Shown piece by piece: positions 1-64,000 of a stretch of 64,000 nucleotides of DNA. Each line of letters begins with the position of its first letter. Within the stretch, counting starts at the first letter, position 1. This stretch comes from Paenibacillus polymyxa M1 (GTDB taxonomy: Bacteria > Bacillota > Bacilli > Paenibacillales > Paenibacillaceae), in the NCBI RefSeq assembly GCF_000237325.1, contig NC_017542.1, positions 4,480,001-4,544,000 on the forward strand, given 5' to 3'. The translations under genes were made by a program, and so were the position numbers. The notes under the pieces were generated by a model, which did no database searches, was not told the DNA's origin, and worked only from the letters and a program-made list of their open reading frames with translations.

Positions 1-894
1 ATGTTCTGCAAAGGAAGTATTCACAGGAGCATTCCCCCAATTCTGAGGAGATCCAATCCCCGGATACCACGAGTTCGGCATAGCATTTATTGGCGGACTG
101 TAATCAAATGCCGGTTGCTGTAATGGCCATGAGGAATTCTCCATCGGCTTCGAGCTGGTGCAGCCACAAAACTTTTCGGTTACGGGTTGCTTCTCGATAT
201 GAACTGGAAACTGCGGTTTAGGTGCAATCGGTTGGGTGACTATAGGTTGCATTTGTTGAGGTGGGGCAGGTTGAGTAATTATGGGCTGCAATTGAGGTGG
301 AGCAGGATTTACGGGCGCCATATTGACGGGTGCCATAGGAACTTCAGGCAGTTTTAATTCAGGAAGCTTAGGAGGATTCACTGTTTCTTTCGGCTGTGTC
401 ATTTCTTCTTTAGGACTAGGCATATTCTCCGGTTTAGGCTGTGTTAATTCCGCCTTGGGCTGGGTAAGCTCTTCCTTGGTTGGGGATTCAGGTTTAGGCT
501 GTGTCATCTCTTCTTTCACTGCGGTATTTTTCTTATTCACAGAAAGATCAGATACGCTTTCTTTGTAGTGTGGAATATTAACTGTTTCTCCAACCAAAAG
601 TGCATTCGGGTTTTTAAGCTGGGAATTGGCATCAATAATTAACTTAAGCGGTACATTCCACGCCTTGGACAACTTCCACAACGTATCACCTTGCTTAACT
701 TTGTGTTGATAGACCGTTGACGGCTGTGTTTCCATCGTAACAGGATCTGTCGGAATTTTGATTTTCTCGCCGATGCTCAACTGATTAGGGTCTGCCAATT
801 GGGGATTGGCGGCAATAACTTTCTCTAGTGTCACATTATACTTCTGTGCCAGTAAGTACAGAGTGTCACCTTTTTTGACGATGTGTATTTTCAC
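1..894 (-). CDS. safA: SafA-like spore-coat LysM protein (3' end outside window)
   Basis: The reading frame starts at GTG 894 behind an AGGAGG and is open through position 1, so the C-terminus is missing. Two LysM domains are visible, at about residues 2-48 (KKGDTLYLLAQKY) and 59-108 (KQGDTLWKLSKAW). LysM domains bind N-acetylglucosamine polymers such as cortex peptidoglycan. After residue 115 the protein becomes Pro/Gln/Lys-rich with repeated TQPK units and later a CGC cysteine cluster. In B. subtilis the LysM coat-morphogenesis gene safA lies close to pheA/obg, and here the gene follows ilvE of the same neighbourhood, so a SafA-like role in the spore coat is inferred. The LysM call is firm; the SafA assignment rests on position and architecture. 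Confidence 0.7.
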   Translation of the reverse strand, partial: MKIHIVKKGDTLYLLAQKYNVTLEKVIAANPQLADPNQLSIGEKIKIPTDPVTMETQPSTVYQHKVKQGDTLWKLSKAWNVPLKLIIDANSQLKNPNALLVGETVNIPHYKESVSDLSVNKKNTAVKEEMTQPKPESPTKEELTQPKAELTQPKPENMPSPKEEMTQPKETVNPPKLPELKLPEVPMAPVNMAPVNPAPPQLQPIITQPAPPQQMQPIVTQPIAPKPQFPVHIEKQPVTEKFCGCTSSKPMENSSWPLQQPAFDYSPPINAMPNSWYPGIGSPQNWGNAPVNTSFAEH

Positions 895-992
895 AGGTCA
901 CAAACCTCCTAGACTTTCGTTCGGGCGGGATAAACGCCCGGCTTCTGTTATTACATCCTATGCACCTCCCGGGCGAATGACCCCCTACAAAC

Positions 993-1042
993 AAAAAAAT
1001 CCTCTCAACCGAATACTCTTACAAGCATTCAGTCAAAAGGAT
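993..1042 (-). terminator. Rho-independent terminator after ilvE
   Basis: Read leftward, a 19-bp stem with several G-U pairs (arms about 1024-1042 and 1000-1018) is followed by seven T. It lies just past the ilvE stop and closes the amino-acid operon before the LysM gene. Confidence 0.75.
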
Positions 1043-1053
1043 CTCGTATTCTT

Positions 1054-1938
1054 TTAGTCCTGCCACACTTTATAGCCATCCTGATCCACAATCTTCCGGA
1101 ACTCGGCCAGGAGCTCTAAAGTCACTGGACCAGCAACACCGGAGCCGATCGTACGACCATCTACTTCATAAGCTGCAATCACTTCTGCAGCGGTTCCCGT
1201 AAAAAACACCTCATCCGCCACATATACATCATGCAATGTAAAAGGTTGCTCCTTAAGCGAATATCCAAGCTTGGCACACAAATCGATGATAGCATTACGT
1301 GTAATCCCCTCAAGCGCTCCCAAATAACAAGGCGGTGTATATAACACTCCATTTTTGACAATGAAAATGTTATCAGCAGAACCTTCCGTCACATATCCTT
1401 GGGAATTGAGCATAATAGCCTCACCTACACCAGCATAATTAGACTGGATCTTCACCAGGATATTGTTGAGGTAGTTCAATGATTTTATCTTTGGATTCAA
1501 AGCATCCGGGATGTTGCGACGTTGAGAGACAGAAATTGTCTTCAGACCTGTCAAATAAGCTTCTTCCGGATAAATGGCGAGCTGCTCGACAATAATGATG
1601 ACACTCGCCTTTGCACAACGAAGGGGATCCAAACCTAGATTTCCAGCACCCCGGGATACAACCAATCGGATATATCCATTGCGCATTTCGTTAAGACGAA
1701 TCGTTTCAGCCATTGCTTCCAACATTTCATCAGGAGACAACGGAATGTTCAACTGAATAGATTTCGCAGAATCATACAGCCGCTCTAAATGCTCCTTACA
1801 TTTAAAAATATTGCCGTTATAAATACGAATACCCTCAAATATACCGTCTCCGTACAGGAAACCATGATCATATACGGAAACCTTTGCGTTCTCCTTAGTC
1901 ACATGCTGTCCATCCAGATAGATCCATTGTTCTGCCAT
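1054..1938 (-). CDS. ilvE: Branched-chain amino acid aminotransferase
   Basis: PLP-dependent fold-IV aminotransferase that makes leucine, isoleucine and valine from their 2-oxo acids with glutamate. The family motif DHGFLYGDGIFEGIR lies near residues 24-38. The likely PLP lysine is Lys152 in KIKSLNYLNN, and a C-terminal EGITRN follows. ATG 1938 is chosen because GGAGG sits ten bases before it; an upstream GTG at 1947 would lie almost on the SD. At 294 residues it is the shorter IlvE class, close in size to D-amino-acid aminotransferases, which are the main alternative. It is the last gene of the pheB-hom-thrB-pheA-ilvE run, 8-17 bases after pheA depending on the start chosen, and is followed by a terminator. 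Confidence 0.88.
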   Translation of the reverse strand: MAEQWIYLDGQHVTKENAKVSVYDHGFLYGDGIFEGIRIYNGNIFKCKEHLERLYDSAKSIQLNIPLSPDEMLEAMAETIRLNEMRNGYIRLVVSRGAGNLGLDPLRCAKASVIIIVEQLAIYPEEAYLTGLKTISVSQRRNIPDALNPKIKSLNYLNNILVKIQSNYAGVGEAIMLNSQGYVTEGSADNIFIVKNGVLYTPPCYLGALEGITRNAIIDLCAKLGYSLKEQPFTLHDVYVADEVFFTGTAAEVIAAYEVDGRTIGSGVAGPVTLELLAEFRKIVDQDGYKVWQD

Positions 1939-1955
1939 TACAACCACACCTCCGA

Positions 1956-2855
1956 TTAATGTTCCTTCAAAATAGGTTCGATTGCTGCTTCAACATACTT
2001 GTAGCTTGGATAAGAGCCAAGAATACGTACATGGCACCCCAAAGCCTCGATCTCTGCAAAGGCTGCCGGAAGCAAAACGGAATGCAGAGATTCCAGAACT
2101 TCAATGTAAAAATAATAATTCCCCAATTGCTTTTTGGTCGGACGCGATTCAATACGAGACAGATTTAACCTGCGCCATGCAAATGCGGATAAAACCTGAT
2201 GCAGCGCTCCTGGGAAATCCTGCGGCGGCGTAACCAGAATACTGGTTCGCTGGCCTTCAGGCGTACGCGGGAACCTTACAGGTTGATGTCCAATCAAGAC
2301 AAAGCGGGTGAAATTGTTATCATGATCCGTCACTTTGCTGGCCAAAATATCTAATCCGTGTTTGATAGCCGCAAGCTTGGTTCCAAGTGCGGTCCAACCT
2401 TTACCTGGGTTATGTTTAACAATTTCGACGGCCTCTGCCGTACTTCCTGCACTCTCCAGCTCGGCTTGAGGAGCGAAAGTTTGTATGAATTCTTTACATT
2501 GGGGAAGCGCTACAGGATGGGACATAATTTTGACCACTTTGCTCAAATCAAGCTTGTCCTGATCCCCGAGAAATTCACTACGATGTCCAATAAGATTTTG
2601 AATTGAAGGATATACCCATTCCGCCTGCATTGGAATGTCTACCTCATGCACAAGCCAGTCCATATGCAAACTTACAGAGCCATCAATCGTATTTTCTATA
2701 GGAATTACACTATAGTCTGCCTGTCCCTTGTCTATTGCCTGAAATACGTCTGCTATATGCTTGTAAAACAGTAGTTCACAGGGTGTATCTCCTAACAAAT
2801 ATTTAATTGCTTCATGAGAAACAGTCCCCTCAGGAAGAAGTGCAATTCGCATCAT
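1956..2855 (-). CDS. pheA: Prephenate dehydratase
   Basis: Converts prephenate to phenylpyruvate in phenylalanine synthesis. The catalytic domain shows IPIENTIDGS (51-60), SHPVALPQC (112-120) and the TRF triad (183-185). The C-terminal ACT domain carries GALH (216-219) and ESRP (236-239), the motifs used for phenylalanine feedback binding. The ATG overlaps the thrB stop by 4 bases, so translation is probably coupled. An AGGGGA lies just upstream. Length (299) is normal for the monofunctional Gram-positive enzyme without a chorismate mutase domain. Confidence 0.95.
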   Translation of the reverse strand: MMRIALLPEGTVSHEAIKYLLGDTPCELLFYKHIADVFQAIDKGQADYSVIPIENTIDGSVSLHMDWLVHEVDIPMQAEWVYPSIQNLIGHRSEFLGDQDKLDLSKVVKIMSHPVALPQCKEFIQTFAPQAELESAGSTAEAVEIVKHNPGKGWTALGTKLAAIKHGLDILASKVTDHDNNFTRFVLIGHQPVRFPRTPEGQRTSILVTPPQDFPGALHQVLSAFAWRRLNLSRIESRPTKKQLGNYYFYIEVLESLHSVLLPAAFAEIEALGCHVRILGSYPSYKYVEAAIEPILKEH

Positions 2856-3820
2856 ATCGTAAGTTCCCCTTTAATCATATCCATAAAAGGGTGTGTATTC
2901 CCTTCCGTATATACTTTAGCCCCTTCAATCTCCGGGCGCAAATTTAAAACAGACGCCGTGATCCCTTCTTTGTTCATTGTCTCCGTTAAATACTGTTCAA
3001 GCTCCGCTTTACGATTTTCCCGTTGATCCGTCAATGCCAGCAATGTCGGTCCAGCACCGCTAAGGGCCACGCCCAATGCACCATAATGGTACGCATTCTG
3101 TAGGATCTCTGTCATACCCGGTACAAGTGCCGCGCGGTAAGGCTGATGAAGCTGATCACGCATCGCTTCGGCGATTAGATCTGTTCGCCCCGATGCCAAT
3201 GCCGCTACCAGCATTGAAGCATGGCTAATATTATATACAGCATCCTTCAAGGATACATGGGTAGGCAGGACCTCTCTGGCCTTCGACGTGGACAGTTGAA
3301 AATCTGGAATAACTACCATTACCTCTAGATTAGCATCCGGTTCAATCCGTAAGTGCTTGGCATGTTTGCCATCCCACACGGCAGTAATAATACCGCCAAA
3401 CAAAGAGGCCCCGACATTGTCCGGATGCTTTTCAATAGCGCTTGCCATATCAAATAGCTTGGAATCCGACAGGGGCGAGCCAATCAGCGTATTAGCAGCC
3501 ACCAAGGCACCTACAATAGCGGAAGCGCTACTGCCCAAACCACGGGTAAGCGGAATATCCGAGTACATCGAAATTTCCAGCTCAGGAACAGATACACCTG
3601 CTTCACGAAAAACCATTTGTGCTACCTTGTAAATCAAATTGGTTTTATCTTGGGGAACGCCATTCATTTGATCCCCGTACAGATGGAAAGCTGTCTGCTC
3701 GGCCTCTTTTAATTCAATCCATGCGTATAGAGACAACGCCATGCCCAATGTATCAAAGCCAGGTCCTAGGTTAGCCGTACTCGCAGGCACGCGCACTCTT
3801 GCTGTTTTCAAAACGGTCAT
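2852..3820 (-). CDS. thrB: Homoserine kinase
   Basis: GHMP-family kinase that phosphorylates homoserine with ATP on the way to threonine. The glycine/serine-rich ATP loop PLTRGLGSSASA is at 90-101, and the N-terminal PASTANLGPGFD substrate motif is at 12-23. ATG 3820 has AGGAGG ten bases upstream. It follows hom by 27 bases and overlaps pheA by 4. Threonine synthase (thrC), which usually sits between hom and thrB in Bacillus, is not in this run. Confidence 0.95.
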   Translation of the reverse strand: MTVLKTARVRVPASTANLGPGFDTLGMALSLYAWIELKEAEQTAFHLYGDQMNGVPQDKTNLIYKVAQMVFREAGVSVPELEISMYSDIPLTRGLGSSASAIVGALVAANTLIGSPLSDSKLFDMASAIEKHPDNVGASLFGGIITAVWDGKHAKHLRIEPDANLEVMVVIPDFQLSTSKAREVLPTHVSLKDAVYNISHASMLVAALASGRTDLIAEAMRDQLHQPYRAALVPGMTEILQNAYHYGALGVALSGAGPTLLALTDQRENRKAELEQYLTETMNKEGITASVLNLRPEIEGAKVYTEGNTHPFMDMIKGELTI

Positions 3821-3847
3821 ACAGATGATTCCTCCTGCTTTTATTAA

Positions 3848-5134
3848 CTATCCCTCTACCCGATATACACTCTTGATGCGGCGAATCACGTCCAAAGTTT
3901 CAAAATGCTCCAAAACCTTTTTCATACTTGCTTTACTAGCTAAATGAGTCACGATAATAATCTCAGCATCGGGATTAGTCTCATTCGGCTGCTGCACGAC
4001 AGATGCCAAACTGACATTGAATTCAGCAAATACCTGCGTAATCTGTGCCAATACCCCTGCTTTATCATCTACGTGTAAAAGCACGAAATTTTTGAAATAC
4101 ACGTCTTCGTCATTGCAAATTTTTTTAGGATTGTAGGGTACGATTGCTTTTAGCCCATTTACGCCAAGTTTGAGGTTTTTCACTACAGCTACCAGGTCAG
4201 CCACTACTGATGTAGCTGTTGGCATTTCGCCTGCACCTGCACCATAAAACATGGTTTCTCCCACTGCTTCACCATGTACATAAACTGCGTTGAATACCCC
4301 GTTCACCGATGCCAATGGATGCTGCTTGCGCACCATAGTCGGCTGAACATTAATCGTAAATTCATCACCTTGGCGTTCTGCAATACCAAGCAACTTCATT
4401 TGATATCCTAGTTTTTTAGCAAAGGCAATATCTTCACTGGTTACCTTTGAAATACCGCTCACGCTTACATCCTTGAGCTCTACATTAGAGCGGAAACCAA
4501 GGGTTCCCAGTATTGCCATCTTGCGCGCCGCATCCAATCCTTCGACATCTGAGGTCGGATCAGATTCTGCGTATCCAAGTTCTTGAGCTTCCCTAAGAAC
4601 CTCCTCGTACGAGGCTCCTTCCTGACTCATTTTAGTTAAAATAAAGTTTGTTGTACCGTTCACAATCCCCATAATGCGGGTAATACGGTCAGAGGAGAAC
4701 CCTTCAATGAGTGTACGAATGATCGGGATACCGCCTGCCACACTAGCCTCATAAAAAATATCACATTGTTTTTCCTGTGCTTTTGCCAATACTTCAGAAC
4801 CGTGCAATGCCATTAAGTCCTTGTTGGCTGTCACAATGTGTTTGCCTCTCTCTAGCGCTTCTAGAATGTACTCCTTCGTCTGATCAATCCCACCCATGAC
4901 TTCGATAATCACATCAATTTCAGGGTCTCGAATGACTTCCCACGGGTCCTCAGTAAGTTTGGCGGTGTCTACTTCTATGGAACGATACTTATCTATGTTT
5001 TTTACAGCTATTTTTTCAATGATGATCGGTGAACCTACTTGTCTGCTCAAGTCTTCCTGATTGCCCTCAACGATTCGAACGACTCCCGTACCTACAGTCC
5101 CTAAGCCTAACAATCCTACTTTGACCGGTTTCAT
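3848..5134 (-). CDS. hom: Homoserine dehydrogenase
   Basis: NAD(P)H-dependent reduction of aspartate semialdehyde to homoserine, the branch point to threonine and methionine. The Rossmann motif GLLGLGTVGTG is at 7-17, the catalytic-domain GGIPIIRT is in the middle, and a C-terminal ACT domain from about residue 350 (LHVDDKAGVLAQI) suits end-product control. AGGAGGGG sits in front of ATG 5134. At 428 residues it is the usual size for the monofunctional enzyme. It is the second gene of the operon, 43 bases after the ACT-domain gene. Confidence 0.95.
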   Translation of the reverse strand: MKPVKVGLLGLGTVGTGVVRIVEGNQEDLSRQVGSPIIIEKIAVKNIDKYRSIEVDTAKLTEDPWEVIRDPEIDVIIEVMGGIDQTKEYILEALERGKHIVTANKDLMALHGSEVLAKAQEKQCDIFYEASVAGGIPIIRTLIEGFSSDRITRIMGIVNGTTNFILTKMSQEGASYEEVLREAQELGYAESDPTSDVEGLDAARKMAILGTLGFRSNVELKDVSVSGISKVTSEDIAFAKKLGYQMKLLGIAERQGDEFTINVQPTMVRKQHPLASVNGVFNAVYVHGEAVGETMFYGAGAGEMPTATSVVADLVAVVKNLKLGVNGLKAIVPYNPKKICNDEDVYFKNFVLLHVDDKAGVLAQITQVFAEFNVSLASVVQQPNETNPDAEIIIVTHLASKASMKKVLEHFETLDVIRRIKSVYRVEG

Positions 5135-5177
5135 CCATTCCCCTCCTGCTAACTTTTATCTAACGAACTGTATCGCC

Positions 5178-5615
5178 TCAGCCTTGCCCAATCAGGCGGA
5201 CCCGCTTGACTCCAGAAATGCTTTCCAAGCCCTCCAGCAGAACACCCAATTCATCACTAAGCCTGGACATTTCGACTGAGATAACTACATTGGCTCTACC
5301 TTGCAGTGGAATACTTTGCTGGATCGTCAGCACATTACCTCCGTAATCCGCCACTCTGCCGAGCACCCTGGACAGCATGCCGGATTGATGCTCTAGATCG
5401 ATAGAGATATTGACAATTCGCTCACGCTCCAACTGGTTAACCAAATGTATGCCATCTTTATATTTATAAAAGGCGCTTCGGCTTAGCCCAACTTGCTCCA
5501 CAGCATCATGTACGGTTTTAACATCTCCCGAAGCCAGCAGCAGTTTTACCTGTATGGTCTTAACAATAGCTTCAGGCAAAATATCTTCCCGTACCAAGTA
5601 ATAGCGCTCTTTCAA
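5178..5615 (-). CDS. pheB: ACT-domain protein PheB (UPF0735)
   Basis: A 145-residue protein with an N-terminal helix-turn-helix-like stretch (VHDAVEQVGLSRSAFYKYKDG, here about 36-56; last residue omitted from any motif claim) and a C-terminal ACT domain (about 70-140). It matches the PheB family found beside pheA in Bacillus, earlier misread as a chorismate mutase. The precise role is not established; amino-acid-responsive regulation is inferred. The start is TTG 5615, behind GAGGAGAGG. It is the first gene of the operon and sits just downstream of a good promoter. Confidence 0.85.
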   Translation of the reverse strand: MKERYYLVREDILPEAIVKTIQVKLLLASGDVKTVHDAVEQVGLSRSAFYKYKDGIHLVNQLERERIVNISIDLEHQSGMLSRVLGRVADYGGNVLTIQQSIPLQGRANVVISVEMSRLSDELGVLLEGLESISGVKRVRLIGQG

Positions 5616-5657
5616 GAACGTCCTCTCCTCAAAGACTTATGTTTTTGTATAGAGGAC

Positions 5658-5686
5658 ATTATATCTAAACTCATGAAAATCGGCAA
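5658..5686 (-). promoter_or_regulatory. Promoter of the pheB-hom-thrB-pheA-ilvE operon
   Basis: Leftward TTGCCG (5681-5686), a 17-base spacer and TATAAT (5658-5663), a close match to a vegetative sigma-A promoter. It lies between the obgE terminator and the pheB start. Confidence 0.7.
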
Positions 5687-5696
5687 GCTAACAATA

Positions 5697-5748
5697 CAAA
5701 AAAACGGCTACTGCCTTCTATAGAATTCCCTATAGTACAGTAACCGTT
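5697..5748 (-). terminator. Terminator after obgE
   Basis: Stem of ten pairs (5738-5747 with 5704-5713, one G-U), with a second inner CTATAG/CTATAG pairing, followed leftward by a run of seven T. It separates the rplU-obgE operon from the amino-acid operon. Confidence 0.85.
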
Positions 5749-5773
5749 CAGGTTTTAAAGCTTTATTTAATTT

Positions 5774-7084
5774 TTAGTAGTAGCTGCTGCCTTCTACGAA
5801 TTCGAACTCGAAATCAGCGATGCGTACAGATGTACCATCTGTGGCACCACGTTTGCGTAGCTCAGCATCCACACCCATATGACGCAATGTTCTTGCTAAT
5901 TTCAAGATGGCATCATGCGAATTCATCTGCATGCGCTTCATCATGCGCTCAATTTTGGGGCTGTGCACCACGAATGTGTCGTTTTCACGTACAATCGTAA
6001 AGCCCTCGTCTTCGGCCGTATCCAACTTAAATACCTTGCGTTCATTGACTTCTGCTACTTCCTCAACAACCGGCTCGTCCGGTATTTGATCCAACAGATC
6101 AGCAGCCCGATAGAGCAGTTCCTTTACACCCTGACGTGTCAGAGAGGAAATAGGCATGATTTCAAGGTCAGGACGTATCGTAGCAATCTGCTCTTTGAAG
6201 TGAGCAAGATTTTCTTCAGCTTCCGGCATATCCATTTTATTGGCCGCCACAATTTGTGGACGCTCAGCCAGAGCTGCATTATATTGCTTTAATTCATCGT
6301 TTATTTTGGTCCAGTCTTCAAACGGGTCACGTCCTTCAGAGCCGGCCATATCCACAACATGGATAATAATTCGCGTCCGCTCAATGTGCCGCAGGAATTC
6401 ATGGCCCAGTCCAGTACCTTCATGGGCTCCTTCAATCAAACCAGGCAAATCGGCCATCACAAAGTTCCGCTGATCGCCCACATCCACGACGCCCAGATTT
6501 GGGGTAATCGTTGTAAAGTGGTATGCGCCAATTTTGGGTTTTGCAGAAGATACAACTGACAACAAGGTAGACTTTCCTACACTAGGAAATCCGACCAAGC
6601 CTACGTCAGCCATCACTTTTAACTCAAGCGTAATATAACGTTCTTGCCCCTCCGCACCGTTTTCAGCCAATTCAGGCGCTGGATTACTCGGTGTTGCAAA
6701 ACGAATATTGCCGCGTCCTCCGCGTCCTCCTTTAGCTACAACGACCTGTTGGCCATGACGAGTCATATCTGCCAGTACTTCACCTGTGTCATCATCCATG
6801 ATAACTGTGCCCGGTGGTATACGGACAATCATGTGCTCAGCGTTGGCTCCGTGTTGGCTTTTGTTGCGACCTTTTACCCCACGCTGGGCTTTAAAATGCC
6901 GTTGGTACCGAAAATCCATCAAGGTACGCAAACCCTCATCTACACGAAAAATTACATCTCCACCGTTCCCTCCGTCACCACCAGCTGGGCCGCCATTAGG
7001 AACATATTTTTCACGGCGAAACGCAATTAATCCGTCTCCACCGTCACCGCCTTTAACAAAAATCTTCGCTTTATCTACAAACAT
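5774..7084 (-). CDS. obgE: GTPase ObgE/CgtA
   Basis: Ribosome-associated GTPase needed for 50S assembly and, in B. subtilis, for sporulation and the general stress response. The glycine-rich Obg fold occupies about 1-157. The G domain has GFPSVGKS (165-172), [16 protein letters not shown] and SSLTRQG. A C-terminal OCT domain completes the 436 residues. ATG 7084 is chosen because AAGGAAGGTG precedes it and the protein then begins with the conserved MFVDKAKI; the frame is open 30 codons further but that part overlaps the end of spo0B. It follows spo0B by 13 bases, the arrangement known from B. subtilis. Confidence 0.97.
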
Positions 7085-7097
7085 GGTTACACCTTCC

Positions 7098-7835
7098 TTA
7101 TGTCTGGCACTGCATTCGAATTTGAAGCATATCGCCCGTAGGGAGCTTCTCTGTTCGAAGGCGTTCACTTCCAAGTACGGATCTGACCTGCTTTAGTATA
7201 TTTAAATCGGCAGGTATGTCACTTCCTTCAAACCGGACGATAACATCATCCTGATCCATACCGAAATAAAGTGTCAATCTGCGCACTTCTCCCCAGGACG
7301 ACCGGCCCCCGCCATATTGATACGCACGCACCGTTTGTATGACAGCCGAGGCAAGCGACTCGCCGTCTTCGGGAGACATGACAGCGTCTAACTTTAAATC
7401 CTCCTCAACCTGTACCGACAATTGTAAATTTCCGGCGTTCACGCGAAAAGACTGCAAATAAAACACCAGCGAGGGAATACCCAGCTTAGATATTTTACTG
7501 TCTTCCGACACCCGCCCCTTTATTGTTTCCACATAAGCAGCTGATTTATCATGCTTATTCATACGAATATAGCCATAAAGCACCTGTAAATCATTCATCC
7601 AGTCATGCCGATGATGGTTAAGCGTTGCTATCGCTGTACGCTCAAAAGAACGCAAAGCAGCTTTCCGCTCATGTTCAACCTGTCTATGTGTATACCACAT
7701 ACCAAAACAAGCAGCAGCTACAGCCCACACAGCTAGTATGATAATCGTTAATGCTTTGGGATAGAGCAGTGAAAAAACCAAAGGAATCAGAATGGAACCC
7801 AACGCCAGATAAGGCGCTCTTTTCCGCTGGAACAT
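7098..7835 (-). CDS. spo0B: Spo0B-like sporulation phosphotransferase with membrane anchor
   Basis: The helix 70-95 carries [10 protein letters not shown], the Spo0B phospho-acceptor motif, with His77 as the expected phosphorylated residue that passes phosphate from Spo0F to Spo0A. The rest (about 100-240) resembles a degenerate histidine-kinase ATPase-like domain without clear nucleotide motifs. Unlike the soluble 192-residue B. subtilis protein, this one is 245 residues long and starts with two hydrophobic segments (about 8-24 and 28-48), so it may be membrane-bound. Its position directly before obgE and after rpmA is the classic spo0B locus. Confidence 0.88.
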
Positions 7836-7927
7836 GGCTTCTCTCCGTTCTGCGATAATTAAATGGACTAGTCAACAACCTTTATCCAGTATAGCACAGA
7901 CTAACTTTCCAGTTCATTACCATCATG

Positions 7928-7961
7928 CAAAAAAGCCTCCGACAAAAGTGCCGGAGGCTTT
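7928..7961 (-). terminator. Terminator between rpmA and spo0B
   Basis: Seven-pair GC-rich stem GCCTCCG/CGGAGGC (7952-7958 with 7935-7941) followed leftward by six T. It probably lowers transcription of spo0B-obgE relative to the ribosomal protein genes. Confidence 0.85.
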
Positions 7962-7981
7962 TCAGCGTGTCTAAGCCGCTA

Positions 7982-8299
7982 TTAAGCTTCTACAGTAGCT
8001 GCTACTGGAGCAACGTCGATCGGGTAGATGCTCACCTTTTTGCGATCACGGCCCCAACGTTCGAACTTCACAACGCCGTCCACTTTCGCGAACAGAGTGT
8101 CGTCCTTACCGATGCCCACGTTCGTGCCCGGGTGAATTTTCGTTCCGCGTTGACGAACCAAGATGCTACCGCCGGTAACTGCTTGACCGTCAGCACGTTT
8201 CACTCCAAGACGTTTCGATCTGCTGTCACGTCCGTTTTTTGTGGAACCTACACCTTTTTTCGATGCGAATAACTGAAGATCCAATGTCAATTTCAACAT
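7982..8299 (-). CDS. rpmA: Ribosomal protein L27 (with cleavable N-terminus)
   Basis: 50S subunit protein near the peptidyl-transferase centre. Residues 1-11 end in LQLF and are followed by [15 protein letters not shown], the mature L27 start. Firmicute L27 carries such an extension, which the protease Prp removes after LQLF; the prp gene is the immediate upstream neighbour here. Length (105) is normal. Confidence 0.97.
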
Positions 8300-8304
8300 G
8301 ATGT

Positions 8305-8643
8305 CTACCTCCTTCTTTGTTTATTTTCTATTTGAATATACTTACCGTATGATTCAGCAATGCTTGTCAGCATAATCACCATGGACTCCAACAACAGTTG
8401 GACCTGTGCGTTCGCATCATGATAATTTTCAGGAGAAAGATACGCGCTTAAAAAGCCGTTTTCCATTTCCGTTTCCATTTCAACGTCCGTAAGAGCTACA
8501 ATCGAATTGACAGTTCCTACTGTTACCGCTGAAACACCAGCACATACGATATCCTCGCCAGATTTGGCAAAATTCGCATGACCTTTAACAGAAAACCCCT
8601 GTATGCTGCCATCCTCCAGCCGTATAATACGCACGATAATCAA
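8305..8643 (-). CDS. prp: Ribosomal-processing cysteine protease Prp
   Basis: A 112-residue protein (YsxB family) with the catalytic pair His22 in [18 protein letters not shown] and Cys34, the same positions as in Staphylococcus aureus Prp. It removes the N-terminal peptide of L27. It lies between rplU and rpmA, five bases from rpmA, consistent with co-expression with its substrate. Confidence 0.93.
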
Positions 8644-8656
8644 TTATCGCACCCTC

Positions 8657-8968
8657 TTACGCTTGGATTTTTTCAATCGTCACTTTCGTGTACGGTTGAC
8701 GATGACCTTGCTTCACATGGTAGTTCTTTTTAGGTTTGTATTTGTATACAACGACCTTTTGACCTTGACCATGCTTCTCAACTTTAGCTGTTACAGAAGC
8801 TCCAGAAAGAAGCGGTGTACCTGCTGTCAAGCCATTGTCGCCGGACACTGCCAGAACACGATCGAACGTTACAGTTTCACCATCATTAGCTTCCAACTTC
8901 TCGATGAACAATACATCGCCCTCTTGAACTTTGTATTGCTTACCACCAGTTTCGATAATTGCGTACAT
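8657..8968 (-). CDS. rplU: Ribosomal protein L21
   Basis: 50S protein that binds 23S rRNA and neighbours L20. The sequence begins [18 protein letters not shown] and keeps the C-terminal [18 protein letters not shown] block typical of L21. It is 103 residues, full length. It is the first gene of rplU-prp-rpmA and has an AAGGAGG eight or so bases upstream. A structured leader and a near-consensus promoter precede it. Confidence 0.97.
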
Positions 8969-9093
8969 TTGCTTGCACCTCCTTATGTCTCAGACTCGCC
9001 TAATTGCAGGTGGCAGTTTCCTTAGGATACTGCACTTCAGTACCTGATTGGAGCGGTTACAGCATGTGCAGCCAATCTTACGCATCACACATA
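8969..9093 (-). promoter_or_regulatory. L21-type leader RNA (candidate)
   Basis: About 125 untranslated bases between the promoter and rplU. They contain the pairing GCAGT...ACTGC around TCCTAAGGA, and other short stems. Bacilli carry a conserved L21 leader in this position thought to mediate autogenous control. The position fits well; the fold has not been checked against the family model. Confidence 0.5.
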
Positions 9094-9100
9094 CTAAATG

Positions 9101-9129
9101 ATTATAGCACAAGCTTCGTACACATTCAA
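9101..9129 (-). promoter_or_regulatory. Promoter of rplU-prp-rpmA(-spo0B-obgE)
   Basis: TTGAAT (9124-9129), a 17-base spacer and a perfect TATAAT (9101-9106), read leftward. It is one of the strongest-looking promoters in the window. Confidence 0.8.
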
Positions 9130-9164
9130 CCTTTAGTTTTGAAATAATTTTGATTACGCACGTT

Positions 9165-10349
9165 CTACACGAGAGTCTTTTCTTCACGCACTTTTTTGCG
9201 GGTCATTTCCAGTAAACCTAACCGCGTCCAACCGACAACATATGATTTAGTCCGGTCCTTTTTTAATCTTGCCTCCAGCACAGAAGATACTTCCCTACGA
9301 TTCTCCTCTTGTTCCATATCGATGAAATCAATGATGATAATACCTCCAATATCACGTACACGTACCAGGCGGGCAATCTCTTCTGCTGCTTCAATGTTAG
9401 TCTGGGTCACCGTCTCTTCCAGATTACTGCCGCCCGTAAACTTCCCAGTGTTCACATCAACGACGGTCAATGCCTCCGTATGATCAATGACAATGTATCC
9501 GCCACCCTGAAGCCATACCTTTCGTGCAAAATCGCGCTCCAGCTGCTCATGAATGCCATAAGCTTTGAAAATCGTTTCTTCTGCACTGCGAAATATACTT
9601 ACATGAGCTTTCGCAGAACCAATCTGCTGCAGCATTACTTCTGCATCCTTTGCTTGCTCCTCACTGTCAATGACCAGTTCATCCTGCTCAGGTGTAAACA
9701 CATCGCGAATTAAACGCTGAACGATACTCAGATCTCGGTGCAATTCACACGGTGCGGAGTGTTCACCCGCTTTGCGCTGAATAGCCGCCCATTGCTTACG
9801 TAGTTGATTCAGATCATTTTCAATCGCCTCTATACTCATTTCCTCTGAAACCGTACGAATGATGACCCCTTCCTCACCCGTGCGCAGTTGCTCTCCCATG
9901 GCTTTCAAACGGGCACGTTCTCCCTCACGCTCAATCTTCTTGGATACGGCCACATAATCAGCACGGGGCATGTAAACAATCCAGCGGCCCGGAAGTGAAA
10001 AATGAGTGGTCACCCTGGCTCCTTTGCTACCAACTGCCTCTTTTAATACCTGTACTACGATTTCCTGCCCCACCTTTAACAGTTCAGAAATGGACGGCTT
10101 TACCTCTGGCTGCTTGTCCAAATGAGCATGAAGTACGTCATCCACATACAAAAAGGCATTCTTGCGCTGTCCAATGTCAACAAAGGCGGCTTGCATTCCT
10201 GGTAGCACATTGACCACCCTCGCTTTGAAAAAAGAACCTAGAATTCCCCGTTTTCGCGGTAGTTCAGCCGCATATTCAACCAATCGTCCCTCTTCCAACA
10301 GTGCCATTTGGGTCATCTGCTGTTGGCATTGTACAATCATTTGCTTCAT
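9165..10349 (-). CDS. rng: Ribonuclease E/G family endoribonuclease
   Basis: Single-strand-specific RNA endonuclease of the RNase E/G family. An S1-like RNA-binding region lies at about 30-120. The metal-binding catalytic segment reads DVNTGKFTGGSN, followed by IIIIDFIDM. At 394 residues it stops right after EMTRKKVREE and so lacks the CPxCxGxG zinc-link and small domain that follow this point in E. coli RNase G (489 residues). ATG 10349 has AGAGAGG upstream. Whether the short form is normal for this lineage or a late frameshift cannot be settled here. Confidence 0.88.
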   Translation of the reverse strand: MKQMIVQCQQQMTQMALLEEGRLVEYAAELPRKRGILGSFFKARVVNVLPGMQAAFVDIGQRKNAFLYVDDVLHAHLDKQPEVKPSISELLKVGQEIVVQVLKEAVGSKGARVTTHFSLPGRWIVYMPRADYVAVSKKIEREGERARLKAMGEQLRTGEEGVIIRTVSEEMSIEAIENDLNQLRKQWAAIQRKAGEHSAPCELHRDLSIVQRLIRDVFTPEQDELVIDSEEQAKDAEVMLQQIGSAKAHVSIFRSAEETIFKAYGIHEQLERDFARKVWLQGGGYIVIDHTEALTVVDVNTGKFTGGSNLEETVTQTNIEAAEEIARLVRVRDIGGIIIIDFIDMEQEENRREVSSVLEARLKKDRTKSYVVGWTRLGLLEMTRKKVREEKTLV

Positions 10350-10396
10350 GGTTTTTCAACCTCTCTGAATACAGCCTCTTCCTTATTTCATAAACA

Positions 10397-11275
10397 TTAT
10401 TTTGGTTTGGATTCTCCACCATTTGGCGGGCGTGCCGCAAAATAAGAACGTATAAGTCGTTGTTCCGGCAATACAGCTACAATCCGTCCCTGTTCATTCA
10501 TAACGTAAACCATATGATATCGATCTCTTCTGAAAAGACGCAAAACAGGCTCCAAATGTTTCACGGGCAGGGATACAATAGGTAAGGCAATGCTTCCTTT
10601 AGCCGCTTCGCGGTAAAAAAGCTCGTCCCTCCCCAGCAAAAAACGTATAAAACGGTAAGGGATATTCCGATAATCCACAATATTAGAATAAAGCAAAAAA
10701 ATCCCTACCGCCAGCAGATTTAAATGTAAAGGCTCATCTTGCCTTAATAACGGCGAAATACCATACAGGCAAAATAGCAGACTTGTTATGATACTGGCTC
10801 TAAAAGTCCATACTAATGTGCGGTGATAAGAGAAGAATAAGCTAATCAGCGACTGCAATATTTTTCCACCATCAAGCGGTAAAATTGGCAACAAATTAAA
10901 CAATGCAATAACAGCATTTCCCTGAATTATATAATTTACATAATCATGCTCCAACCCACTCACATTCCTAAGCCACAAAAGAATGATGATCATGATTCCG
11001 TTTTGCAGGGGGCCTGCTAGAGCAATGACAATCTCCTTCCACGCATTGAGCTTCCCTTGATCCTCAATGACAGCCACTCCTCCAAAGGGTAACATCTGTA
11101 TGGAAAGTAACCGCGCCCCCAACAACGAAGCAGCTGTCGCATGACCTAGCTCATGTATAAACACCAGTGTAAATAAGGTCATGATCTCGATGAAATGTCC
11201 AGTTAATACAGAGGTCAGCATAACCAGTACAAACAGTGGATGCAGTGATAAGGTCACCCCTCGGACATTAATCAA
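10397..11275 (-). CDS. spoIVFB: SpoIVFB intramembrane metalloprotease
   Basis: Site-2-type zinc protease that cleaves pro-sigma-K in the outer forespore membrane during sporulation. The zinc motif HELGH is at 41-45 inside a hydrophobic helix, and the second metal motif LPLDGGK is at about 133-138. Several membrane helices fill 1-190. The C-terminal 200-290 part resembles the regulatory CBS-like domain of SpoIVFB. The start is TTG 11275, which overlaps spoIVFA by 8 bases. The pair order spoIVFA-spoIVFB matches Bacillus. Confidence 0.92.
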   Translation of the reverse strand: MINVRGVTLSLHPLFVLVMLTSVLTGHFIEIMTLFTLVFIHELGHATAASLLGARLLSIQMLPFGGVAVIEDQGKLNAWKEIVIALAGPLQNGIMIIILLWLRNVSGLEHDYVNYIIQGNAVIALFNLLPILPLDGGKILQSLISLFFSYHRTLVWTFRASIITSLLFCLYGISPLLRQDEPLHLNLLAVGIFLLYSNIVDYRNIPYRFIRFLLGRDELFYREAAKGSIALPIVSLPVKHLEPVLRLFRRDRYHMVYVMNEQGRIVAVLPEQRLIRSYFAARPPNGGESKPK

Positions 11276-12113
11276 GGGCTACCACTTCCGACGGGTCAAT
11301 GTATTGATCCCCTCTTTGAATTGCCAAAAATAAAGTCGCCGCCTCGCTACCGCCGTGACTTGCTGGCAATACACCGATCTCTTCACCCTCCTGAACCCAA
11401 TCGTTCACTTTTAAGGTAGAGCGTGAGAGCCTTCCGTAAGTTGCTGTGATACCGCCAGTGTGACGAATTGTAACTGAAATCCCACTTTTGGGATGGTTTA
11501 ATACGTCTAATACACGTCCTGCATCTATACTTTTAACAGCGATTGCCCCGTTATCGGCAACATTCGGCGTAATCTCTACTCCTTTAAGACTCAGTACAAA
11601 CGGCTGTGTTATATTGCCTTCAATCGGTGGAGAGCCCTTTCGACTTGCGTCTACCTGTTTCGTTTCATGCTCCTCGCCAAAAATCGGTAAGAAGGAAGGA
11701 GCTCCGTCAAAATAAGTTTTATACCATTGTCCGGCGGCTGCAAAATCCATGTCCTTATTCAAGGCATCCGCGACAAACATTCTCAAATTTACTGCATAGG
11801 GAATATCCCAGCGAAATAAGCCCCACACCACTCCAAATAACACTGCTGCTATGACAGTTCTACGCCAAAAGGAACTCCAAAAAGACGGACCACGATTTGC
11901 CCCAAAAGATTGCTGCCAACGTTGTCGATCATTTTTCCACTCAGTTTCTGGGTCTCTGGGCGAGTTGGCACTGACTACAGGCATCGATTTCATTTCTCTG
12001 TACCCGTACCTGTTCTGATCTATGCCTGAGGAATACGCCTCCGCTTTGTTTCCCTCGATTAGCTGCTGTATACGTTCTTTTCTGCGCTGCTTGATTCCGG
12101 AATTTTTGTCCAT
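11268..12113 (-). CDS. spoIVFA: SpoIVFA stage IV sporulation protein
   Basis: Membrane scaffold that holds SpoIVFB in an inhibited complex with BofA until the SpoIVB signal arrives. The basic N-terminus (KQRRKERIQQL) is followed by a membrane segment near residue 95-115 and a C-terminal M23/LytM-like domain (GITATYGRLS, EGEEIGVLP). ATG 12113 is preferred because a GAGGGGG precedes it; the frame extends 19 codons further upstream without a better start. Overlap with spoIVFB points to a two-gene operon. Confidence 0.9.
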   Translation of the reverse strand: MDKNSGIKQRRKERIQQLIEGNKAEAYSSGIDQNRYGYREMKSMPVVSANSPRDPETEWKNDRQRWQQSFGANRGPSFWSSFWRRTVIAAVLFGVVWGLFRWDIPYAVNLRMFVADALNKDMDFAAAGQWYKTYFDGAPSFLPIFGEEHETKQVDASRKGSPPIEGNITQPFVLSLKGVEITPNVADNGAIAVKSIDAGRVLDVLNHPKSGISVTIRHTGGITATYGRLSRSTLKVNDWVQEGEEIGVLPASHGGSEAATLFLAIQRGDQYIDPSEVVALD

Positions 12114-12208
12114 CCTGTTCAGCCCCCTCAGCGAGGTAAGTTTATTACATCTTATGAGGACGGGCTTCAACTTATGTTGTCCGGTTGGGGATTACATACC
12201 CTAAAAAT

Positions 12209-12236
12209 CAAAAAAACCGGCGCTAGCGCACCGGAT
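12209..12236 (-). terminator. Terminator upstream of spoIVFA
   Basis: GC-rich hairpin (12217-12234) with seven T after it in the leftward direction. It is the second of two terminators in the 339-base gap between minD and spoIVFA. The rest of the gap (12114-12208) should hold the sporulation promoter; I see no unambiguous -35/-10 pair there. Confidence 0.7.
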
Positions 12237-12312
12237 ATGTTTTGCATTTATAACATTTATGTAATGATCTAAATTTACGAACCAGAATCATAGAAATTTA
12301 AAAAAGCAAACC

Positions 12313-12349
12313 AAAAACACTTAAATAAGTGGTGACTTATTTAAGTGTC
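12313..12349 (-). terminator. Terminator after minD
   Basis: Perfect stem of at least 13 bp (12318-12330 with 12335-12347, loop of four) followed leftward by five T. It ends the mre-min operon. Confidence 0.75.
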
Positions 12350-12452
12350 TAGTATTACAAATGAATGCTACTGTAACACTTCCCTTAGAAATCAGTGAAA
12401 ATATCTCACTAGAAAGGGCCAAGCAACCACCAGCAATAACTTCCTGTTTTCC

Positions 12453-13250
12453 TTATCCACCCATACCAAAAAACTTCTTAAAGCGTGTCATCACACTCTT
12501 CTTCTGGTCCAGCTGCATAAGAGGCACAGTATCGCCCAAGATTCGTCTCGCAATGTTCCGGTAGGCAATCGCTGCCTGCGCATCCGGATTCATAACCGTA
12601 GGCTCTCCTGTATTAGCTGCTTTAATTACCATTTCATCATCCGGTACAATCCCAATAAGGTCTATGCTAAGCACTTGTAAAATTCCGTCAATATCTAACA
12701 TATCTCCGGATTTAACCATACTATTGCGAATGCGGTTAACCACCAACTTAGGTGATATCACATGTGAACTTTCCAGTAAACCAATTACCCGATCTGCATC
12801 GCGTACAGCAGCATTTTCTGGAGTAGTCACAACAATGGCCTGATCCGCACCGGCAATGGCATTTTTAAAGCCTTGCTCAATACCCGCAGGGCAGTCGATC
12901 AATATATATTCAAAATCCTTTTTAAGCTCCAAAATAATATCCTTAACCTGCTCCGGCGTAACAGCACTTTTGTCCTTGGTTTGAGCAGCTGGTAGCATAT
13001 ACAGCTCCTCAAAACGCTTGTCCTTAACAAGTGCCTGGTTCAGACGGCAACGACCTTCCGCTACATCAACAAGGTCATAAATAATCCGGTTTTCCAGACC
13101 CATCACAACGTCTAGATTACGCAAACCGATATCCGTATCCACCAAACACACCTTTTTGCCGAGCAGTGCAAGCGCTGTTCCTATATTGGCTGACGTCGTC
13201 GTTTTGCCGACGCCGCCTTTTCCTGAAGTGACGACGATAGCCTCTCCCAT
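12453..13250 (-). CDS. minD: Septum-site determining ATPase MinD
   Basis: Membrane-cycling ATPase that places MinC at the poles and blocks polar septa. The deviant Walker A GKGGVGKTT is at 10-18, and the C-terminal amphipathic membrane-targeting helix (TRFKKFFGMGG) is present. AAAGGGG precedes ATG 13250. It lies 3 bases after minC and ends the mreB-mreC-mreD-minC-minD run. Length (265) is standard. Confidence 0.97.
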   Translation of the reverse strand: MGEAIVVTSGKGGVGKTTTSANIGTALALLGKKVCLVDTDIGLRNLDVVMGLENRIIYDLVDVAEGRCRLNQALVKDKRFEELYMLPAAQTKDKSAVTPEQVKDIILELKKDFEYILIDCPAGIEQGFKNAIAGADQAIVVTTPENAAVRDADRVIGLLESSHVISPKLVVNRIRNSMVKSGDMLDIDGILQVLSIDLIGIVPDDEMVIKAANTGEPTVMNPDAQAAIAYRNIARRILGDTVPLMQLDQKKSVMTRFKKFFGMGG

Positions 13251-13253
13251 GTG

Positions 13254-13916
13254 CTACACCCCTTTGAACACGTTAAAATCGCGGCCCAGACGCACAATAT
13301 TGCTCATTTTATCTATTTGCATAGCGCCATCCTTGAGATACGCAAATTCCATGCCGGATTCACGTGTCTCCCATTCATCTGGTGGACGGCTAATCATTTC
13401 GGAAATTCGCAGCTGTGTTGGTGCAAAATAGGAGGCCGCGATAATCGCTTCACTATTTCCCTCCATCCCTGCATGCGCCATACCCCGCAGAGCGCCAAGG
13501 ACATAGATATCACCGGTACAAGTTATAATTCCACCCGGGTTAACATCTCCCAAAAAGAGTAAGTTTCCATCGTGATGAAGCACTTGTCCTGAACGGATAA
13601 TCCCTGTCACCGTGTGAATGGGGGGCTTGCCCTGCACTACCACAGGCAATCCGGGTGATTCTACAGACCTGATGAGCAGATTCCCCTTCTGCTTCAAAAT
13701 CTCCAGAATACTTTCCTTTTGCTCCTCAGTTACTTCCCGACTTCCCAGTTTAATATCCACATGAATGATCGGACCAGTTAAAATATTTTGATGACTGTGC
13801 TCCAGCTTAAAACGCAGCTCACCCAGCAAATCCTCAAATTCGCATTGATCGTCCAGCAGGAATACCAGGCCATCTTTGATGCCTTTAATCGTGACATGAT
13901 TCGATTTCACCGCCAT
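13254..13916 (-). CDS. minC: Septum-site inhibitor MinC
   Basis: FtsZ polymerisation inhibitor that works with MinD. The N-terminal FtsZ-binding domain (1-100) is followed by the C-terminal right-handed beta-helix (GDVNPGG, GDIYVLGALRGMAHAG) that binds MinD. AGGAGGG precedes ATG 13916. Length is 220 residues. There is an 82-base gap after mreD with no visible terminator, so minCD is probably read through from mreBCD. Confidence 0.95.
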   Translation of the reverse strand: MAVKSNHVTIKGIKDGLVFLLDDQCEFEDLLGELRFKLEHSHQNILTGPIIHVDIKLGSREVTEEQKESILEILKQKGNLLIRSVESPGLPVVVQGKPPIHTVTGIIRSGQVLHHDGNLLFLGDVNPGGIITCTGDIYVLGALRGMAHAGMEGNSEAIIAASYFAPTQLRISEMISRPPDEWETRESGMEFAYLKDGAMQIDKMSNIVRLGRDFNVFKGV

Positions 13917-13998
13917 TAGCCTGTCCCTCCTATCTCAATCATTTCGTCCCCGGGACGTCAAATCCCTGCTAACCCGGACAAAATGTGTGTAAAAAGAC

Positions 13999-14529
13999 CT
14001 AGACAGTCTCTTCCTTTTTCACACGGGTACCCAAACGCTGCAATTGCTTGCGAACTGGGACATAAATGATGAGGGCGAACAGAAAATGGATAAACAAATC
14101 AGGAATCATATACTGAGCAAGTGCCCAATTGAAAGTCTGATGATTCAGTTGAAACAGCTGATCAATGGCAAAAAGCATAGAATCCAGCAGGAAACTACCG
14201 ATCAATACGGCCGCCATCATAATGGGCATCGGTGCACGTCTAGCAGTAAACACAAGCCCTAATAAGTATGCAGACAACCCCATTGCAAAAGAATAAGGGC
14301 CAATGATAAACCCGTAGTACACTACATCATGAATAAGTCCAAAAACAATACCTAGCACCAACGCTGTATGACGGCTGTAATACACAGATACAAACAAAAT
14401 TACGACATACACAAAATTTGGAACCATTCTTGAATGCCAACTATCCGGGAGAAGCCACGGAAGAATCGTTCCTTCAGCTATAAACAGGACAAACAGCAGC
14501 AGTATCAGAACCTGACCGCGCATCTTCAT
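13999..14529 (-). CDS. mreD: Rod-shape protein MreD
   Basis: Integral membrane part of the elongasome. The 176 residues hold about five hydrophobic helices, including a conserved YYGFIIGPYSFAMGLSAYL region. The ATG overlaps the mreC stop by one base (TAATG) behind GAGGTACC, so translation is coupled. Similarity is weak for this family in general, and position between mreC and minC carries much of the call. Confidence 0.93.
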   Translation of the reverse strand: MKMRGQVLILLLFVLFIAEGTILPWLLPDSWHSRMVPNFVYVVILFVSVYYSRHTALVLGIVFGLIHDVVYYGFIIGPYSFAMGLSAYLLGLVFTARRAPMPIMMAAVLIGSFLLDSMLFAIDQLFQLNHQTFNWALAQYMIPDLFIHFLFALIIYVPVRKQLQRLGTRVKKEETV

Positions 14530-15389
14530 TATTCCGGTACCTCAGGAGTGTAGAGGACGAGCAGTTCTTTCCAATCCACAAAGCTGGCTGCCGGTTTAAT
14601 AATCGCTGTCCGTGTTTTGCCGAACTCTCCAACCTGAATTTTCTCCACCGTTCCAATCATTAGGTTTTTGCGGAACTTCCCGCCTGCACCAGACGTAATA
14701 ATCTGATCACCCTTTGCGATTGGATCTTTTTCTTCAATGCGAGTCATTTGAAATGTGTTCGTACCCGGATCATAGCTTTCAATCATACCAAACGATTGAT
14801 TTTCCTTACCCAAGACTGTCGCTGCAATGGCATAAGAATTCGGATTTTTAGGATCCAATGTAGTCAACAGCGTAACGGTAGACGTAAAATTCCCCGTGCG
14901 GCTAATGACCCCAACAAACCCTTCAAGTGAACTGACCTCCTGACCGACCTTGGCTCCGTCCTTCTCACCAATATCAATCACGAGTGTTTTGGAATCATTG
15001 CTAACACTGTTCACTTGTGCAACACGATAATCATAATTATTTTTCGCCTTTTGCGTTTGGGTGAACTTCAGTTCATTCTGCAATCTAGCATTTGTTTCAA
15101 CATAATTATGAGTCTGAATCTGGTCACGAGTCAGCTTGGCCACGGCTATTTTTAAGCGCTCATTTTCTTCGTAAATACTACGCATATTACCGATATCTTC
15201 AAAGAAGCCCGCTATTGCTGAAGCGGGCCTGTAAAAGATACCTTGCACAAAGCCAATTGAATCTCTGGCAAACTTCTCGGGCCAGGTTAAGGAATTTCTC
15301 TGTCCAAGTGTAATCCCCATAAGGGCAATAAACAGAACGATTCCGATCAATAGAACAAATAGTCTTTTATTGCCAAACAGCTTAAACAG
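14529..15389 (-). CDS. mreC: Cell-shape protein MreC (CTG start)
   Basis: Bitopic elongasome protein with one N-terminal membrane helix, a coiled coil (about 65-110) and a beta-rich periplasm-side domain (GEKDGAKVGQEV...TSGAGGKF). The annotated-type start would be TTG 15350. The frame is open upstream to a stop, and the 13 extra codons read as the conserved family N-terminus LFKLFGNKRLFVL. That requires a CTG start at 15389. GGGGGTG lies six bases before it and no ATG, GTG or TTG is available upstream. With CTG the protein is 286 residues. It follows mreB by 16 bases. Confidence 0.93.
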   Translation of the reverse strand: MFKLFGNKRLFVLLIGIVLFIALMGITLGQRNSLTWPEKFARDSIGFVQGIFYRPASAIAGFFEDIGNMRSIYEENERLKIAVAKLTRDQIQTHNYVETNARLQNELKFTQTQKAKNNYDYRVAQVNSVSNDSKTLVIDIGEKDGAKVGQEVSSLEGFVGVISRTGNFTSTVTLLTTLDPKNPNSYAIAATVLGKENQSFGMIESYDPGTNTFQMTRIEEKDPIAKGDQIITSGAGGKFRKNLMIGTVEKIQVGEFGKTRTAIIKPAASFVDWKELLVLYTPEVPE

Positions 15390-15405
15390 TTCCTACACCC
15401 CCGAT

Positions 15406-16440
15406 TCAACGTTTGGAACGGACGGCAGAACTGCTGCGCGATTTGAACAAATGGATATTTTCCAGTGCTCTACCCGTACCGATTGCCACACAATCCAGAG
15501 GATTTTCCGCTACGATCACCGGCATTCCGGTCTCACCTGCCAACAGCTTATCCAGGTTGCGCAGTAGTGCTCCACCACCAGTCAGTACAATTCCTCTATC
15601 CATGATGTCCGCTGCCAGCTCAGGAGGGCATTTTTCCAATGTTACTTTAACTGCATCCACGATCGCATTAACGGTATCCGATAATGCTTCGCTAATTTCA
15701 TCGGAGGTAATCGTAATTGTCTTCGGCAAGCCTGTTACCAGATCGCGTCCGCGGATTTCCGATGTTTCCACTTGCTCTAATGGCATAGCTGAACCAACTT
15801 CCATTTTCAGCTGCTCAGAAGTCCGTTCACCAATCATCAGGTTGTATTGACGTTTCACGTATTGAATGATGGACTCGTCCATTTCATCGCCAGCTACACG
15901 TACAGAACGACTTGTTACGATCCCTCCCAAGGAAATGACCGCAACTTCGGTTGTACCTCCACCGATATCGACAACCATACTGCCTGTAGGCTCCCATACC
16001 GGCAGATCAGCGCCAATTGCCGCTGCAAACGGCTCTTCAATCGTGTACGCCTCTCTTGCGCCTGCTTGCTTGGTCGCATCTTCAACAGCACGCTGTTCCA
16101 CTGCAGTAATGCCCGAAGGCACGCAAACCATCACGTTCGGATGGCGCGGAAACAATGAACGTTGTGCTTGCGCCTGACGGATGAAATATTTGATCATCGT
16201 TGCAGTCGTATCAAAATCAGCAATGACACCATCCTTCATTGGACGAATTGCACGGATATTTCCCGGTGTGCGACCGATCATTTTTTTCGCAGATTCCCCA
16301 ACAGCCTCAATGGTTTTTGTATCTGTACGCAAAGCAACTACAGATGGTTCACGAACCACGATTCCCTTACCTCTTACGTATACAAGCGTGTTTGCCGTTC
16401 CTAAGTCAATTCCCAAATCTTTTGTAAAGCCACCCAGCAT
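15406..16440 (-). CDS. mreB: Rod-shape actin-like protein MreB
   Basis: Actin homologue that guides side-wall peptidoglycan synthesis. The phosphate-1 loop [11 protein letters not shown] is near residue 10, the phosphate-2 motif [13 protein letters not shown] near 160, and the adenosine motif [11 protein letters not shown] near 290. Length 344 is typical. It is the first gene of the shape/division operon and is preceded by its own promoter inside the end of radC. Confidence 0.97.
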
Positions 16441-16540
16441 GATGTTAATCTCCTTTTCTCTTCCCTGAAATCTGTTATCCCTGTATAAACGGTTTATTCA
16501 GGCCGGTTTATCCGGTCATGTTTAAATGTTTGATTTAAAT

Positions 16541-16570
16541 ATTATATTATATCAGACCTTGTTCCTTCAA
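16541..16570 (-). promoter_or_regulatory. Promoter of mreBCD-minCD inside the radC 3' end
   Basis: TTGAAG (16565-16570), an 18-base spacer and TATAAT (16541-16546), leftward. An overlapping second TATAAT lies at 16546-16551. The element overlaps the last radC codons. The following leader holds two ATAAACCG direct repeats. Confidence 0.55.
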
Positions 16571-17239
16571 ACTTACAAAGGTCCCGTCCCCGATCACAAT
16601 ATGATCAAGCACGTCGATGCCCACGATGTTGCCCGCTTCCATCAGGCGGCGAGTCAACTGGACATCTTCCGGGCTTGGCTTCGGATCACCGCTCGGATGG
16701 TTATGAGCGCAAATAATCGAAGCACTGCTACACTTGATTGCAGCCCGAAATACTTCACGAGGATGCACGATGGCGGAATTCAGGCTGCCCATAGATAGCG
16801 TTTCCTGAGCAATGACATGGTTTTTGGTATTTAAAAACAGGCAAACAAAATGCTCTTTCTGCAAATAGCGAAGCTGTTCAAACAGCAGATCTGCCACATC
16901 CCGTGGGCAACTAATCACCGGGGTCTCCAAGTGGCGTGACAATGCTAATCGACGCCCGAGTTCGATCCCCGCTTTTAGCTGTATCGCTTTAGCATTTCCA
17001 ATGCCCTTAATCTGGGTCAACTCGCTCAGACTCATATCCACCAGTTGACGCAAATTCCCTGCTTGCTGCAAAATACGCTGCGCTAAATGCAGAGATGATT
17101 CACTTTGTGTTCCTGTACGCAGTAGTATTGCTAGCAACTCCGCGTTGCTCAAGGCATCCGCCCCATATGTCATCATGCGCTCTCTTGGTCGTTCTTCATG
17201 GGGGAGGTCGCGAAGCATCAGTATTGGCGACTCCAGCAT
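16547..17239 (-). CDS. radC: RadC-family JAB/MPN-domain protein
   Basis: Full-length RadC (230 residues). The N-terminal helix-hairpin-helix part (LTQIKGIGNAKAIQL) is followed by a JAMM metalloprotease-like motif HNHPSGDPKPSPED near residue 180. The name comes from an E. coli mutation later assigned elsewhere, so the biological role is unsettled. AGGGGATAAACAT precedes ATG 17239. It sits between maf and mreB as in B. subtilis. Confidence 0.93.
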   Translation of the reverse strand: MLESPILMLRDLPHEERPRERMMTYGADALSNAELLAILLRTGTQSESSLHLAQRILQQAGNLRQLVDMSLSELTQIKGIGNAKAIQLKAGIELGRRLALSRHLETPVISCPRDVADLLFEQLRYLQKEHFVCLFLNTKNHVIAQETLSMGSLNSAIVHPREVFRAAIKCSSASIICAHNHPSGDPKPSPEDVQLTRRLMEAGNIVGIDVLDHIVIGDGTFVSLKEQGLI

Positions 17240-17253
17240 ATGTTTATCCCCTT

Positions 17254-17862
17254 TTATGGACGCAGCACATTCACTCCAAAATCGGACAGCATGTCCGACA
17301 GCAAAGAAAGCGGCAATCCTACGACGTTAAAATAACAACCCTGAATAGATTCCACCAACGTAGCACCCATGCCTTGAATGCCATACGATCCTGCTTTGTC
17401 AGACGGTTCTCCAGTATTTACGTATGCCACAATTTGCTCTTGGTTCAGAGGCTTCATTGTGACCTCCGTTTGGCGATGTCTAACAAGCATCTTGCCGGTT
17501 CCGGTATGTATGCAGGCTACCCCAGTGTACACACGGTGTGTTCTTCCCTGCAATGCAGTCAACATACGAACCGCGTCCGCATGGTCAGCAGGCTTGCCCA
17601 ATACCGAATCCTCCAGCACGACAATCGTATCACTGCCAATCACCAATCCAGCTTCCTCGGACTGTGCGGCAGTGCGCACGACCGCTTCGGCTTTGCGGGC
17701 TGCAAGGGTCTCCACGATTTGCTGAGGCGTCCAGCTCTCAGGCGTGCTTTCATCCGCATGACTCGGCACCACCTCAAAGGGGAGTCTCAAATATGCGAGT
17801 AATTCCTTCCTTCTTGGTGAAGTCGATGCCAGAATAATGCGGGGCGTAATTTTCCCGTCCAT
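17254..17862 (-). CDS. maf: Maf nucleoside-triphosphate pyrophosphatase
   Basis: House-cleaning pyrophosphatase acting on non-canonical or pyrimidine nucleotides; overexpression blocks septation in B. subtilis. The family signature ILASTSPRRKELL is at about 10-22, SHADEST near 35 and GSDTIV near 75. GGAGCTTCCCTT precedes ATG 17862. Length is 202. It is upstream of radC by 14 bases. Confidence 0.95.
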   Translation of the reverse strand: MDGKITPRIILASTSPRRKELLAYLRLPFEVVPSHADESTPESWTPQQIVETLAARKAEAVVRTAAQSEEAGLVIGSDTIVVLEDSVLGKPADHADAVRMLTALQGRTHRVYTGVACIHTGTGKMLVRHRQTEVTMKPLNQEQIVAYVNTGEPSDKAGSYGIQGMGATLVESIQGCYFNVVGLPLSLLSDMLSDFGVNVLRP

Positions 17863-17884
17863 AAGGGAAGCTCCTTTTCATCAG

Positions 17885-18127
17885 TTAGAGCCTGCGATAC
17901 AGCCAGAATGCGGCGATGATGCCGATCAGACTAAGCAGGCTCAATTCAAAATTTATCGTTATGTTGTAGCTGATAATATCCAGATCCGCTCTCGGCGACC
18001 AAGATATCGTAGTGGGGTGGGTCAGAAAGGAAAGGACTTTGACCGATTGAAGGGCCTTAGCAATCCAGGCACCCAAAAGCCAACCGAGCAACAAAAACAG
18101 TATAAGCATTCCTACATTTTTTTTCAT
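17885..18127 (-). CDS. Small membrane protein, DUF4321-like
   Basis: An 80-residue protein with two hydrophobic helices (about 5-25 and 60-77) and a short soluble loop. ATG 18127 is chosen because AGGGAAGATCAGG precedes it and the protein then begins MKKNVG. It resembles the DUF4321 family that sits before maf in Paenibacillus and clostridia. No function is known; its place beside maf/radC/mre suggests an envelope link only by association. Confidence 0.7.
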   Translation of the reverse strand: MKKNVGMLILFLLLGWLLGAWIAKALQSVKVLSFLTHPTTISWSPRADLDIISYNITINFELSLLSLIGIIAAFWLYRRL

Positions 18128-18199
18128 CCTGATCTTCCCTCGCCATTTTTTGACACCTTCATTATTATACGGTGATTTGTACTGCAATACAAACAGAAA

Positions 18200-18234
18200 T
18201 CCGGCATGGGGAACTATTTCCAGTTCCTTGCCGG
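18200..18234 (-). terminator. Hairpin after the SPOR-domain gene
   Basis: Stem 18222-18234 with 18201-18215 (one small bulge) followed leftward by a weak T-rich tract. It may be a leaky terminator between the SPOR-domain gene and the DUF4321 gene. Confidence 0.4.
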
Positions 18235-18248
18235 AAAGTATGGTTAGT

Positions 18249-19526
18249 CTACTGTTTTATGAATTGGATAAATTCCTTCTCACGCAAAACATATTCCATC
18301 ATGGAGGACTGAATCTCCCAAATGTGTTCCTTGGCTGTGTTCTTGTTATATTCTCCAAGTGCAGAGACTGCGCTGTTCATCGCCTTTTCAAGCGAAGTTG
18401 CGGTGGCAGCCGCTTCCTTCGGAAGACCAGTGGGAAGTGCAGCGATATTTTGTGTCCACTGCTGATGCAGGTCGTTCAGCTCGCTCATGTCGGAGGCTGG
18501 CACCGTACTTGGGCCTTCTTCTCTGAGCAAAGTTGAGGAAAGTCCGCTCAGCTTGCCCACTAATGAGTTGCTTAACTGAAAAAAGGTAGTGAGTTTATCA
18601 CCATTACCTCCGTAAGCCGCTTTTTCGAATCCGGGTAATTCGAGCTCGCGGACATACAATTCCACTCCTTGTGTCTTCAGTTGATTACTAAGCAACTTGG
18701 CTTGCTCCCTATCCGACGATATTCCTGCATATACTCGGTTTTGATCCTCGCTATCCCCTCCTGCTGCAATGCCTGCCTTCAACAGTTCTTCCTTTGCCTG
18801 TAAAGCCCTCTCTGGAGTGCTGAAAACCCCGTATTGCAGCAAGTAATAGGTTTGTGGAGACACTTGAGTAGCTACGACGGCGACAGGGGCAGCATTCTCT
18901 TTTGCAGACGTTGTATCGACATCAACAGATTCTTTGAAAACGGGTACAGCCTCATTATCCAAAGAATCAGATCCCGGGACCATACTACCTCCGTTAAACA
19001 GTAACAACATAATATATCCGAACATGCCCCCAGTCACCAACGCACTGGCTACAGAACCGATTAACCTCCATCTGGAAGGGTGAGGTGGACGCTTTCTATA
19101 CTCTTGACCGGAATAATAGGCCTCCTCAACCTCAACATCATCCTCTTCTGGACTTTCCGGTAGAACGTCCGCATCTGACCAGGAAGCTGCCGAACGACCA
19201 AAAGGGTCGTCCCATCCCTCTTGTACCCTCAATGTTGGAGTAAAACGCCGAGTTGCAATGCGTTTATTCGTCTCCACAGGTTTGCCGAGCTCTGAATGTT
19301 GTGTAGTTCGAGTATGTTTCTCCATACTACTAGTCCGTTCCATTCCTTTACGCTGGTTATCAGTTTGATAAAGCTCATCATCGTGGTGTAACTCCGTATC
19401 TCTAATCATGTCACGCTGTCCGTTCGTAAACGACTCATTTTTGTTCGGAAGCACCTGTAGCTTATCCTCCCGGCTTGTTTCCGGCAACTGTTGATCGAAC
19501 CGGAATGTCATCTTGGCCTTGTTCAT
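18249..19526 (-). CDS. SPOR-domain membrane protein
   Basis: A 425-residue single-pass protein. A charged cytoplasmic N-terminal 165 residues is followed by a membrane helix (about 168-192, SALVTGGMFGYIMLLLF) and an outside SPOR domain (about 220-300, YYLLQYGVFSTPERA...). The C-terminal helical part has no recognised match. SPOR domains bind denuded septal peptidoglycan glycans, so a role at division or spore septa is inferred; SpoIIB in B. subtilis has the same layout and locus, between comC/folC and maf. ATG 19526 has AAGGAGG upstream. Confidence 0.75.
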   Translation of the reverse strand: MNKAKMTFRFDQQLPETSREDKLQVLPNKNESFTNGQRDMIRDTELHHDDELYQTDNQRKGMERTSSMEKHTRTTQHSELGKPVETNKRIATRRFTPTLRVQEGWDDPFGRSAASWSDADVLPESPEEDDVEVEEAYYSGQEYRKRPPHPSRWRLIGSVASALVTGGMFGYIMLLLFNGGSMVPGSDSLDNEAVPVFKESVDVDTTSAKENAAPVAVVATQVSPQTYYLLQYGVFSTPERALQAKEELLKAGIAAGGDSEDQNRVYAGISSDREQAKLLSNQLKTQGVELYVRELELPGFEKAAYGGNGDKLTTFFQLSNSLVGKLSGLSSTLLREEGPSTVPASDMSELNDLHQQWTQNIAALPTGLPKEAAATATSLEKAMNSAVSALGEYNKNTAKEHIWEIQSSMMEYVLREKEFIQFIKQ

Positions 19527-19604
19527 GGATGCACTCCCTCCTTGTCCCATACTTCCTCATAGTCTGTTGTATGAATTAAAGCAAGGAATTATGTCCCGAC
19601 ATTA

Positions 19605-19648
19605 CAAAAAAAGGGTATCCCGCCACTTTCGTGTTCGGAATACCCTTT
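19605..19648 (-). terminator. Terminator after murC
   Basis: Stem GGGTATTCCG/CGGGATACCC (19636-19645 with 19612-19622) followed leftward by seven T. Confidence 0.8.
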
Positions 19649-19694
19649 TAAAATATTTAAAATTCATTAGTGTAATAGCTGCTGCTAATACGTA

Positions 19695-21077
19695 TTACAC
19701 TTGTTGCCCGCGAAGATGGCGTGCTAACGCGTCGCCAGCTTTCCAAATATCCCCTGCTCCCATTGTCAGCACTAGATCACCCGGCTGTAACCGATCTTTC
19801 AGCTCTTCGATCACGGCTTCTTTGGTCGGTAAATAGATTGCATTCGCATTGCTGTTTTGGACGATTAAATCCACCAGTTTGGAAGAATGCACACCTGCAA
19901 TCTGTTTTTCTCCCGCTGGTGAATAAATATCGGTAATGATCACTTCATTAGCCTCGCTAAACGCACGGCTGAACGCATCCAACAGGAAAAAGGTACGGCT
20001 GTAGCGTTGTGGCTGGAACACGGCAATAATACGCTTCCCAGTCGCTCTCGCTGCACTGATCGTAGCCTCAATCTCTGTTGGGTGATGCGCATAGTCATCA
20101 ATAATCAAAATGTCATTGCCTTCACCTAGCACTTGAAAACGACGTTTTGCTCCGTGAAATTCCACAATAGTTGCAGCAATTTGATCAAATGGAATCCCTG
20201 CTTCCAAACATGAAATCACGGTAGCCATCGCATTATACATGTTATGTTTACCCGGTACAGACAATTCAATAGTTCCGAGTGCTGTTCCCTTACGACTCAT
20301 CGTAAAGCTTAATCGGCGGTCACCTAGTTGGATATCTGTCGCCATGTAATCCGCTTCATGCTCTACTCCATAAGTAATGACCCGAGTTTGGAGCTGAGGC
20401 AACATCTCTCGGATGTTCTGATCATCTGCGCATACAATAGCTGCTCCATCCGGCCGAATTTGACTTAAAAACTGTACGTAAGCACTTTTCAGCCGATTAA
20501 AATCTCCATCGTAATTTTCCAAATGATCCGCTTCAATATTGGTTACGATACCCTGCCAAGGATGATATTGCAGGAAAGAACCATCGCTCTCATCCGCCTC
20601 GGCAACGACAAACTCGCTTTTACCCGCTTTGGCGTTCGTTCCCAAATTCGTGATTTCGCCGCCAATAATATACGTTGGATCAACGTTACATCTCTCCATA
20701 ACCAGAGCGATCATGGAAGAGGTCGTCGTTTTCCCGTGCGCACCCGCAACCGCTATTCCCTTACGTTCGTTAAGCAAGCGAGCCAGCATCTGCGAACGGT
20801 GCAGTGTTGGAATATTCAATTCTTCCGCTGCCACCCGCTCTACATTGTCACGTGACAATGCTGTTGAATAGACAACAATATCTGCGCCTGCAATATGTTC
20901 AGGCGTGTGTCCAATATATATTTTCGCGCCTTTTGCCGCCAGTTTTTCTGTCAGCTCCTGTGATGCCACATCTGAGCCAGTCACGGTATAACCCATCTCC
21001 AGCATGACCCGAGCAATCGCGCTCATCCCGTAGCCGCCGATACCGATAAAATGAACATGTTCCGAAGTAATCAACAA
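19695..21077 (-). CDS. murC: UDP-N-acetylmuramate-L-alanine ligase
   Basis: Adds L-alanine to UDP-MurNAc with ATP, the first peptide step of peptidoglycan synthesis. The N-terminal Rossmann part has [14 protein letters not shown], the ATP loop [13 protein letters not shown] is near 115, and [10 protein letters not shown] lies near 345. Length is 460. No ATG begins the conserved N-terminus; TTG 21077 (or the next TTG, 21074) is the likely start, behind GGTTGGTG. It follows folC by 3 bases, a pairing seen in other Paenibacillus-like genomes. Confidence 0.95.
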
Positions 21078-21080
21078 ATT

Positions 21081-22457
21081 TCACCAACCTTTTTCCGAAT
21101 CGGTTTGATACATAAGGGTAGCCCGTACATCCGCAATAAGATACAGCGTGCCGGACACCACCCCCAGATCTTCCGCTTCCGTATGTGACTGAAACAGACT
21201 TAAAGCCTTTTTCCAGTCACCTTCTACAATAATTTTTAAATCCGTTTTGGCATAAGACGGCCGCAGCTTCTCCACGAGATGAGCCAAATCAGCGGCATTC
21301 ATTTTGCGGCGAAAATCGGGCTCGGTCAGTATAAGCGTATCCACTAGTGGCAGTATATGCTGCAAGTATGCCTCATGATGCTTGTTTGACAGCATTCCCA
21401 TCATTAAAACCAATTTTTTGTACGAATACACTTGTGGGAGACTCTTGGCCAGCGTCTGAGCCCCTTCTGGATTATGAGCCCCATCAAGGACAATTCTCGG
21501 CGAGGTACTGACTTGTTCGAGACGCCCTGCCCAGGCAGCTTGCCTAAAGCCCTCCAGCAGATCCGCATCATCCAACACAAAAGCCATATACTGACGTAGG
21601 ACTTCAAGTGCCATCATAGCTCCTGCCGCATTAGAACATTGATGCTCGCCTAACAACGTGATGTCGATTTCCATATGCCGGAAGGGTCCAGCGAATGAAA
21701 AGGTCTGACCTGTTTCATTCCCATTTAACCGTTCATACGTAAATTGTTCTCCTGCCAGGTACAAGGTAGCTCCTTGCTTGGCCGCCGTTTTACGTATGAC
21801 CTGAATAGCCTCGGGCTGGGAAACACAACTGACGACAGGTACACCTGGCTTGATGATCCCAGCCTTTTCTCTTGCAATCTGTTCCAGTGTATCTCCCAAA
21901 ATGTCCGTATGGTCATAGCCGACATTCGTAATGACCGAGACGATAGGACTCACGATATTAGTTACATCCATCCTTCCCCCGAGACCTGTCTCCCATACCA
22001 CAACATCTGGAAAAGCTACCGTAGCATAGTACAAAATAGCCAACGCTGTGGACACCTCAAACATCGTGGGTGATCCCAACTCACTATCAGCGATTTCTTT
22101 CACCAACGGATACAAGCGATTGGCGAGTGAAACCAGCGTTTCATCTGGAATATCGGTCCCGTTGAATTGAAAACGGTTCGTAAATCGGGTGATGTACGGA
22201 GAAGTAAAGGTCCCAACATCGTATCCACATTTCAGAAGCACAGAGGTTAGAAAGGCACAAGTCGAGCCCTTACCGTTGGTTCCCGCAATATGAATAAATT
22301 TCAGATGTCGTTGGGGATCACCCAGTCTACTCATCAGCTGTTCGATTCGTTCCAGTCCGGGTCTAATGCCAAACGGAATCAACCCGTTAATCCATTCCAC
22401 TGCTTCATCATAACTTTGTAAAGGGGCTATGTCGCCGCCCCTGATCGTATCTGACAT
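21081..22457 (-). CDS. folC: Folylpolyglutamate / dihydrofolate synthase
   Basis: Adds glutamate to folates (and to dihydropteroate) with ATP. The P-loop GTNGKGSTCAFL lies near residue 60. The omega-loop and GLGGRMDVTN (about 160) are present, and LDGAHNPEG is near 325. ATG 22457 is preferred because GAAGGTG lies six bases upstream; an in-frame GTG lies at 22466. It follows valS by 36 bases, the order known from Bacillus. Confidence 0.95.
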   Translation of the reverse strand: MSDTIRGGDIAPLQSYDEAVEWINGLIPFGIRPGLERIEQLMSRLGDPQRHLKFIHIAGTNGKGSTCAFLTSVLLKCGYDVGTFTSPYITRFTNRFQFNGTDIPDETLVSLANRLYPLVKEIADSELGSPTMFEVSTALAILYYATVAFPDVVVWETGLGGRMDVTNIVSPIVSVITNVGYDHTDILGDTLEQIAREKAGIIKPGVPVVSCVSQPEAIQVIRKTAAKQGATLYLAGEQFTYERLNGNETGQTFSFAGPFRHMEIDITLLGEHQCSNAAGAMMALEVLRQYMAFVLDDADLLEGFRQAAWAGRLEQVSTSPRIVLDGAHNPEGAQTLAKSLPQVYSYKKLVLMMGMLSNKHHEAYLQHILPLVDTLILTEPDFRRKMNAADLAHLVEKLRPSYAKTDLKIIVEGDWKKALSLFQSHTEAEDLGVVSGTLYLIADVRATLMYQTDSEKGW

Positions 22458-22493
22458 CCTCTTCACCTTCAGGTCATTTTATTGTGAGTGAAA

Positions 22494-25160
22494 TTATCCC
22501 TTGAGTTCTTCAATACGTGCGATAACTTTAGCGCGCTTATCTGAGTAATCGGCTTGCTTGGCCTTCTCTTCCTCGATGACTTTGGCTGGTGCCTTTGCCA
22601 CGAAGCCTTGGTTGGAGAGCTTTTTCTCCACGCGCTCCACTTCACTGTTCAAATGCTGAAGTTCTTTTTCGAGTCTGCTAATTTCCTGGGCAATATCTAG
22701 CAGTCCGGCTAACGGCAGGTATAGCTCTGCGCCGCTAACAATAGATGTCATGGCTTTATCTGGAGCGGTGAACTCTAATCCCGCGTCGAATTCAGACGTA
22801 TTACAGAATCGACGTACATACTCCCCATTGCGGTTAATGATATCAAGAACGGCTTGATCGCCAGGTTTTATGAGCAATTCAATTTTTTTACTCATCGGCA
22901 CGTTGACTTCAGCGCGGATATTGCGCACAGCACGAATCACGTCGATCAGCAAATTCATTTCAGCGACCGCATCCTTATCCTCGAAAGCAGGATCGTAAGC
23001 AGGCCAAGCAGCCAGTGTGATCGTTTCTCCCTCATGCGGAAGATGCTGCCATATTTCCTCGGAGATAAAAGGCATGAACGGATGAATCATGCGCAGTGTC
23101 CGATCCAAAACATAGGCAAGGACGGATTGTGTTTTCTTTTTCGCCTCTGCATTATCGCCATATAGGGAAAGCTTCGCAAACTCAATGTACCAGTCGCACA
23201 AATCATCCCAAATAAAGTTGTACAGAAGGCGGCCTGTCTCGCCAAATTCATAAGCATCTATTAGACGCGTGATGTCGCGTGAAGTTTCGTTTAGACGGTG
23301 CAGAATCCAACGATCAACGGTGCTCAAGTCACCGGTAATGTCTATATCTGCCGCAGTGACGCCTTCCAGATTCATCAGCGCAAAACGTGATGCATTCCAG
23401 ATTTTATTGGCAAAGTTACGCGCCTGCTCCACACGTTCCCAGCGGAAACGAAGGTCTTGTCCTGGCGTGCTGCTGGTGGAGATCATATAACGCATAGCAT
23501 CGGTACCATATTGTTCGATCACATCGAGCGGATCAACACCATTGCCTAGGGATTTGGACATTTTTCTTCCGTCCGCGTCACGAACCAGACCGTGCATAAG
23601 TACGTCCTTGAACGGAATCTCTTCCGTAAATTCCAGCGCGGTAAAAATCATACGCGATACCCAGAAATAAATAATGTCGTAGCCTGTAACTAGAACATTA
23701 GTCGGATAATAGCGTTTGAGATCCTCTGTCTGCTCAGGCCAACCCAGGGTCGAAAACGGCCACAAAGCAGAGCTGAACCAAGTATCGAGTACATCCTCAT
23801 CCTGTTTGAGCTTTCTACCAGCATATTCAGGCAAAGTGGTAGGGTCCTCCGCCGATACAATCACTTCTCCGGTTTCTTCATCATACCAAGCCGGAATACG
23901 GTGTCCCCACCATAATTGACGGGAAATACACCAATCTCGCACATTTTCAATCCAATGCAGATAAGTACGCTCAAAGCGATCCGGCACAAAGTTTACACCG
24001 TTGCCAGCCTTCTGTGCTTCAATCGCCTTAGCTGCCAGAGGCTTCATTTCCACGAACCATTGGGTGGACAGATAAGGTTCTACAACTACACCTGAACGCT
24101 CACTATGGCCTACTTGGTGTACATGCTCTTCAATACGAATTAGTACACCCTGCTCTTTCAAATCAGCGACGATTTGCTTACGGCAATCGCTGCGATCCAG
24201 TCCCTGATATTTGCCTGCTTCAGCATTCATGGTTCCCGTCTCGTCCATCACCGTAATTTGTGGCAACTGGTGACGTTGTCCCATTTCAAAGTCATTCGGA
24301 TCGTGAGCCGGTGTGATTTTAACAGCGCCGCTACCGAAATCTTTATCCACATAGTCATCCGCAATGACCGGAATTTCACGCCCGATGATTGGAAGCACAA
24401 GCGTTTTGCCGATCATTTGCTTGTAGCGTTCATCTTCCGGATGTACAGCTACAGCCGTATCGCCCAGCATCGTTTCTGGACGTGTGGTGGCTACAGTAAT
24501 AAATCCGCTACCGTCTTTCAGTGGGTATTGCAGGTGATACAGATTTCCATTCACCTCTTTGTATTCCACCTCAATATCCGACAACGCAGTACGTGCAGCA
24601 GGGTCCCAGTTAATGATGCGTTTACCGCGATAAATCAGGCCCTTTTTGTACAGTTTAACGAATACTTCGCGTACCGCTTTGGACAGTCCCTCATCCAATG
24701 TAAAACGTTCACGAGAATAATCGAGAGAAAAGCCCATTTTTTCCCATTGGTTGTGGATATTGTCCAGATAAAGATCCTTCCACTCCCACACTTTTTCCAA
24801 AAACTTCTCACGGCCCAAATCATAGCGAGTCAGGCCTTCTTCACGCAGCTTCTGCTCTACTTTTGTTTGAGTAGCAATACCTGCATGGTCTGCCCCTGGC
24901 AGCCACAAGGCATCATAACCCTGCATCCGCTTGGCGCGGATAATAATATCCTGCAAAGTAAAGTCAAGAGCATGTCCAATATGCAACATACCCGTAACAT
25001 TGGGTGGTGGAATAACGATTGTAAAAGGCTCTGCCTCTGGATGTTGCCCGGCGCGGAAATAGCCCTTCTCCATCCACGTTTTGTACCATTTTTGTTCTGC
25101 TGATTTGGGATCATACGTTGTTGGCATTTCCAAGGTTGTCTTGTTGTCTTGTTCTGACAT
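22494..25160 (-). CDS. valS: Valyl-tRNA synthetase
   Basis: Class I aminoacyl-tRNA synthetase charging tRNA-Val. The nucleotide motifs are HIGH within [14 protein letters not shown] and KMSKS within [11 protein letters not shown]. An editing (CP1) domain lies between them and a C-terminal coiled coil (about 820-888) completes 888 residues. ATG 25160 has GGAGG nine bases upstream; the frame continues 42 codons further but that stretch is the T-box leader. Expression should respond to uncharged tRNA-Val through this leader. Confidence 0.97.
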
Positions 25161-25195
25161 ATCAGGATACCTCCATGATTTTTCAATTGGCAAAT

Positions 25196-25500
25196 AAAAA
25201 AAGCCCTTCATCCTCAAAGGACGAAAGGCTGTTCTCTCGCGGTACCACCTTTGTTTCACCCCTAGTGTATGTATCCACTGATCCATTACACATGGTGTGA
25301 CACTTTATGCAGATAACGGTTGCGGACCGGCCTTATTCTACCGTGAACCTCTTACCTTCCGAAGGAATGAAATGAGGAACCGTTCAAACAGGCGACTCCC
25401 GGGTGACTTCGGCCAGTAGCTTCCTGCGGAACCTCACAGCGCTGCAATTCCACTCTCTGAAGGGCTTGCTGCCTACTCTTCCCGATCTCAGTCTTTCAAT
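25196..25500 (-). promoter_or_regulatory. T-box riboswitch of valS
   Basis: The untranslated leader holds the conserved T-box sequence AAGGTGGTACCGCG (25238-25251), then a terminator hairpin (CCTTTCGTCC...GGATGAAGG) and seven T at about 25196-25203. Long helices with AGGAAGC- and GAAGT-type elements lie further upstream. Uncharged tRNA pairing to the T-box stabilises the antiterminator. The downstream gene makes valine the expected specificity; I did not assign the specifier codon. Confidence 0.9.
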
Positions 25501-25511
25501 AACTATACCAC

Positions 25512-25540
25512 ATCATACATTTCCCATTGACTATAGTCAA
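25512..25540 (-). promoter_or_regulatory. Promoter of valS
   Basis: TTGACT (25535-25540), a 17-base spacer and TATGAT (25512-25517), read leftward, just upstream of the T-box leader. Confidence 0.7.
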
Positions 25541-25566
25541 CACCCATTTCTCATTGACTATAGTCA
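25525..25566. repeat. Tandem palindromic repeat at the valS promoter
   Basis: The 12-base palindrome TGACTATAGTCA occurs twice, at 25528-25539 and 25555-25566, each within a direct repeat of about 22 bases. The promoter-proximal copy overlaps the -35 box; the other copy lies 27 bases upstream, inside the 3' end region after spoVID's neighbour gap. Confidence 0.8.
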
Positions 25567-25595
25567 GCACTTCGTCGCATGTTTCAGCAACCGAA

Positions 25596-26927
25596 TCAAG
25601 GGATGTACAATACTTGCCCTTCTTCTACATGATGCTCTGCCAATCTGTTATACAATTGAAGCTCCCGTGTGCTGAGTTGATAACGGTCTGCTATCGTTTC
25701 CAGTGTATCCTCGCGCTGTACAATGCATAACCTTACCTTGCGGAAAGGCGTTTCATCCTGTGTATGGAAAAAAAGATTTTTCCACTTGGCATCCTCACGC
25801 TCTTCGTCGACTTTCTGATCCTGACCTTGCGGTTCATGTTCCAGCTGCTGCTGGTGTTCCGCTTCTTTTACCGAACGGCTGGATTGAAGCAATGATGAGT
25901 AGACAACCGGGTCCGGCTCGTCTGCTCCTTCATCCTTTTTACTGTTAAAAGCCACGCGCATCTCTGGCTTTTCCTCAGTAAAGGTATCATGAACTTCATG
26001 GTTTACCTGTTCTGACGCCTCAGGCCTGAAGTCAAAGTCATTCCCCTGACTTGCTTCCAACTGCGGCTCCAAATAAATCTCCGACTCTGTGTCAGAATGC
26101 GGCTCCGACAGCAAAGAGTCGTATGCTACATTGGGAGATGTAGAAGATACTTTAGGCTCATCTCCTACCGTCCCTACTGCCTCTTGCTGAATTCCCCACA
26201 CTTCCGGTGACTCCTGCTCATGCTTCACTTCGGAAGAACTGTCTTCAATTGCTTTTCCCGTCCATGGCTCATAATATCGATTCGGATCTACTATCGGGTC
26301 ATAAGTCTGCTGCTCCAATGATGACATCTGTTCAAGTTGATCCTCTGACGACTGTTCCCAGTAAGCTGACTCCTGTTGCGCTGCTACTGTGTATGAAGTT
26401 TCCGAGTCTGTATAGTTGTTGAATGCCGAGTCTTGGGTAGAATAGGCCTCTTCGTGACGATGCTCCCCATCGCCGGAAAGAGATGGAGCCGGATGTTCAG
26501 GTGCATGCACCACAGTAAACTCCTCATCCAGCCAAACCGCTGTCTCCTCTGCATGAGAGCTTTCCACCCCATGCAAAGAAAGAACCCCTGTAATGTTTAG
26601 ACTGCGTAAAGAGAGCAGGTCCACATCAAAATTTTCAATCTCCACAGAGATATCTTCCAATCTTCCTACCCGATTTAGCGGAATGGTAATTTCCACAGGG
26701 ATCAAATGATGAAGCTCGCTCGTGATCTGTTCAGGTGTGCGGTACACGCCCTCCAGCAGCAAATGCCCTCGCAAAGCGGCATGGTCGCCGTGGGTTACAA
26801 CCTGAATGCGTGGCAGAAGCTCAATTTCCTCCAACTCGGCAATCCCGGCAGCTTCCTCCGTCAAATGAATGCGTTCATAAATATCAAAACGCAAGCCTTG
26901 CGGCTGATCATTCTGTTGTTTATTCAA
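25596..26927 (-). CDS. spoVID: SpoVID-like spore coat encasement protein
   Basis: The N-terminal 150 residues form a beta-rich domain like that of SpoVID, the middle is acidic and low-complexity (Glu/Ser/Gln-rich), and the last 45 residues are a LysM domain (VQREDTLETIADRY). SpoVID drives coat encasement of the forespore and binds SafA, itself encoded at the left edge. ATG 26936 touches its GGAGG with no spacing, so TTG 26927, nine bases from the SD, is preferred. Locus (valS-spoVID-hemL side) matches B. subtilis. Confidence 0.88.
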   Translation of the reverse strand: MNKQQNDQPQGLRFDIYERIHLTEEAAGIAELEEIELLPRIQVVTHGDHAALRGHLLLEGVYRTPEQITSELHHLIPVEITIPLNRVGRLEDISVEIENFDVDLLSLRSLNITGVLSLHGVESSHAEETAVWLDEEFTVVHAPEHPAPSLSGDGEHRHEEAYSTQDSAFNNYTDSETSYTVAAQQESAYWEQSSEDQLEQMSSLEQQTYDPIVDPNRYYEPWTGKAIEDSSSEVKHEQESPEVWGIQQEAVGTVGDEPKVSSTSPNVAYDSLLSEPHSDTESEIYLEPQLEASQGNDFDFRPEASEQVNHEVHDTFTEEKPEMRVAFNSKKDEGADEPDPVVYSSLLQSSRSVKEAEHQQQLEHEPQGQDQKVDEEREDAKWKNLFFHTQDETPFRKVRLCIVQREDTLETIADRYQLSTRELQLYNRLAEHHVEEGQVLYIP

Positions 26928-27052
26928 GGATGGCATCCTCCTTTGGGCAGCCTCCGCACATCCTCTGACTCGTGTCAGGCGCACGGAAACTCCATATTGC
27001 AAACCGTTTCTAGGTTCAAGTATATGCGCCAAAATAGAAGGCATGCCATCTT

Positions 27053-27964
27053 TTATAGCTGTTTGTGCAGCTTTTGAAAATCATCCGGCCAAGCATCCTC
27101 CACGGTTATCGTTTCGCCGCTCAGCGGATGACAGAAGGTAAGGCGCTCTCCGTGAAGGGCCTGCCTACCAAAATCAACAGCACGACCGCCGTATAAAACG
27201 TCCCCAAGCAAAGGATAACCAGCATGACTAAGATGTACGCGTATCTGGTGCGTCCGGCCTGTCTCCAGCGTCAGATACACGAGACTGACCGCACTCGGAC
27301 CACTCCCCCATACTTCACCAACTTCCACATGGGTAACCGCCTTCTGCCCGGTTGGGGATACACGGCGGCGCTGTTTATGATGCCTATCCTTGCCAATCGG
27401 CCAATCCAACGTCCGCAGCGATGGAGGTACTTTCCCTCGTACCAAAGCTACATAACGACGACCGATGTCCTTAGCTCGCATTTGTTCGTCCAGCTTGAGC
27501 AACGCAAATTCATTTTTGGCATATAGCACCGGGCCTGTCGTGTCCACATCGAGACGATGTACATGCCGTACTGCTGTATGAATGTCGTTAATTTCATAAT
27601 AGGATGCGACAGCATGATCCAACGTCAGCGGACTATCCTTTACACCACCGTCTGGATGGACCGCCATACCCGCTGGTTTGTGTACGACCAAGCAAAAATC
27701 ATCCTCGTATAGTATCTTCAAATCATACCAACGTGGGATGACGCCGAGGTCCACTACAGGAAAAAGGGCCAGCCGCAGCCGGTCCCCTGTAAGTTCAATC
27801 CCTTTTTCATGCCGTAGCCTGCGCCACAGCTTGTCTGGTAATCCCAGACGGTTCAGCAACCAGCGGTCCACAGCTTCAGCGCGATTTTCATCAGTTGCAA
27901 TTTCTCGCCCCGGTGTGACTTCCAGCCACGGCCCTCTTCTTTTCCAGCTGCCTTTCCAACTCAT
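27053..27964 (-). CDS. RluA-family RNA pseudouridine synthase
   Basis: Converts uridine to pseudouridine in rRNA or tRNA. The catalytic motif HRLDVDTTG is near 140-148 with the active-site Asp. [10 protein letters not shown] lies near 230 and [10 protein letters not shown] near 265. An S4-like N-terminal part is present. Length is 303. It overlaps the hemL stop by 4 bases. In B. subtilis this place holds ysxE instead, so this is a lineage-specific neighbour. Which uridine it modifies cannot be read from sequence. Confidence 0.9.
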
Positions 27965-29265
27965 AGACGTTTGAGCGCGCGATAGTTCGCTTCAATGGTA
28001 GCATCAATATCCTCAACTGTATGCACACCTGATACGAACATGCCCTCAAATTGAGATGGAGCTACACTAACGCCCTCATTCACCATTTCAGTAAAGTAAC
28101 GGCGGAAGTGGTCCTGATTACTCGTTTTAGCAGTGTCAAAATTGACAACCTTCTCGTCTGTGAAGAACGGACACACCATAGAACCTACACGGTTGATCGT
28201 GACAGGAATCCCCAGCTCTCGCGCGTTACGTTCGAATCCGGCCTGAAGTCGTGCTGCCCGCTCTTCCAGGCGATCATATATTTCTGATGTCAGCAATTTA
28301 AGCGTCGAATAACCTGCTGCCATAGCTAGCGGATTTCCGCTAAGCGTACCCGCTTGATAGATGGGGCCAGATGGCGCGATTTGCTCTAGAATATCGCGAC
28401 GACCGCCATATGCACCTACAGGTAAGCCACCACCAATCACTTTGCCTAGACACGTAAGATCCGGCGTCACACCAAAGCGCCCTTGAGCGGAATGAAGTCC
28501 CACCCGGAATCCAGTCATCACTTCATCAAAAATTAGTAGACTTCCGTGCTGCTGGGTTACCTCACGCAAACCTTCCAAAAATCCAGGCTGTGGCGGTACA
28601 ACACCCATATTGCCGGCCACCGGCTCGACAATAATAGCAGCAATCTCTTCACCAAATTTCTCAAAAGCCAGCTTCACCGATGCCAAATCATTATAAGGGA
28701 CGGTGATTGTATGTGTGGCCACGACTTCAGGTACACCCGGACTATCAGGTAGACCTAAGGTCGCAACACCAGAGCCCGCTTTAATCAGCAAGCTGTCCGC
28801 ATGACCGTGATAAGAGCCTTCAAATTTAAGAATTTTGCTACGTTTTGTAAATCCACGCGCGAGTCGTATCGCACTCATCGTCGCCTCGGTTCCCGAGTTG
28901 ACCATGCGAACAATGTCCATAGAAGGAACACGCTCACATACGAGTTTCGCCATTTCCGTTTCCGCCAACGTTGGGGCTCCGAAGCTGGTTCCTTTTACAA
29001 CAGCAGCCTGTAAAGCTTTAACCACTTCGGGATGCGCATGGCCCATAATAAGCGGTCCCCATGAACATACATAGTCTAGATAGGATTGACCGTCGATATC
29101 ATATACACGCGATCCTTCTCCACGATCGATATATACCGGTGTTATACCTACGGATTTAAAAGCTCGAACCGGACTGTTCACGCCACCCGGAATATACTGT
29201 TTTGCCTCATCAAAAGCTGCTTTGGAACGCGTATCCTTGCGTACTGTTCGTTGTTCGTCGATCAT
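27961..29265 (-). CDS. hemL: Glutamate-1-semialdehyde 2,1-aminomutase
   Basis: PLP enzyme making 5-aminolevulinate from glutamate-1-semialdehyde, the second C5-pathway step. [11 protein letters not shown] is near residue 25, [10 protein letters not shown] near 245 and the PLP lysine lies in CLGKVIGGG near 270. ATG 29265 is preferred, with AGGAGTG six bases upstream; GTG 29274 is the alternative. It is the last heme gene of the hemA-hemL operon. Confidence 0.95.
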
Positions 29266-29296
29266 TCTAATCACTCCTGTCTTCTAAAAAATACAC

Positions 29297-30295
29297 TTAT
29301 TGCTTCAACCATCTTGCCGCATCCTTGGCAGAATAGGTAATAATCATATCCGCACCGGCACGCTTCATGCTTGTCAGAATCTCCAGTACCATCGCTTTTT
29401 CATCAATCCAGCCTTGGAGGGCTGCCGCTTTGACCATTGCATATTCACCACTTACGTTGTAAGCCACCATAGGCAAATCAAATTGGTCCTTAATGGTGCG
29501 CATTACATCCAGATAAGAAAGAGAAGGCTTCACCATCAGCATGTCCGCACCCTCCATCACGTCAGACTCCGCTTCCCGCAACGCCTCACGTGCATTGGCA
29601 GGGTCCATCTGATAGGATTTGCGGTCACCGAACTGCGGTGCAGAATCAGCAGCTTCCCGAAAAGGACCATAAAAGGCAGACGCATATTTGACGGAATACG
29701 ACATAATCGGAATATGTGAAAAACCTTCCAGATCTAGTCCTTGCCGAATCGCCTGTACAAAACCGTCCATCATATTAGAAGGAGCAATAATATCTGCACC
29801 GGCTCTCGCCTGAGAAACGGCTGTACGTACCAGCACCTCCAGAGATTCATCATTCAATACTTCACCGCATACCTCACCATCATGCTCATGCATGTGCACC
29901 ATACCGCAGTGTCCATGGTCCGTAAACTCACACAAGCAAGTGTCTGCCACGACCAGCAGTTCGGGATAACGTGACTTGATCAAACGAGTAGCTTCCTGAA
30001 CAATACCGTTGTCCACAAAAGCTGAAGTCCCTACACTGTCTTTGGTTTCTGGTATGCCAAACAGGAGCACAGCAGGAATGCCAAGCTCACTAATTTCTTT
30101 CAGCTCTTCTTCCAGCCGATCCAAAGAAAAACGGTATACGCCTGGCATGGAGCTAATCTCCTGTTTCACTCCAGTACCAAATGTTACGTAGATCGGTTGG
30201 ATAAAGTCAGCCGGATTCAATACCGTTTCACGCACCATGCTGCGAATGGCAGCCGACTGGCGCAAACGACGATGTCTAGTAAAAGGGACACTCAT
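29297..30295 (-). CDS. hemB: Delta-aminolevulinic acid dehydratase (porphobilinogen synthase)
   Basis: Condenses two 5-aminolevulinates to porphobilinogen. The zinc-binding cysteines lie in [14 protein letters not shown] (near 118-131). The Schiff-base lysines are in SVKYAS (near 195) and MVKPS (near 248). ATG 30295 is chosen for the GGAGG upstream and the conserved start [12 protein letters not shown]. Length is 332. Confidence 0.96.
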
Positions 30296-30342
30296 AGTTA
30301 CAAACCTCCATTTTTTATACATTCATTTGTAAAAATTAAAAT

Positions 30343-31899
30343 TTATAATGTCATAACCGTACTTGATTGTTTCCAGTCACATAGCGATTGAATTAGACTT
30401 TCAATGGTCGCCTTCTCTGACATCAAACTGACAGTCAAGCCAGCTTGGGTTGCTGTCTCACCAGTCAAGGGACCGATCACAGCGATCGTAACTCCCTCCA
30501 GCAGGGAGACTGGATCACTGATCCCCATTTGTCTGAGGGCTTCCAGGAAAAAGGTTACGGTTGAGGAACTGGTAAAAGTAATCGCATGAATGGCACGCTC
30601 CTCCAGCAACTTGAGCAGTTCATCATCCTGTGTGTTGGCCGCCAACACCGTTTGATACAAATCAGCCTCGGTCACACGAAGTCCCATTTCCCTCAGCTGA
30701 TCTGGCAGCCAGGAGCGAGCGAGATCACCTCTTGGAAGAAATACGTTTTGCCCTGCTTGCAAATCTTGCTCAAACGCTTCAAGTAAACCCTCTGCCTGAA
30801 AAGGACCTTCGATCTGTTCTGCTACAATTCCGTGCGCCCGAAGCGCGTCTGCTGTAGCTGGTCCGACCGCGGCAATACGAGCTTTGTATAGCGCACGTAC
30901 ATCCTTGCCCTGTTCCTTTAAGTGAGTGAAAAAGTACTCCACTCCGTTAACGCTGGTAAAAAACACCCAGTCATATTCAGGAAGCCGCGCAAACGCCTCT
31001 TTGATTTTCTGTTTTGCCTGCTCGTCCGAAGGGACTACGGTCTGGATAACTGGGAACTCATAAGGTTCACCGCCAAGCTCCTCAATCCGGTGAACCAGAC
31101 TGCTGGCCTGCGCGCGTGCGCGAGTAACCAAAATTCGCTTCCCGAACAAAGGCATATCCTCTGCCCATTTTAACTGTTCACGCTGATTGACCACTTCTCC
31201 GACAACGATGACGGCGGGCGGTTGGAAATTCGCTGCCTTCACCTTGGCTTCAATATCCGCCAGCGTGCCCACTAGCGTATCTTGCTCGGCGCGGGTCCCC
31301 CAACGGATCAATGCAACTGGAGTATCGGACGACTTACCGTGCTTTATCAGCTGATCACTGATATAGCCGATCTTCGCTACACCCATCATAAAGATCAGTG
31401 TCCCCGTTGCGTTCGTTACTTTATCCCAATGAATACTTTTATCGAGTTTATCCGGACTTTCATGACCTGTAATAATAGACAGCGACGAAGCCATATCCCG
31501 ATGTGTAACGGGAATGCCTGCATAGGCAGGCACGCTGATAGCTGATGTGATGCCAGGTATGATTTCATAGGAAATGCCGTGTTTACGCAGCAGCCCGGCT
31601 TCCTCGCCAACTCGGCCAAAAATAGTGGGATCTCCCCCTTTGAGCCGGACGACTGTCTTTCCTTCCAAAGCTAAATCCACCAGCAGCTGATTAATTTCCT
31701 CTTGCTTCATGGTGTGACGATCTGGCAGCTTGCCGACATATATTTTTTGGGCCCCTGGCTTCATCAGCCCCAAGAGGCGAGGGCTTGCCAGTCTGTCATA
31801 CACAATGACATCGCCCAGTTGAATGCACTCCCAACCCTTAACCGTAATTAATCTTGCATCTCCGGGTCCTGCACCTACTAAATATACCTTTCCCACCAT
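30343..31899 (-). CDS. cobA-hemD: Fused uroporphyrinogen-III methyltransferase / uroporphyrinogen-III synthase
   Basis: A 518-residue fusion. Residues 1-250 are CobA/SUMT (LVGAGPGDARLITVKG at the start, VRLKGGDPTIFGR near 85), which methylates uroporphyrinogen III to precorrin-2. Residues 255-510 are HemD (GKRILVTRARAQA, then TSVNGVEYFF, and FTSSSTVTFF), which closes the ring to uroporphyrinogen III. The fusion sits between hemC and hemB, where Bacillus has hemD alone. It thus couples heme and siroheme branches. ATG 31899 follows GAGGGGATAATGGA. Confidence 0.95.
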   Translation of the reverse strand: MVGKVYLVGAGPGDARLITVKGWECIQLGDVIVYDRLASPRLLGLMKPGAQKIYVGKLPDRHTMKQEEINQLLVDLALEGKTVVRLKGGDPTIFGRVGEEAGLLRKHGISYEIIPGITSAISVPAYAGIPVTHRDMASSLSIITGHESPDKLDKSIHWDKVTNATGTLIFMMGVAKIGYISDQLIKHGKSSDTPVALIRWGTRAEQDTLVGTLADIEAKVKAANFQPPAVIVVGEVVNQREQLKWAEDMPLFGKRILVTRARAQASSLVHRIEELGGEPYEFPVIQTVVPSDEQAKQKIKEAFARLPEYDWVFFTSVNGVEYFFTHLKEQGKDVRALYKARIAAVGPATADALRAHGIVAEQIEGPFQAEGLLEAFEQDLQAGQNVFLPRGDLARSWLPDQLREMGLRVTEADLYQTVLAANTQDDELLKLLEERAIHAITFTSSSTVTFFLEALRQMGISDPVSLLEGVTIAVIGPLTGETATQAGLTVSLMSEKATIESLIQSLCDWKQSSTVMTL

Positions 31900-31903
31900 T
31901 CCA

Positions 31904-32830
31904 TTATCCCCTCACCTGCGCCAGAATCTGTTCCGCTCCTTTGGCTATCAAACTGGCCGCCACCGCTTCTCCCAGCTTCTGCGGATCATTTCCCTGGAGC
32001 GTTTCCTTCAAAATAACCTCGCCATCTGGCGAGCCTACCATCCCTGTGAGGCTGATTTCTTGACCAGCCCAGACTGCATGAGCGCCGATTGGCACTTGGC
32101 ATCCCCCATTTAACACACCCAGAAAAGTTCGTTCTGCCTCAACCGTAGCCGAGGTATCCTGGTGGTTGTAGAGACGCAGCAATGCCAACAGCTCTTCATC
32201 GCTCGCACGGCATTCAATACCGAGCGCTCCCTGTCCCACTGCCGGCAAACATGCCTCCTCTGGTATATAGGACGTAATTCGGTCTTTCCAGCCCATCCGG
32301 TGCAAGCCTGCTGCTGCCAAAATGATGGCGTCAAAACCTTCCGTCTCCAGCTTTTTCAGACGGGAATCAATATTGCCACGTACTGGCTCCAATTGTAGAT
32401 CAGGACGCATGGACTTGATTTGACTGGCTCTGCGCAAGCTGCTTGTGCCCACCTTGGCTCCTGAAGGCAAATCCTCCAGACTCTTGGCGCCCAATGTGAT
32501 TAGGCAATCGCGTGGGTCCTCACGGCGCGGTACAGCGCCATTGACAAGACCCTCCGGCAATTCGGACGGCATATCCTTCATACTATGTACTGCCATATCA
32601 ATTTCACCAGCCAGCATGGCCTGTTCAATCTCTTTGACAAAAAGCCCTTTGCCACCCACTTTGGACAAGGTTACATCCAGTATCCGGTCACCCTTGGTCA
32701 GGATTTTTTTGATGACAAATTGCAAATCCAATCCATGCTCCGCGCACAGCGCATTCAAATCCTCAATGACATGCCCGGTCTGAGTTAACGCCAGAGCGCT
32801 CTGTCTGCTGCCTACCACAATTGTTCGCAT
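31904..32830 (-). CDS. hemC: Porphobilinogen deaminase (hydroxymethylbilane synthase)
   Basis: Polymerises four porphobilinogens into hydroxymethylbilane. The dipyrromethane cofactor cysteine is Cys244 in [13 protein letters not shown]. The substrate loop [10 protein letters not shown] (81-90) and RRASQ (133-137) are present. ATG 32830 has CAGGAGGAATAAC in front of it and gives 309 residues. It ends four bases before the cobA-hemD fusion. Confidence 0.96.
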
Positions 32831-32831
32831 G

Positions 32832-33503
32832 TTATTCCTCCTGATTTTGCGCAATCCATAGATCTATTTCTTTTTCGGTCCAAGCCATAAATTCATGACG
32901 TCGTATTTGTTCCAAAATTTCGCTACTCGCCAAGCGTCTTAATAGTTTGGTCCTTTGCTGTGGGGAACTTATCTTGCGTTTGATGATCTGTCGCATATCG
33001 TGCATGAAATCCAGATAAGGCTCATATTCGCTACCGAACAACGTATCCAAGGCTGATGTAATATCAGCGGTCACAGCGGGGCCTGCCCCTTCTGTGGAAA
33101 TACTAATCGTCAGTCTCCCTCGTCGGATGATGCCCGGCGTTATAAAATCTCCCTCTTCCGAGTGATCCGCCACATTTACCAGTATACCCCTTTGTCTGGC
33201 CTCATGCGCAACCTTATTATTCACTTCTCTCTGGTTCGTAGCGGCATATACAAGAAAGGCTCCCTGGAGGTCACCCTCGCGATATACGCGATTTACCCAG
33301 TGGAGCTGCTTGTGATCGGCCAGAACCTGTAAATCCGGCGTTATATTCGGGCTAATGACGGTAATGGACGCCCCACTTTCCATCATCCCCTTAACCTTTC
33401 GTTCCGCAATCCTGCCGCCGCCTACAACACAACAGAGCTTATTGTTACAATTCAACGAAATCGGGACAAAATGCTGCAAGTGGCTTTTCACTCTCCCGTC
33501 CAC
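32832..33503 (-). CDS. Precorrin-2 dehydrogenase / sirohydrochlorin ferrochelatase (Met8/YlnF type)
   Basis: Oxidises precorrin-2 to sirohydrochlorin with NAD and may insert iron to make siroheme. The NAD-binding motif is [14 protein letters not shown] near 24-37, and [14 protein letters not shown] (about 138-151) is the family loop. Length is 223. The start is GTG 33503, overlapping the ccsA-like gene by 16 bases; GTG 33491 is an alternative. With the CobA domain next door it completes the siroheme branch within the heme operon. Confidence 0.88.
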
Positions 33504-34315
33504 TGATGAAATACAGACCAGGAATTCAGCAAAAAATTAAGAATTAGTAGCGTGTAGCCAACCAAAGACCACTTTGCCATGACAAGGCCTGAACGCTGGT
33601 TCAATCTTTTGCTCACTAAAAATACAATATACACGCATAAGGCAATCGCTGTCATTAGCACTTTGGTATCTAGTAAAAGACGCCAGCGTTCCTCGGCAAT
33701 AATAGAAATGACAGCCACGACAATAGAAACTCCCAGCAGAGGAGTACCAATTAACAGCGCCATATGTGTATACCGATCCATCATTTCCAGACTCGGCAGG
33801 CGCTTGATCGTGTCATTCCATTTCTTTACTTTCAATTTACGATGCAAAAACAGATACAATCCCGAAAATACAGCTGCTACCGTCATCGCGACAAATCCAA
33901 GATTAGCCAGCGCAATATGAATCAGAAGCAGCCCATGTACGGTATGCCAATTTCCAAGCGGGTTGTCGATCGGCTCCATCCATATATTGTTGAGCACAAG
34001 AACAGCAAAGCTAATGATATTAAGCAGCAATACTGCAAATTCCGATCGCTGATAACGTGACAGAAACAAAGAAATCAGCACCAGAATAAATGAGAACAGA
34101 AACAGAAAGTCGTAGGTCACGAAAATGGGAAGATGCCCTTCATTCCAGGTTCTCATTCCCATAAAAACAAGCTGGAGCACTACAACGACAAGAAGAAGCC
34201 CTGTACCTGTCCGTTTAGCATTCGCATTGCGACGAATTCCATCCGAAAATACAAACAGAAGGCTCAGGGCAAAAACATAAATCATTGAATCATATATAAG
34301 CATGCCTGAGGCCAT
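33488..34315 (-). CDS. hemX: HemX/CcsA-type cytochrome c assembly membrane protein
   Basis: Integral membrane protein with about eight helices over 275 residues, related to the CcsA/ResC cytochrome c assembly family. In B. subtilis hemX follows hemA and affects HemA protein level. The conserved heme-family segment GNWHTVHGLLLIHIALANLGF is near 120 (only its core is distinctive). It is 16 bases after hemA. The family call is firm from the helix pattern and the position; a direct heme-handling role is not shown. Confidence 0.88.
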   Translation of the reverse strand: MASGMLIYDSMIYVFALSLLFVFSDGIRRNANAKRTGTGLLLVVVVLQLVFMGMRTWNEGHLPIFVTYDFLFLFSFILVLISLFLSRYQRSEFAVLLLNIISFAVLVLNNIWMEPIDNPLGNWHTVHGLLLIHIALANLGFVAMTVAAVFSGLYLFLHRKLKVKKWNDTIKRLPSLEMMDRYTHMALLIGTPLLGVSIVVAVISIIAEERWRLLLDTKVLMTAIALCVYIVFLVSKRLNQRSGLVMAKWSLVGYTLLILNFLLNSWSVFHQWTGE

Positions 34316-34331
34316 GTCTGTTCACCCACCT

Positions 34332-35726
34332 TTACAGGCTGGCCGGCGCAAACGACGCTGGCAAAGCCTGAGCCTGACCGGTTTTTCCATGAACACCAGC
34401 CTCCGGTTTTATCAACGCAGATGCATCGCTTTTATCTACTTTCTGAGCGGCGTCCTCCAAACGATCCTCCAGAGCAAAAATGTGGCTAAACATGTCTAAC
34501 GCCTCATTTCCCTGCTTTTGGACAGCCAGTTCCTTAACCCGATTGATCGGATCATGCATCATCTGATTCAGCATACTTTTCGTCAAGCGGCTTATCACTT
34601 TACGCTGCCGTTCATCCAGCTCGGGAAGCTTGTTATACAAGCTTTCCAGCGTATCCTGATGTATAGACTCCGCTTTTTCCTGTAATGCACGAATCACCGG
34701 ACGCACTCCCATCGTTTTCAACCATTGATAAAACTCGCTAAGCTCATCTTCGATCATATGCTCGATTTTTGCAGCTTCAGTACGACGCATTTCCAGGTTG
34801 CTCTCCACGATCCCTTCCAGATCATCAATATCATATAGGAAAACATTCTGCAATTCGCCAATAGCCGGATCCAAATCGCGCGGAACCGCGATATCAATCA
34901 TAAACAAAGGACGAGACTGACGACGTTTCATACTGGCTTCGACACGGTTGCGATCCAGAATATACCCCTGAGCACCAGTCGAGCTAATCACAATATCCAC
35001 ATCCGCCAACCGATTCATGCCTTCCTCCATCGTAACTGGTGTTCCGTTAAACTTGGAGGCCAGATCCTCGGCGCGGGACAAAGTTCGATTTGCTACAATA
35101 ACCTCGGCAGCTCCGCCGCTGTACAAATGCTTAACGGTAAGCTCACTCATTTTACCAGCACCGAGGATTAGTACCTTTTTATCCGTAAACATCCCGAAAA
35201 TCCGTTTGCCCAGCTCAACGGCTGCATAGCTAACAGATACGGCACTTTCTCCAATAGACGTCTCCGAATGGGCACGCTTGCCCAATGTGACGGCCTGCTT
35301 AAATAGCATATTAAACCACGTTGCTGTAATTTTCTGAGATTGAGCCTGGAGAAAAGCATTCTTTACCTGACCCAAAATTTGTGTTTCTCCGATGACCATG
35401 GAATCCAGACCACAAGTCACACGGAACAAATGCCGAATTGCCTGCTCGTCTTCATATATATATAAATGTTGTGTAAACTGATCACGAGGAATACCAAACC
35501 ATTGCTCCATAAAACTGCGTATAAAATAACCGCACATGTGAAGGCGGTCGACCACAACATATATTTCAGTCCGATTGCAGGTTGCGACAACTACGCCCTC
35601 CAACACACTTTTGGTAAGTTTGAGTTGCTCCAGCGCTTTTGGCAAATCCTGTTCTGCAAATGTAAACCGTTCTCTGACTTCCACAGGCGCCGTACGATAA
35701 TTCAACCCAACAACGACGATGTGCAT
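34332..35726 (-). CDS. hemA: Glutamyl-tRNA reductase
   Basis: First enzyme of C5 heme synthesis: reduces Glu-tRNA to glutamate-1-semialdehyde with NADPH. The catalytic Cys50 lies in VVATCNRTE. SYAAVELGKRIFG and GAGKMSELT mark the NADPH domain near 175-200, and the C-terminal dimerisation helix follows. ATG 35726 is used (AGGTG nine bases upstream), giving 464 residues; the last 40 residues are Ala/Pro-rich and variable. It leads the hemA-hemX-met8-hemC-cobA/hemD-hemB-hemL operon. Confidence 0.96.
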   Translation of the reverse strand: MHIVVVGLNYRTAPVEVRERFTFAEQDLPKALEQLKLTKSVLEGVVVATCNRTEIYVVVDRLHMCGYFIRSFMEQWFGIPRDQFTQHLYIYEDEQAIRHLFRVTCGLDSMVIGETQILGQVKNAFLQAQSQKITATWFNMLFKQAVTLGKRAHSETSIGESAVSVSYAAVELGKRIFGMFTDKKVLILGAGKMSELTVKHLYSGGAAEVIVANRTLSRAEDLASKFNGTPVTMEEGMNRLADVDIVISSTGAQGYILDRNRVEASMKRRQSRPLFMIDIAVPRDLDPAIGELQNVFLYDIDDLEGIVESNLEMRRTEAAKIEHMIEDELSEFYQWLKTMGVRPVIRALQEKAESIHQDTLESLYNKLPELDERQRKVISRLTKSMLNQMMHDPINRVKELAVQKQGNEALDMFSHIFALEDRLEDAAQKVDKSDASALIKPEAGVHGKTGQAQALPASFAPASL

Positions 35727-35786
35727 TGTAAAATTCACCTGCCTAAACTGTAATAAGAATACTCATTGTTATCATAAACTATGTTA

Positions 35787-35795
35787 ATTATATCA
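35787..35795 (-). promoter_or_regulatory. Extended -10 element upstream of hemA (candidate)
   Basis: TGATATAAT read leftward, a TGnTATAAT extended -10, about 60 bases before the hemA ATG. No good -35 is seen at the usual distance. Confidence 0.4.
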
Positions 35796-35904
35796 CAGAA
35801 GTCCGAATCCCCTTCGGCTGTTTTATGAATTGTTTATGAAAATTGGATAGCTTTCATAAACATCCAGCACGTTCTGTATGTTTTAGTTTAGTTTGAACTA
35901 CTTT

Positions 35905-35940
35905 TAAAACAAATAACCATGGAATTGTTCCATGGTTATA
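35905..35940 (-). terminator. Terminator after speD
   Basis: Perfect ten-pair stem AACCATGGAA/TTCCATGGTT (35915-35924 with 35928-35937) with a T-rich tract to its left. It ends speD transcription before the hemA promoter. Confidence 0.6.
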
Positions 35941-35975
35941 ATATAGGACGCACAAAAGGCTCCATAAAAAAAGAT

Positions 35976-36380
35976 TTATACCAACTCAGCTAACTTGCAC
36001 TTCGGTGATTCCACCTGAAGTTCTCCCAAGCCGCGAATTAGCTTCTTCGCATATGTTTTTTTCGGTTTTAGAACGGATACCAGGTAATCAATAGCCAGCT
36101 GCGGATCAACAGTCTCACCGCAAGTATAACAATCAATAGCGGCAAACCCTCTCTCAGGATACGTATGAATAGAGAGATGACTCTCCGACAACAGTACAAG
36201 CACGGTAGCTCCCTGTGGTTCGAATTGCTTGGATTGAACGGACATCACCGTTGCTCCGCAAGCTTCAGCAGCTTCAACTAATTGAGCCTCCAGAAACTGC
36301 GCATCATTCAGTAATTCAAACTCAACACCCCAAGTATCTACGGCAACGTGTCTTCCGAAAGTTGAGTATTCCAATTCCAT
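35976..36380 (-). CDS. speD: S-adenosylmethionine decarboxylase proenzyme
   Basis: Makes decarboxylated AdoMet for spermidine synthesis. It self-cleaves between Glu66 and Ser67 to form the pyruvoyl group (LLSESHLSIHT). The processing His72 and catalytic Cys87 occupy the spacing known for the Thermotoga/Bacillus class 1B enzyme. ATG 36380, behind AGGGGG, gives 134 residues, the normal size. It is a single-gene unit flanked by terminators. Confidence 0.95.
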   Translation of the reverse strand: MELEYSTFGRHVAVDTWGVEFELLNDAQFLEAQLVEAAEACGATVMSVQSKQFEPQGATVLVLLSESHLSIHTYPERGFAAIDCYTCGETVDPQLAIDYLVSVLKPKKTYAKKLIRGLGELQVESPKCKLAELV

Positions 36381-36572
36381 CTTTCGGTTCCCCCTTCCTA
36401 GGAATAAAATGTTTGAAAAAAATTTCATCCGCTAGGACCTACGTCATTCACTTCCCGAGGGATAACCTCTCGCAACATTCAATGTCCTGAGTGAATCCTG
36501 GTTCCTATATTCATTTTCAACGAGATTAAAAATAACATCTATGTGCAGCAAATGCAATCATTTTTTTGGAAT

Positions 36573-36601
36573 AAAAAAGCCCCTTTCGGCAAAGAAAGGG
36601 A
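36573..36601 (-). terminator. Terminator of the 36640 gene
   Basis: Stem CCCTTTC/GAAAGGG (36594-36600 with 36581-36587) followed leftward by GC and six T. The rest of the gap 36381-36639 should hold the speD promoter, but no clear match is seen. Confidence 0.85.
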
Positions 36602-36639
36602 CTACACTGTATAACAATTCATTCCATATATTCAGCCTT

Positions 36640-37227
36640 TTAAGCTTCCAGTGCAAATAATTTGGAGCAACTCATCCGAAGCTTATGGTCAATCTGTTCC
36701 AGCTCAGAGAAAGTACGCGCCAAATTCCGTTCGTCAAGTAACGAATTAATGAGGTTGTATATATCTGCTATTTCATTTTCGACGTTCTGATGTTGAAAAA
36801 GCTGCTGCAGTTCTTGCACTGTATTTCTATATTCAAACACCAGCCTAGAGCCTTCCGCATTCTTTTCCATAATTTTGCGGACCGCACCTTCATTATAAAA
36901 ATACACCATAGTGAATCCTTGATACATGCGGTAAACAATACCTTCACCCTTAAAGCGAACAAATAGTTGGCGTATAAACAGGGTTAGCTGTGGATGAACT
37001 AAGCGGCAAGTTAATTCACAAACAAACGCTCCCTCTTTGGCTTCAAAAAATAAATGAACTTCCTCACCCGCAATATGCTCTAGAACGATTTCCTGTCTTC
37101 CGTTATCCAGAACTTTAATGCGGTAATGCACCTGGGGATCATCCACTGCCTGCAAAAATTCGTCCATTTGGGTTTCTGACAAGGTCAAAGTGGTTTTTAC
37201 ATACTCTGTGGCTAACCGCTGTGCCAT
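36640..37227 (-). CDS. Conserved protein of unknown function
   Basis: A 195-residue soluble protein that I do not assign to any family. It has no signal peptide or membrane helix. The first half looks beta-rich (YRIKVLDNGRQEIVLEH, HLFFEAKEGAFVCELTCRL), followed by an amphipathic, coiled-coil-prone C-terminal third (about 130-190, with many Leu/Glu/Gln). A TATAAT at about 37272 and its own terminator make it a one-gene unit between engB and speD. AGGAGA precedes the ATG at 37227. The residue pattern, good SD and terminator argue for a real gene. Confidence 0.75.
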   Translation of the reverse strand: MAQRLATEYVKTTLTLSETQMDEFLQAVDDPQVHYRIKVLDNGRQEIVLEHIAGEEVHLFFEAKEGAFVCELTCRLVHPQLTLFIRQLFVRFKGEGIVYRMYQGFTMVYFYNEGAVRKIMEKNAEGSRLVFEYRNTVQELQQLFQHQNVENEIADIYNLINSLLDERNLARTFSELEQIDHKLRMSCSKLFALEA

Positions 37228-37481
37228 ACCAATCTCCTCAATTCTTTCCTGAACCTTTAGTGTAAGCTTTATACTTTATTATACATCAGACCTGTTGCGC
37301 TTTCTTGCGTATCAAATCATAAATATCCGCCATTCATCGAAGATAAACGGAAAATACCGTAATCGCAGCTGTATTATCCTCCATATGCTCACTTTTATGC
37401 TTAAATCCCACGATTTCCTTTGTTTATTATATATTATTCCTACCTTTTTAGTGAGTTTAATGTTTTTGAATCCAACATCAT

Positions 37482-37508
37482 AAAAAAAAGGCGCCCTTAA
37501 GGACGCCC
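37482..37508 (-). terminator. Terminator after engB
   Basis: Stem 37501-37507 with 37490-37496 (one G-U) and loop TTAA, followed leftward by eight T. Confidence 0.85.
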
Positions 37509-37514
37509 CTAACC

Positions 37515-38126
37515 TTACAATTCCGTCTGCTCTTCGTCGTCATTCTCGATATAACTGGAGATGACCGACCACAGCTCTTCCTTGCCCATGCCTTCTTCGG
37601 ATGAAAAGGGGATAAACAAACCCCCGGGAAGTATTCCAAGTTCCTGCTTGATTACCTTATAGTGCTTTTCTCGACGTGTTTTAGGGATTTTATCTGCTTT
37701 TGTACCTACAACACAGACAGGAAGCCCGTTATGGCGCAGCCAGTCGTACATCATGATATCATCCTTGGACGGTGGGTGGCGCAAATCTACCATTTGTAGC
37801 ACCAGCTTGAGCGGCTCACGTTCCAGCAAATAAGACTCAATCATTTGTCCCCAAGCCTTACGTGACGTTTTGGATACCTTAGCATAACCGTAACCGGGAA
37901 AATCGACAAAGTAAAGCTCATCATTAATCCGGTAATAATTGAGTTGCTGAGTTTTACCCGGCGTAGAACTGGTACGCGCCAAATTTTTACGGTTAATCAT
38001 CCGATTAATCAGTGATGATTTTCCAACATTGGAGCGCCCCGCCAGAGCAATCTCTGGCAAAGCGTCCACTGGAAACTGATCCGGACCAACCGCACTTATT
38101 ATAAATTCTGCTTTTGTTACTTTCAT
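37515..38126 (-). CDS. engB: Ribosome-assembly GTPase EngB/YsxC
   Basis: Essential GTPase in late 50S assembly. G1 [12 protein letters not shown] is near 30-41, [11 protein letters not shown] (G2), [11 protein letters not shown] (G3), GTKADKI (G4) and a final FSSEEG (G5) are all present. Length 203 is standard. It follows lonA by 18 bases, the conserved lonA-engB pair of Bacilli. Confidence 0.96.
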
Positions 38127-38144
38127 TGTGTCTTTAATTCCTCT

Positions 38145-40481
38145 CTAATGTACCCTTGCCTGCTCAACCAAAGCATGCTTTAACACCTGATCCATATGGG
38201 CAACGGGGACAAATTCAACATCCTGCCGGATACTGTCGGGAATATCCTTCAAATCCCGTTCATTATCTTTGGGAAGCAGAATTTTTTTGTAACCTGCCCG
38301 ATGGGCAGCCAGCGATTTTTCTTTCAAACCACCAATCGGCAATACGCGACCGCGCAGGGTAATTTCGCCCGTCATCGCTACATCCTTGGATACATGACGG
38401 TTGGTCAAAGCCGAAATTAATGCAGTAGCAATCGTGATTCCGGCAGATGGACCATCCTTCGGAATTGCTCCCTCAGGAATATGAATATGGATATCATTTT
38501 TCTCATAGAAATCCAATTCGATGCCCAGATCGACTGCTTTGGAACGAGTGTAGCTGAATGCCGCCTGCGCGGATTCTTTCATGACGTCTCCTAGTTTACC
38601 CGTAAGAATCAGTTTCCCGCTCCCAGGCACGACCGTCACTTCAATCATCAGTGTTTCACCACCGACCTCTGTCCACGCCAAGCCTGTAACCGTACCGATC
38701 TGATCCTCCAGTTCTGCTACACCGTAACGGAATTTGGCGATACCCAAATAATCTTTCAAATTATCCGGTGTGATTTCAATCGGCCCTTCGCCACCGGATA
38801 CAACTGACTTCGCCGCCTTGCGGCATAGAGAAGCCATTTGCTGTTCAAGATTACGCACACCAGATTCACGGGTATATTCACGAATGACACGCAGCAGCGT
38901 ATCCTCCCCAATAACCAACTGTTCCTCTCCCAAGCCATGCTCTCTCTTCTGCTTGGGCAGGAGATACCGATTGGCAATTTCCAACTTCTCCAGTTCGGTG
39001 TAGCCGGGAATATAGAGCGTCTCCATACGATCCATCAGCGGACGCGGGATATTATGTGCAGCATTGGCTGTCGTTACAAACATCACGTTGGACAGATCAA
39101 ACGGCAACTCAACAAAATGGTCACTGAACGTGTTGTTTTGTTCAGGATCGAGCACTTCGAGCAATGCCGCCGATGGATCGCCCCGGAAGTCGGAGGCCAT
39201 TTTATCAATCTCATCCAGCAAAAAGACTGGATTAGATGTTCCTGCGGTCTTCATTCCCTGAATAATCCGACCCGGCATCGCGCCAACATAAGTCCGGCGG
39301 TGACCACGGATTTCCGCTTCATCCCGCACACCTCCGAGAGAGATGCGGACAAATTCCCGACCCATGGATTTGGCAATCGAGCGAGCCAGCGAGGTCTTGC
39401 CGACTCCTGGCGGACCTACGAGACACAGAATGGGTCCCTTAATGGTCTTCACCAGTTTGCGCACGGCCAAATACTCCAACACCCGCTCCTTGGGCTTATC
39501 CAGCCCGTAATGGTCGTTATCGAGTATTTCTTCTGCTTTGACAATATCAAGATCATCATCGGTGAACTTGTTCCACGGCAAGCTTAACAGCCAATCGACG
39601 TAATTGCGGATGACACTACCCTCGGCAGAGCTTGCCGGCATTTTTTCCAGACGGTCAATTTCCTTTTCGACCTTCTCCTTCACCGGAACCGGCAACTCTC
39701 GTTCACTTAGCTGGTTGCGTAGTTCTTCAACTTCTCCTGCGCGACCTTCCTTCTCACCAAGTTCCTTCTGAATCGCCTTCATTTGTTCACGCAGATAATA
39801 CTCCTTCTGCGTCTTTTCCATCTGCTTCTTCACACGCTGGTTGATTTTACGTTCCAGCTCCAACACTTCACGCTCATTGTTTAAAATATCTAGAAGCTTC
39901 TCCAGACGCTGAGTTACGTCGATCGTCTCCAATATATCCTGCTTTTCCTTAATTTTGAGCGTCAAATGGCTTGTGATCACATCAGCCAGGCGTCCTGGCT
40001 CCTCAATATCAGATACCGCAGCGAGAGTCTCCGGGGTTACCTTTTTGGACAAATTGATATAATGCTCGAACTGAGTTAATACAGTGCGCATAAGCGCATC
40101 CGTTTCAGGCTGCACATTTTCTGCCTCGTGCAGTTCCTTCGCCATTACCTCGTAATATTCTTCATTGTCCGTATATTGAATAATCTCAGCACGTTCCAGC
40201 CCTTCCACCAATACTCGAATGGTTCCGTTGGGAAGCTTGAGCATTTGGCGTACTTTGGCTACCGTGCCGACTCGAAAAATATCCTCTTGTGTGGGTTCTT
40301 CAATATTAACTTCTGATTGAGAACACAGGAGAATCAAATTGTCTTCAACCATCGCTTTTTCCAAAGCCTTGACCGATTTTTCCCGGCCCACATCGAGATG
40401 TAGAACCATGCTCGGGTAAACCAGAAGTCCTCTTAAAGGCAGCAAAGGAAAACGACGACCTTTTGTCTTGGTGGGTCCCAT
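38145..40481 (-). CDS. lonA: ATP-dependent protease Lon (LonA)
   Basis: AAA+ serine protease that degrades misfolded and regulatory proteins. The N-terminal substrate domain (1-200) and a coiled coil (200-300) precede the Walker [10 protein letters not shown] and Walker [10 protein letters not shown]. The proteolytic Ser lies in PKDGPSAG, with the catalytic Lys about 40 residues later. GGAGGTG precedes ATG 40481. Length is 778. Confidence 0.97.
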
Positions 40482-40591
40482 CGCTTTCGCACCTCCAGTG
40501 ATTCTCAGGTTCCGGATTTTACAATCCTCACGTTGCTATCTTTCATATTTTATCAAATGTTTTATAAAAAAACCAATGAAAGACTAGTTCA

Positions 40592-42319
40592 TTAGCAAGA
40601 TCCTGTATCTGAAATCGTCCCATTATGCGTTCCATCCGCCTGTAACAAGGAGGACTGGGATGGGCGAAAAGTCTCAATTGGCGCATGTACAGGCGCATCC
40701 GTCGTCATCTCTTCTCCGAACACATGACGGAACACTTCGGTCACCGACTGTACAGGGATGACTTTTAGGCCTTCAATGCTATCAAAAAGAGCTTGCCAGT
40801 TGTCCTGCGGAATGATTACTTTTTTGGCTCCAGCCTGAAAAGCAGCTTCGACCTTGGCTAATACGCCGCCAATCGGCTTGACTCGGCCATGGATGCTAAT
40901 CTCGCCAGTCATGGCAATTTCATGATCCACCGGAATTCCTCGCATCGCGGAGGCAATAGCTGTTGCCATTGCAATCCCTGCCGACGGACCATCTACTGGC
41001 GTCCCCCCAGGAAAATTGATATGCAGATCGTAATTGGAGGGGGATAAACCGAGCGTACGCAAAACAGTCAGAACATTTTCAACAGAGCCTTTAGCCATGC
41101 TCTTACGACGCAGTGTTCGGGAGTTACCTCCGATCTCTTCTTCATCCACAACGCCCGTAATATTATAGCTTCCCTTTCCTTCGGGAACCGGAACCGCAGT
41201 AACTTCAATTTCCAGCAGCATGCCCATGTTCGGACCGTATACAGCTAATCCGTTAACAAATCCGATTTGCGGCAAGCCCGGTATTTTTCGATCAGGACGG
41301 GGTTGAATTTGGCTGCTACCCGCTACCCATTCCACGTCCGAAGCATCGAGTCGTTCCCTTTTCTCGGTAAGTGCCAAACCAGCAGCAAGCTGGATCATAT
41401 TGACCGCCTCCCGGCCGTTGGTCGCGTAACGCTGTACAACCTCTACTGCCTCTGGACAAGGACCAAAGCCTAGCTTGTGTACAGCATCTTCAGCAATACG
41501 AGCAATCTCCTGCGGCTGCAGGGCACGGAAATAAATTTCCATGCACCGGGATCGAATAGCAGGTGGCAGCTCGTGCGGCGAACGGGTCGTCGCACCTACC
41601 AAGCGGAAATCCGCTGGCAAACCGTTTTGGAAAATATCGTGAATATATGCAGGAGTATGCGAATCTTCAGAATTGTAATATGCACTTTCCAAAAATACCT
41701 TTCGATCCTCCAGCACTTTCAACAGCTTATTCATCTGCGTTGGATGCAGCTCGCCAATCTCATCAATGAACAACATCCCTCCATGAGCCTTCGTTACAGC
41801 TCCGGGTTTAGGTTGAGGGATACCTGCTACCCCCATCGCTCCTGCCCCTTGGTAGATTGGATCATGTACTGAACCAATTAACGGGTCCGCAATACCACGT
41901 TCGTCAAAACGGGCCGTTGTGGCATCAATTTCCGTGAATTTAGCATCCCCTTTGAATGGGGAGGACTGATTCTTCTTGGCCTCTTCCAGCACCACACGTG
42001 CGGCAGCCGTTTTCCCTACACCAGGGGGGCCATAAATAATGACATGCTGCGGATTCGCACTGCATAACGCCGCCTTGAGCGCACGCAGCCCGTCCTTCTG
42101 ACCGACGATATCCTGTAACGTGGCAGGACGTGTGCGTTCAGCTAGCGGCTTAGTAAGTGAAATAGAGCGCAATTTGCGCAACTTATCCAATTCCTTCCGA
42201 GATTCCCGATCCACCGCACTACGGTTCGTTTTCTGGCTCCGTAGAAGGTTCCAGAAATACAGACCAATAACAATCCCAAAAAACATTTGCACCAATAACA
42301 ATATCATAGTCAAGTCCAT
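40592..42319 (-). CDS. lonB: Forespore-type protease LonB
   Basis: Membrane-anchored Lon homologue, in B. subtilis made in the forespore under sigma-F. An N-terminal helix (MILLLVQMFFGIVIGLYFW) precedes the AAA+ domain ([12 protein letters not shown]) and the Lon protease domain (PVDGPSAGI). ATG 42319 is used, with GGAGGGAATACG in front; the frame runs 59 codons further but that stretch has no family match and overlaps the gap with ispG. Length is 575. It precedes lonA by 110 bases. Confidence 0.95.
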   Translation of the reverse strand: MDLTMILLLVQMFFGIVIGLYFWNLLRSQKTNRSAVDRESRKELDKLRKLRSISLTKPLAERTRPATLQDIVGQKDGLRALKAALCSANPQHVIIYGPPGVGKTAAARVVLEEAKKNQSSPFKGDAKFTEIDATTARFDERGIADPLIGSVHDPIYQGAGAMGVAGIPQPKPGAVTKAHGGMLFIDEIGELHPTQMNKLLKVLEDRKVFLESAYYNSEDSHTPAYIHDIFQNGLPADFRLVGATTRSPHELPPAIRSRCMEIYFRALQPQEIARIAEDAVHKLGFGPCPEAVEVVQRYATNGREAVNMIQLAAGLALTEKRERLDASDVEWVAGSSQIQPRPDRKIPGLPQIGFVNGLAVYGPNMGMLLEIEVTAVPVPEGKGSYNITGVVDEEEIGGNSRTLRRKSMAKGSVENVLTVLRTLGLSPSNYDLHINFPGGTPVDGPSAGIAMATAIASAMRGIPVDHEIAMTGEISIHGRVKPIGGVLAKVEAAFQAGAKKVIIPQDNWQALFDSIEGLKVIPVQSVTEVFRHVFGEEMTTDAPVHAPIETFRPSQSSLLQADGTHNGTISDTGSC

Positions 42320-42432
42320 CGTATTCCCTCCGTTTCTCATCTCAGCAATTTGAAAATGCTGTTCTATGAAAGACAGTATTTCCTTTTCCACGAGAGCTAA
42401 ACGGCTGTCTTTCAAAAGATCAGAGAGAAATA

Positions 42433-42486
42433 CAAAAACACCGCGAAGAACAGTTCTGTAGCAGAGCTGCTCTCCACGGTGTTTAA
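42433..42486 (-). terminator. Terminator after ispG
   Basis: Outer stem AAACACCG/CGGTGTTT (about 42474-42484 with 42435-42445) around a long arm with an inner AGCAGCTCTGCT pairing, followed leftward by five T. Confidence 0.65.
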
Positions 42487-42537
42487 ACAATGACAATAGT
42501 TTATGATTATACCTATTTTTAAAATAACCGCTTATGC

Positions 42538-43656
42538 CTACACTTTCTCGGCAGTGTGACGCTCTTCACGTCCGGGTATTTTACCTGTTTCCTCATAAGC
42601 TTTGACGATGATATCAATTTCTTTTTTCAATTCGTCAACCATTTCAGCCTCAGGGACTTTGCGAATCATCTTTCCATAACGGAACAATAGACCTTCTCCG
42701 CGTGCTCCGGCAATTCCGATATCAGCTTCCTTCGCTTCACCCGGGCCGTTAACTGCACACCCTAGTACAGATACTTTAATCGGCACCTTGAGTTTTGCAA
42801 TGTAATCCTCTACCTCGTTCGCAATAGAGAACAGATCAATATCCAGACGCCCACAAGTCGGACAAGAAATCAATGTAGCTGCGTTCGTGATCAACCCAAA
42901 CGTTTTGAGCAACTCCCGTGCTACCTTCACTTCTTCTACCGGATCGGCACTTAGCGAAATACGCATGGTGGACCCGATACCTGCTGCCAACAGAGCTCCC
43001 ATACCTGCCGCGCTTTTAACCGTTCCAGTAAAGAGTGTACCGGCTTCGGTGATGCCCAAATGGAGGGGATACTTAATAATTTCAGCTGCCTTCGTGTAAG
43101 CGGCAATCGCCATTGGAACGTCAGAAGCCTTCAGTGATACGATAATATCATGGAAATCAAGCTCTTCCAGTATCCCGATATGGTACAGTGCACTTTCTAC
43201 CATCGCTTCTGGCGTAGGGTAGCCATACTTATCCAGTAAATGCTGTTCCAATGATCCGGCGTTTACACCAATCCGAATCGGAATCCCCTTTTCTTTACAT
43301 GCCTTAACGACAGCTTCCACTTTTTCACGTCGTCCAATGTTGCCTGGGTTAATGCGAACCTTGTCAATCCCATTTTCAATTGCCAGTAGAGCCAGCTTGT
43401 GATTAAAGTGAATATCTGCAACCAGCGGAATATGAATCCGCTTCTTAATTTCTTTAATAGCTGCGGCAGCTTCCTCATTGTTGACGGTAACCCGCACTAT
43501 CTGACATCCGGCTTCTTCCAAACGAAGAATCTCGGCTACTGTAGCTTCCACATCTGCCGTCTTGGTTGTGCACATGCTTTGGATGATGACTTCATTGCTG
43601 CCGCCAATCGTCAGATTCCCGACTTGAACGGGACGTGTGTCTTGTCTTAAGAACAT
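42538..43656 (-). CDS. ispG: 4-hydroxy-3-methylbut-2-enyl diphosphate synthase (flavodoxin)
   Basis: Fe4S4 enzyme of the MEP isoprenoid pathway, converting MEcPP to HMBPP. The TIM-barrel part runs from about 10 to 250. Cluster cysteines are in [13 protein letters not shown] and GCAVNGPGE near the C-terminus. ATG 43656, behind GGGAGAG, gives 372 residues. It is a single gene between clpX and lonB with its own terminator. Confidence 0.96.
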
Positions 43657-43766
43657 ATACTTTTCTCTCCCATTAACGCCAAACCTCCACCCCATAAAAC
43701 CTCATACAGGTTTCGTGAAGTGGAGATCTGGCTTCTCATGTTGTAGAGATCGCGAAGTATCAATCC

Positions 43767-45023
43767 TTAGGCGCTCTCTTCTTGTTTTTTATCCTTATCT
43801 GTACCACCGAGTTCCGGTGCAATTTTGTCTTTTACTACCTGCTCGTTGATGACGCAAGTCGTCACATCATCACGGGAAGGAACTTCGTACATAACGTCAA
43901 GCATAATACCTTCAATAATTGCGCGAAGGCCACGAGCACCCGTGTTACGCTTGATCGCCTCACGAGCAATGGCTTCCAGAGCATCTTGTTTAAACTCCAG
44001 CTGCACATTGTCCAGTTCCAGCATCTTCTGGTATTGCTTGGTCAACGCATTTTTCGGTTCAGACAAAATACGAACCAATGTCTTCTCATCAAGTGGCTCC
44101 AGCGTCGAAATGACTGGCAAACGTCCTACGAATTCCGGAATCAGACCGAACTTCAACAGATCCTCAGGCAATACCATGGAGGTATATTCGCCTGGTTTCA
44201 GATCTTTTTGTTCACTAGTCGCGTTAAAGCCGATGACCTTCTTACCGATACGACGTTTGATCATTTGCTCCAGACCATCAAAGGCACCGCCACAAATGAA
44301 CAGGATATTCGTAGTATCAATTTGAATGAATTCTTGATGTGGATGCTTGCGACCGCCTTGCGGAGGTACAGAAGCAACCGTGCCTTCCAAAATCTTAAGC
44401 AATGCTTGCTGTACACCTTCACCCGATACGTCACGCGTAATGGACGGGTTTTCAGATTTACGAGCTACTTTATCAATTTCGTCAATGTAGATAATGCCGC
44501 GTTCTGCTTTTTCTACATCATAATCGGCAGCTTGAATCAATTTCAGCAAAATGTTTTCAACGTCTTCACCCACATAACCCGCTTCCGTAAGGGAAGTGGC
44601 ATCTGCGATAGCAAATGGGACGTTCAAAATTTTAGCCATGGTTTGCGCAAGCAACGTTTTACCCGAACCTGTAGGTCCAAGCATCAAAATGTTACTTTTT
44701 TGCAGTTCCACATCATCAATTTTGTTTTGTGTATTAATACGTTTGTAGTGATTATATACCGCAACAGACAATGATTTTTTCGCTTGATCCTGACCAATAA
44801 CATATTGGTCCAGAATTTCACGGATTTGCATTGGTTTTGGAATATCTTTCAGATCTACTTCTTCTTCATGACCCAATTCTTCCTCCACAATTTCCGTGCA
44901 CAACTCGATGCATTCATCACATATATATACGCCCGGTCCGGCAACAAGCTTGCGAACCTGATCCTGAGATTTACCGCAGAAAGAACATTTTAATTGTCCT
45001 TTTTCATCATTAAATTTAAACAT
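43767..45023 (-). CDS. clpX: ClpX ATPase subunit of ClpXP
   Basis: AAA+ unfoldase that feeds ClpP. A C4 zinc finger (Cys13, Cys16, Cys35, Cys38) forms the N-terminal domain. Walker [13 protein letters not shown] is near 120, the pore loop GYVGEDVE near 150, and the IGF-type ClpP loop lies in [21 protein letters not shown] precedes ATG 45023. It follows clpP by 12 bases, so here clpP and clpX form one unit; in B. subtilis clpP lies elsewhere and tig precedes clpX. Confidence 0.97.
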
Positions 45024-45035
45024 AGAGCCACCCCT

Positions 45036-45626
45036 TTACAGATTAATCGGTTTAGACAGCACCTGGTCAATGATACCGTATGCTTTTGCCTCTTCCGCTT
45101 CCATGAAGAAATCCCGGTCAGTATCACGTTCGATTTTTTCGAGGGGCTGACCTGTACGCTCTACATAGATTTGATTCAGCTTGGCACGTGTTTTGATAAT
45201 CCAGTCCGCATGAATCAGCATGTCGGAGGCTTGCCCCTGAATGCCGCCGAGCGGCTGGTGGATCATAACTTCACTATTGGTAAGTGCATATCTTTTGCCT
45301 GGTGCACCAGCTGTGAGCAATAAAGAACCCATACTAGCAGCCATACCTACACAAATCGTCGATACATCCGGCTTAATGAATTGCATTGTATCATATATAC
45401 CCATGCCTGCAGTAACAGAACCGCCTGGCGAGTTAATGTACAAATTAATGTCCTTCTCCGGGTCTTCCGCAGAAAGGAACAATAGCTGTGCAATGACGAG
45501 ATTGGCGACATCGTCATCAATCGGGCCACTTAGGAAAATGATGCGATCCTTAAGCAACCGCGAGTAAATATCGTAAGATCGTTCTCCTCGATTCGTTTGT
45601 TCCACAACCATAGGGACGAGACTCAT
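45036..45626 (-). CDS. clpP: ATP-dependent Clp protease proteolytic subunit
   Basis: Serine peptidase tetradecamer. The triad is Ser98 (GMAASMGS), His123 (MIHQPLGG) and Asp172. Length is 196 from ATG 45626; the family start [11 protein letters not shown] fits. Upstream in-frame codons to 45671 belong to a leader hairpin. It is co-transcribed with clpX. Confidence 0.97.
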
Positions 45627-45671
45627 CACGACCAACCTCTTTTCTTTATTAAAATGAACACCTGTATTCAT

Positions 45672-45704
45672 CCGCTTCCTTTTGTCCCATTAAAACGGAA
45701 GCGG
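45672..45704 (-). promoter_or_regulatory. Hairpin in the clpP leader
   Basis: Eight-pair stem CCGCTTCC/GGAAGCGG (45697-45704 with 45672-45679) about 45 bases before the clpP start. No T-run follows, so it is not a classic terminator. Confidence 0.5.
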
Positions 45705-45734
45705 CAATCATGAAACGTGAACACCTTACAAAAT

Positions 45735-45763
45735 ATTTTAACATGTTCAGAGTCTCGTGTCAT
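45735..45763 (-). promoter_or_regulatory. Promoter of clpP-clpX
   Basis: ATGACA (45758-45763), a 17-base spacer and TAAAAT (45735-45740) with a TG just upstream. It lies in the 407-base gap between tig and clpP, which otherwise holds the tig terminator and unremarkable sequence. I found no convincing CtsR heptad repeat. Confidence 0.5.
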
Positions 45764-45935
45764 ATTTGCCTGCTCATATATGAAGTGCAGGCTATTTACA
45801 GACACCCTGCCGAGACCTTCTCATATTTAACCATGTTTCGTATGTATGTGCAAATGTACGGTAGTGACTTATGTAAAACAGAAAACACCATTCACAGCGC
45901 TTTCCATAAACGACTAAAATTTGGGTTGTCTAAGG

Positions 45936-45973
45936 TAAAAATAAGGCACGTAACTTTCACTACGTGCCTTATC
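45936..45973 (-). terminator. Terminator after tig
   Basis: Perfect 12-bp stem (45961-45972 with 45941-45952) followed leftward by T-rich sequence. Confidence 0.85.
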
Positions 45974-46033
45974 CTTATCTAATTACTACGTTGCAGCCTG
46001 TTATAGCCTACACCGTATATTTTATCGTTTAAA

Positions 46034-47347
46034 TTACTCAGCAGCTGCAGCTGGCGCTTCAACTTCTTTGCTGTTTTCCACCAGCAAAGCGATTGTTTTG
46101 CGCAGGGAGATCTCTTCTTTCAAGTTAGCGAACGAGCCGTTACTTTCCAGAATGCTGCGGATCTCTTCTACAGAACGTTTGTAAGTGTCAGCCATGTTTT
46201 GCAGTTCTTCATTAATTTCCGCTTCGGAAACTTCGATGTTTTCTGCTTTAGCCACTTGCTCCAGCACGAGGTTGTTGCGTACGCGCTTCTCAGCATCTGC
46301 TTTCATTTGCTCTTCCAGGTCTTCTTTGCTTTGACCGGAGAAGCCGAGGAACATTTCAAGGTTCATGCCTTGGCTGCGCAGACGGTTGTCGAAATCGCGA
46401 ACCATGTTTTGCACTTCACTCTTGACCATTGCTTCAGGAATGTCGATTGTTGCATTTTCAGCAACTTTCTCCACTACAGCGCCCTCACGAGCTGCTTTAG
46501 CTTCGTTTTCTTTGCGCTCCAGCAATTGCTTTTTCAAGTCTTCCTTGAATTCAGCAAGTGTGTCAAATTCACTTACATCTTTAGCAAATTCATCGTCCAA
46601 TTCAGGAAGAACTTTGCGTTTCAGTTCATGAACTTTTACTTTGAATACAGCTTGTTTACCAGCGAGGTCAGCAGAATGGTAGTTCTCAGGGAACGTTACT
46701 TCAACGTCCTTGGAATCACCAGTGTGCAAACCAATCACTTGGTCTTCAAAGCCAGGGATGAAGGTATTTGAACCCAGTTCCAGAGAATACTTCTCAGCTT
46801 GTCCACCTTCGAATTGTACGCCGTCTACGGAACCGTCGAAGTCAATGATAGCTGTATCGCCGGATTGAGCAGCATCTTCATCAACAACAACCAATTCAGC
46901 ATGACGTTGTTGCAGGCGCTCCAGCTCTTGAGCCAGTTCTTCGTCGCTTACTTCGTTTTTGCTTACAGGCACTTCTACGCCTTTGTAATCGCCCAAAGTT
47001 ACTTCAGGTTTAACCGTAACTTTTGCTTTGAATTTGAAAGATTCGCCTTTAGCAAATTGATCAATTTCAACATCAGGGCTATCTACTGGGAAGATGTCTG
47101 TTTGCTCTACAGCTTGGCTGTATGCTTCTGGCAACAGGAAGTCAATTGCATCCTGGTACAGACTTTCGATACCATAACGTTTTTCAAAGATAGGACGTGG
47201 TACTTTACCTTTACGGAATCCTGGTACACTTACTTGTTTAACCACTTTATTAAAAGCTTTGTCGAGTGCAGCGGCTACACGATCCGCGTCTACCTCAACT
47301 TCAAGAACCCCAAGGTTCTTCTCTATTTTCTCCCAAGTTGCTTTCAT
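46034..47347 (-). CDS. tig: Trigger factor
   Basis: Ribosome-bound chaperone and prolyl isomerase. The ribosome-docking signature GFRKGKVPR is at about 43-51, the FKBP-like domain spans about 160-245 and the helical arm follows. Length is 437. GGAGGGG precedes ATG 47347. It is its own transcription unit, between a strong promoter and a strong terminator. Confidence 0.97.
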   Translation of the reverse strand: MKATWEKIEKNLGVLEVEVDADRVAAALDKAFNKVVKQVSVPGFRKGKVPRPIFEKRYGIESLYQDAIDFLLPEAYSQAVEQTDIFPVDSPDVEIDQFAKGESFKFKAKVTVKPEVTLGDYKGVEVPVSKNEVSDEELAQELERLQQRHAELVVVDEDAAQSGDTAIIDFDGSVDGVQFEGGQAEKYSLELGSNTFIPGFEDQVIGLHTGDSKDVEVTFPENYHSADLAGKQAVFKVKVHELKRKVLPELDDEFAKDVSEFDTLAEFKEDLKKQLLERKENEAKAAREGAVVEKVAENATIDIPEAMVKSEVQNMVRDFDNRLRSQGMNLEMFLGFSGQSKEDLEEQMKADAEKRVRNNLVLEQVAKAENIEVSEAEINEELQNMADTYKRSVEEIRSILESNGSFANLKEEISLRKTIALLVENSKEVEAPAAAAE

Positions 47348-47419
47348 TTTATGCTTTCCCCTCCAACAAAATCTTCACTTAGTTTTCATTACAATCAACG
47401 CACACAAAATAACCACTAT

Positions 47420-47448
47420 AGTATATCTAACATTACTGTCTTTTTCAA
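47420..47448 (-). promoter_or_regulatory. Promoter of tig
   Basis: TTGAAA (47443-47448), a 17-base spacer and TATACT (47420-47425), leftward. Confidence 0.75.
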
Positions 47449-47490
47449 GGGCAGCCCTTGAATGCTTTAACAGGTAAACGTTTCCGGTCA

Positions 47491-48423
47491 TTAAGGAGTG
47501 TTCATTCCCGCCGCGACGAATAATCGCATCGACCGATACGCTTGCTCAAAACGGAAGCGTAGTGCATCTGTAATGCCATATATAGCGCGGGTTTCTTCCT
47601 CATTATTGTTCCCGTTCAAACTTTCCGAAACGGTCTGATGGAGTGCTGCTGCCCAAATATCCGGCATCCCGTCCTCTTCCACCAACATTGATCTATAATC
47701 TTTCGTACCGTACACTGCCATCACAAACTGTGACCATAGCTCCTGTGCAAAATAGAATAGTGTAGGCTCATGCACTTCAGTCTGGTCAGCTACCCGTTCC
47801 AAAATACGCATAATCGCCTCTGGAAACTCATCGGGCTGTAACGGAACCGTTTCAATATCGATTTCCGTCTCTTCATCACCCCGTCTGATTTCTATCGTCC
47901 CTTCCATTCCACGGCGTCTCATTGTCTGTAGAACACGGAATTGGAGAAGAGGATGGATTTCCCGTTCAGTAATCCAGCGAAGCAAGGCATCGTCGATCTC
48001 CGGCAGTTCCAAGTAGGATAGCTGTTCCAAAGCTAGAATCGTCTGTTCGGATAACGGTTGATCCATAGCCATCTGCAAAAGCTTGTTACCGTAGCCTGCA
48101 TCCTGTTCCTGCTTAAAGCGTGCATGACGGCGAGCCAACTCAACTTCACTGACTTCGTCTTCTTCCACATTGTCCGTTGCCGTCCCGCTGTCAGCGTACT
48201 GTGGAAATGCAGCTTCCAGCCATTGTAACAGAGCGTTCCATTCATCGTATTGTTTCTGCTCCTGTCCCTGACACTGCATCAAAAAACGCAGCATCGCCAT
48301 CGCCTCTCCGTAACGTTCGTTCTCAAGCATCACCGTAAGTTGAATTTGATAGTAGTCCAGTGTCTTCGGAAACAATACGATATTATTTTCTTTTGTCGTC
48401 ACCTTGGAGTCCTTTATTTTCAA
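47491..48423 (-). CDS. YsoA-like helical repeat protein
   Basis: About 310 residues, acidic and helical. B. subtilis has a TPR-domain protein, YsoA, immediately upstream of tig, and this gene has that position, so a YsoA-type assignment is likely though the repeats are weak by eye (RYGEAMAMLRFLMQ is the clearest). No catalytic motif is seen. TTG 48423 is preferred as the start because GGAGGAGAGGGGG precedes it; the frame opens at a TTG at 48444 that would include the SD itself. Confidence 0.65.
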   Translation of the reverse strand: MKIKDSKVTTKENNIVLFPKTLDYYQIQLTVMLENERYGEAMAMLRFLMQCQGQEQKQYDEWNALLQWLEAAFPQYADSGTATDNVEEDEVSEVELARRHARFKQEQDAGYGNKLLQMAMDQPLSEQTILALEQLSYLELPEIDDALLRWITEREIHPLLQFRVLQTMRRRGMEGTIEIRRGDEETEIDIETVPLQPDEFPEAIMRILERVADQTEVHEPTLFYFAQELWSQFVMAVYGTKDYRSMLVEEDGMPDIWAAALHQTVSESLNGNNNEEETRAIYGITDALRFRFEQAYRSMRLFVAAGMNTP

Positions 48424-48612
48424 GGCACCCCCTCTCCTCCGCAAGCTAAAGTATTTGTAGATTATATGAGAAACAGCAGCCGAAGTTCAACCACTCGTCT
48501 TCAACATATTCACCTGTATTCTAACATACCCTTTTATAAGGCAAAAAAAACGATGTGTATTCTGAATTTATGTGGTGTAGAGGCCAAATAAGCGATATAT
48601 GCAAAATAAGAC

Positions 48613-48641
48613 TTGTATCTTTTTCATCCATATGATATATT
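48613..48641 (+). promoter_or_regulatory. Promoter of tRNA-Arg
   Basis: TTGTAT (48613-48618), a 17-base spacer and TATATT (48636-48641), about 20 bases before the tRNA 5' end. Confidence 0.65.
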
Positions 48642-48661
48642 AATATTCGCTTGAATTTTAT

Positions 48662-48735
<74 letters not shown>

Positions 48736-48743
48736 TATAGCCG

Positions 48744-48770
48744 AAGCTTCCTGTTTAGGAAGCTTTTTTT
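48744..48770 (+). terminator. Terminator after tRNA-Arg
   Basis: Nine-pair stem AAGCTTCCT/AGGAAGCTT with loop GTTT followed by a run of seven T that begins within the stem. Confidence 0.85.
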
Positions 48771-48841
48771 ATTTTCCAGCGAAATAGGACCCACTGTGGA
48801 TGTTGGAGCCTAGCATCGTATTACAACCTATTTTAATGTAG

Positions 48842-48892
48842 AAAAGGCTGTTTCCGCAGCGCTGTTTGAGCGCTTGTCTGGGACAGCCTTTT
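48842..48892 (+). promoter_or_regulatory. Long hairpin upstream of exoA
   Basis: Perfect ten-pair outer stem (48842-48851 with 48883-48892) around an inner AGCGCT/AGCGCT stem, ending in TTTT. It lies 58 bases before the exoA ATG. It may be a terminator or an attenuator; no clear promoter fits between it and exoA. Confidence 0.5.
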
Positions 48893-48949
48893 ATCGAGGG
48901 TATACCATTACACCGCTTGACTGCGTGGAGTAGTAAGGAGTTTAATCAA

Positions 48950-49714
48950 ATGAAATTAATATCTTGGAATGTAAATGGCTTAAGAGCCTGTGTAACCAAA
49001 GGATTTTATACTTATCTAAAAGAAACGGATGCTGATATTTTTTGCGTACAGGAAACGAAGCTTCAAGAAGGACAAATCCTCATGGAGAACATGGAGGAAT
49101 ACGCACAATACTGGAATTACGCTGAGAAAAAAGGGTACTCCGGCACAGCTATTTTCACCAAAATCAAGCCGCTCTCTGTGCATTATGGACTTGAAGAAAA
49201 TGAAGAGCCAGAGGGTCGAACTATTACACTAGAATTCGAAAAATTTTACCTCGTCAATGTGTACACACCAAATACGAAACGAGACTTATCGCGATTGCCA
49301 TACAGACTGGAATGGGAAGACCGTTTTCGCAGCTATCTGCAACAACTAGACGCTCAGAAGCCTGTCATCATTTGCGGAGACTTGAACGTGGCTCATCAGG
49401 AGATCGACCTTAAAAATGCTAAAGCCAACTACGGTAATGCTGGCTTCACGCCCGAGGAACGAGACCGCATGTCACAGCTGCTCAACGCCGGATTTATAGA
49501 TACCTTCAGATATTTTTATCCTGATCGGACAGATGTTTATTCCTGGTGGTCCTACATGCCAAAGGTGAGGGAACGGAATATCGGCTGGCGGATTGATTAC
49601 TTCCTCGTCTCAGAGAGGCTTCGTCCGCTATTAATGGATGCGAGTATTGATTGCCATATTACAGGCAGTGACCACTGCCCTGTTATATTGGATTTGCAAG
49701 ATATTTCTGCATAG
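48950..49714 (+). CDS. exoA: Exodeoxyribonuclease III / AP endonuclease
   Basis: Base-excision repair enzyme that cuts 5' to abasic sites and has 3' exonuclease activity. Motifs SWNVNGLRA (near 4-12), QETKLQ, GDLNVAHQEIDL and GSDHCPV (C-terminal) hold the metal and catalytic residues. ATG 48950, with AAGGAG nine bases upstream, gives 254 residues. It converges with the beta-glucosidase gene. Confidence 0.96.
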   Translation: MKLISWNVNGLRACVTKGFYTYLKETDADIFCVQETKLQEGQILMENMEEYAQYWNYAEKKGYSGTAIFTKIKPLSVHYGLEENEEPEGRTITLEFEKFYLVNVYTPNTKRDLSRLPYRLEWEDRFRSYLQQLDAQKPVIICGDLNVAHQEIDLKNAKANYGNAGFTPEERDRMSQLLNAGFIDTFRYFYPDRTDVYSWWSYMPKVRERNIGWRIDYFLVSERLRPLLMDASIDCHITGSDHCPVILDLQDISA

Positions 49715-49745
49715 ATCCCCTACCTGACGCAAGTATTTTATAAAA

Positions 49746-49783
49746 TTAAAAAGCCGTCATGCTCTGTTTTACAGCATGACGGC
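49746..49783 (-). terminator. Terminator of the beta-glucosidase gene
   Basis: Perfect 11-bp stem GCCGTCATGCT/AGCATGACGGC (49753-49763 with 49773-49783) followed leftward by five T. It lies between the convergent exoA and glucosidase genes. Confidence 0.8.
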
Positions 49784-49827
49784 CTACATAAATTGAAGCT
49801 ATCGCTAACTTGCACCTGGTTTTCTGT

Positions 49828-51305
<1,478 letters not shown>

Positions 51306-51319
51306 TAATTGCAGCTACT

Positions 51320-51349
51320 ATTATGTATCGAATAACCTGTATTTGTAAA
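51320..51349 (-). promoter_or_regulatory. Promoter of the glucosidase gene
   Basis: TTTACA (51344-51349), an 18-base spacer and CATAAT (51320-51325), leftward, with the operator about 15 bases downstream. The surrounding 51350-51507 gap is AT-rich and shows nothing else. Confidence 0.55.
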
Positions 51350-51507
51350 TAGAGAATTATGAAATATCAAAAAAATATAATCACCGTTAAATTATCGTTG
51401 TTACTCCTTAAAATATTAGGATAAATCCTTTATTAACTCTGTTGACTCCCATCTATGAGGTAGCATAGAATACGAGTAATCATTGAATTTGAAATACAAA
51501 GTCAATT

Positions 51508-51525
51508 TAACTAAATCAGTTTAGT
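51508..51525. promoter_or_regulatory. LacI-type operator before its own gene
   Basis: Perfect dyad AACTAAA-TCAG-TTTAGTT, 13 bases before the regulator ATG. It implies autoregulation. Confidence 0.7.
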
Positions 51526-51538
51526 TGTGGAGGATTCC

Positions 51539-52579
51539 ATGAATATAAAAACAATAGCTAGTATGGCAGGCGTTTCAGTAGCGACGGTTTCGAAAATCAT
51601 AAACAATTACACAGATATCAGTGAGGAAACCCGGCAGCGAGTACTTAAAATTATGGAGGAAACAGGCTATAGACCTTCCTCCTCGGCTAAAACACTTGCT
51701 ACCAAAAAATCCAATCTGGTAGGCGTTATATTCGCTGGCAAGCTGAATGTCGATTTTAGTCATCCTTTTTTTGTGGACATCATTAATGTTTTCAAAAAGC
51801 AGATTGGCTTGCTCGGTTATGACCTGCTGTTTTTTTCAAATGAAAAATTTCTGGATTATGGAGAGGACTATTTGGCTCGCTCGAAATATTTTTCAGTGGA
51901 CGGGTGCATTATTATTGCTGGAGACGAAGTGGAGAAAAGTGTTTTCGATCTCGACGCCAGTCCTATCCCCTGCATCGGTGTCGATATTGAGCTAACCGGA
52001 GCCAGTTCCTGCTACATTATGTCCGACAATCAAAAGATCTCAATGAAGGTTGTTGAGCACTTTTACATGAATGGATACCGCGAGATGGGTTTTATAGGCA
52101 TTGAACGCCCCTCCTTGGTTATTAAAGAGAGAGAGGAAGCGTTTATCGCTTCACTAAAGCGGTTTAGCCTTGATTTCAGACCTGAATGGATCGTGTATGG
52201 TAAGGACTATGCGGCAGAGGATGGATACCAGATTGCGAAGGCGTGGATACAGCAAGGAGATTTACCAAGAGCTGTTTTTGCGGCTACCGACCTGCTTGCC
52301 CTTGGTGCCATCCGTGCTTTTAAGGAAAGCGGCTTGAGGGTACCCGAGGATATTGCTGTAGTAGGCTGTGATGATATTGAAGCCTGTCGTTATACCGATC
52401 CTCCATTGACGACTGTAAAACAAGACAAGCAAAAAATAGGTCGTCTAGCCGCCATGGTGCTGTTTGACCTGATGAATAAACAAATGGATACGAAATGTAT
52501 TAAAGTAGAGCCCGAACTAGTCATTCGTACCTCTTGCGGAGCCCGGCAAAATTGGAACCATACGAGGATCAAGGGATAG
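51539..52579 (+). CDS. LacI-family transcriptional regulator
   Basis: The N-terminal helix-turn-helix (IKTIASMAGVSVATVSKIIN, 2-21) and hinge helix (SSSAKTLATKKSN) are followed by a periplasmic-binding-protein-like effector domain (about 60-340) ending in VVGCDDIEACRYTDPPLTTV. ATG 51539 with GTGGAGG upstream gives 346 residues. Perfect and near-perfect dyads lie before this gene and the divergent glucosidase, so it most likely represses both and responds to a glucoside or its breakdown product. Confidence 0.9.
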   Translation: MNIKTIASMAGVSVATVSKIINNYTDISEETRQRVLKIMEETGYRPSSSAKTLATKKSNLVGVIFAGKLNVDFSHPFFVDIINVFKKQIGLLGYDLLFFSNEKFLDYGEDYLARSKYFSVDGCIIIAGDEVEKSVFDLDASPIPCIGVDIELTGASSCYIMSDNQKISMKVVEHFYMNGYREMGFIGIERPSLVIKEREEAFIASLKRFSLDFRPEWIVYGKDYAAEDGYQIAKAWIQQGDLPRAVFAATDLLALGAIRAFKESGLRVPEDIAVVGCDDIEACRYTDPPLTTVKQDKQKIGRLAAMVLFDLMNKQMDTKCIKVEPELVIRTSCGARQNWNHTRIKG

Positions 52580-52587
52580 CATATACC

Positions 52588-52629
52588 TCAAAAAGGTGAC
52601 TCCTGTTGAATTCAGAAGTCACCTTTTTA
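52588..52629. terminator. Bidirectional terminator between the LacI gene and glpK
   Basis: AAAAAGGTGACT (52589-52600) pairs with AGTCACCTTTTT (52617-52628), giving a T-run in both directions. Confidence 0.85.
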
Positions 52630-52664
52630 CAGTTTAAATATATAGAGCCTCTTCGTTTAAGCTA

Positions 52665-55014
<2,350 letters not shown>

Positions 55015-55063
55015 ACAACCAACCTCCTCAATAGATCCTCCGATTTTGATCGTTTTCATCGCG

Positions 55064-55124
55064 CAAAAAAAGAAAAGCCATCACAAACCAACCCTGTGCT
55101 GTACCATGGGATGTCTGCGTGGCT
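55064..55124 (-). terminator. Leader hairpin of glpF (possible antitermination site)
   Basis: AGCCAC (55119-55124) can pair with GTGATGGCT (55076-55084), followed leftward by a T-rich run TTTTCTTTTTTT. Such a terminator before glycerol genes is the target of GlpP antitermination in B. subtilis. No glpP is in the window. Confidence 0.4.
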
Positions 55125-55159
55125 CTCTCGTCTCCGTCACGATTATTAACTTAAATTTG

Positions 55160-55188
55160 ATATTATATAAGCATGTAAGCGATGTCAA
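55160..55188 (-). promoter_or_regulatory. glpF promoter overlapping a cre-like site
   Basis: TTGACA (55183-55188), a 17-base spacer and TAATAT (55160-55165); TATAAT at 55162-55167 gives a 15-base spacer. TGACATCGCTTACA (55174-55187) matches the CcpA cre consensus with one mismatch and covers the -35, so catabolite repression is likely. Confidence 0.65.
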
Positions 55189-55225
55189 CTACGGATTTAC
55201 GTCTTTTTGTATTCTAAAATAATCG

Positions 55226-55255
55226 TTGACCATGTTAGATTGCGCGATTTATGAT
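55226..55255 (+). promoter_or_regulatory. Promoter of the PTS gene
   Basis: TTGACC (55226-55231), an 18-base spacer and TATGAT (55250-55255). No antiterminator-type hairpin is seen between it and the gene. Confidence 0.6.
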
Positions 55256-55331
55256 GTAAAAAAATGGCTGGACGTAAGGATTTCAGGATGAATACGACAC
55301 TCCCAAACTTGATGAAGAAGGGAAGAATGTT

Positions 55332-56813
55332 ATGCTGAAATTTCTACAAAAAATCGGCAAGTCGTTAATGCTTCCAGTAGCTACTTTACCCGCCGCAGGG
55401 ATCTTGCAAGGGCTAGCTCTCATTAATTATGAAACGGACATTCCGCTTGGTCCTGGAGTCGGTGGATTTCTGAATCATTATGTCACTCCTTTTCTGAACG
55501 AAGGAGCGGGTGCCATCTTCGGCAACCTGGCGCTCATTTTCTCCATCGGTGTTGCCATTGGCCTGGCAGGCGACGCGGTAGCCGCACTTTCGGCAGTCAT
55601 TGCCTACTTGGTGCTGACCCGTATTTTGGCGGCCGTACCGGGTATATTTGCGTATATTCCAGACGACGTCAAGCTGGACATGGGCGTATTGGGTGGTATT
55701 TTTATCGGCGGATGGTCTGCTTACCTGTTTAAAAAATATCACAATATTCAGCTTCCAGATTGGCTTGGCTTTTTTTCGGGCAAACGTTTTGTCCCCATGA
55801 TTACCGCCTTCACGACCATGATTCTAGCCATTCTGCTCGGCATGATCTGGAGTCCGATACAAGATGGAATTGCAGCCTTCGGCAACTGGATTGTCGGCTT
55901 TGGCGGAATCGGCTCAATGGTGTTCATGATTGCCAATCGGCTGCTGATCCCGCTCGGTTTGCATCATGTGTTGAACTCGATCGCATGGTTTCAAATTGGT
56001 GACTATACCAATGCTGCAGGTGAAGTTGTTCATGGTGATCTGACGCGTTTTTTTGCAGGTGATACATCGGCAGGTATGTTCATGTCCGGCTTCTTCCCCA
56101 TTATGATGTTCGCTCTGCCGGCAGCGGCTCTCGCATTCATCCATACGGCCAAACCGGAAAAACGTAAAGCTGTCGCTTCCATCTTTATTGGTTCTGCGCT
56201 AGCGTCGTTCCTGACCGGAATTACTGAGCCCCTCGAATTTTCGTTTATGTTCATTGCACCATTGCTTTACGGCGTTCATGCTCTGCTGACAGGGCTGAGC
56301 GGTCTGGTCGTATACCTATTGGATGTCAAACTCGGCTTTTCTTTTTCAGCAGGTCTCATTGACTATCTGGTCAATATGAAGCTCTCCACTCACCCTTTGC
56401 GAATGATCCCGATCGGGCTTGTCTTCGCCTTCGTGTATTATTTTCTATTCCGCTTCATCATTCTCAAATTCAACCTAAAGACTCCCGGGCGTGAAGACGA
56501 TGTAGATGACAATCTCCTATCTGAGGCTAACGAATCCATACCCCACGGAAAGGCAAGCACCCTATCCGACATTCAGTCCAGTCATGCAGACAAGGTCCTA
56601 ACCTATCTCGGCGGTTCAGACAACATCCAAAGCATTGATGCCTGTATCACACGGCTACGCCTTGTCGTCAAAGACGACAAAGTGGTTAACGATCAAGCTC
56701 TTAAGAAGCTCGGAGCTTCAGGAATTATCAGGCTTGGGAACGGTACCCTGCAGGTTATTTTCGGTACTCGGTCCGAAACTCTGAAAGATGAGATACAACG
56801 ATTGATGTCATGA
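55332..56813 (+). CDS. PTS EIICB permease, glucose/N-acetylglucosamine type
   Basis: Membrane phosphotransferase component of 493 residues. The EIIC part (1-390) has about ten helices and the Glc-family sugar loop GITEPLEFSFMF. The EIIB part (about 415-493) has the phosphorylated Cys438 in DACITRLRL. There is no EIIA domain, so it must use one from elsewhere. FPIMMFALPAAALAF resembles N-acetylglucosamine (NagP) more than glucose permeases, but the substrate is not certain. ATG 55332 follows GAAGGGAAG. Confidence 0.85.
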   Translation: MLKFLQKIGKSLMLPVATLPAAGILQGLALINYETDIPLGPGVGGFLNHYVTPFLNEGAGAIFGNLALIFSIGVAIGLAGDAVAALSAVIAYLVLTRILAAVPGIFAYIPDDVKLDMGVLGGIFIGGWSAYLFKKYHNIQLPDWLGFFSGKRFVPMITAFTTMILAILLGMIWSPIQDGIAAFGNWIVGFGGIGSMVFMIANRLLIPLGLHHVLNSIAWFQIGDYTNAAGEVVHGDLTRFFAGDTSAGMFMSGFFPIMMFALPAAALAFIHTAKPEKRKAVASIFIGSALASFLTGITEPLEFSFMFIAPLLYGVHALLTGLSGLVVYLLDVKLGFSFSAGLIDYLVNMKLSTHPLRMIPIGLVFAFVYYFLFRFIILKFNLKTPGREDDVDDNLLSEANESIPHGKASTLSDIQSSHADKVLTYLGGSDNIQSIDACITRLRLVVKDDKVVNDQALKKLGASGIIRLGNGTLQVIFGTRSETLKDEIQRLMS

Positions 56814-56833
56814 AGCTAATCCCCTGACTTAAA

Positions 56834-56874
56834 CACGTGCGATCTTCCTATAACAGACGCACGTGCTTTTTTTT
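56834..56874 (+). terminator. Terminator after the PTS gene
   Basis: Stem CACGTGCG/CGCACGTG (56834-56841 with 56858-56865) followed by CTTTTTTTT. The following 56875-57010 has an AAACGTTT dyad but no promoter I would defend. Confidence 0.85.
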
Positions 56875-57010
56875 ATGGATAAACGTTTCAAATTTTTTGT
56901 TTTTGGTTAAGGCAATGCACATAAATGGGTAACAGCTTCATATGATGGAGCTAAACCATTTACAACTTGTTCAGTAGGCAGATTATTCAGATAGCAAGGA
57001 GGGAAATGAT

Positions 57011-58294
57011 GTGAAGACAGTACAATGGCTGATATTATGTCTTGCTTTTCTCACTATGATTAGTGGTTGTAGTGGGTCCCTGTCCTCTGAAGGCCAACCA
57101 TCTGAAACTAATTTGTCAAACGGAAAAAAGATAACGCTTACATTATGGTATTGGAATCGTTCTATTGATGATGAATTGCTCGCCCAGGCGGAAAAACAGT
57201 TCCCCGACATTGAATTAAAAACTCAAAAAATAGGCGGTGACTTTAAAGCCAAACTGAAGACAACGCTCGCAGCTCGTTCCGGTGAACCAGACATCGTAGC
57301 TCTGAACGACTGGATGGTGGAGCTGTTCCCCAGTGCAGATCGTTTTTATGATTTAAGGGAACTCGGAGCAGATCGCCTGAAGGATCAATATTTGGAATGG
57401 AAATGGAATCAGGGGATCACTCCTGATGGTAAAATGATTGCATTTCCTATGGATACTGGACCCACCGCCCTCTTCTATCGTAGCGACCTGTTTGAACAGG
57501 CGGGCTTACCTAGTGATCCTGAACAGGTCAGTTCCTCTATCCGTACATGGGATGATTACATGGCAGCCGGAGAACAACTTCGTCAGAAATTCGGAAGTCG
57601 TTCGTTTTTGGCTGATAATATTGTAAACGTTTACAATCAAGTGCTTGCTCAGCATACGAACCTATACTTCAAGCCGGACGGAAGTTATGTCGGCAATCAA
57701 TCTCCTGACATCCGCCTAGGCTGGAAAACCGCTGTGGATTTCCATAGGAAGCATCTGCTCGCCAATGCGGATGGCTGGACTCCCGAATGGAACGCTTCGG
57801 TCAATAACGGTAAAATCGCCTCGTTCGTAGGGGCAATCTGGATGAAGCAAGTTCTCACAGAGGCTGCACCGGATACAGCAGGCAAATGGAGAGTCGCTCG
57901 GGCTCCTGGAGGAGACGGCAATCTGGGAGGTTCTTTCATCTCTATCCTCAAATCCAGCCAACACCCCAAAGAAGCCTTTGAAGTCCTGACCTGGCTGCAA
58001 AACCCGGAACACCAACTGGAAGCCTACCACAAAATCGGGCTGTTCCCATCCACTCCCGGCGTCTATGACGATCCAGTCATGGAGACACCCGAGCCTTTCT
58101 TTGGTGGTCAGGCCACTGGTCTCATTTTTGCCGCCTCCGCGCGTCATGTGAAAAGCAGCTATTTCGGCGAGCGCTATCCTGTCATCCATGGCATAGTGAC
58201 CCGCCGTCTTTCCAATGTGGCCAAACAAGATGCCGATCCCGACGCATTATGGTCGGAAACGATGCAACGAATTGAACGGGAATTACAGCGGTAA
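57011..58294 (+). CDS. Sugar ABC transporter substrate-binding lipoprotein
   Basis: Extracellular solute-binding protein of the UgpB/MalE type (428-residue class; here 427). The signal peptide is 1-19 with a lipobox MISGC and lipidated Cys20. The body shows WYWNRSIDDE, the DIVALNDW domain-border motif and TGPTALFYRSDLFEQAG. GTG 57011 has AAGGAGG eight bases upstream. It begins a three-gene transporter with two permeases. The ATPase must be supplied elsewhere (an MsmK-type shared subunit is common). Confidence 0.9.
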   Translation: MKTVQWLILCLAFLTMISGCSGSLSSEGQPSETNLSNGKKITLTLWYWNRSIDDELLAQAEKQFPDIELKTQKIGGDFKAKLKTTLAARSGEPDIVALNDWMVELFPSADRFYDLRELGADRLKDQYLEWKWNQGITPDGKMIAFPMDTGPTALFYRSDLFEQAGLPSDPEQVSSSIRTWDDYMAAGEQLRQKFGSRSFLADNIVNVYNQVLAQHTNLYFKPDGSYVGNQSPDIRLGWKTAVDFHRKHLLANADGWTPEWNASVNNGKIASFVGAIWMKQVLTEAAPDTAGKWRVARAPGGDGNLGGSFISILKSSQHPKEAFEVLTWLQNPEHQLEAYHKIGLFPSTPGVYDDPVMETPEPFFGGQATGLIFAASARHVKSSYFGERYPVIHGIVTRRLSNVAKQDADPDALWSETMQRIERELQR

Positions 58295-58317
58295 AAAACA
58301 AAATCCAAAAAAGGCGT

Positions 58318-59202
58318 GTGGACAATATGCTGAGAGAAATCTGGAAGCACCGGGCCGTATATGCTGCGATCTCGCCATTTTATCTGCTGTTTGCCATCTT
58401 TGGCTTGTTTCCGATTGGCTTTTCATTGTACCTGGCGTTTCACAAATGGGACGGGATCGGAGACATGACCTATAACGGTTGGGGTAACTTTCGTTACCTT
58501 GTGACAGACACCGAATTTTGGCAGGCTGTAGGCAATACGTTTGTGATCTGGGTGTATGCCACGATTCCAATGCTACTTCTAGCCCTTATTGTTGCCTTTC
58601 TGCTTTATGCCCCTTTTGTGAAATTGCGCACCTTATGGCGAGTTGGATTCTTCCTGCCCAATGTGACGTCTATTGTTGCTGTTGCCATCATCTTCGGCGC
58701 CTTATTTGCCAACAATTTTGGATTTCTCAACTATCTTCTGCAGCTTTTGGGGCTACCTATGATCCAATGGCTCAATGTGCCGTGGGGTATCCAAATCGCC
58801 ATTTCTTCCATGGTCGTCTGGAGATGGATGGGCTACAACGCCATCATCTATCTGGCTGGACTCCAGAGTATTCCGCATGTGCTGTATGAGGCCGCCAAAA
58901 TAGACGGCGCAACCGGAGCACAGGCTTTTTTCCGCATCACCATTCCCATGTTGCGTCCAGTCATTTTGTTTACGGTCATTACGTCCACCATCGGCGGTAT
59001 GCAGCTCTTCACTGAGCCACAGGTTCTGGTCGGTAATGACGGCGGTTCCGGGGCAAGTGGCATGACCATCGTTTTATACCTGTACCGCGAGTCGTTCATC
59101 AACAACTATTTTGGATATGGTGCTGCCGTCGGATGGGGTATGTTTCTCATCATTGCCGTATTCTCCATCATCAATTGGAAACTCGTTCAAGGTAAAAAAT
59201 AA
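58318..59202 (+). CDS. Sugar ABC transporter permease (MalF/UgpA type)
   Basis: Six-helix inner-membrane permease of 294 residues with the EAA loop YEAAKIDGATGAQAFFRITIP (about 197-217, where it meets the ATPase). GTG 58318 is the first start; ATG 58327 is possible, and neither has a strong SD. It lies 23 bases after the binding protein. Confidence 0.92.
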   Translation: MDNMLREIWKHRAVYAAISPFYLLFAIFGLFPIGFSLYLAFHKWDGIGDMTYNGWGNFRYLVTDTEFWQAVGNTFVIWVYATIPMLLLALIVAFLLYAPFVKLRTLWRVGFFLPNVTSIVAVAIIFGALFANNFGFLNYLLQLLGLPMIQWLNVPWGIQIAISSMVVWRWMGYNAIIYLAGLQSIPHVLYEAAKIDGATGAQAFFRITIPMLRPVILFTVITSTIGGMQLFTEPQVLVGNDGGSGASGMTIVLYLYRESFINNYFGYGAAVGWGMFLIIAVFSIINWKLVQGKK

Positions 59203-59223
59203 CGATGGAAGGAGCGTCACAAC

Positions 59224-60051
59224 ATGATGCAGACACGTGCAAAATCCATTGTTCTATATGCCGGGCTGTTGGTGGGTATCATCCTGTCGATGTTTCCGTT
59301 TTACTGGCTGATCGTCATGGCGACCCGTACAACCTCAGACATCTATCGTTTTCCGCCACAATTGTGGTTCGGTAGCCACTTCCTGGATAACATAACGAGA
59401 GTATTGCAGCAGATTGATTTTGCTGGAGCTTTTTTTAATACCCTTTTTGTAGCCAGTTCTGTTACCGTATTGGTGCTGTTTTTTGATTCACTGGCTGGTT
59501 TTGCATTCGCCAAGTTTGATTTTCCGGGCAAAAAGGGGCTATTCGTCATACTGCTTGCAACAATGATGGTCCCTTCACAACTTTCGCTCGTCCCCTCCTT
59601 TGTCATGATGGCTTCCTTTGGATGGGTAGGTACGTTCAAAGCGCTCATCATCCCAGGTATGGTAAATGCTTTCGGTATTTTCTGGATCCGCCAGTATGCA
59701 GAAGAATCCATTCCCAAAGAGTTGCTGGATGCGGGGCGTATGGACGGGTGCAGCTTTTTTCGGCTGTACTGGAATGTAGCACTGCCGATTTTAAGACCTG
59801 CGTTCGCTTTTCTCGGCGCATTTACCTTTATAGGAGCTTGGAATGATTACTTATGGCCGTTAATCGTTTTAACGGATGAGCGCAAATTTACGCTCCAGAT
59901 TGCATTGTCCCAGTTGAACGGGATTTACAATACGGACTATGCGATGGTCATTGCTGGCACCCTGCTGGCTGTACTCCCTCTTATTATTTTGTTTCTTTTT
60001 ATCAGCCGCCAGTTTATTTCCGATCTTGCCGCTGGAGCGATCAAAGATTAG
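59224..60051 (+). CDS. Sugar ABC transporter permease (MalG/UgpE type)
   Basis: Second permease, 275 residues, six helices. The EAA loop is ELLDAGRMDGCSFFRLYW (about 160-178), and the tail FISDLAAGAIKD is the family C-terminus. AAGGAG precedes ATG 59224. No ATPase follows; the unit ends at a terminator. The gap 60052-60206 shows nothing further. Confidence 0.93.
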   Translation: MMQTRAKSIVLYAGLLVGIILSMFPFYWLIVMATRTTSDIYRFPPQLWFGSHFLDNITRVLQQIDFAGAFFNTLFVASSVTVLVLFFDSLAGFAFAKFDFPGKKGLFVILLATMMVPSQLSLVPSFVMMASFGWVGTFKALIIPGMVNAFGIFWIRQYAEESIPKELLDAGRMDGCSFFRLYWNVALPILRPAFAFLGAFTFIGAWNDYLWPLIVLTDERKFTLQIALSQLNGIYNTDYAMVIAGTLLAVLPLIILFLFISRQFISDLAAGAIKD

Positions 60052-60206
60052 CTTCACTTGATTCCCATCTGGAAATATTGCCCTAAATGGAACACTGCAA
60101 ATGAGTTACTTCGAAGACTGAGCTTCGCATACGATTGAATATGCACCGTCTGCCTGTGATCCATATTCCCCTGCAAACTTGTTTCCATATTTTTGTAATG
60201 ATTAAT

Positions 60207-60250
60207 AAAAAATCGCTTCCACTCATCTAACTGAGTAGAAGCGATTTTTT
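60207..60250. terminator. Bidirectional terminator between sugar ABC and RiPP operons
   Basis: A 15-pair stem (60211-60225 with 60232-60246, one G-U) with A/T runs on both sides. It ends the rightward ABC operon and the leftward RiPP operon, and marks the left limit of the AT-rich region. Confidence 0.9.
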
Positions 60251-60288
60251 CAAAATTGATATTCTACAAACGTTGATCCTTTAATAGA

Positions 60289-60483
60289 TCAACTCAAAGC
60301 CATATCATAGTTTGCACTACTATTCATTTGTCTATCAGGGCGACATTTACATGCACAATTCGAGCCATGTCCAAAATCATGAAGTATGTTATTACTACCG
60401 GAAGAACATATGCAAGATAAAGGAACAATTCCAAGACTATTTGCCATTAAAGGCTTCTTTCCAAATGGATTTACAATTCTCAT
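60289..60483 (-). CDS. Cysteine-rich RiPP precursor, five-Cys (CxC...CxCxC)
   Basis: A 64-residue peptide starting at ATG 60483 with AAGGAGG seven bases upstream. Cys24 and Cys26 (SCICSSG) and Cys43, Cys45 and Cys47 (NCACKC) form two clusters separated by a Gly/Asn/His-rich loop; the first 23 residues (with NPFGKKPLM) look like a leader. The tail after Cys47 is RPD then polar. I know a class of Cys-rich peptides (CLI_3235-type) that sit beside a SPASM radical SAM maturase and have a GKK-containing leader; this resembles it, but I could not verify it. It lies 35 bases after the maturase gene, last in the operon. Confidence 0.72.
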   Translation of the reverse strand: MRIVNPFGKKPLMANSLGIVPLSCICSSGSNNILHDFGHGSNCACKCRPDRQMNSSANYDMALS

Positions 60484-60518
60484 TTATAATCCTCCTTCAA
60501 CTCTACTTTGTTTATAGA

Positions 60519-62051
60519 TTACACCAAAGTAATATGATTTAATGCTTCTAATAAATGTGGTTTGTTTTCCAAGATAGTATGATAGCTTATCAATGCATGT
60601 TCTAGCATATCTAAAGAACGCCTACAAGCCATTCTCTTTTTTTCAATATTAAATTTGTCACTATCGTAACATTCGACGTAACATACCGAACATAGACGTA
60701 TAGCCCAACATTCAGAACATTGTGGTAAGCTTTCCTTACAATAGTCCTCTATATAACGATCAATTAACACAGTTTCATCTAAACCACTGTAAACATTCCC
60801 AACTGAAGGTGATTTTCCTATGCGTTCGCATAAATGAAAATCTCCATTTGCCGTTACATAGATTCTTCTTGTCGCAGGTGAACAGCAGCCATTTAAATTA
60901 TAATTCGGGTAAGGAGTTTCAGTTAAAATCCTATCATGTATTATTGAGAATTGTTTGTGTAAAAAATCGATTGTGAATGGGTTACTTTGTGATGTATAAG
61001 TATTATTTAACATCAGATCAGTTGTCCAGTTCCCTACAGGGTTATCATAACAATGTATAGGGTTTTCTTCAGTAATCGTTTTCTCTATGTCAGACGAGTG
61101 TCTCACATAAGAAATATTTTTAGTAATATCCTTAGGTACCCACGAAAGAGAATTAAAGAAATTTTGAATTTTTTTCATTACCGCATCATTAGTTGGTCTG
61201 GGTGTTACCATGCTTAGCGATATAAGGGAATTACTTTTTTCTCCATAAGCATTAATTAGATATTTAAGACCATGAATTGCCTTGTCGTAAGTGCCCGCGC
61301 CATTTTTAAATACCCTTCTACAATCATGTATTTCCTTTGGACCATCAATACTACATACAACTCCAAAGTTAGGGATTGTAGATAGATATTCTGCGATTTC
61401 AGCAGTCATTAAGGTTAAATTTGTTGTCATTGAAAAAGTTAGATCTTTACCAGCGCCATTTTCCAGAGCATAGGCTACACAATGCTTTAATAATTTAAAT
61501 TCTATTAATGGCTCCCCACCATAAAAAGTTACCGCGACTTTTTTACCTGAGTTTTTTAAAGTATAATCAATTGCTAACTCTGCTACTTGCCAAGACATGT
61601 GTCTACGTCCAAACTCTCTGAAGTCTATGTTTCCTGAATGATATATGCAATAGTGACATGCCATATTACATTGTTCGGTCAACTCCAGTGTAACCTGTTC
61701 TAGATGGCTTTTTGCATTTTTTAAAACCTCATCTTCTGATAGTGCAAAGGATAAAAGAGGAGGAGCTTGGAATAAATGCTGCTCATGCGCAACATGTATT
61801 AAGTCAATTAGAATAGTCAATGTATCATCATTAACTTTAATAGGATTTATTACCTTCGCTATATCTCCGTACAATTGTAAGTTATTTAGAAATGTATACT
61901 CTATTTCATTACATTCCATTACTTTGCCTGTGCCCACATCATATAAATAGGATTTATTCTTTGTCTGAAATAACTTAAATAGTCGAGAATAATTCCCATA
62001 CTGTTTTTCGATGTTTCTAAAGAACTCCATAACTGTGGAATCCAATATCAT
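60519..62051 (-). CDS. SPASM-type radical SAM peptide maturase (CcpM-like)
   Basis: The cluster motif CxxxCxxC is Cys129-Cys133-Cys136 (QCNMACHYC), followed by VTFYGGEPL (the GGE S-adenosylmethionine motif). The C-terminal 130 residues form a SPASM domain with many cysteines (NGCCSP, HLCERIG, CSECWAIRLCSVCYVEC). An N-terminal 110 residues (YDVGTGKVMECNE) may be a precursor-recognition domain. Such enzymes make thioether bonds from Cys to other residues. ATG 62051 (or GTG 62054) lies inside the 3' end of the ABC gene, overlapping it by about 35 bases with AAAGGAAC upstream. No leader protease accompanies it. Confidence 0.9.
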   Translation of the reverse strand: MILDSTVMEFFRNIEKQYGNYSRLFKLFQTKNKSYLYDVGTGKVMECNEIEYTFLNNLQLYGDIAKVINPIKVNDDTLTILIDLIHVAHEQHLFQAPPLLSFALSEDEVLKNAKSHLEQVTLELTEQCNMACHYCIYHSGNIDFREFGRRHMSWQVAELAIDYTLKNSGKKVAVTFYGGEPLIEFKLLKHCVAYALENGAGKDLTFSMTTNLTLMTAEIAEYLSTIPNFGVVCSIDGPKEIHDCRRVFKNGAGTYDKAIHGLKYLINAYGEKSNSLISLSMVTPRPTNDAVMKKIQNFFNSLSWVPKDITKNISYVRHSSDIEKTITEENPIHCYDNPVGNWTTDLMLNNTYTSQSNPFTIDFLHKQFSIIHDRILTETPYPNYNLNGCCSPATRRIYVTANGDFHLCERIGKSPSVGNVYSGLDETVLIDRYIEDYCKESLPQCSECWAIRLCSVCYVECYDSDKFNIEKKRMACRRSLDMLEHALISYHTILENKPHLLEALNHITLV

Positions 62052-63690
62052 CACGTTCCTTTTGGATTTCGATATTCAGGATATGGTCACATGCTGCTAA
62101 TAGTCTCTGGTCATGTGATACCACGATTGTTATCTTTCTTGACTTTTGCTTAGTCAATATTTCTACAAGTCCACTTACACTCTTTGAATCTAGGGCTGAT
62201 GTTGGCTCATCAAGAATCGTTAAGAATGAATCTTTACTTAATGCACGAATCAAAGATAATTTTTGCTTTTCACCACCAGAAAAGTTGCTCCCATTTTCAT
62301 TTATTAATATATTTTCAAGGTTAGATTTTGTTATCATCCCTTCAAGACCAAAGGCATTTATAAGCTCATTTTGGTTACTAGCAGTCTCTTTCGAAAAATT
62401 AATTCCAAATCTTAAATATTCCTCTATTGGTAGATTTAAAAACTCCGGATTCTGTTCTACATAAGAAATTTTAAAACGCCTCATATTAAGCATATCCAAA
62501 TCTTTTATGGAGCAATTATTAAAAGCTATCTCTCCTGTGTAAAGATCACTATATAGACCTATCATAGTATTAAGTAATGTTGTTTTGCCTGAACCATTAT
62601 GGCCACATATCCCGTAAATTTCCCCCTTAGAAAAATCATAAGAAAAGTCTCTAAATACGCTTTCACCAGAATATTTAACACCTAATTTTTTAATACTTAT
62701 TTTCTCTAATTCTACAAGTGTTGCACTACCATAAATATCATTTTCAGATTTCATAATGTCATTTAACCGTTCTATCGATACTTTCGTCTCTTGGTATGAG
62801 CTTGCTAAACTTAATAAATATGAGGTTGACGAGATGATCATTGAAAGGTAGGTGTTAATTATAGTGAACTGCCCTACACTCATTTGGCCAATTACAACTT
62901 TATGACCTCCAATTCCAATTACAAATATATAGCAGATGATCAATATAAATTGATTTAGATTTGAGAAAATATAATTAGTTTTCACTTGTGAAGTCGCAAC
63001 TCTAAATAATGAATTAAATGCTTTATTTAACCGCTCATTCATTTCATTAAAGAGTACATTCTTCTTTATAAAAACCAATTTGTTAATTTGTTCGACTTTT
63101 TTAGAGTAGTATTCATTTGCTTCTTTTTTGTATTTCAAATTTGCTTTATACAATTTTTTTCTAAAAACCACATATGTAAATATATAAAATGGAATAAGCG
63201 AGAAAATTATAACGCATAGTAGTACATCAGCTTTTAAAACAATAATACCGCTGACAATTATTGTTATTACTTGCAATACTAAGTTAGAAATATTATTTGA
63301 AAAAAAGTCAACTACTGTGGATGAATCATTATTAATTTGGTCAACTAAGTATGCATTATCCTTATCTTTGAAGACCGACAGTTTGGTTTTAAATATCTTT
63401 TGATAGATATCATTGCAGATTTCGTATAATAATAAATTATTCAATTTGGTAGAGAAAAGAGCAGTTAAATATTGTATGAGAATGTTTGCTATATTTATAA
63501 TCCCCAGTAACAGTACAAAATATAAAATGATACTTATATTACTTTTTGATACTAAATAATCAATATATATGCCTGTGATGTAAGGCACAATAATTCCTAT
63601 AATCCACAATACTGAAGTAACTGCAATGTAAAAAAATACATACTTGCGCGTTTTTGAAAGGTATTTTTTCAAGTATTCTAGGACTATCAT
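62017..63690 (-). CDS. ABC exporter (fused membrane and ATPase domains)
   Basis: Half-transporter of about 557 residues. Six membrane helices (1-290) precede the ATPase: Walker A GHNGSGKTTLLN, signature NFSGGEKQKLSL, Walker B FLTILDEPTSALDS and the switch VVSHDQR. It has no N-terminal C39 peptidase domain, so it exports but does not trim the leader. ATG 63690 is preferred for the AGGTG six bases upstream; GTG 63699 and ATG 63696 are alternatives. It is probably the exporter of the modified peptide(s) and perhaps self-immunity. Confidence 0.9.
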   Translation of the reverse strand: MIVLEYLKKYLSKTRKYVFFYIAVTSVLWIIGIIVPYITGIYIDYLVSKSNISIILYFVLLLGIINIANILIQYLTALFSTKLNNLLLYEICNDIYQKIFKTKLSVFKDKDNAYLVDQINNDSSTVVDFFSNNISNLVLQVITIIVSGIIVLKADVLLCVIIFSLIPFYIFTYVVFRKKLYKANLKYKKEANEYYSKKVEQINKLVFIKKNVLFNEMNERLNKAFNSLFRVATSQVKTNYIFSNLNQFILIICYIFVIGIGGHKVVIGQMSVGQFTIINTYLSMIISSTSYLLSLASSYQETKVSIERLNDIMKSENDIYGSATLVELEKISIKKLGVKYSGESVFRDFSYDFSKGEIYGICGHNGSGKTTLLNTMIGLYSDLYTGEIAFNNCSIKDLDMLNMRRFKISYVEQNPEFLNLPIEEYLRFGINFSKETASNQNELINAFGLEGMITKSNLENILINENGSNFSGGEKQKLSLIRALSKDSFLTILDEPTSALDSKSVSGLVEILTKQKSRKITIVVSHDQRLLAACDHILNIEIQKERDDIGFHSYGVL

Positions 63691-63721
63691 ATTCATCACC
63701 TATATTTCATATTAGGTAAAT

Positions 63722-63754
63722 CTTAGCGAGATGCTGAAACAGCATCTCGCTAAG
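63722..63754 (-). promoter_or_regulatory. Perfect hairpin between the first peptide and the ABC gene
   Basis: Perfect 14-bp stem CTTAGCGAGATGCT/AGCATCTCGCTAAG (63722-63735 with 63741-63754) with a five-base loop. It lies 20 bases past the peptide stop and has no T-run after it. It fits an attenuator or RNA-stabilising element that gives more peptide than enzyme mRNA. Confidence 0.7.
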
Positions 63755-63773
63755 TAATGTTACTTCTCTTAAG

Positions 63774-63869
63774 CTACATCTTGTAGGAACAAGAAAGAGT
63801 ACAGCCACTTGAACCGTGGAAAGGACAATGTGCACTTACTTGTACAGCACTTTTTACTAATACGTCCAT
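63774..63869 (-). CDS. Short three-Cys peptide, candidate RiPP precursor
   Basis: A 31-residue frame, ATG 63869 to TAG 63774, with AAGGAGGG ten bases upstream. Residues 1-14 (MDVLVKSAVQVSAH) may be a minimal leader. The C-terminal part holds Cys15, Cys23 and Cys27 among Gly, Ser, His and Phe (CPFHG, GCTLSCSY). I recognise no described family. Its SD, its place at the head of the exporter-maturase operon and the hairpin behind it argue that it is real. It shares no sequence with the five-Cys peptide at the other end except Cys content. Confidence 0.6.
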   Translation of the reverse strand: MDVLVKSAVQVSAHCPFHGSSGCTLSCSYKM

Positions 63870-63935
63870 GGTTTTTCCCTCCTTAAATTTTAATTTATAT
63901 AAATAACATACAGTTGAAAAACTATATGCTACTTA

Positions 63936-64000
63936 TCACTTTTGAGCTGCAATAGAAAATGCACTGTTTTCAAGCGTGATATTTATTTTTGCTTTACCTG
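63936..64000 (-). CDS. C-terminal end of a frame cut by the window edge
   Basis: A leftward frame open at the right edge and closed by TGA at 63936-63938; the last residues read NITLENSAFSIAAQK. Only 20 residues are visible, so no identity can be given. It ends 67 bases before the short-peptide start and could be another precursor or the end of an upstream RiPP gene. Confidence 0.35.
   Translation of the reverse strand, partial: GKAKINITLENSAFSIAAQK

Follow-up and report, generated by a model that had tools for sequence, protein, structure and literature searches.

Does a single radical SAM enzyme serve two unlike cysteine-bearing peptides, or does each peptide have an enzyme of its own? The question is raised by a minus-strand operon at the end of the 64,000-nt stretch of Paenibacillus polymyxa M1 DNA that was analysed (NC_017542.1, positions 4,480,001 to 4,544,000; "the window" below). 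A preliminary description had reported two dissimilar Cys peptides, an ABC exporter, one SPASM maturase and a perfect hairpin, and re-derived coordinates place all four genes and the hairpin where they had been reported. The single maturase, however, is a product of the window edge. The operon is cut at base 64000; beyond lie the remainder of a toastrack-like protein and, 577-1905 bases past the window end on the same strand, a second radical SAM gene. Because this second enzyme sits just past the window end, the idea of one maturase for both peptides was dropped, and with the edge effect corrected the single-enzyme, two-substrate question mostly disappears. What we consider probable instead is a composite RiPP operon, in which a Clo7bot-like cassette is joined to a RumC/CA_C0660-like enzyme-precursor pair and each enzyme has its own peptide. 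The features are these (L003 4577-5905 equals window base 64577-65905):

60071..60145, strand not assigned: remnant of an iron-containing alcohol dehydrogenase gene, 75 bases, 84% identical
60207..60250, minus strand: intrinsic terminator 3' of pep64, a 19-bp stem ending in a T run
60289..60483, minus strand: pep64, 64-aa precursor with 5 Cys, M-R-I-V-N-P start and CxC ... CxCxC core; putative CA_C0660/Apre_1838-like partner of rSAM-B
60519..62054, minus strand: rSAM-B, RumMC-like radical SAM maturase, 511 aa, GTG start
62017..63699, minus strand: ABC exporter, 560 aa from GTG 63699, with ABC_membrane and ABC_tran domains
63722..63754, minus strand: 15-bp perfect hairpin with 3-base loop, directly 3' of pep31, without T run
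63774..63869, minus strand: pep31, 31-aa precursor with 3 Cys and M-x-V-L-V start; putative Clo7bot-like partner of rSAM-A
63936..64000, minus strand: 3' end of the toastrack-like protein, 215 aa, the rest beyond the window (L003 3936-4583)
L003 4577-5905, minus strand: rSAM-A, the second radical SAM enzyme, 442 aa
L003 6484-7320, divergent from the operon, beyond rSAM-A: LytTR regulator
L003 7317-8339, divergent from the operon, beyond rSAM-A: GHKL kinase frame

Counted from its GTG start, the rSAM-B gene shares 38 bp with the exporter gene. Shine-Dalgarno sites are visible for pep31 and pep64, and a possible alternative exporter start is the ATG at 63690, with a possible Shine-Dalgarno site. 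The toastrack-like protein scores 16.2 bits against DUF4097 (under the cut-off of 22.9) and has an N-terminus that looks signal-like by eye; it is a candidate immunity factor. No leader protease is seen among the operon genes, and a Pfam scan finds no peptidase domain in the exporter.

The two enzymes align over 157 residues at 31% identity, and the radical SAM and SPASM-type cysteines of both types are invariant (17/17 aligned rows for rSAM-A, 14/14 for rSAM-B). In rSAM-B these are a CxxxCxxC motif plus SPASM-type auxiliary-cluster cysteines, the invariant positions being C129, C133, C136, C390, C391, C409, C446, C449, C455, C458 and C477, while the Pfam SPASM model itself falls short of its cut-off of 21.5 bits, at 15.7. 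The rSAM-B profile aligns from position 25 to PDB 5wgg, the structure of CteB, which has a recognition domain there. The preliminary description had proposed SPASM and CcpM models for the maturase. The best model for rSAM-B is the RumMC sactipeptide maturase NF035951 (492 bits over residues 20-510, cut-off 720); membership in CcpM/CLI_3235 (TIGR04068) was dropped on scores (rSAM-B 265 bits and rSAM-A 128, cut-off 500). Ranthipeptide models fall short as well, PapB (NF047865) scoring rSAM-B at 145 of 340 and SCIFF (TIGR03974) at 132 of 425.

By its position in relatives, pep64 most likely goes with rSAM-B. It lies directly downstream of a RumMC-type enzyme and has a hydrophobic-N-P leader and a CxC ... 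CxC core, a combination defined from features seen in relatives. CxC peptides with a hydrophobic-(N/D)-P leader occur downstream of the seven closest of 14 rSAM-B-type loci scanned (L137, L138, L139, L042, L147, L148 and L149; six independent cases, since the L148 and L149 peptides are identical) and on the opposite strand at 0/14; of the seven more distant loci, four have Cys peptides of other kinds and three have none. Against the CA_C0660 precursor model NF035954 pep64 scores 41 bits (cut-off 60). All five pep64-like relatives scanned match the CA_C0660 or Apre_1838 models, likewise below cut-off for CA_C0660 (25-40 bits). The RumC model gives pep64 no match at E 1 or better, and its one hit in a homolog search has the identical sequence. 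Loci of the CA_C0660/Apre_1838 putative sactipeptides (NF035954, TIGR04067; e.g. Anaerococcus prevotii pAPRE01 and Sarcina sp. JB2 p2) share the order of enzyme gene then CxC ... CxC precursor and the M-K-h-h-N-P leader, but their adjoining ABC genes are others, and the stretch examined lacks a Clo7bot-like half. Ruminococcin C (RumC, RumMC1/RumMC2; PMC8188230) is alike in its maturase family and in the paired CxC ... CxC layout and short leader. The operon here differs in having one RumMC-type enzyme rather than two, with a sub-cut-off score and no RumC model match for its precursor, and in carrying a second enzyme-precursor pair from a different family. By analogy with RumMC acting on RumC, rSAM-B most likely installs S-to-C-alpha thioethers on pep64.

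For rSAM-A the best model is the Clo7bot maturase TIGR04334 (310 bits, cut-off 600), with PapB (NF047865) at 130 of 340 and SCIFF (TIGR03974) at 89 of 425; no NCBIfam model matched pep31. Here again peptide position in relatives indicates that pep31 most likely goes with rSAM-A, which adjoins a short Cys peptide with an M-x-hydrophobic start. A genome-contig scan with rSAM-B as a single protein found no relative, so a second scan used the rSAM-A alignment; the best 80 of its 127 relatives were kept, and 79 rSAM-A-type loci were compared. Same-strand Cys peptides with this start are found at 13/15 loci scoring at least 250 bits and at 18/40 scoring at least 200 bits, and over all 79 the pattern occurs at 18 on the same strand and 1 on the opposite strand. 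(A hand-picked 27 of the 79 had given 18/27; the figures used are from the repeat on all 79.) Under the pattern used, 61/79 have no such peptide, including all 39 loci below 200 bits and two of the 15 closest. None of the 79 has an rSAM-B-type ORF (minimum 150 aa, >100 bits) in the stretch examined.

The closest pep31 relative (L055) is 45% identical at a tblastn E of 0.004, a short and weak likeness; it begins 38 bases past the matched stretch of an rSAM-A homolog, with other ABC-type genes in place of the exporter, and its contig stops 1.8 kb downstream. Faecalibacterium longum (L051) has a single-enzyme version of the cassette: a divergent LytTR regulator and genes for a radical SAM enzyme, a DUF4097 protein, a Cys peptide and an exporter follow one another as they do here, with one extra small gene ahead of the radical SAM gene. 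The exporter groups with those of rSAM-A-type loci L051-L054 (support 1.000). The Clo7bot-annotated plasmid locus of Paraclostridium bifermentans (L141) shares the enzyme family, short Cys peptides, an ABC exporter and an annotated DUF4097, but has seven annotated peptides to the one here and an exporter outside this group, and the operon here adds a second maturase-precursor pair downstream.

A BAGEL4 prediction for P. polymyxa Kp10 has already put pep31 in print under the name "sacti10" (PMC7343975). In the available part of that open-licence paper the peptide equals pep31 except for Q replacing the last M, and the reported cluster measures 5392 bp, where the stretch from rSAM-A to rSAM-B here spans 5387 bp; pep64 is absent from its Table 1, and the two-pair reading was not found in its text. 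We found no report of pep64 or of the two-pair combination in the open-licence literature, nor any of Clo7bot by name. SacP23, a CLI_3235 sactipeptide of P. polymyxa, is a different cluster, so far as the accessible part of PMC10731318 describes it.

In the composite operon that we favor, the Clo7bot-like cassette would comprise the LytTR/GHKL two-component pair, rSAM-A, the toastrack-like protein, pep31 and the ABC exporter, followed by rSAM-B and pep64 without an exporter of their own. The short N-terminal leaders would guide each enzyme to its substrate. Cross-linking of pep31 through its three Cys is most likely the work of rSAM-A, and the one exporter most likely serves both products, whose likely role is that of a secreted antimicrobial pair. 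A hairpin follows 2/2 precursor genes here, that of pep31 being stable (fold z -7.3 for a 91-nt region, with 0/200 shuffles as stable). Among 14 chosen comparison loci (30 shuffles each), 10 show a hairpin z of -3 or lower, and L055 has no hairpin by this measure; Rfam has no match at gathering score across L003 1-8600. Through such stable RNA hairpins, precursor levels are probably raised relative to those of the enzymes.

The proposal that this is a RiPP operon which was transferred, and holds two unlike Cys peptides, is supported. The final two 2-kb bins of the window have a G+C of 0.344 and 0.299, the other 30 lie at 0.419-0.509, and the low G+C extends until about 8 kb past window base 60000. 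Related species do not have the island, an iron-containing alcohol dehydrogenase gene occupies its site in two relatives, and the remnant of such a gene at 60071..60145 marks the left edge. A second species (G062) has the whole operon, both halves and both peptides included. Its pep31 is identical at 31/31 residues with one synonymous change, and therefore has little power as a conservation test; pep64 differs at 4/63 residues after the start codon (ATG vs TTG), with pN 0.039 vs pS 0.206, and the uninterrupted rSAM-A gene of P. polymyxa M1 gives pN 0.003 vs pS 0.023 between the species. A set of 197 relatives has 8 matches to rSAM-B and 23 to rSAM-A at 1e-40, with only P. polymyxa M1 and G062 exceeding 36% identity to rSAM-B. 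In a phylum sample the rSAM-B alignment finds 6/398 genomes at 1e-60 (P. polymyxa M1 included), and a search in the class of G207 that covered 10 genomes found no match at 1e-90. Viral contigs hold 59 loci matching rSAM-B (5 inspected) and 4 matching rSAM-A at 29-35% identity. Five coinciding lengths of metagenomic contigs, against about 0.03 expected, were found between the rSAM-A and rSAM-B homolog lists (38 of 120 listed rows, from 1031 matches, vs 30 of 120, from 412, leaving out the Paenibacillus copies P0002 and P0122 and lower rows). This suggests that the two enzyme types share metagenomic contigs, and they seem co-inherited down to 45-59% identity, both among the matches listed.

Alternatively, pep31 might be a modified signal peptide rather than an antimicrobial; sensed by LytTR/GHKL, it would induce the operon with its pep64 half, and both peptides would share the exporter. 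Inducible class II bacteriocin systems offer a parallel for a signal peptide that shares an exporter. Both species have the LytTR regulator and GHKL kinase frame next to the operon. L051 has a LytTR regulator alongside and L063 a GHKL kinase, and in L055 a LytTR/GHKL pair precedes the rSAM-A homolog by about 3.3 kb. We nevertheless regard this as unlikely: the kinase frame has an in-frame stop in P. polymyxa M1 (absent in G062), among the chosen neighbours scanned the regulator at L052 is of OmpR type and L053 carries a BlaR1-like protein, and the promoter region shows no AgrA-like paired sites (a weak test).

The thuricin CD gene cluster likewise encodes two precursors, TrnA and TrnB, and two radical SAM enzymes, TrnC and TrnD; these enzymes are ineffective singly and act as a complex on both precursors (PMC12093266). 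If rSAM-A and rSAM-B worked so, the products would be a two-component antibiotic. The single exporter, the M-x-hydrophobic start common to both precursors and the seeming co-inheritance of the enzymes fit this, but both thuricin CD products are nested-hairpin sactipeptides, whereas here the pairs match different families, each enzyme type is found alone beside its own precursor type, and the two align over 157 residues. This makes it decidedly unlikely. That rSAM-B alone modifies both peptides, with rSAM-A not involved, is highly improbable: both peptides lie in the operon of rSAM-B, but upstream is an uninterrupted rSAM-A gene, with pN below pS between the species, whose closest relatives adjoin pep31-like peptides without an rSAM-B-type gene in the stretch examined.

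With two enzyme families, two unlike precursors and one exporter, the composite operon offers a clean test of separate pairs vs a complex vs a signal-plus-weapon arrangement. A further possibility, quite unlikely at present, is a two-maturase unit conserved beyond Paenibacillus, in which a Clo7bot-like-modified pheromone (pep31) and a RumC-like sactibiotic (pep64) would form a self-inducing system with one exporter and one two-component system. If true, one radical SAM enzyme would make the signal and a different one the weapon.

The locus is a real, conserved and transferred predicted RiPP operon with two predicted Cys-containing precursors, pep31 and pep64, and two radical SAM enzymes, rSAM-A and rSAM-B. 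The preliminary description had placed both peptides around a single maturase, a puzzle that proves to be an edge effect, as that view reached only to base 64000 and rSAM-A lies beyond. The window (G000:C1:4480001-4544000) belongs to a genome of 6.2 Mb in two contigs; for the first 20 kb of the second contig the best match is a Paenibacillus polymyxa plasmid (97.8% identity over 85%), which makes a strain of the P. polymyxa group likely.

Features of the locus in order of transcription (L003 coordinates, i.e. window coordinates minus 60000; values above 4000 lie beyond the window end)
5905-4577, minus strand, rSAM-A, 442 aa
4583-3936, minus strand, toastrack-like protein, 215 aa, overlaps rSAM-A
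3869-3774, minus strand, pep31
3754-3722, minus strand, hairpin after pep31
3699-2017, minus strand, ABC exporter
2054-519, minus strand, rSAM-B, 511 aa, overlaps exporter gene
483-289, minus strand, pep64
250-207, minus strand, terminator after pep64
divergent from the operon, LytTR regulator and GHKL kinase frame

In the genome under study, G000, the kinase frame (L003 7317-8339, beyond the window end at window base 67317-68339) is interrupted by an in-frame stop; a second species, G062, has the frame intact (340 aa).

The same island occupies the same place in G062, with pN below pS in each of the seven genes compared, which argues that it is not a chance assembly.

pN/pS between the G000 and G062 copies
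RR, 0.006/0.023
rSAM-A, 0.003/0.023
toastrack, 0.010/0.040
pep31, 0/0.052 (one change in all)
exporter, 0.025/0.135
rSAM-B, 0.040/0.270
pep64, 0.039/0.206

Because pS, 0.02 next to the regulator, reaches 0.2-0.27 towards pep64, a roughly tenfold climb over the length of the operon, the comparison suggests a mosaic, its halves having different histories between the two genomes with a switch near the exporter gene, and suggests recombination there. Both genomes retain the hairpin stem and the terminator, with changes only in or next to the loops. In the promoter region (L003 5906-6483 versus 6099-6583 of L041, the G062 locus) entire blocks differ: about 200 bases are peculiar to G000 and about 106 to G062.

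Very stable stems follow the pep31 and pep64 genes (50-nt energies of -25.6 and -27.5 kcal/mol; z of -8.1 and -9.7). Of the 14 comparison loci, 10 likewise reach a z of -3 or lower in their best 50-nt window at most 120 nt after the precursor; the exceptions are L055, L056, L058 and L148. A T run is missing from the stem after pep31, and we infer for that reason that this stem probably acts as a stabiliser or partial stop rather than as a full terminator.

A transferred origin, proposed earlier from the AT-richness of the region, is supported by the G+C drop, by the island-free site in relatives and by the rarity of the toastrack-like protein, present in 2 of 75 genomes of the genus (G000 and G062; E 0.001). 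Within the island G+C stays at 0.28-0.35, and the kilobase containing its right edge has 0.39; elsewhere in the window the values are 0.42-0.51, and over the 11 kb on the right-hand side of the island they are 0.385-0.470. Matches to the flanking permease and symporter lie only 116-162 bases apart in G004, G006, G007, G034, G066 and G068 (site sequence read in the first five). An iron-containing alcohol dehydrogenase gene occupies the site in G040 and G032, and a 75- to 83-base remnant of such a gene stands beside the island in G000; in G061 the occupant is another, distant radical SAM gene. The content of this sugar-permease/symporter site (window 60066 to L003 8413; comparison loci L211-L218) varies by species: it is almost empty or holds the dehydrogenase gene, the distant radical SAM gene or the island.

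The upstream half resembles Clo7bot systems. Among NCBIfam models rSAM-A scores best, at 310 bits, against the Clo7bot maturase, whose cut-off is 600. A scan of genome contigs with the rSAM-A alignment, keeping the best 80 of 127 relatives, gave 79 loci, in which Cys peptides were taken as small ORFs within -1.0/+1.5 kb having a Shine-Dalgarno site, at least three Cys and an M-x-hydrophobic start. Such a peptide lies on the same strand in 18 of the 79 and on the opposite strand in one; all 18 fall among the 40 loci at or above 200 bits, and 13 of the 15 loci at or above 250 bits have a Cys peptide with the M-x-hydrophobic start. The peptide of L055 (a Lachnospiraceae MAG) reads CPFNGWSKGCKLSCSY where pep31 reads CPFHGSSGCTLSCSY. 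Faecalibacterium longum L051 matches this operon in gene order, with a divergent LytTR regulator followed by a radical SAM enzyme, a DUF4097 protein (32 bits against a cut-off of 22.9), a Cys peptide and an exporter; it has one extra small gene and lacks an rSAM-B-type ORF. At the plasmid locus L141 an annotated Clo7bot maturase is accompanied by seven peptides likewise annotated as Clo7bot, by an exporter and by a protein with a DUF4097 annotation, for which the Pfam scan gave only a weak toastrack match. A set of Clo7bot-like precursors in L052, L053 and L054 is very basic, 56-57 aa long and ends in VCWYGN, and one rSAM-A-type enzyme stands beside seven Clo7bot-like peptides in L066 and four in L068. 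None of the 79 loci was found to contain an rSAM-B-type ORF, though contig ends truncate some of them.

The downstream half is of another type. RumMC is the best model of rSAM-B (492 bits, cut-off 720), and its nearest solved structure by sequence is 5wgg, which we take to be CteB; the alignment starts at profile position 25 and therefore also spans the part before the radical SAM core. The precursor pep64 matches CA_C0660 at 41 bits (cut-off 60). Among 14 loci with rSAM-B-type enzymes, the seven with the best tblastn scores all have a 62- to 66-aa peptide 70-384 bases downstream (six distinct), with a hydrophobic-(N/D)-P leader and a CxC ... CxC core. The Apre_1838 or CA_C0660 models match all five downstream peptides scanned, two of which exceed the Apre_1838 cut-off. 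The other seven loci, with more distant enzymes, have other Cys peptides in four cases and none in three. In L148 and L149 (viral_contigs; 7979-11764; gene families checked in L148) a RumMC-type enzyme and a CA_C0660-like precursor come after genes for a phage holin and an amidase, which suggests that this sactipeptide cassette is prophage-borne.

The exporter sides with the upstream half. The sequences closest to it are exporters of rSAM-A-type loci (44, 40, 36, 35 and 34% identity); exporters of rSAM-B-type loci reach 26% where 520-530 residues align, or 25-31% where 217-287 do. In the tree it groups with L051-L054 (support 1.000), the exporter of L141 being placed elsewhere; no such exporter was found in L055 within the stretch compared. 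Given these relationships among sequences, the first cassette seems complete in itself, with rSAM-B and pep64 apparently added to it. The exporter shows no peptidase domain, and no protease gene was found in the operon.

Close relatives from the protein search (59, 59, 59, 53 and 51% identity to rSAM-A; 49, 50, 53, 47 and 45% to rSAM-B) include five of each enzyme recorded on contigs of matching lengths, 6785, 9836, 6514, 9279 and 29529 bases. Since these are five exact coincidences among the 38 and 30 rows compared of the matches listed, where about 0.03 would be expected from the density of near lengths, the metagenomic contigs, known here by recorded size alone, suggest that the two enzymes have been kept together through deep divergence.

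In one report (PMC7343975), "sacti10" of P. polymyxa Kp10 is identical to pep31 except for the last residue; it is described there as a BAGEL4 prediction, unannotated by NCBI and without BLASTp matches, that mass spectrometry of active fractions did not detect. In G000 the stretch between the outer ends of rSAM-A and rSAM-B measures 5387 bp, nearly the 5392 bp reported for the sacti10 cluster, so the published cluster figure may contain both enzymes (PMC7343975). The open-licence literature searched yielded no text on pep64 or on a two-pair reading. The remaining interest of the operon lies in two different radical SAM pairs joined under one exporter.
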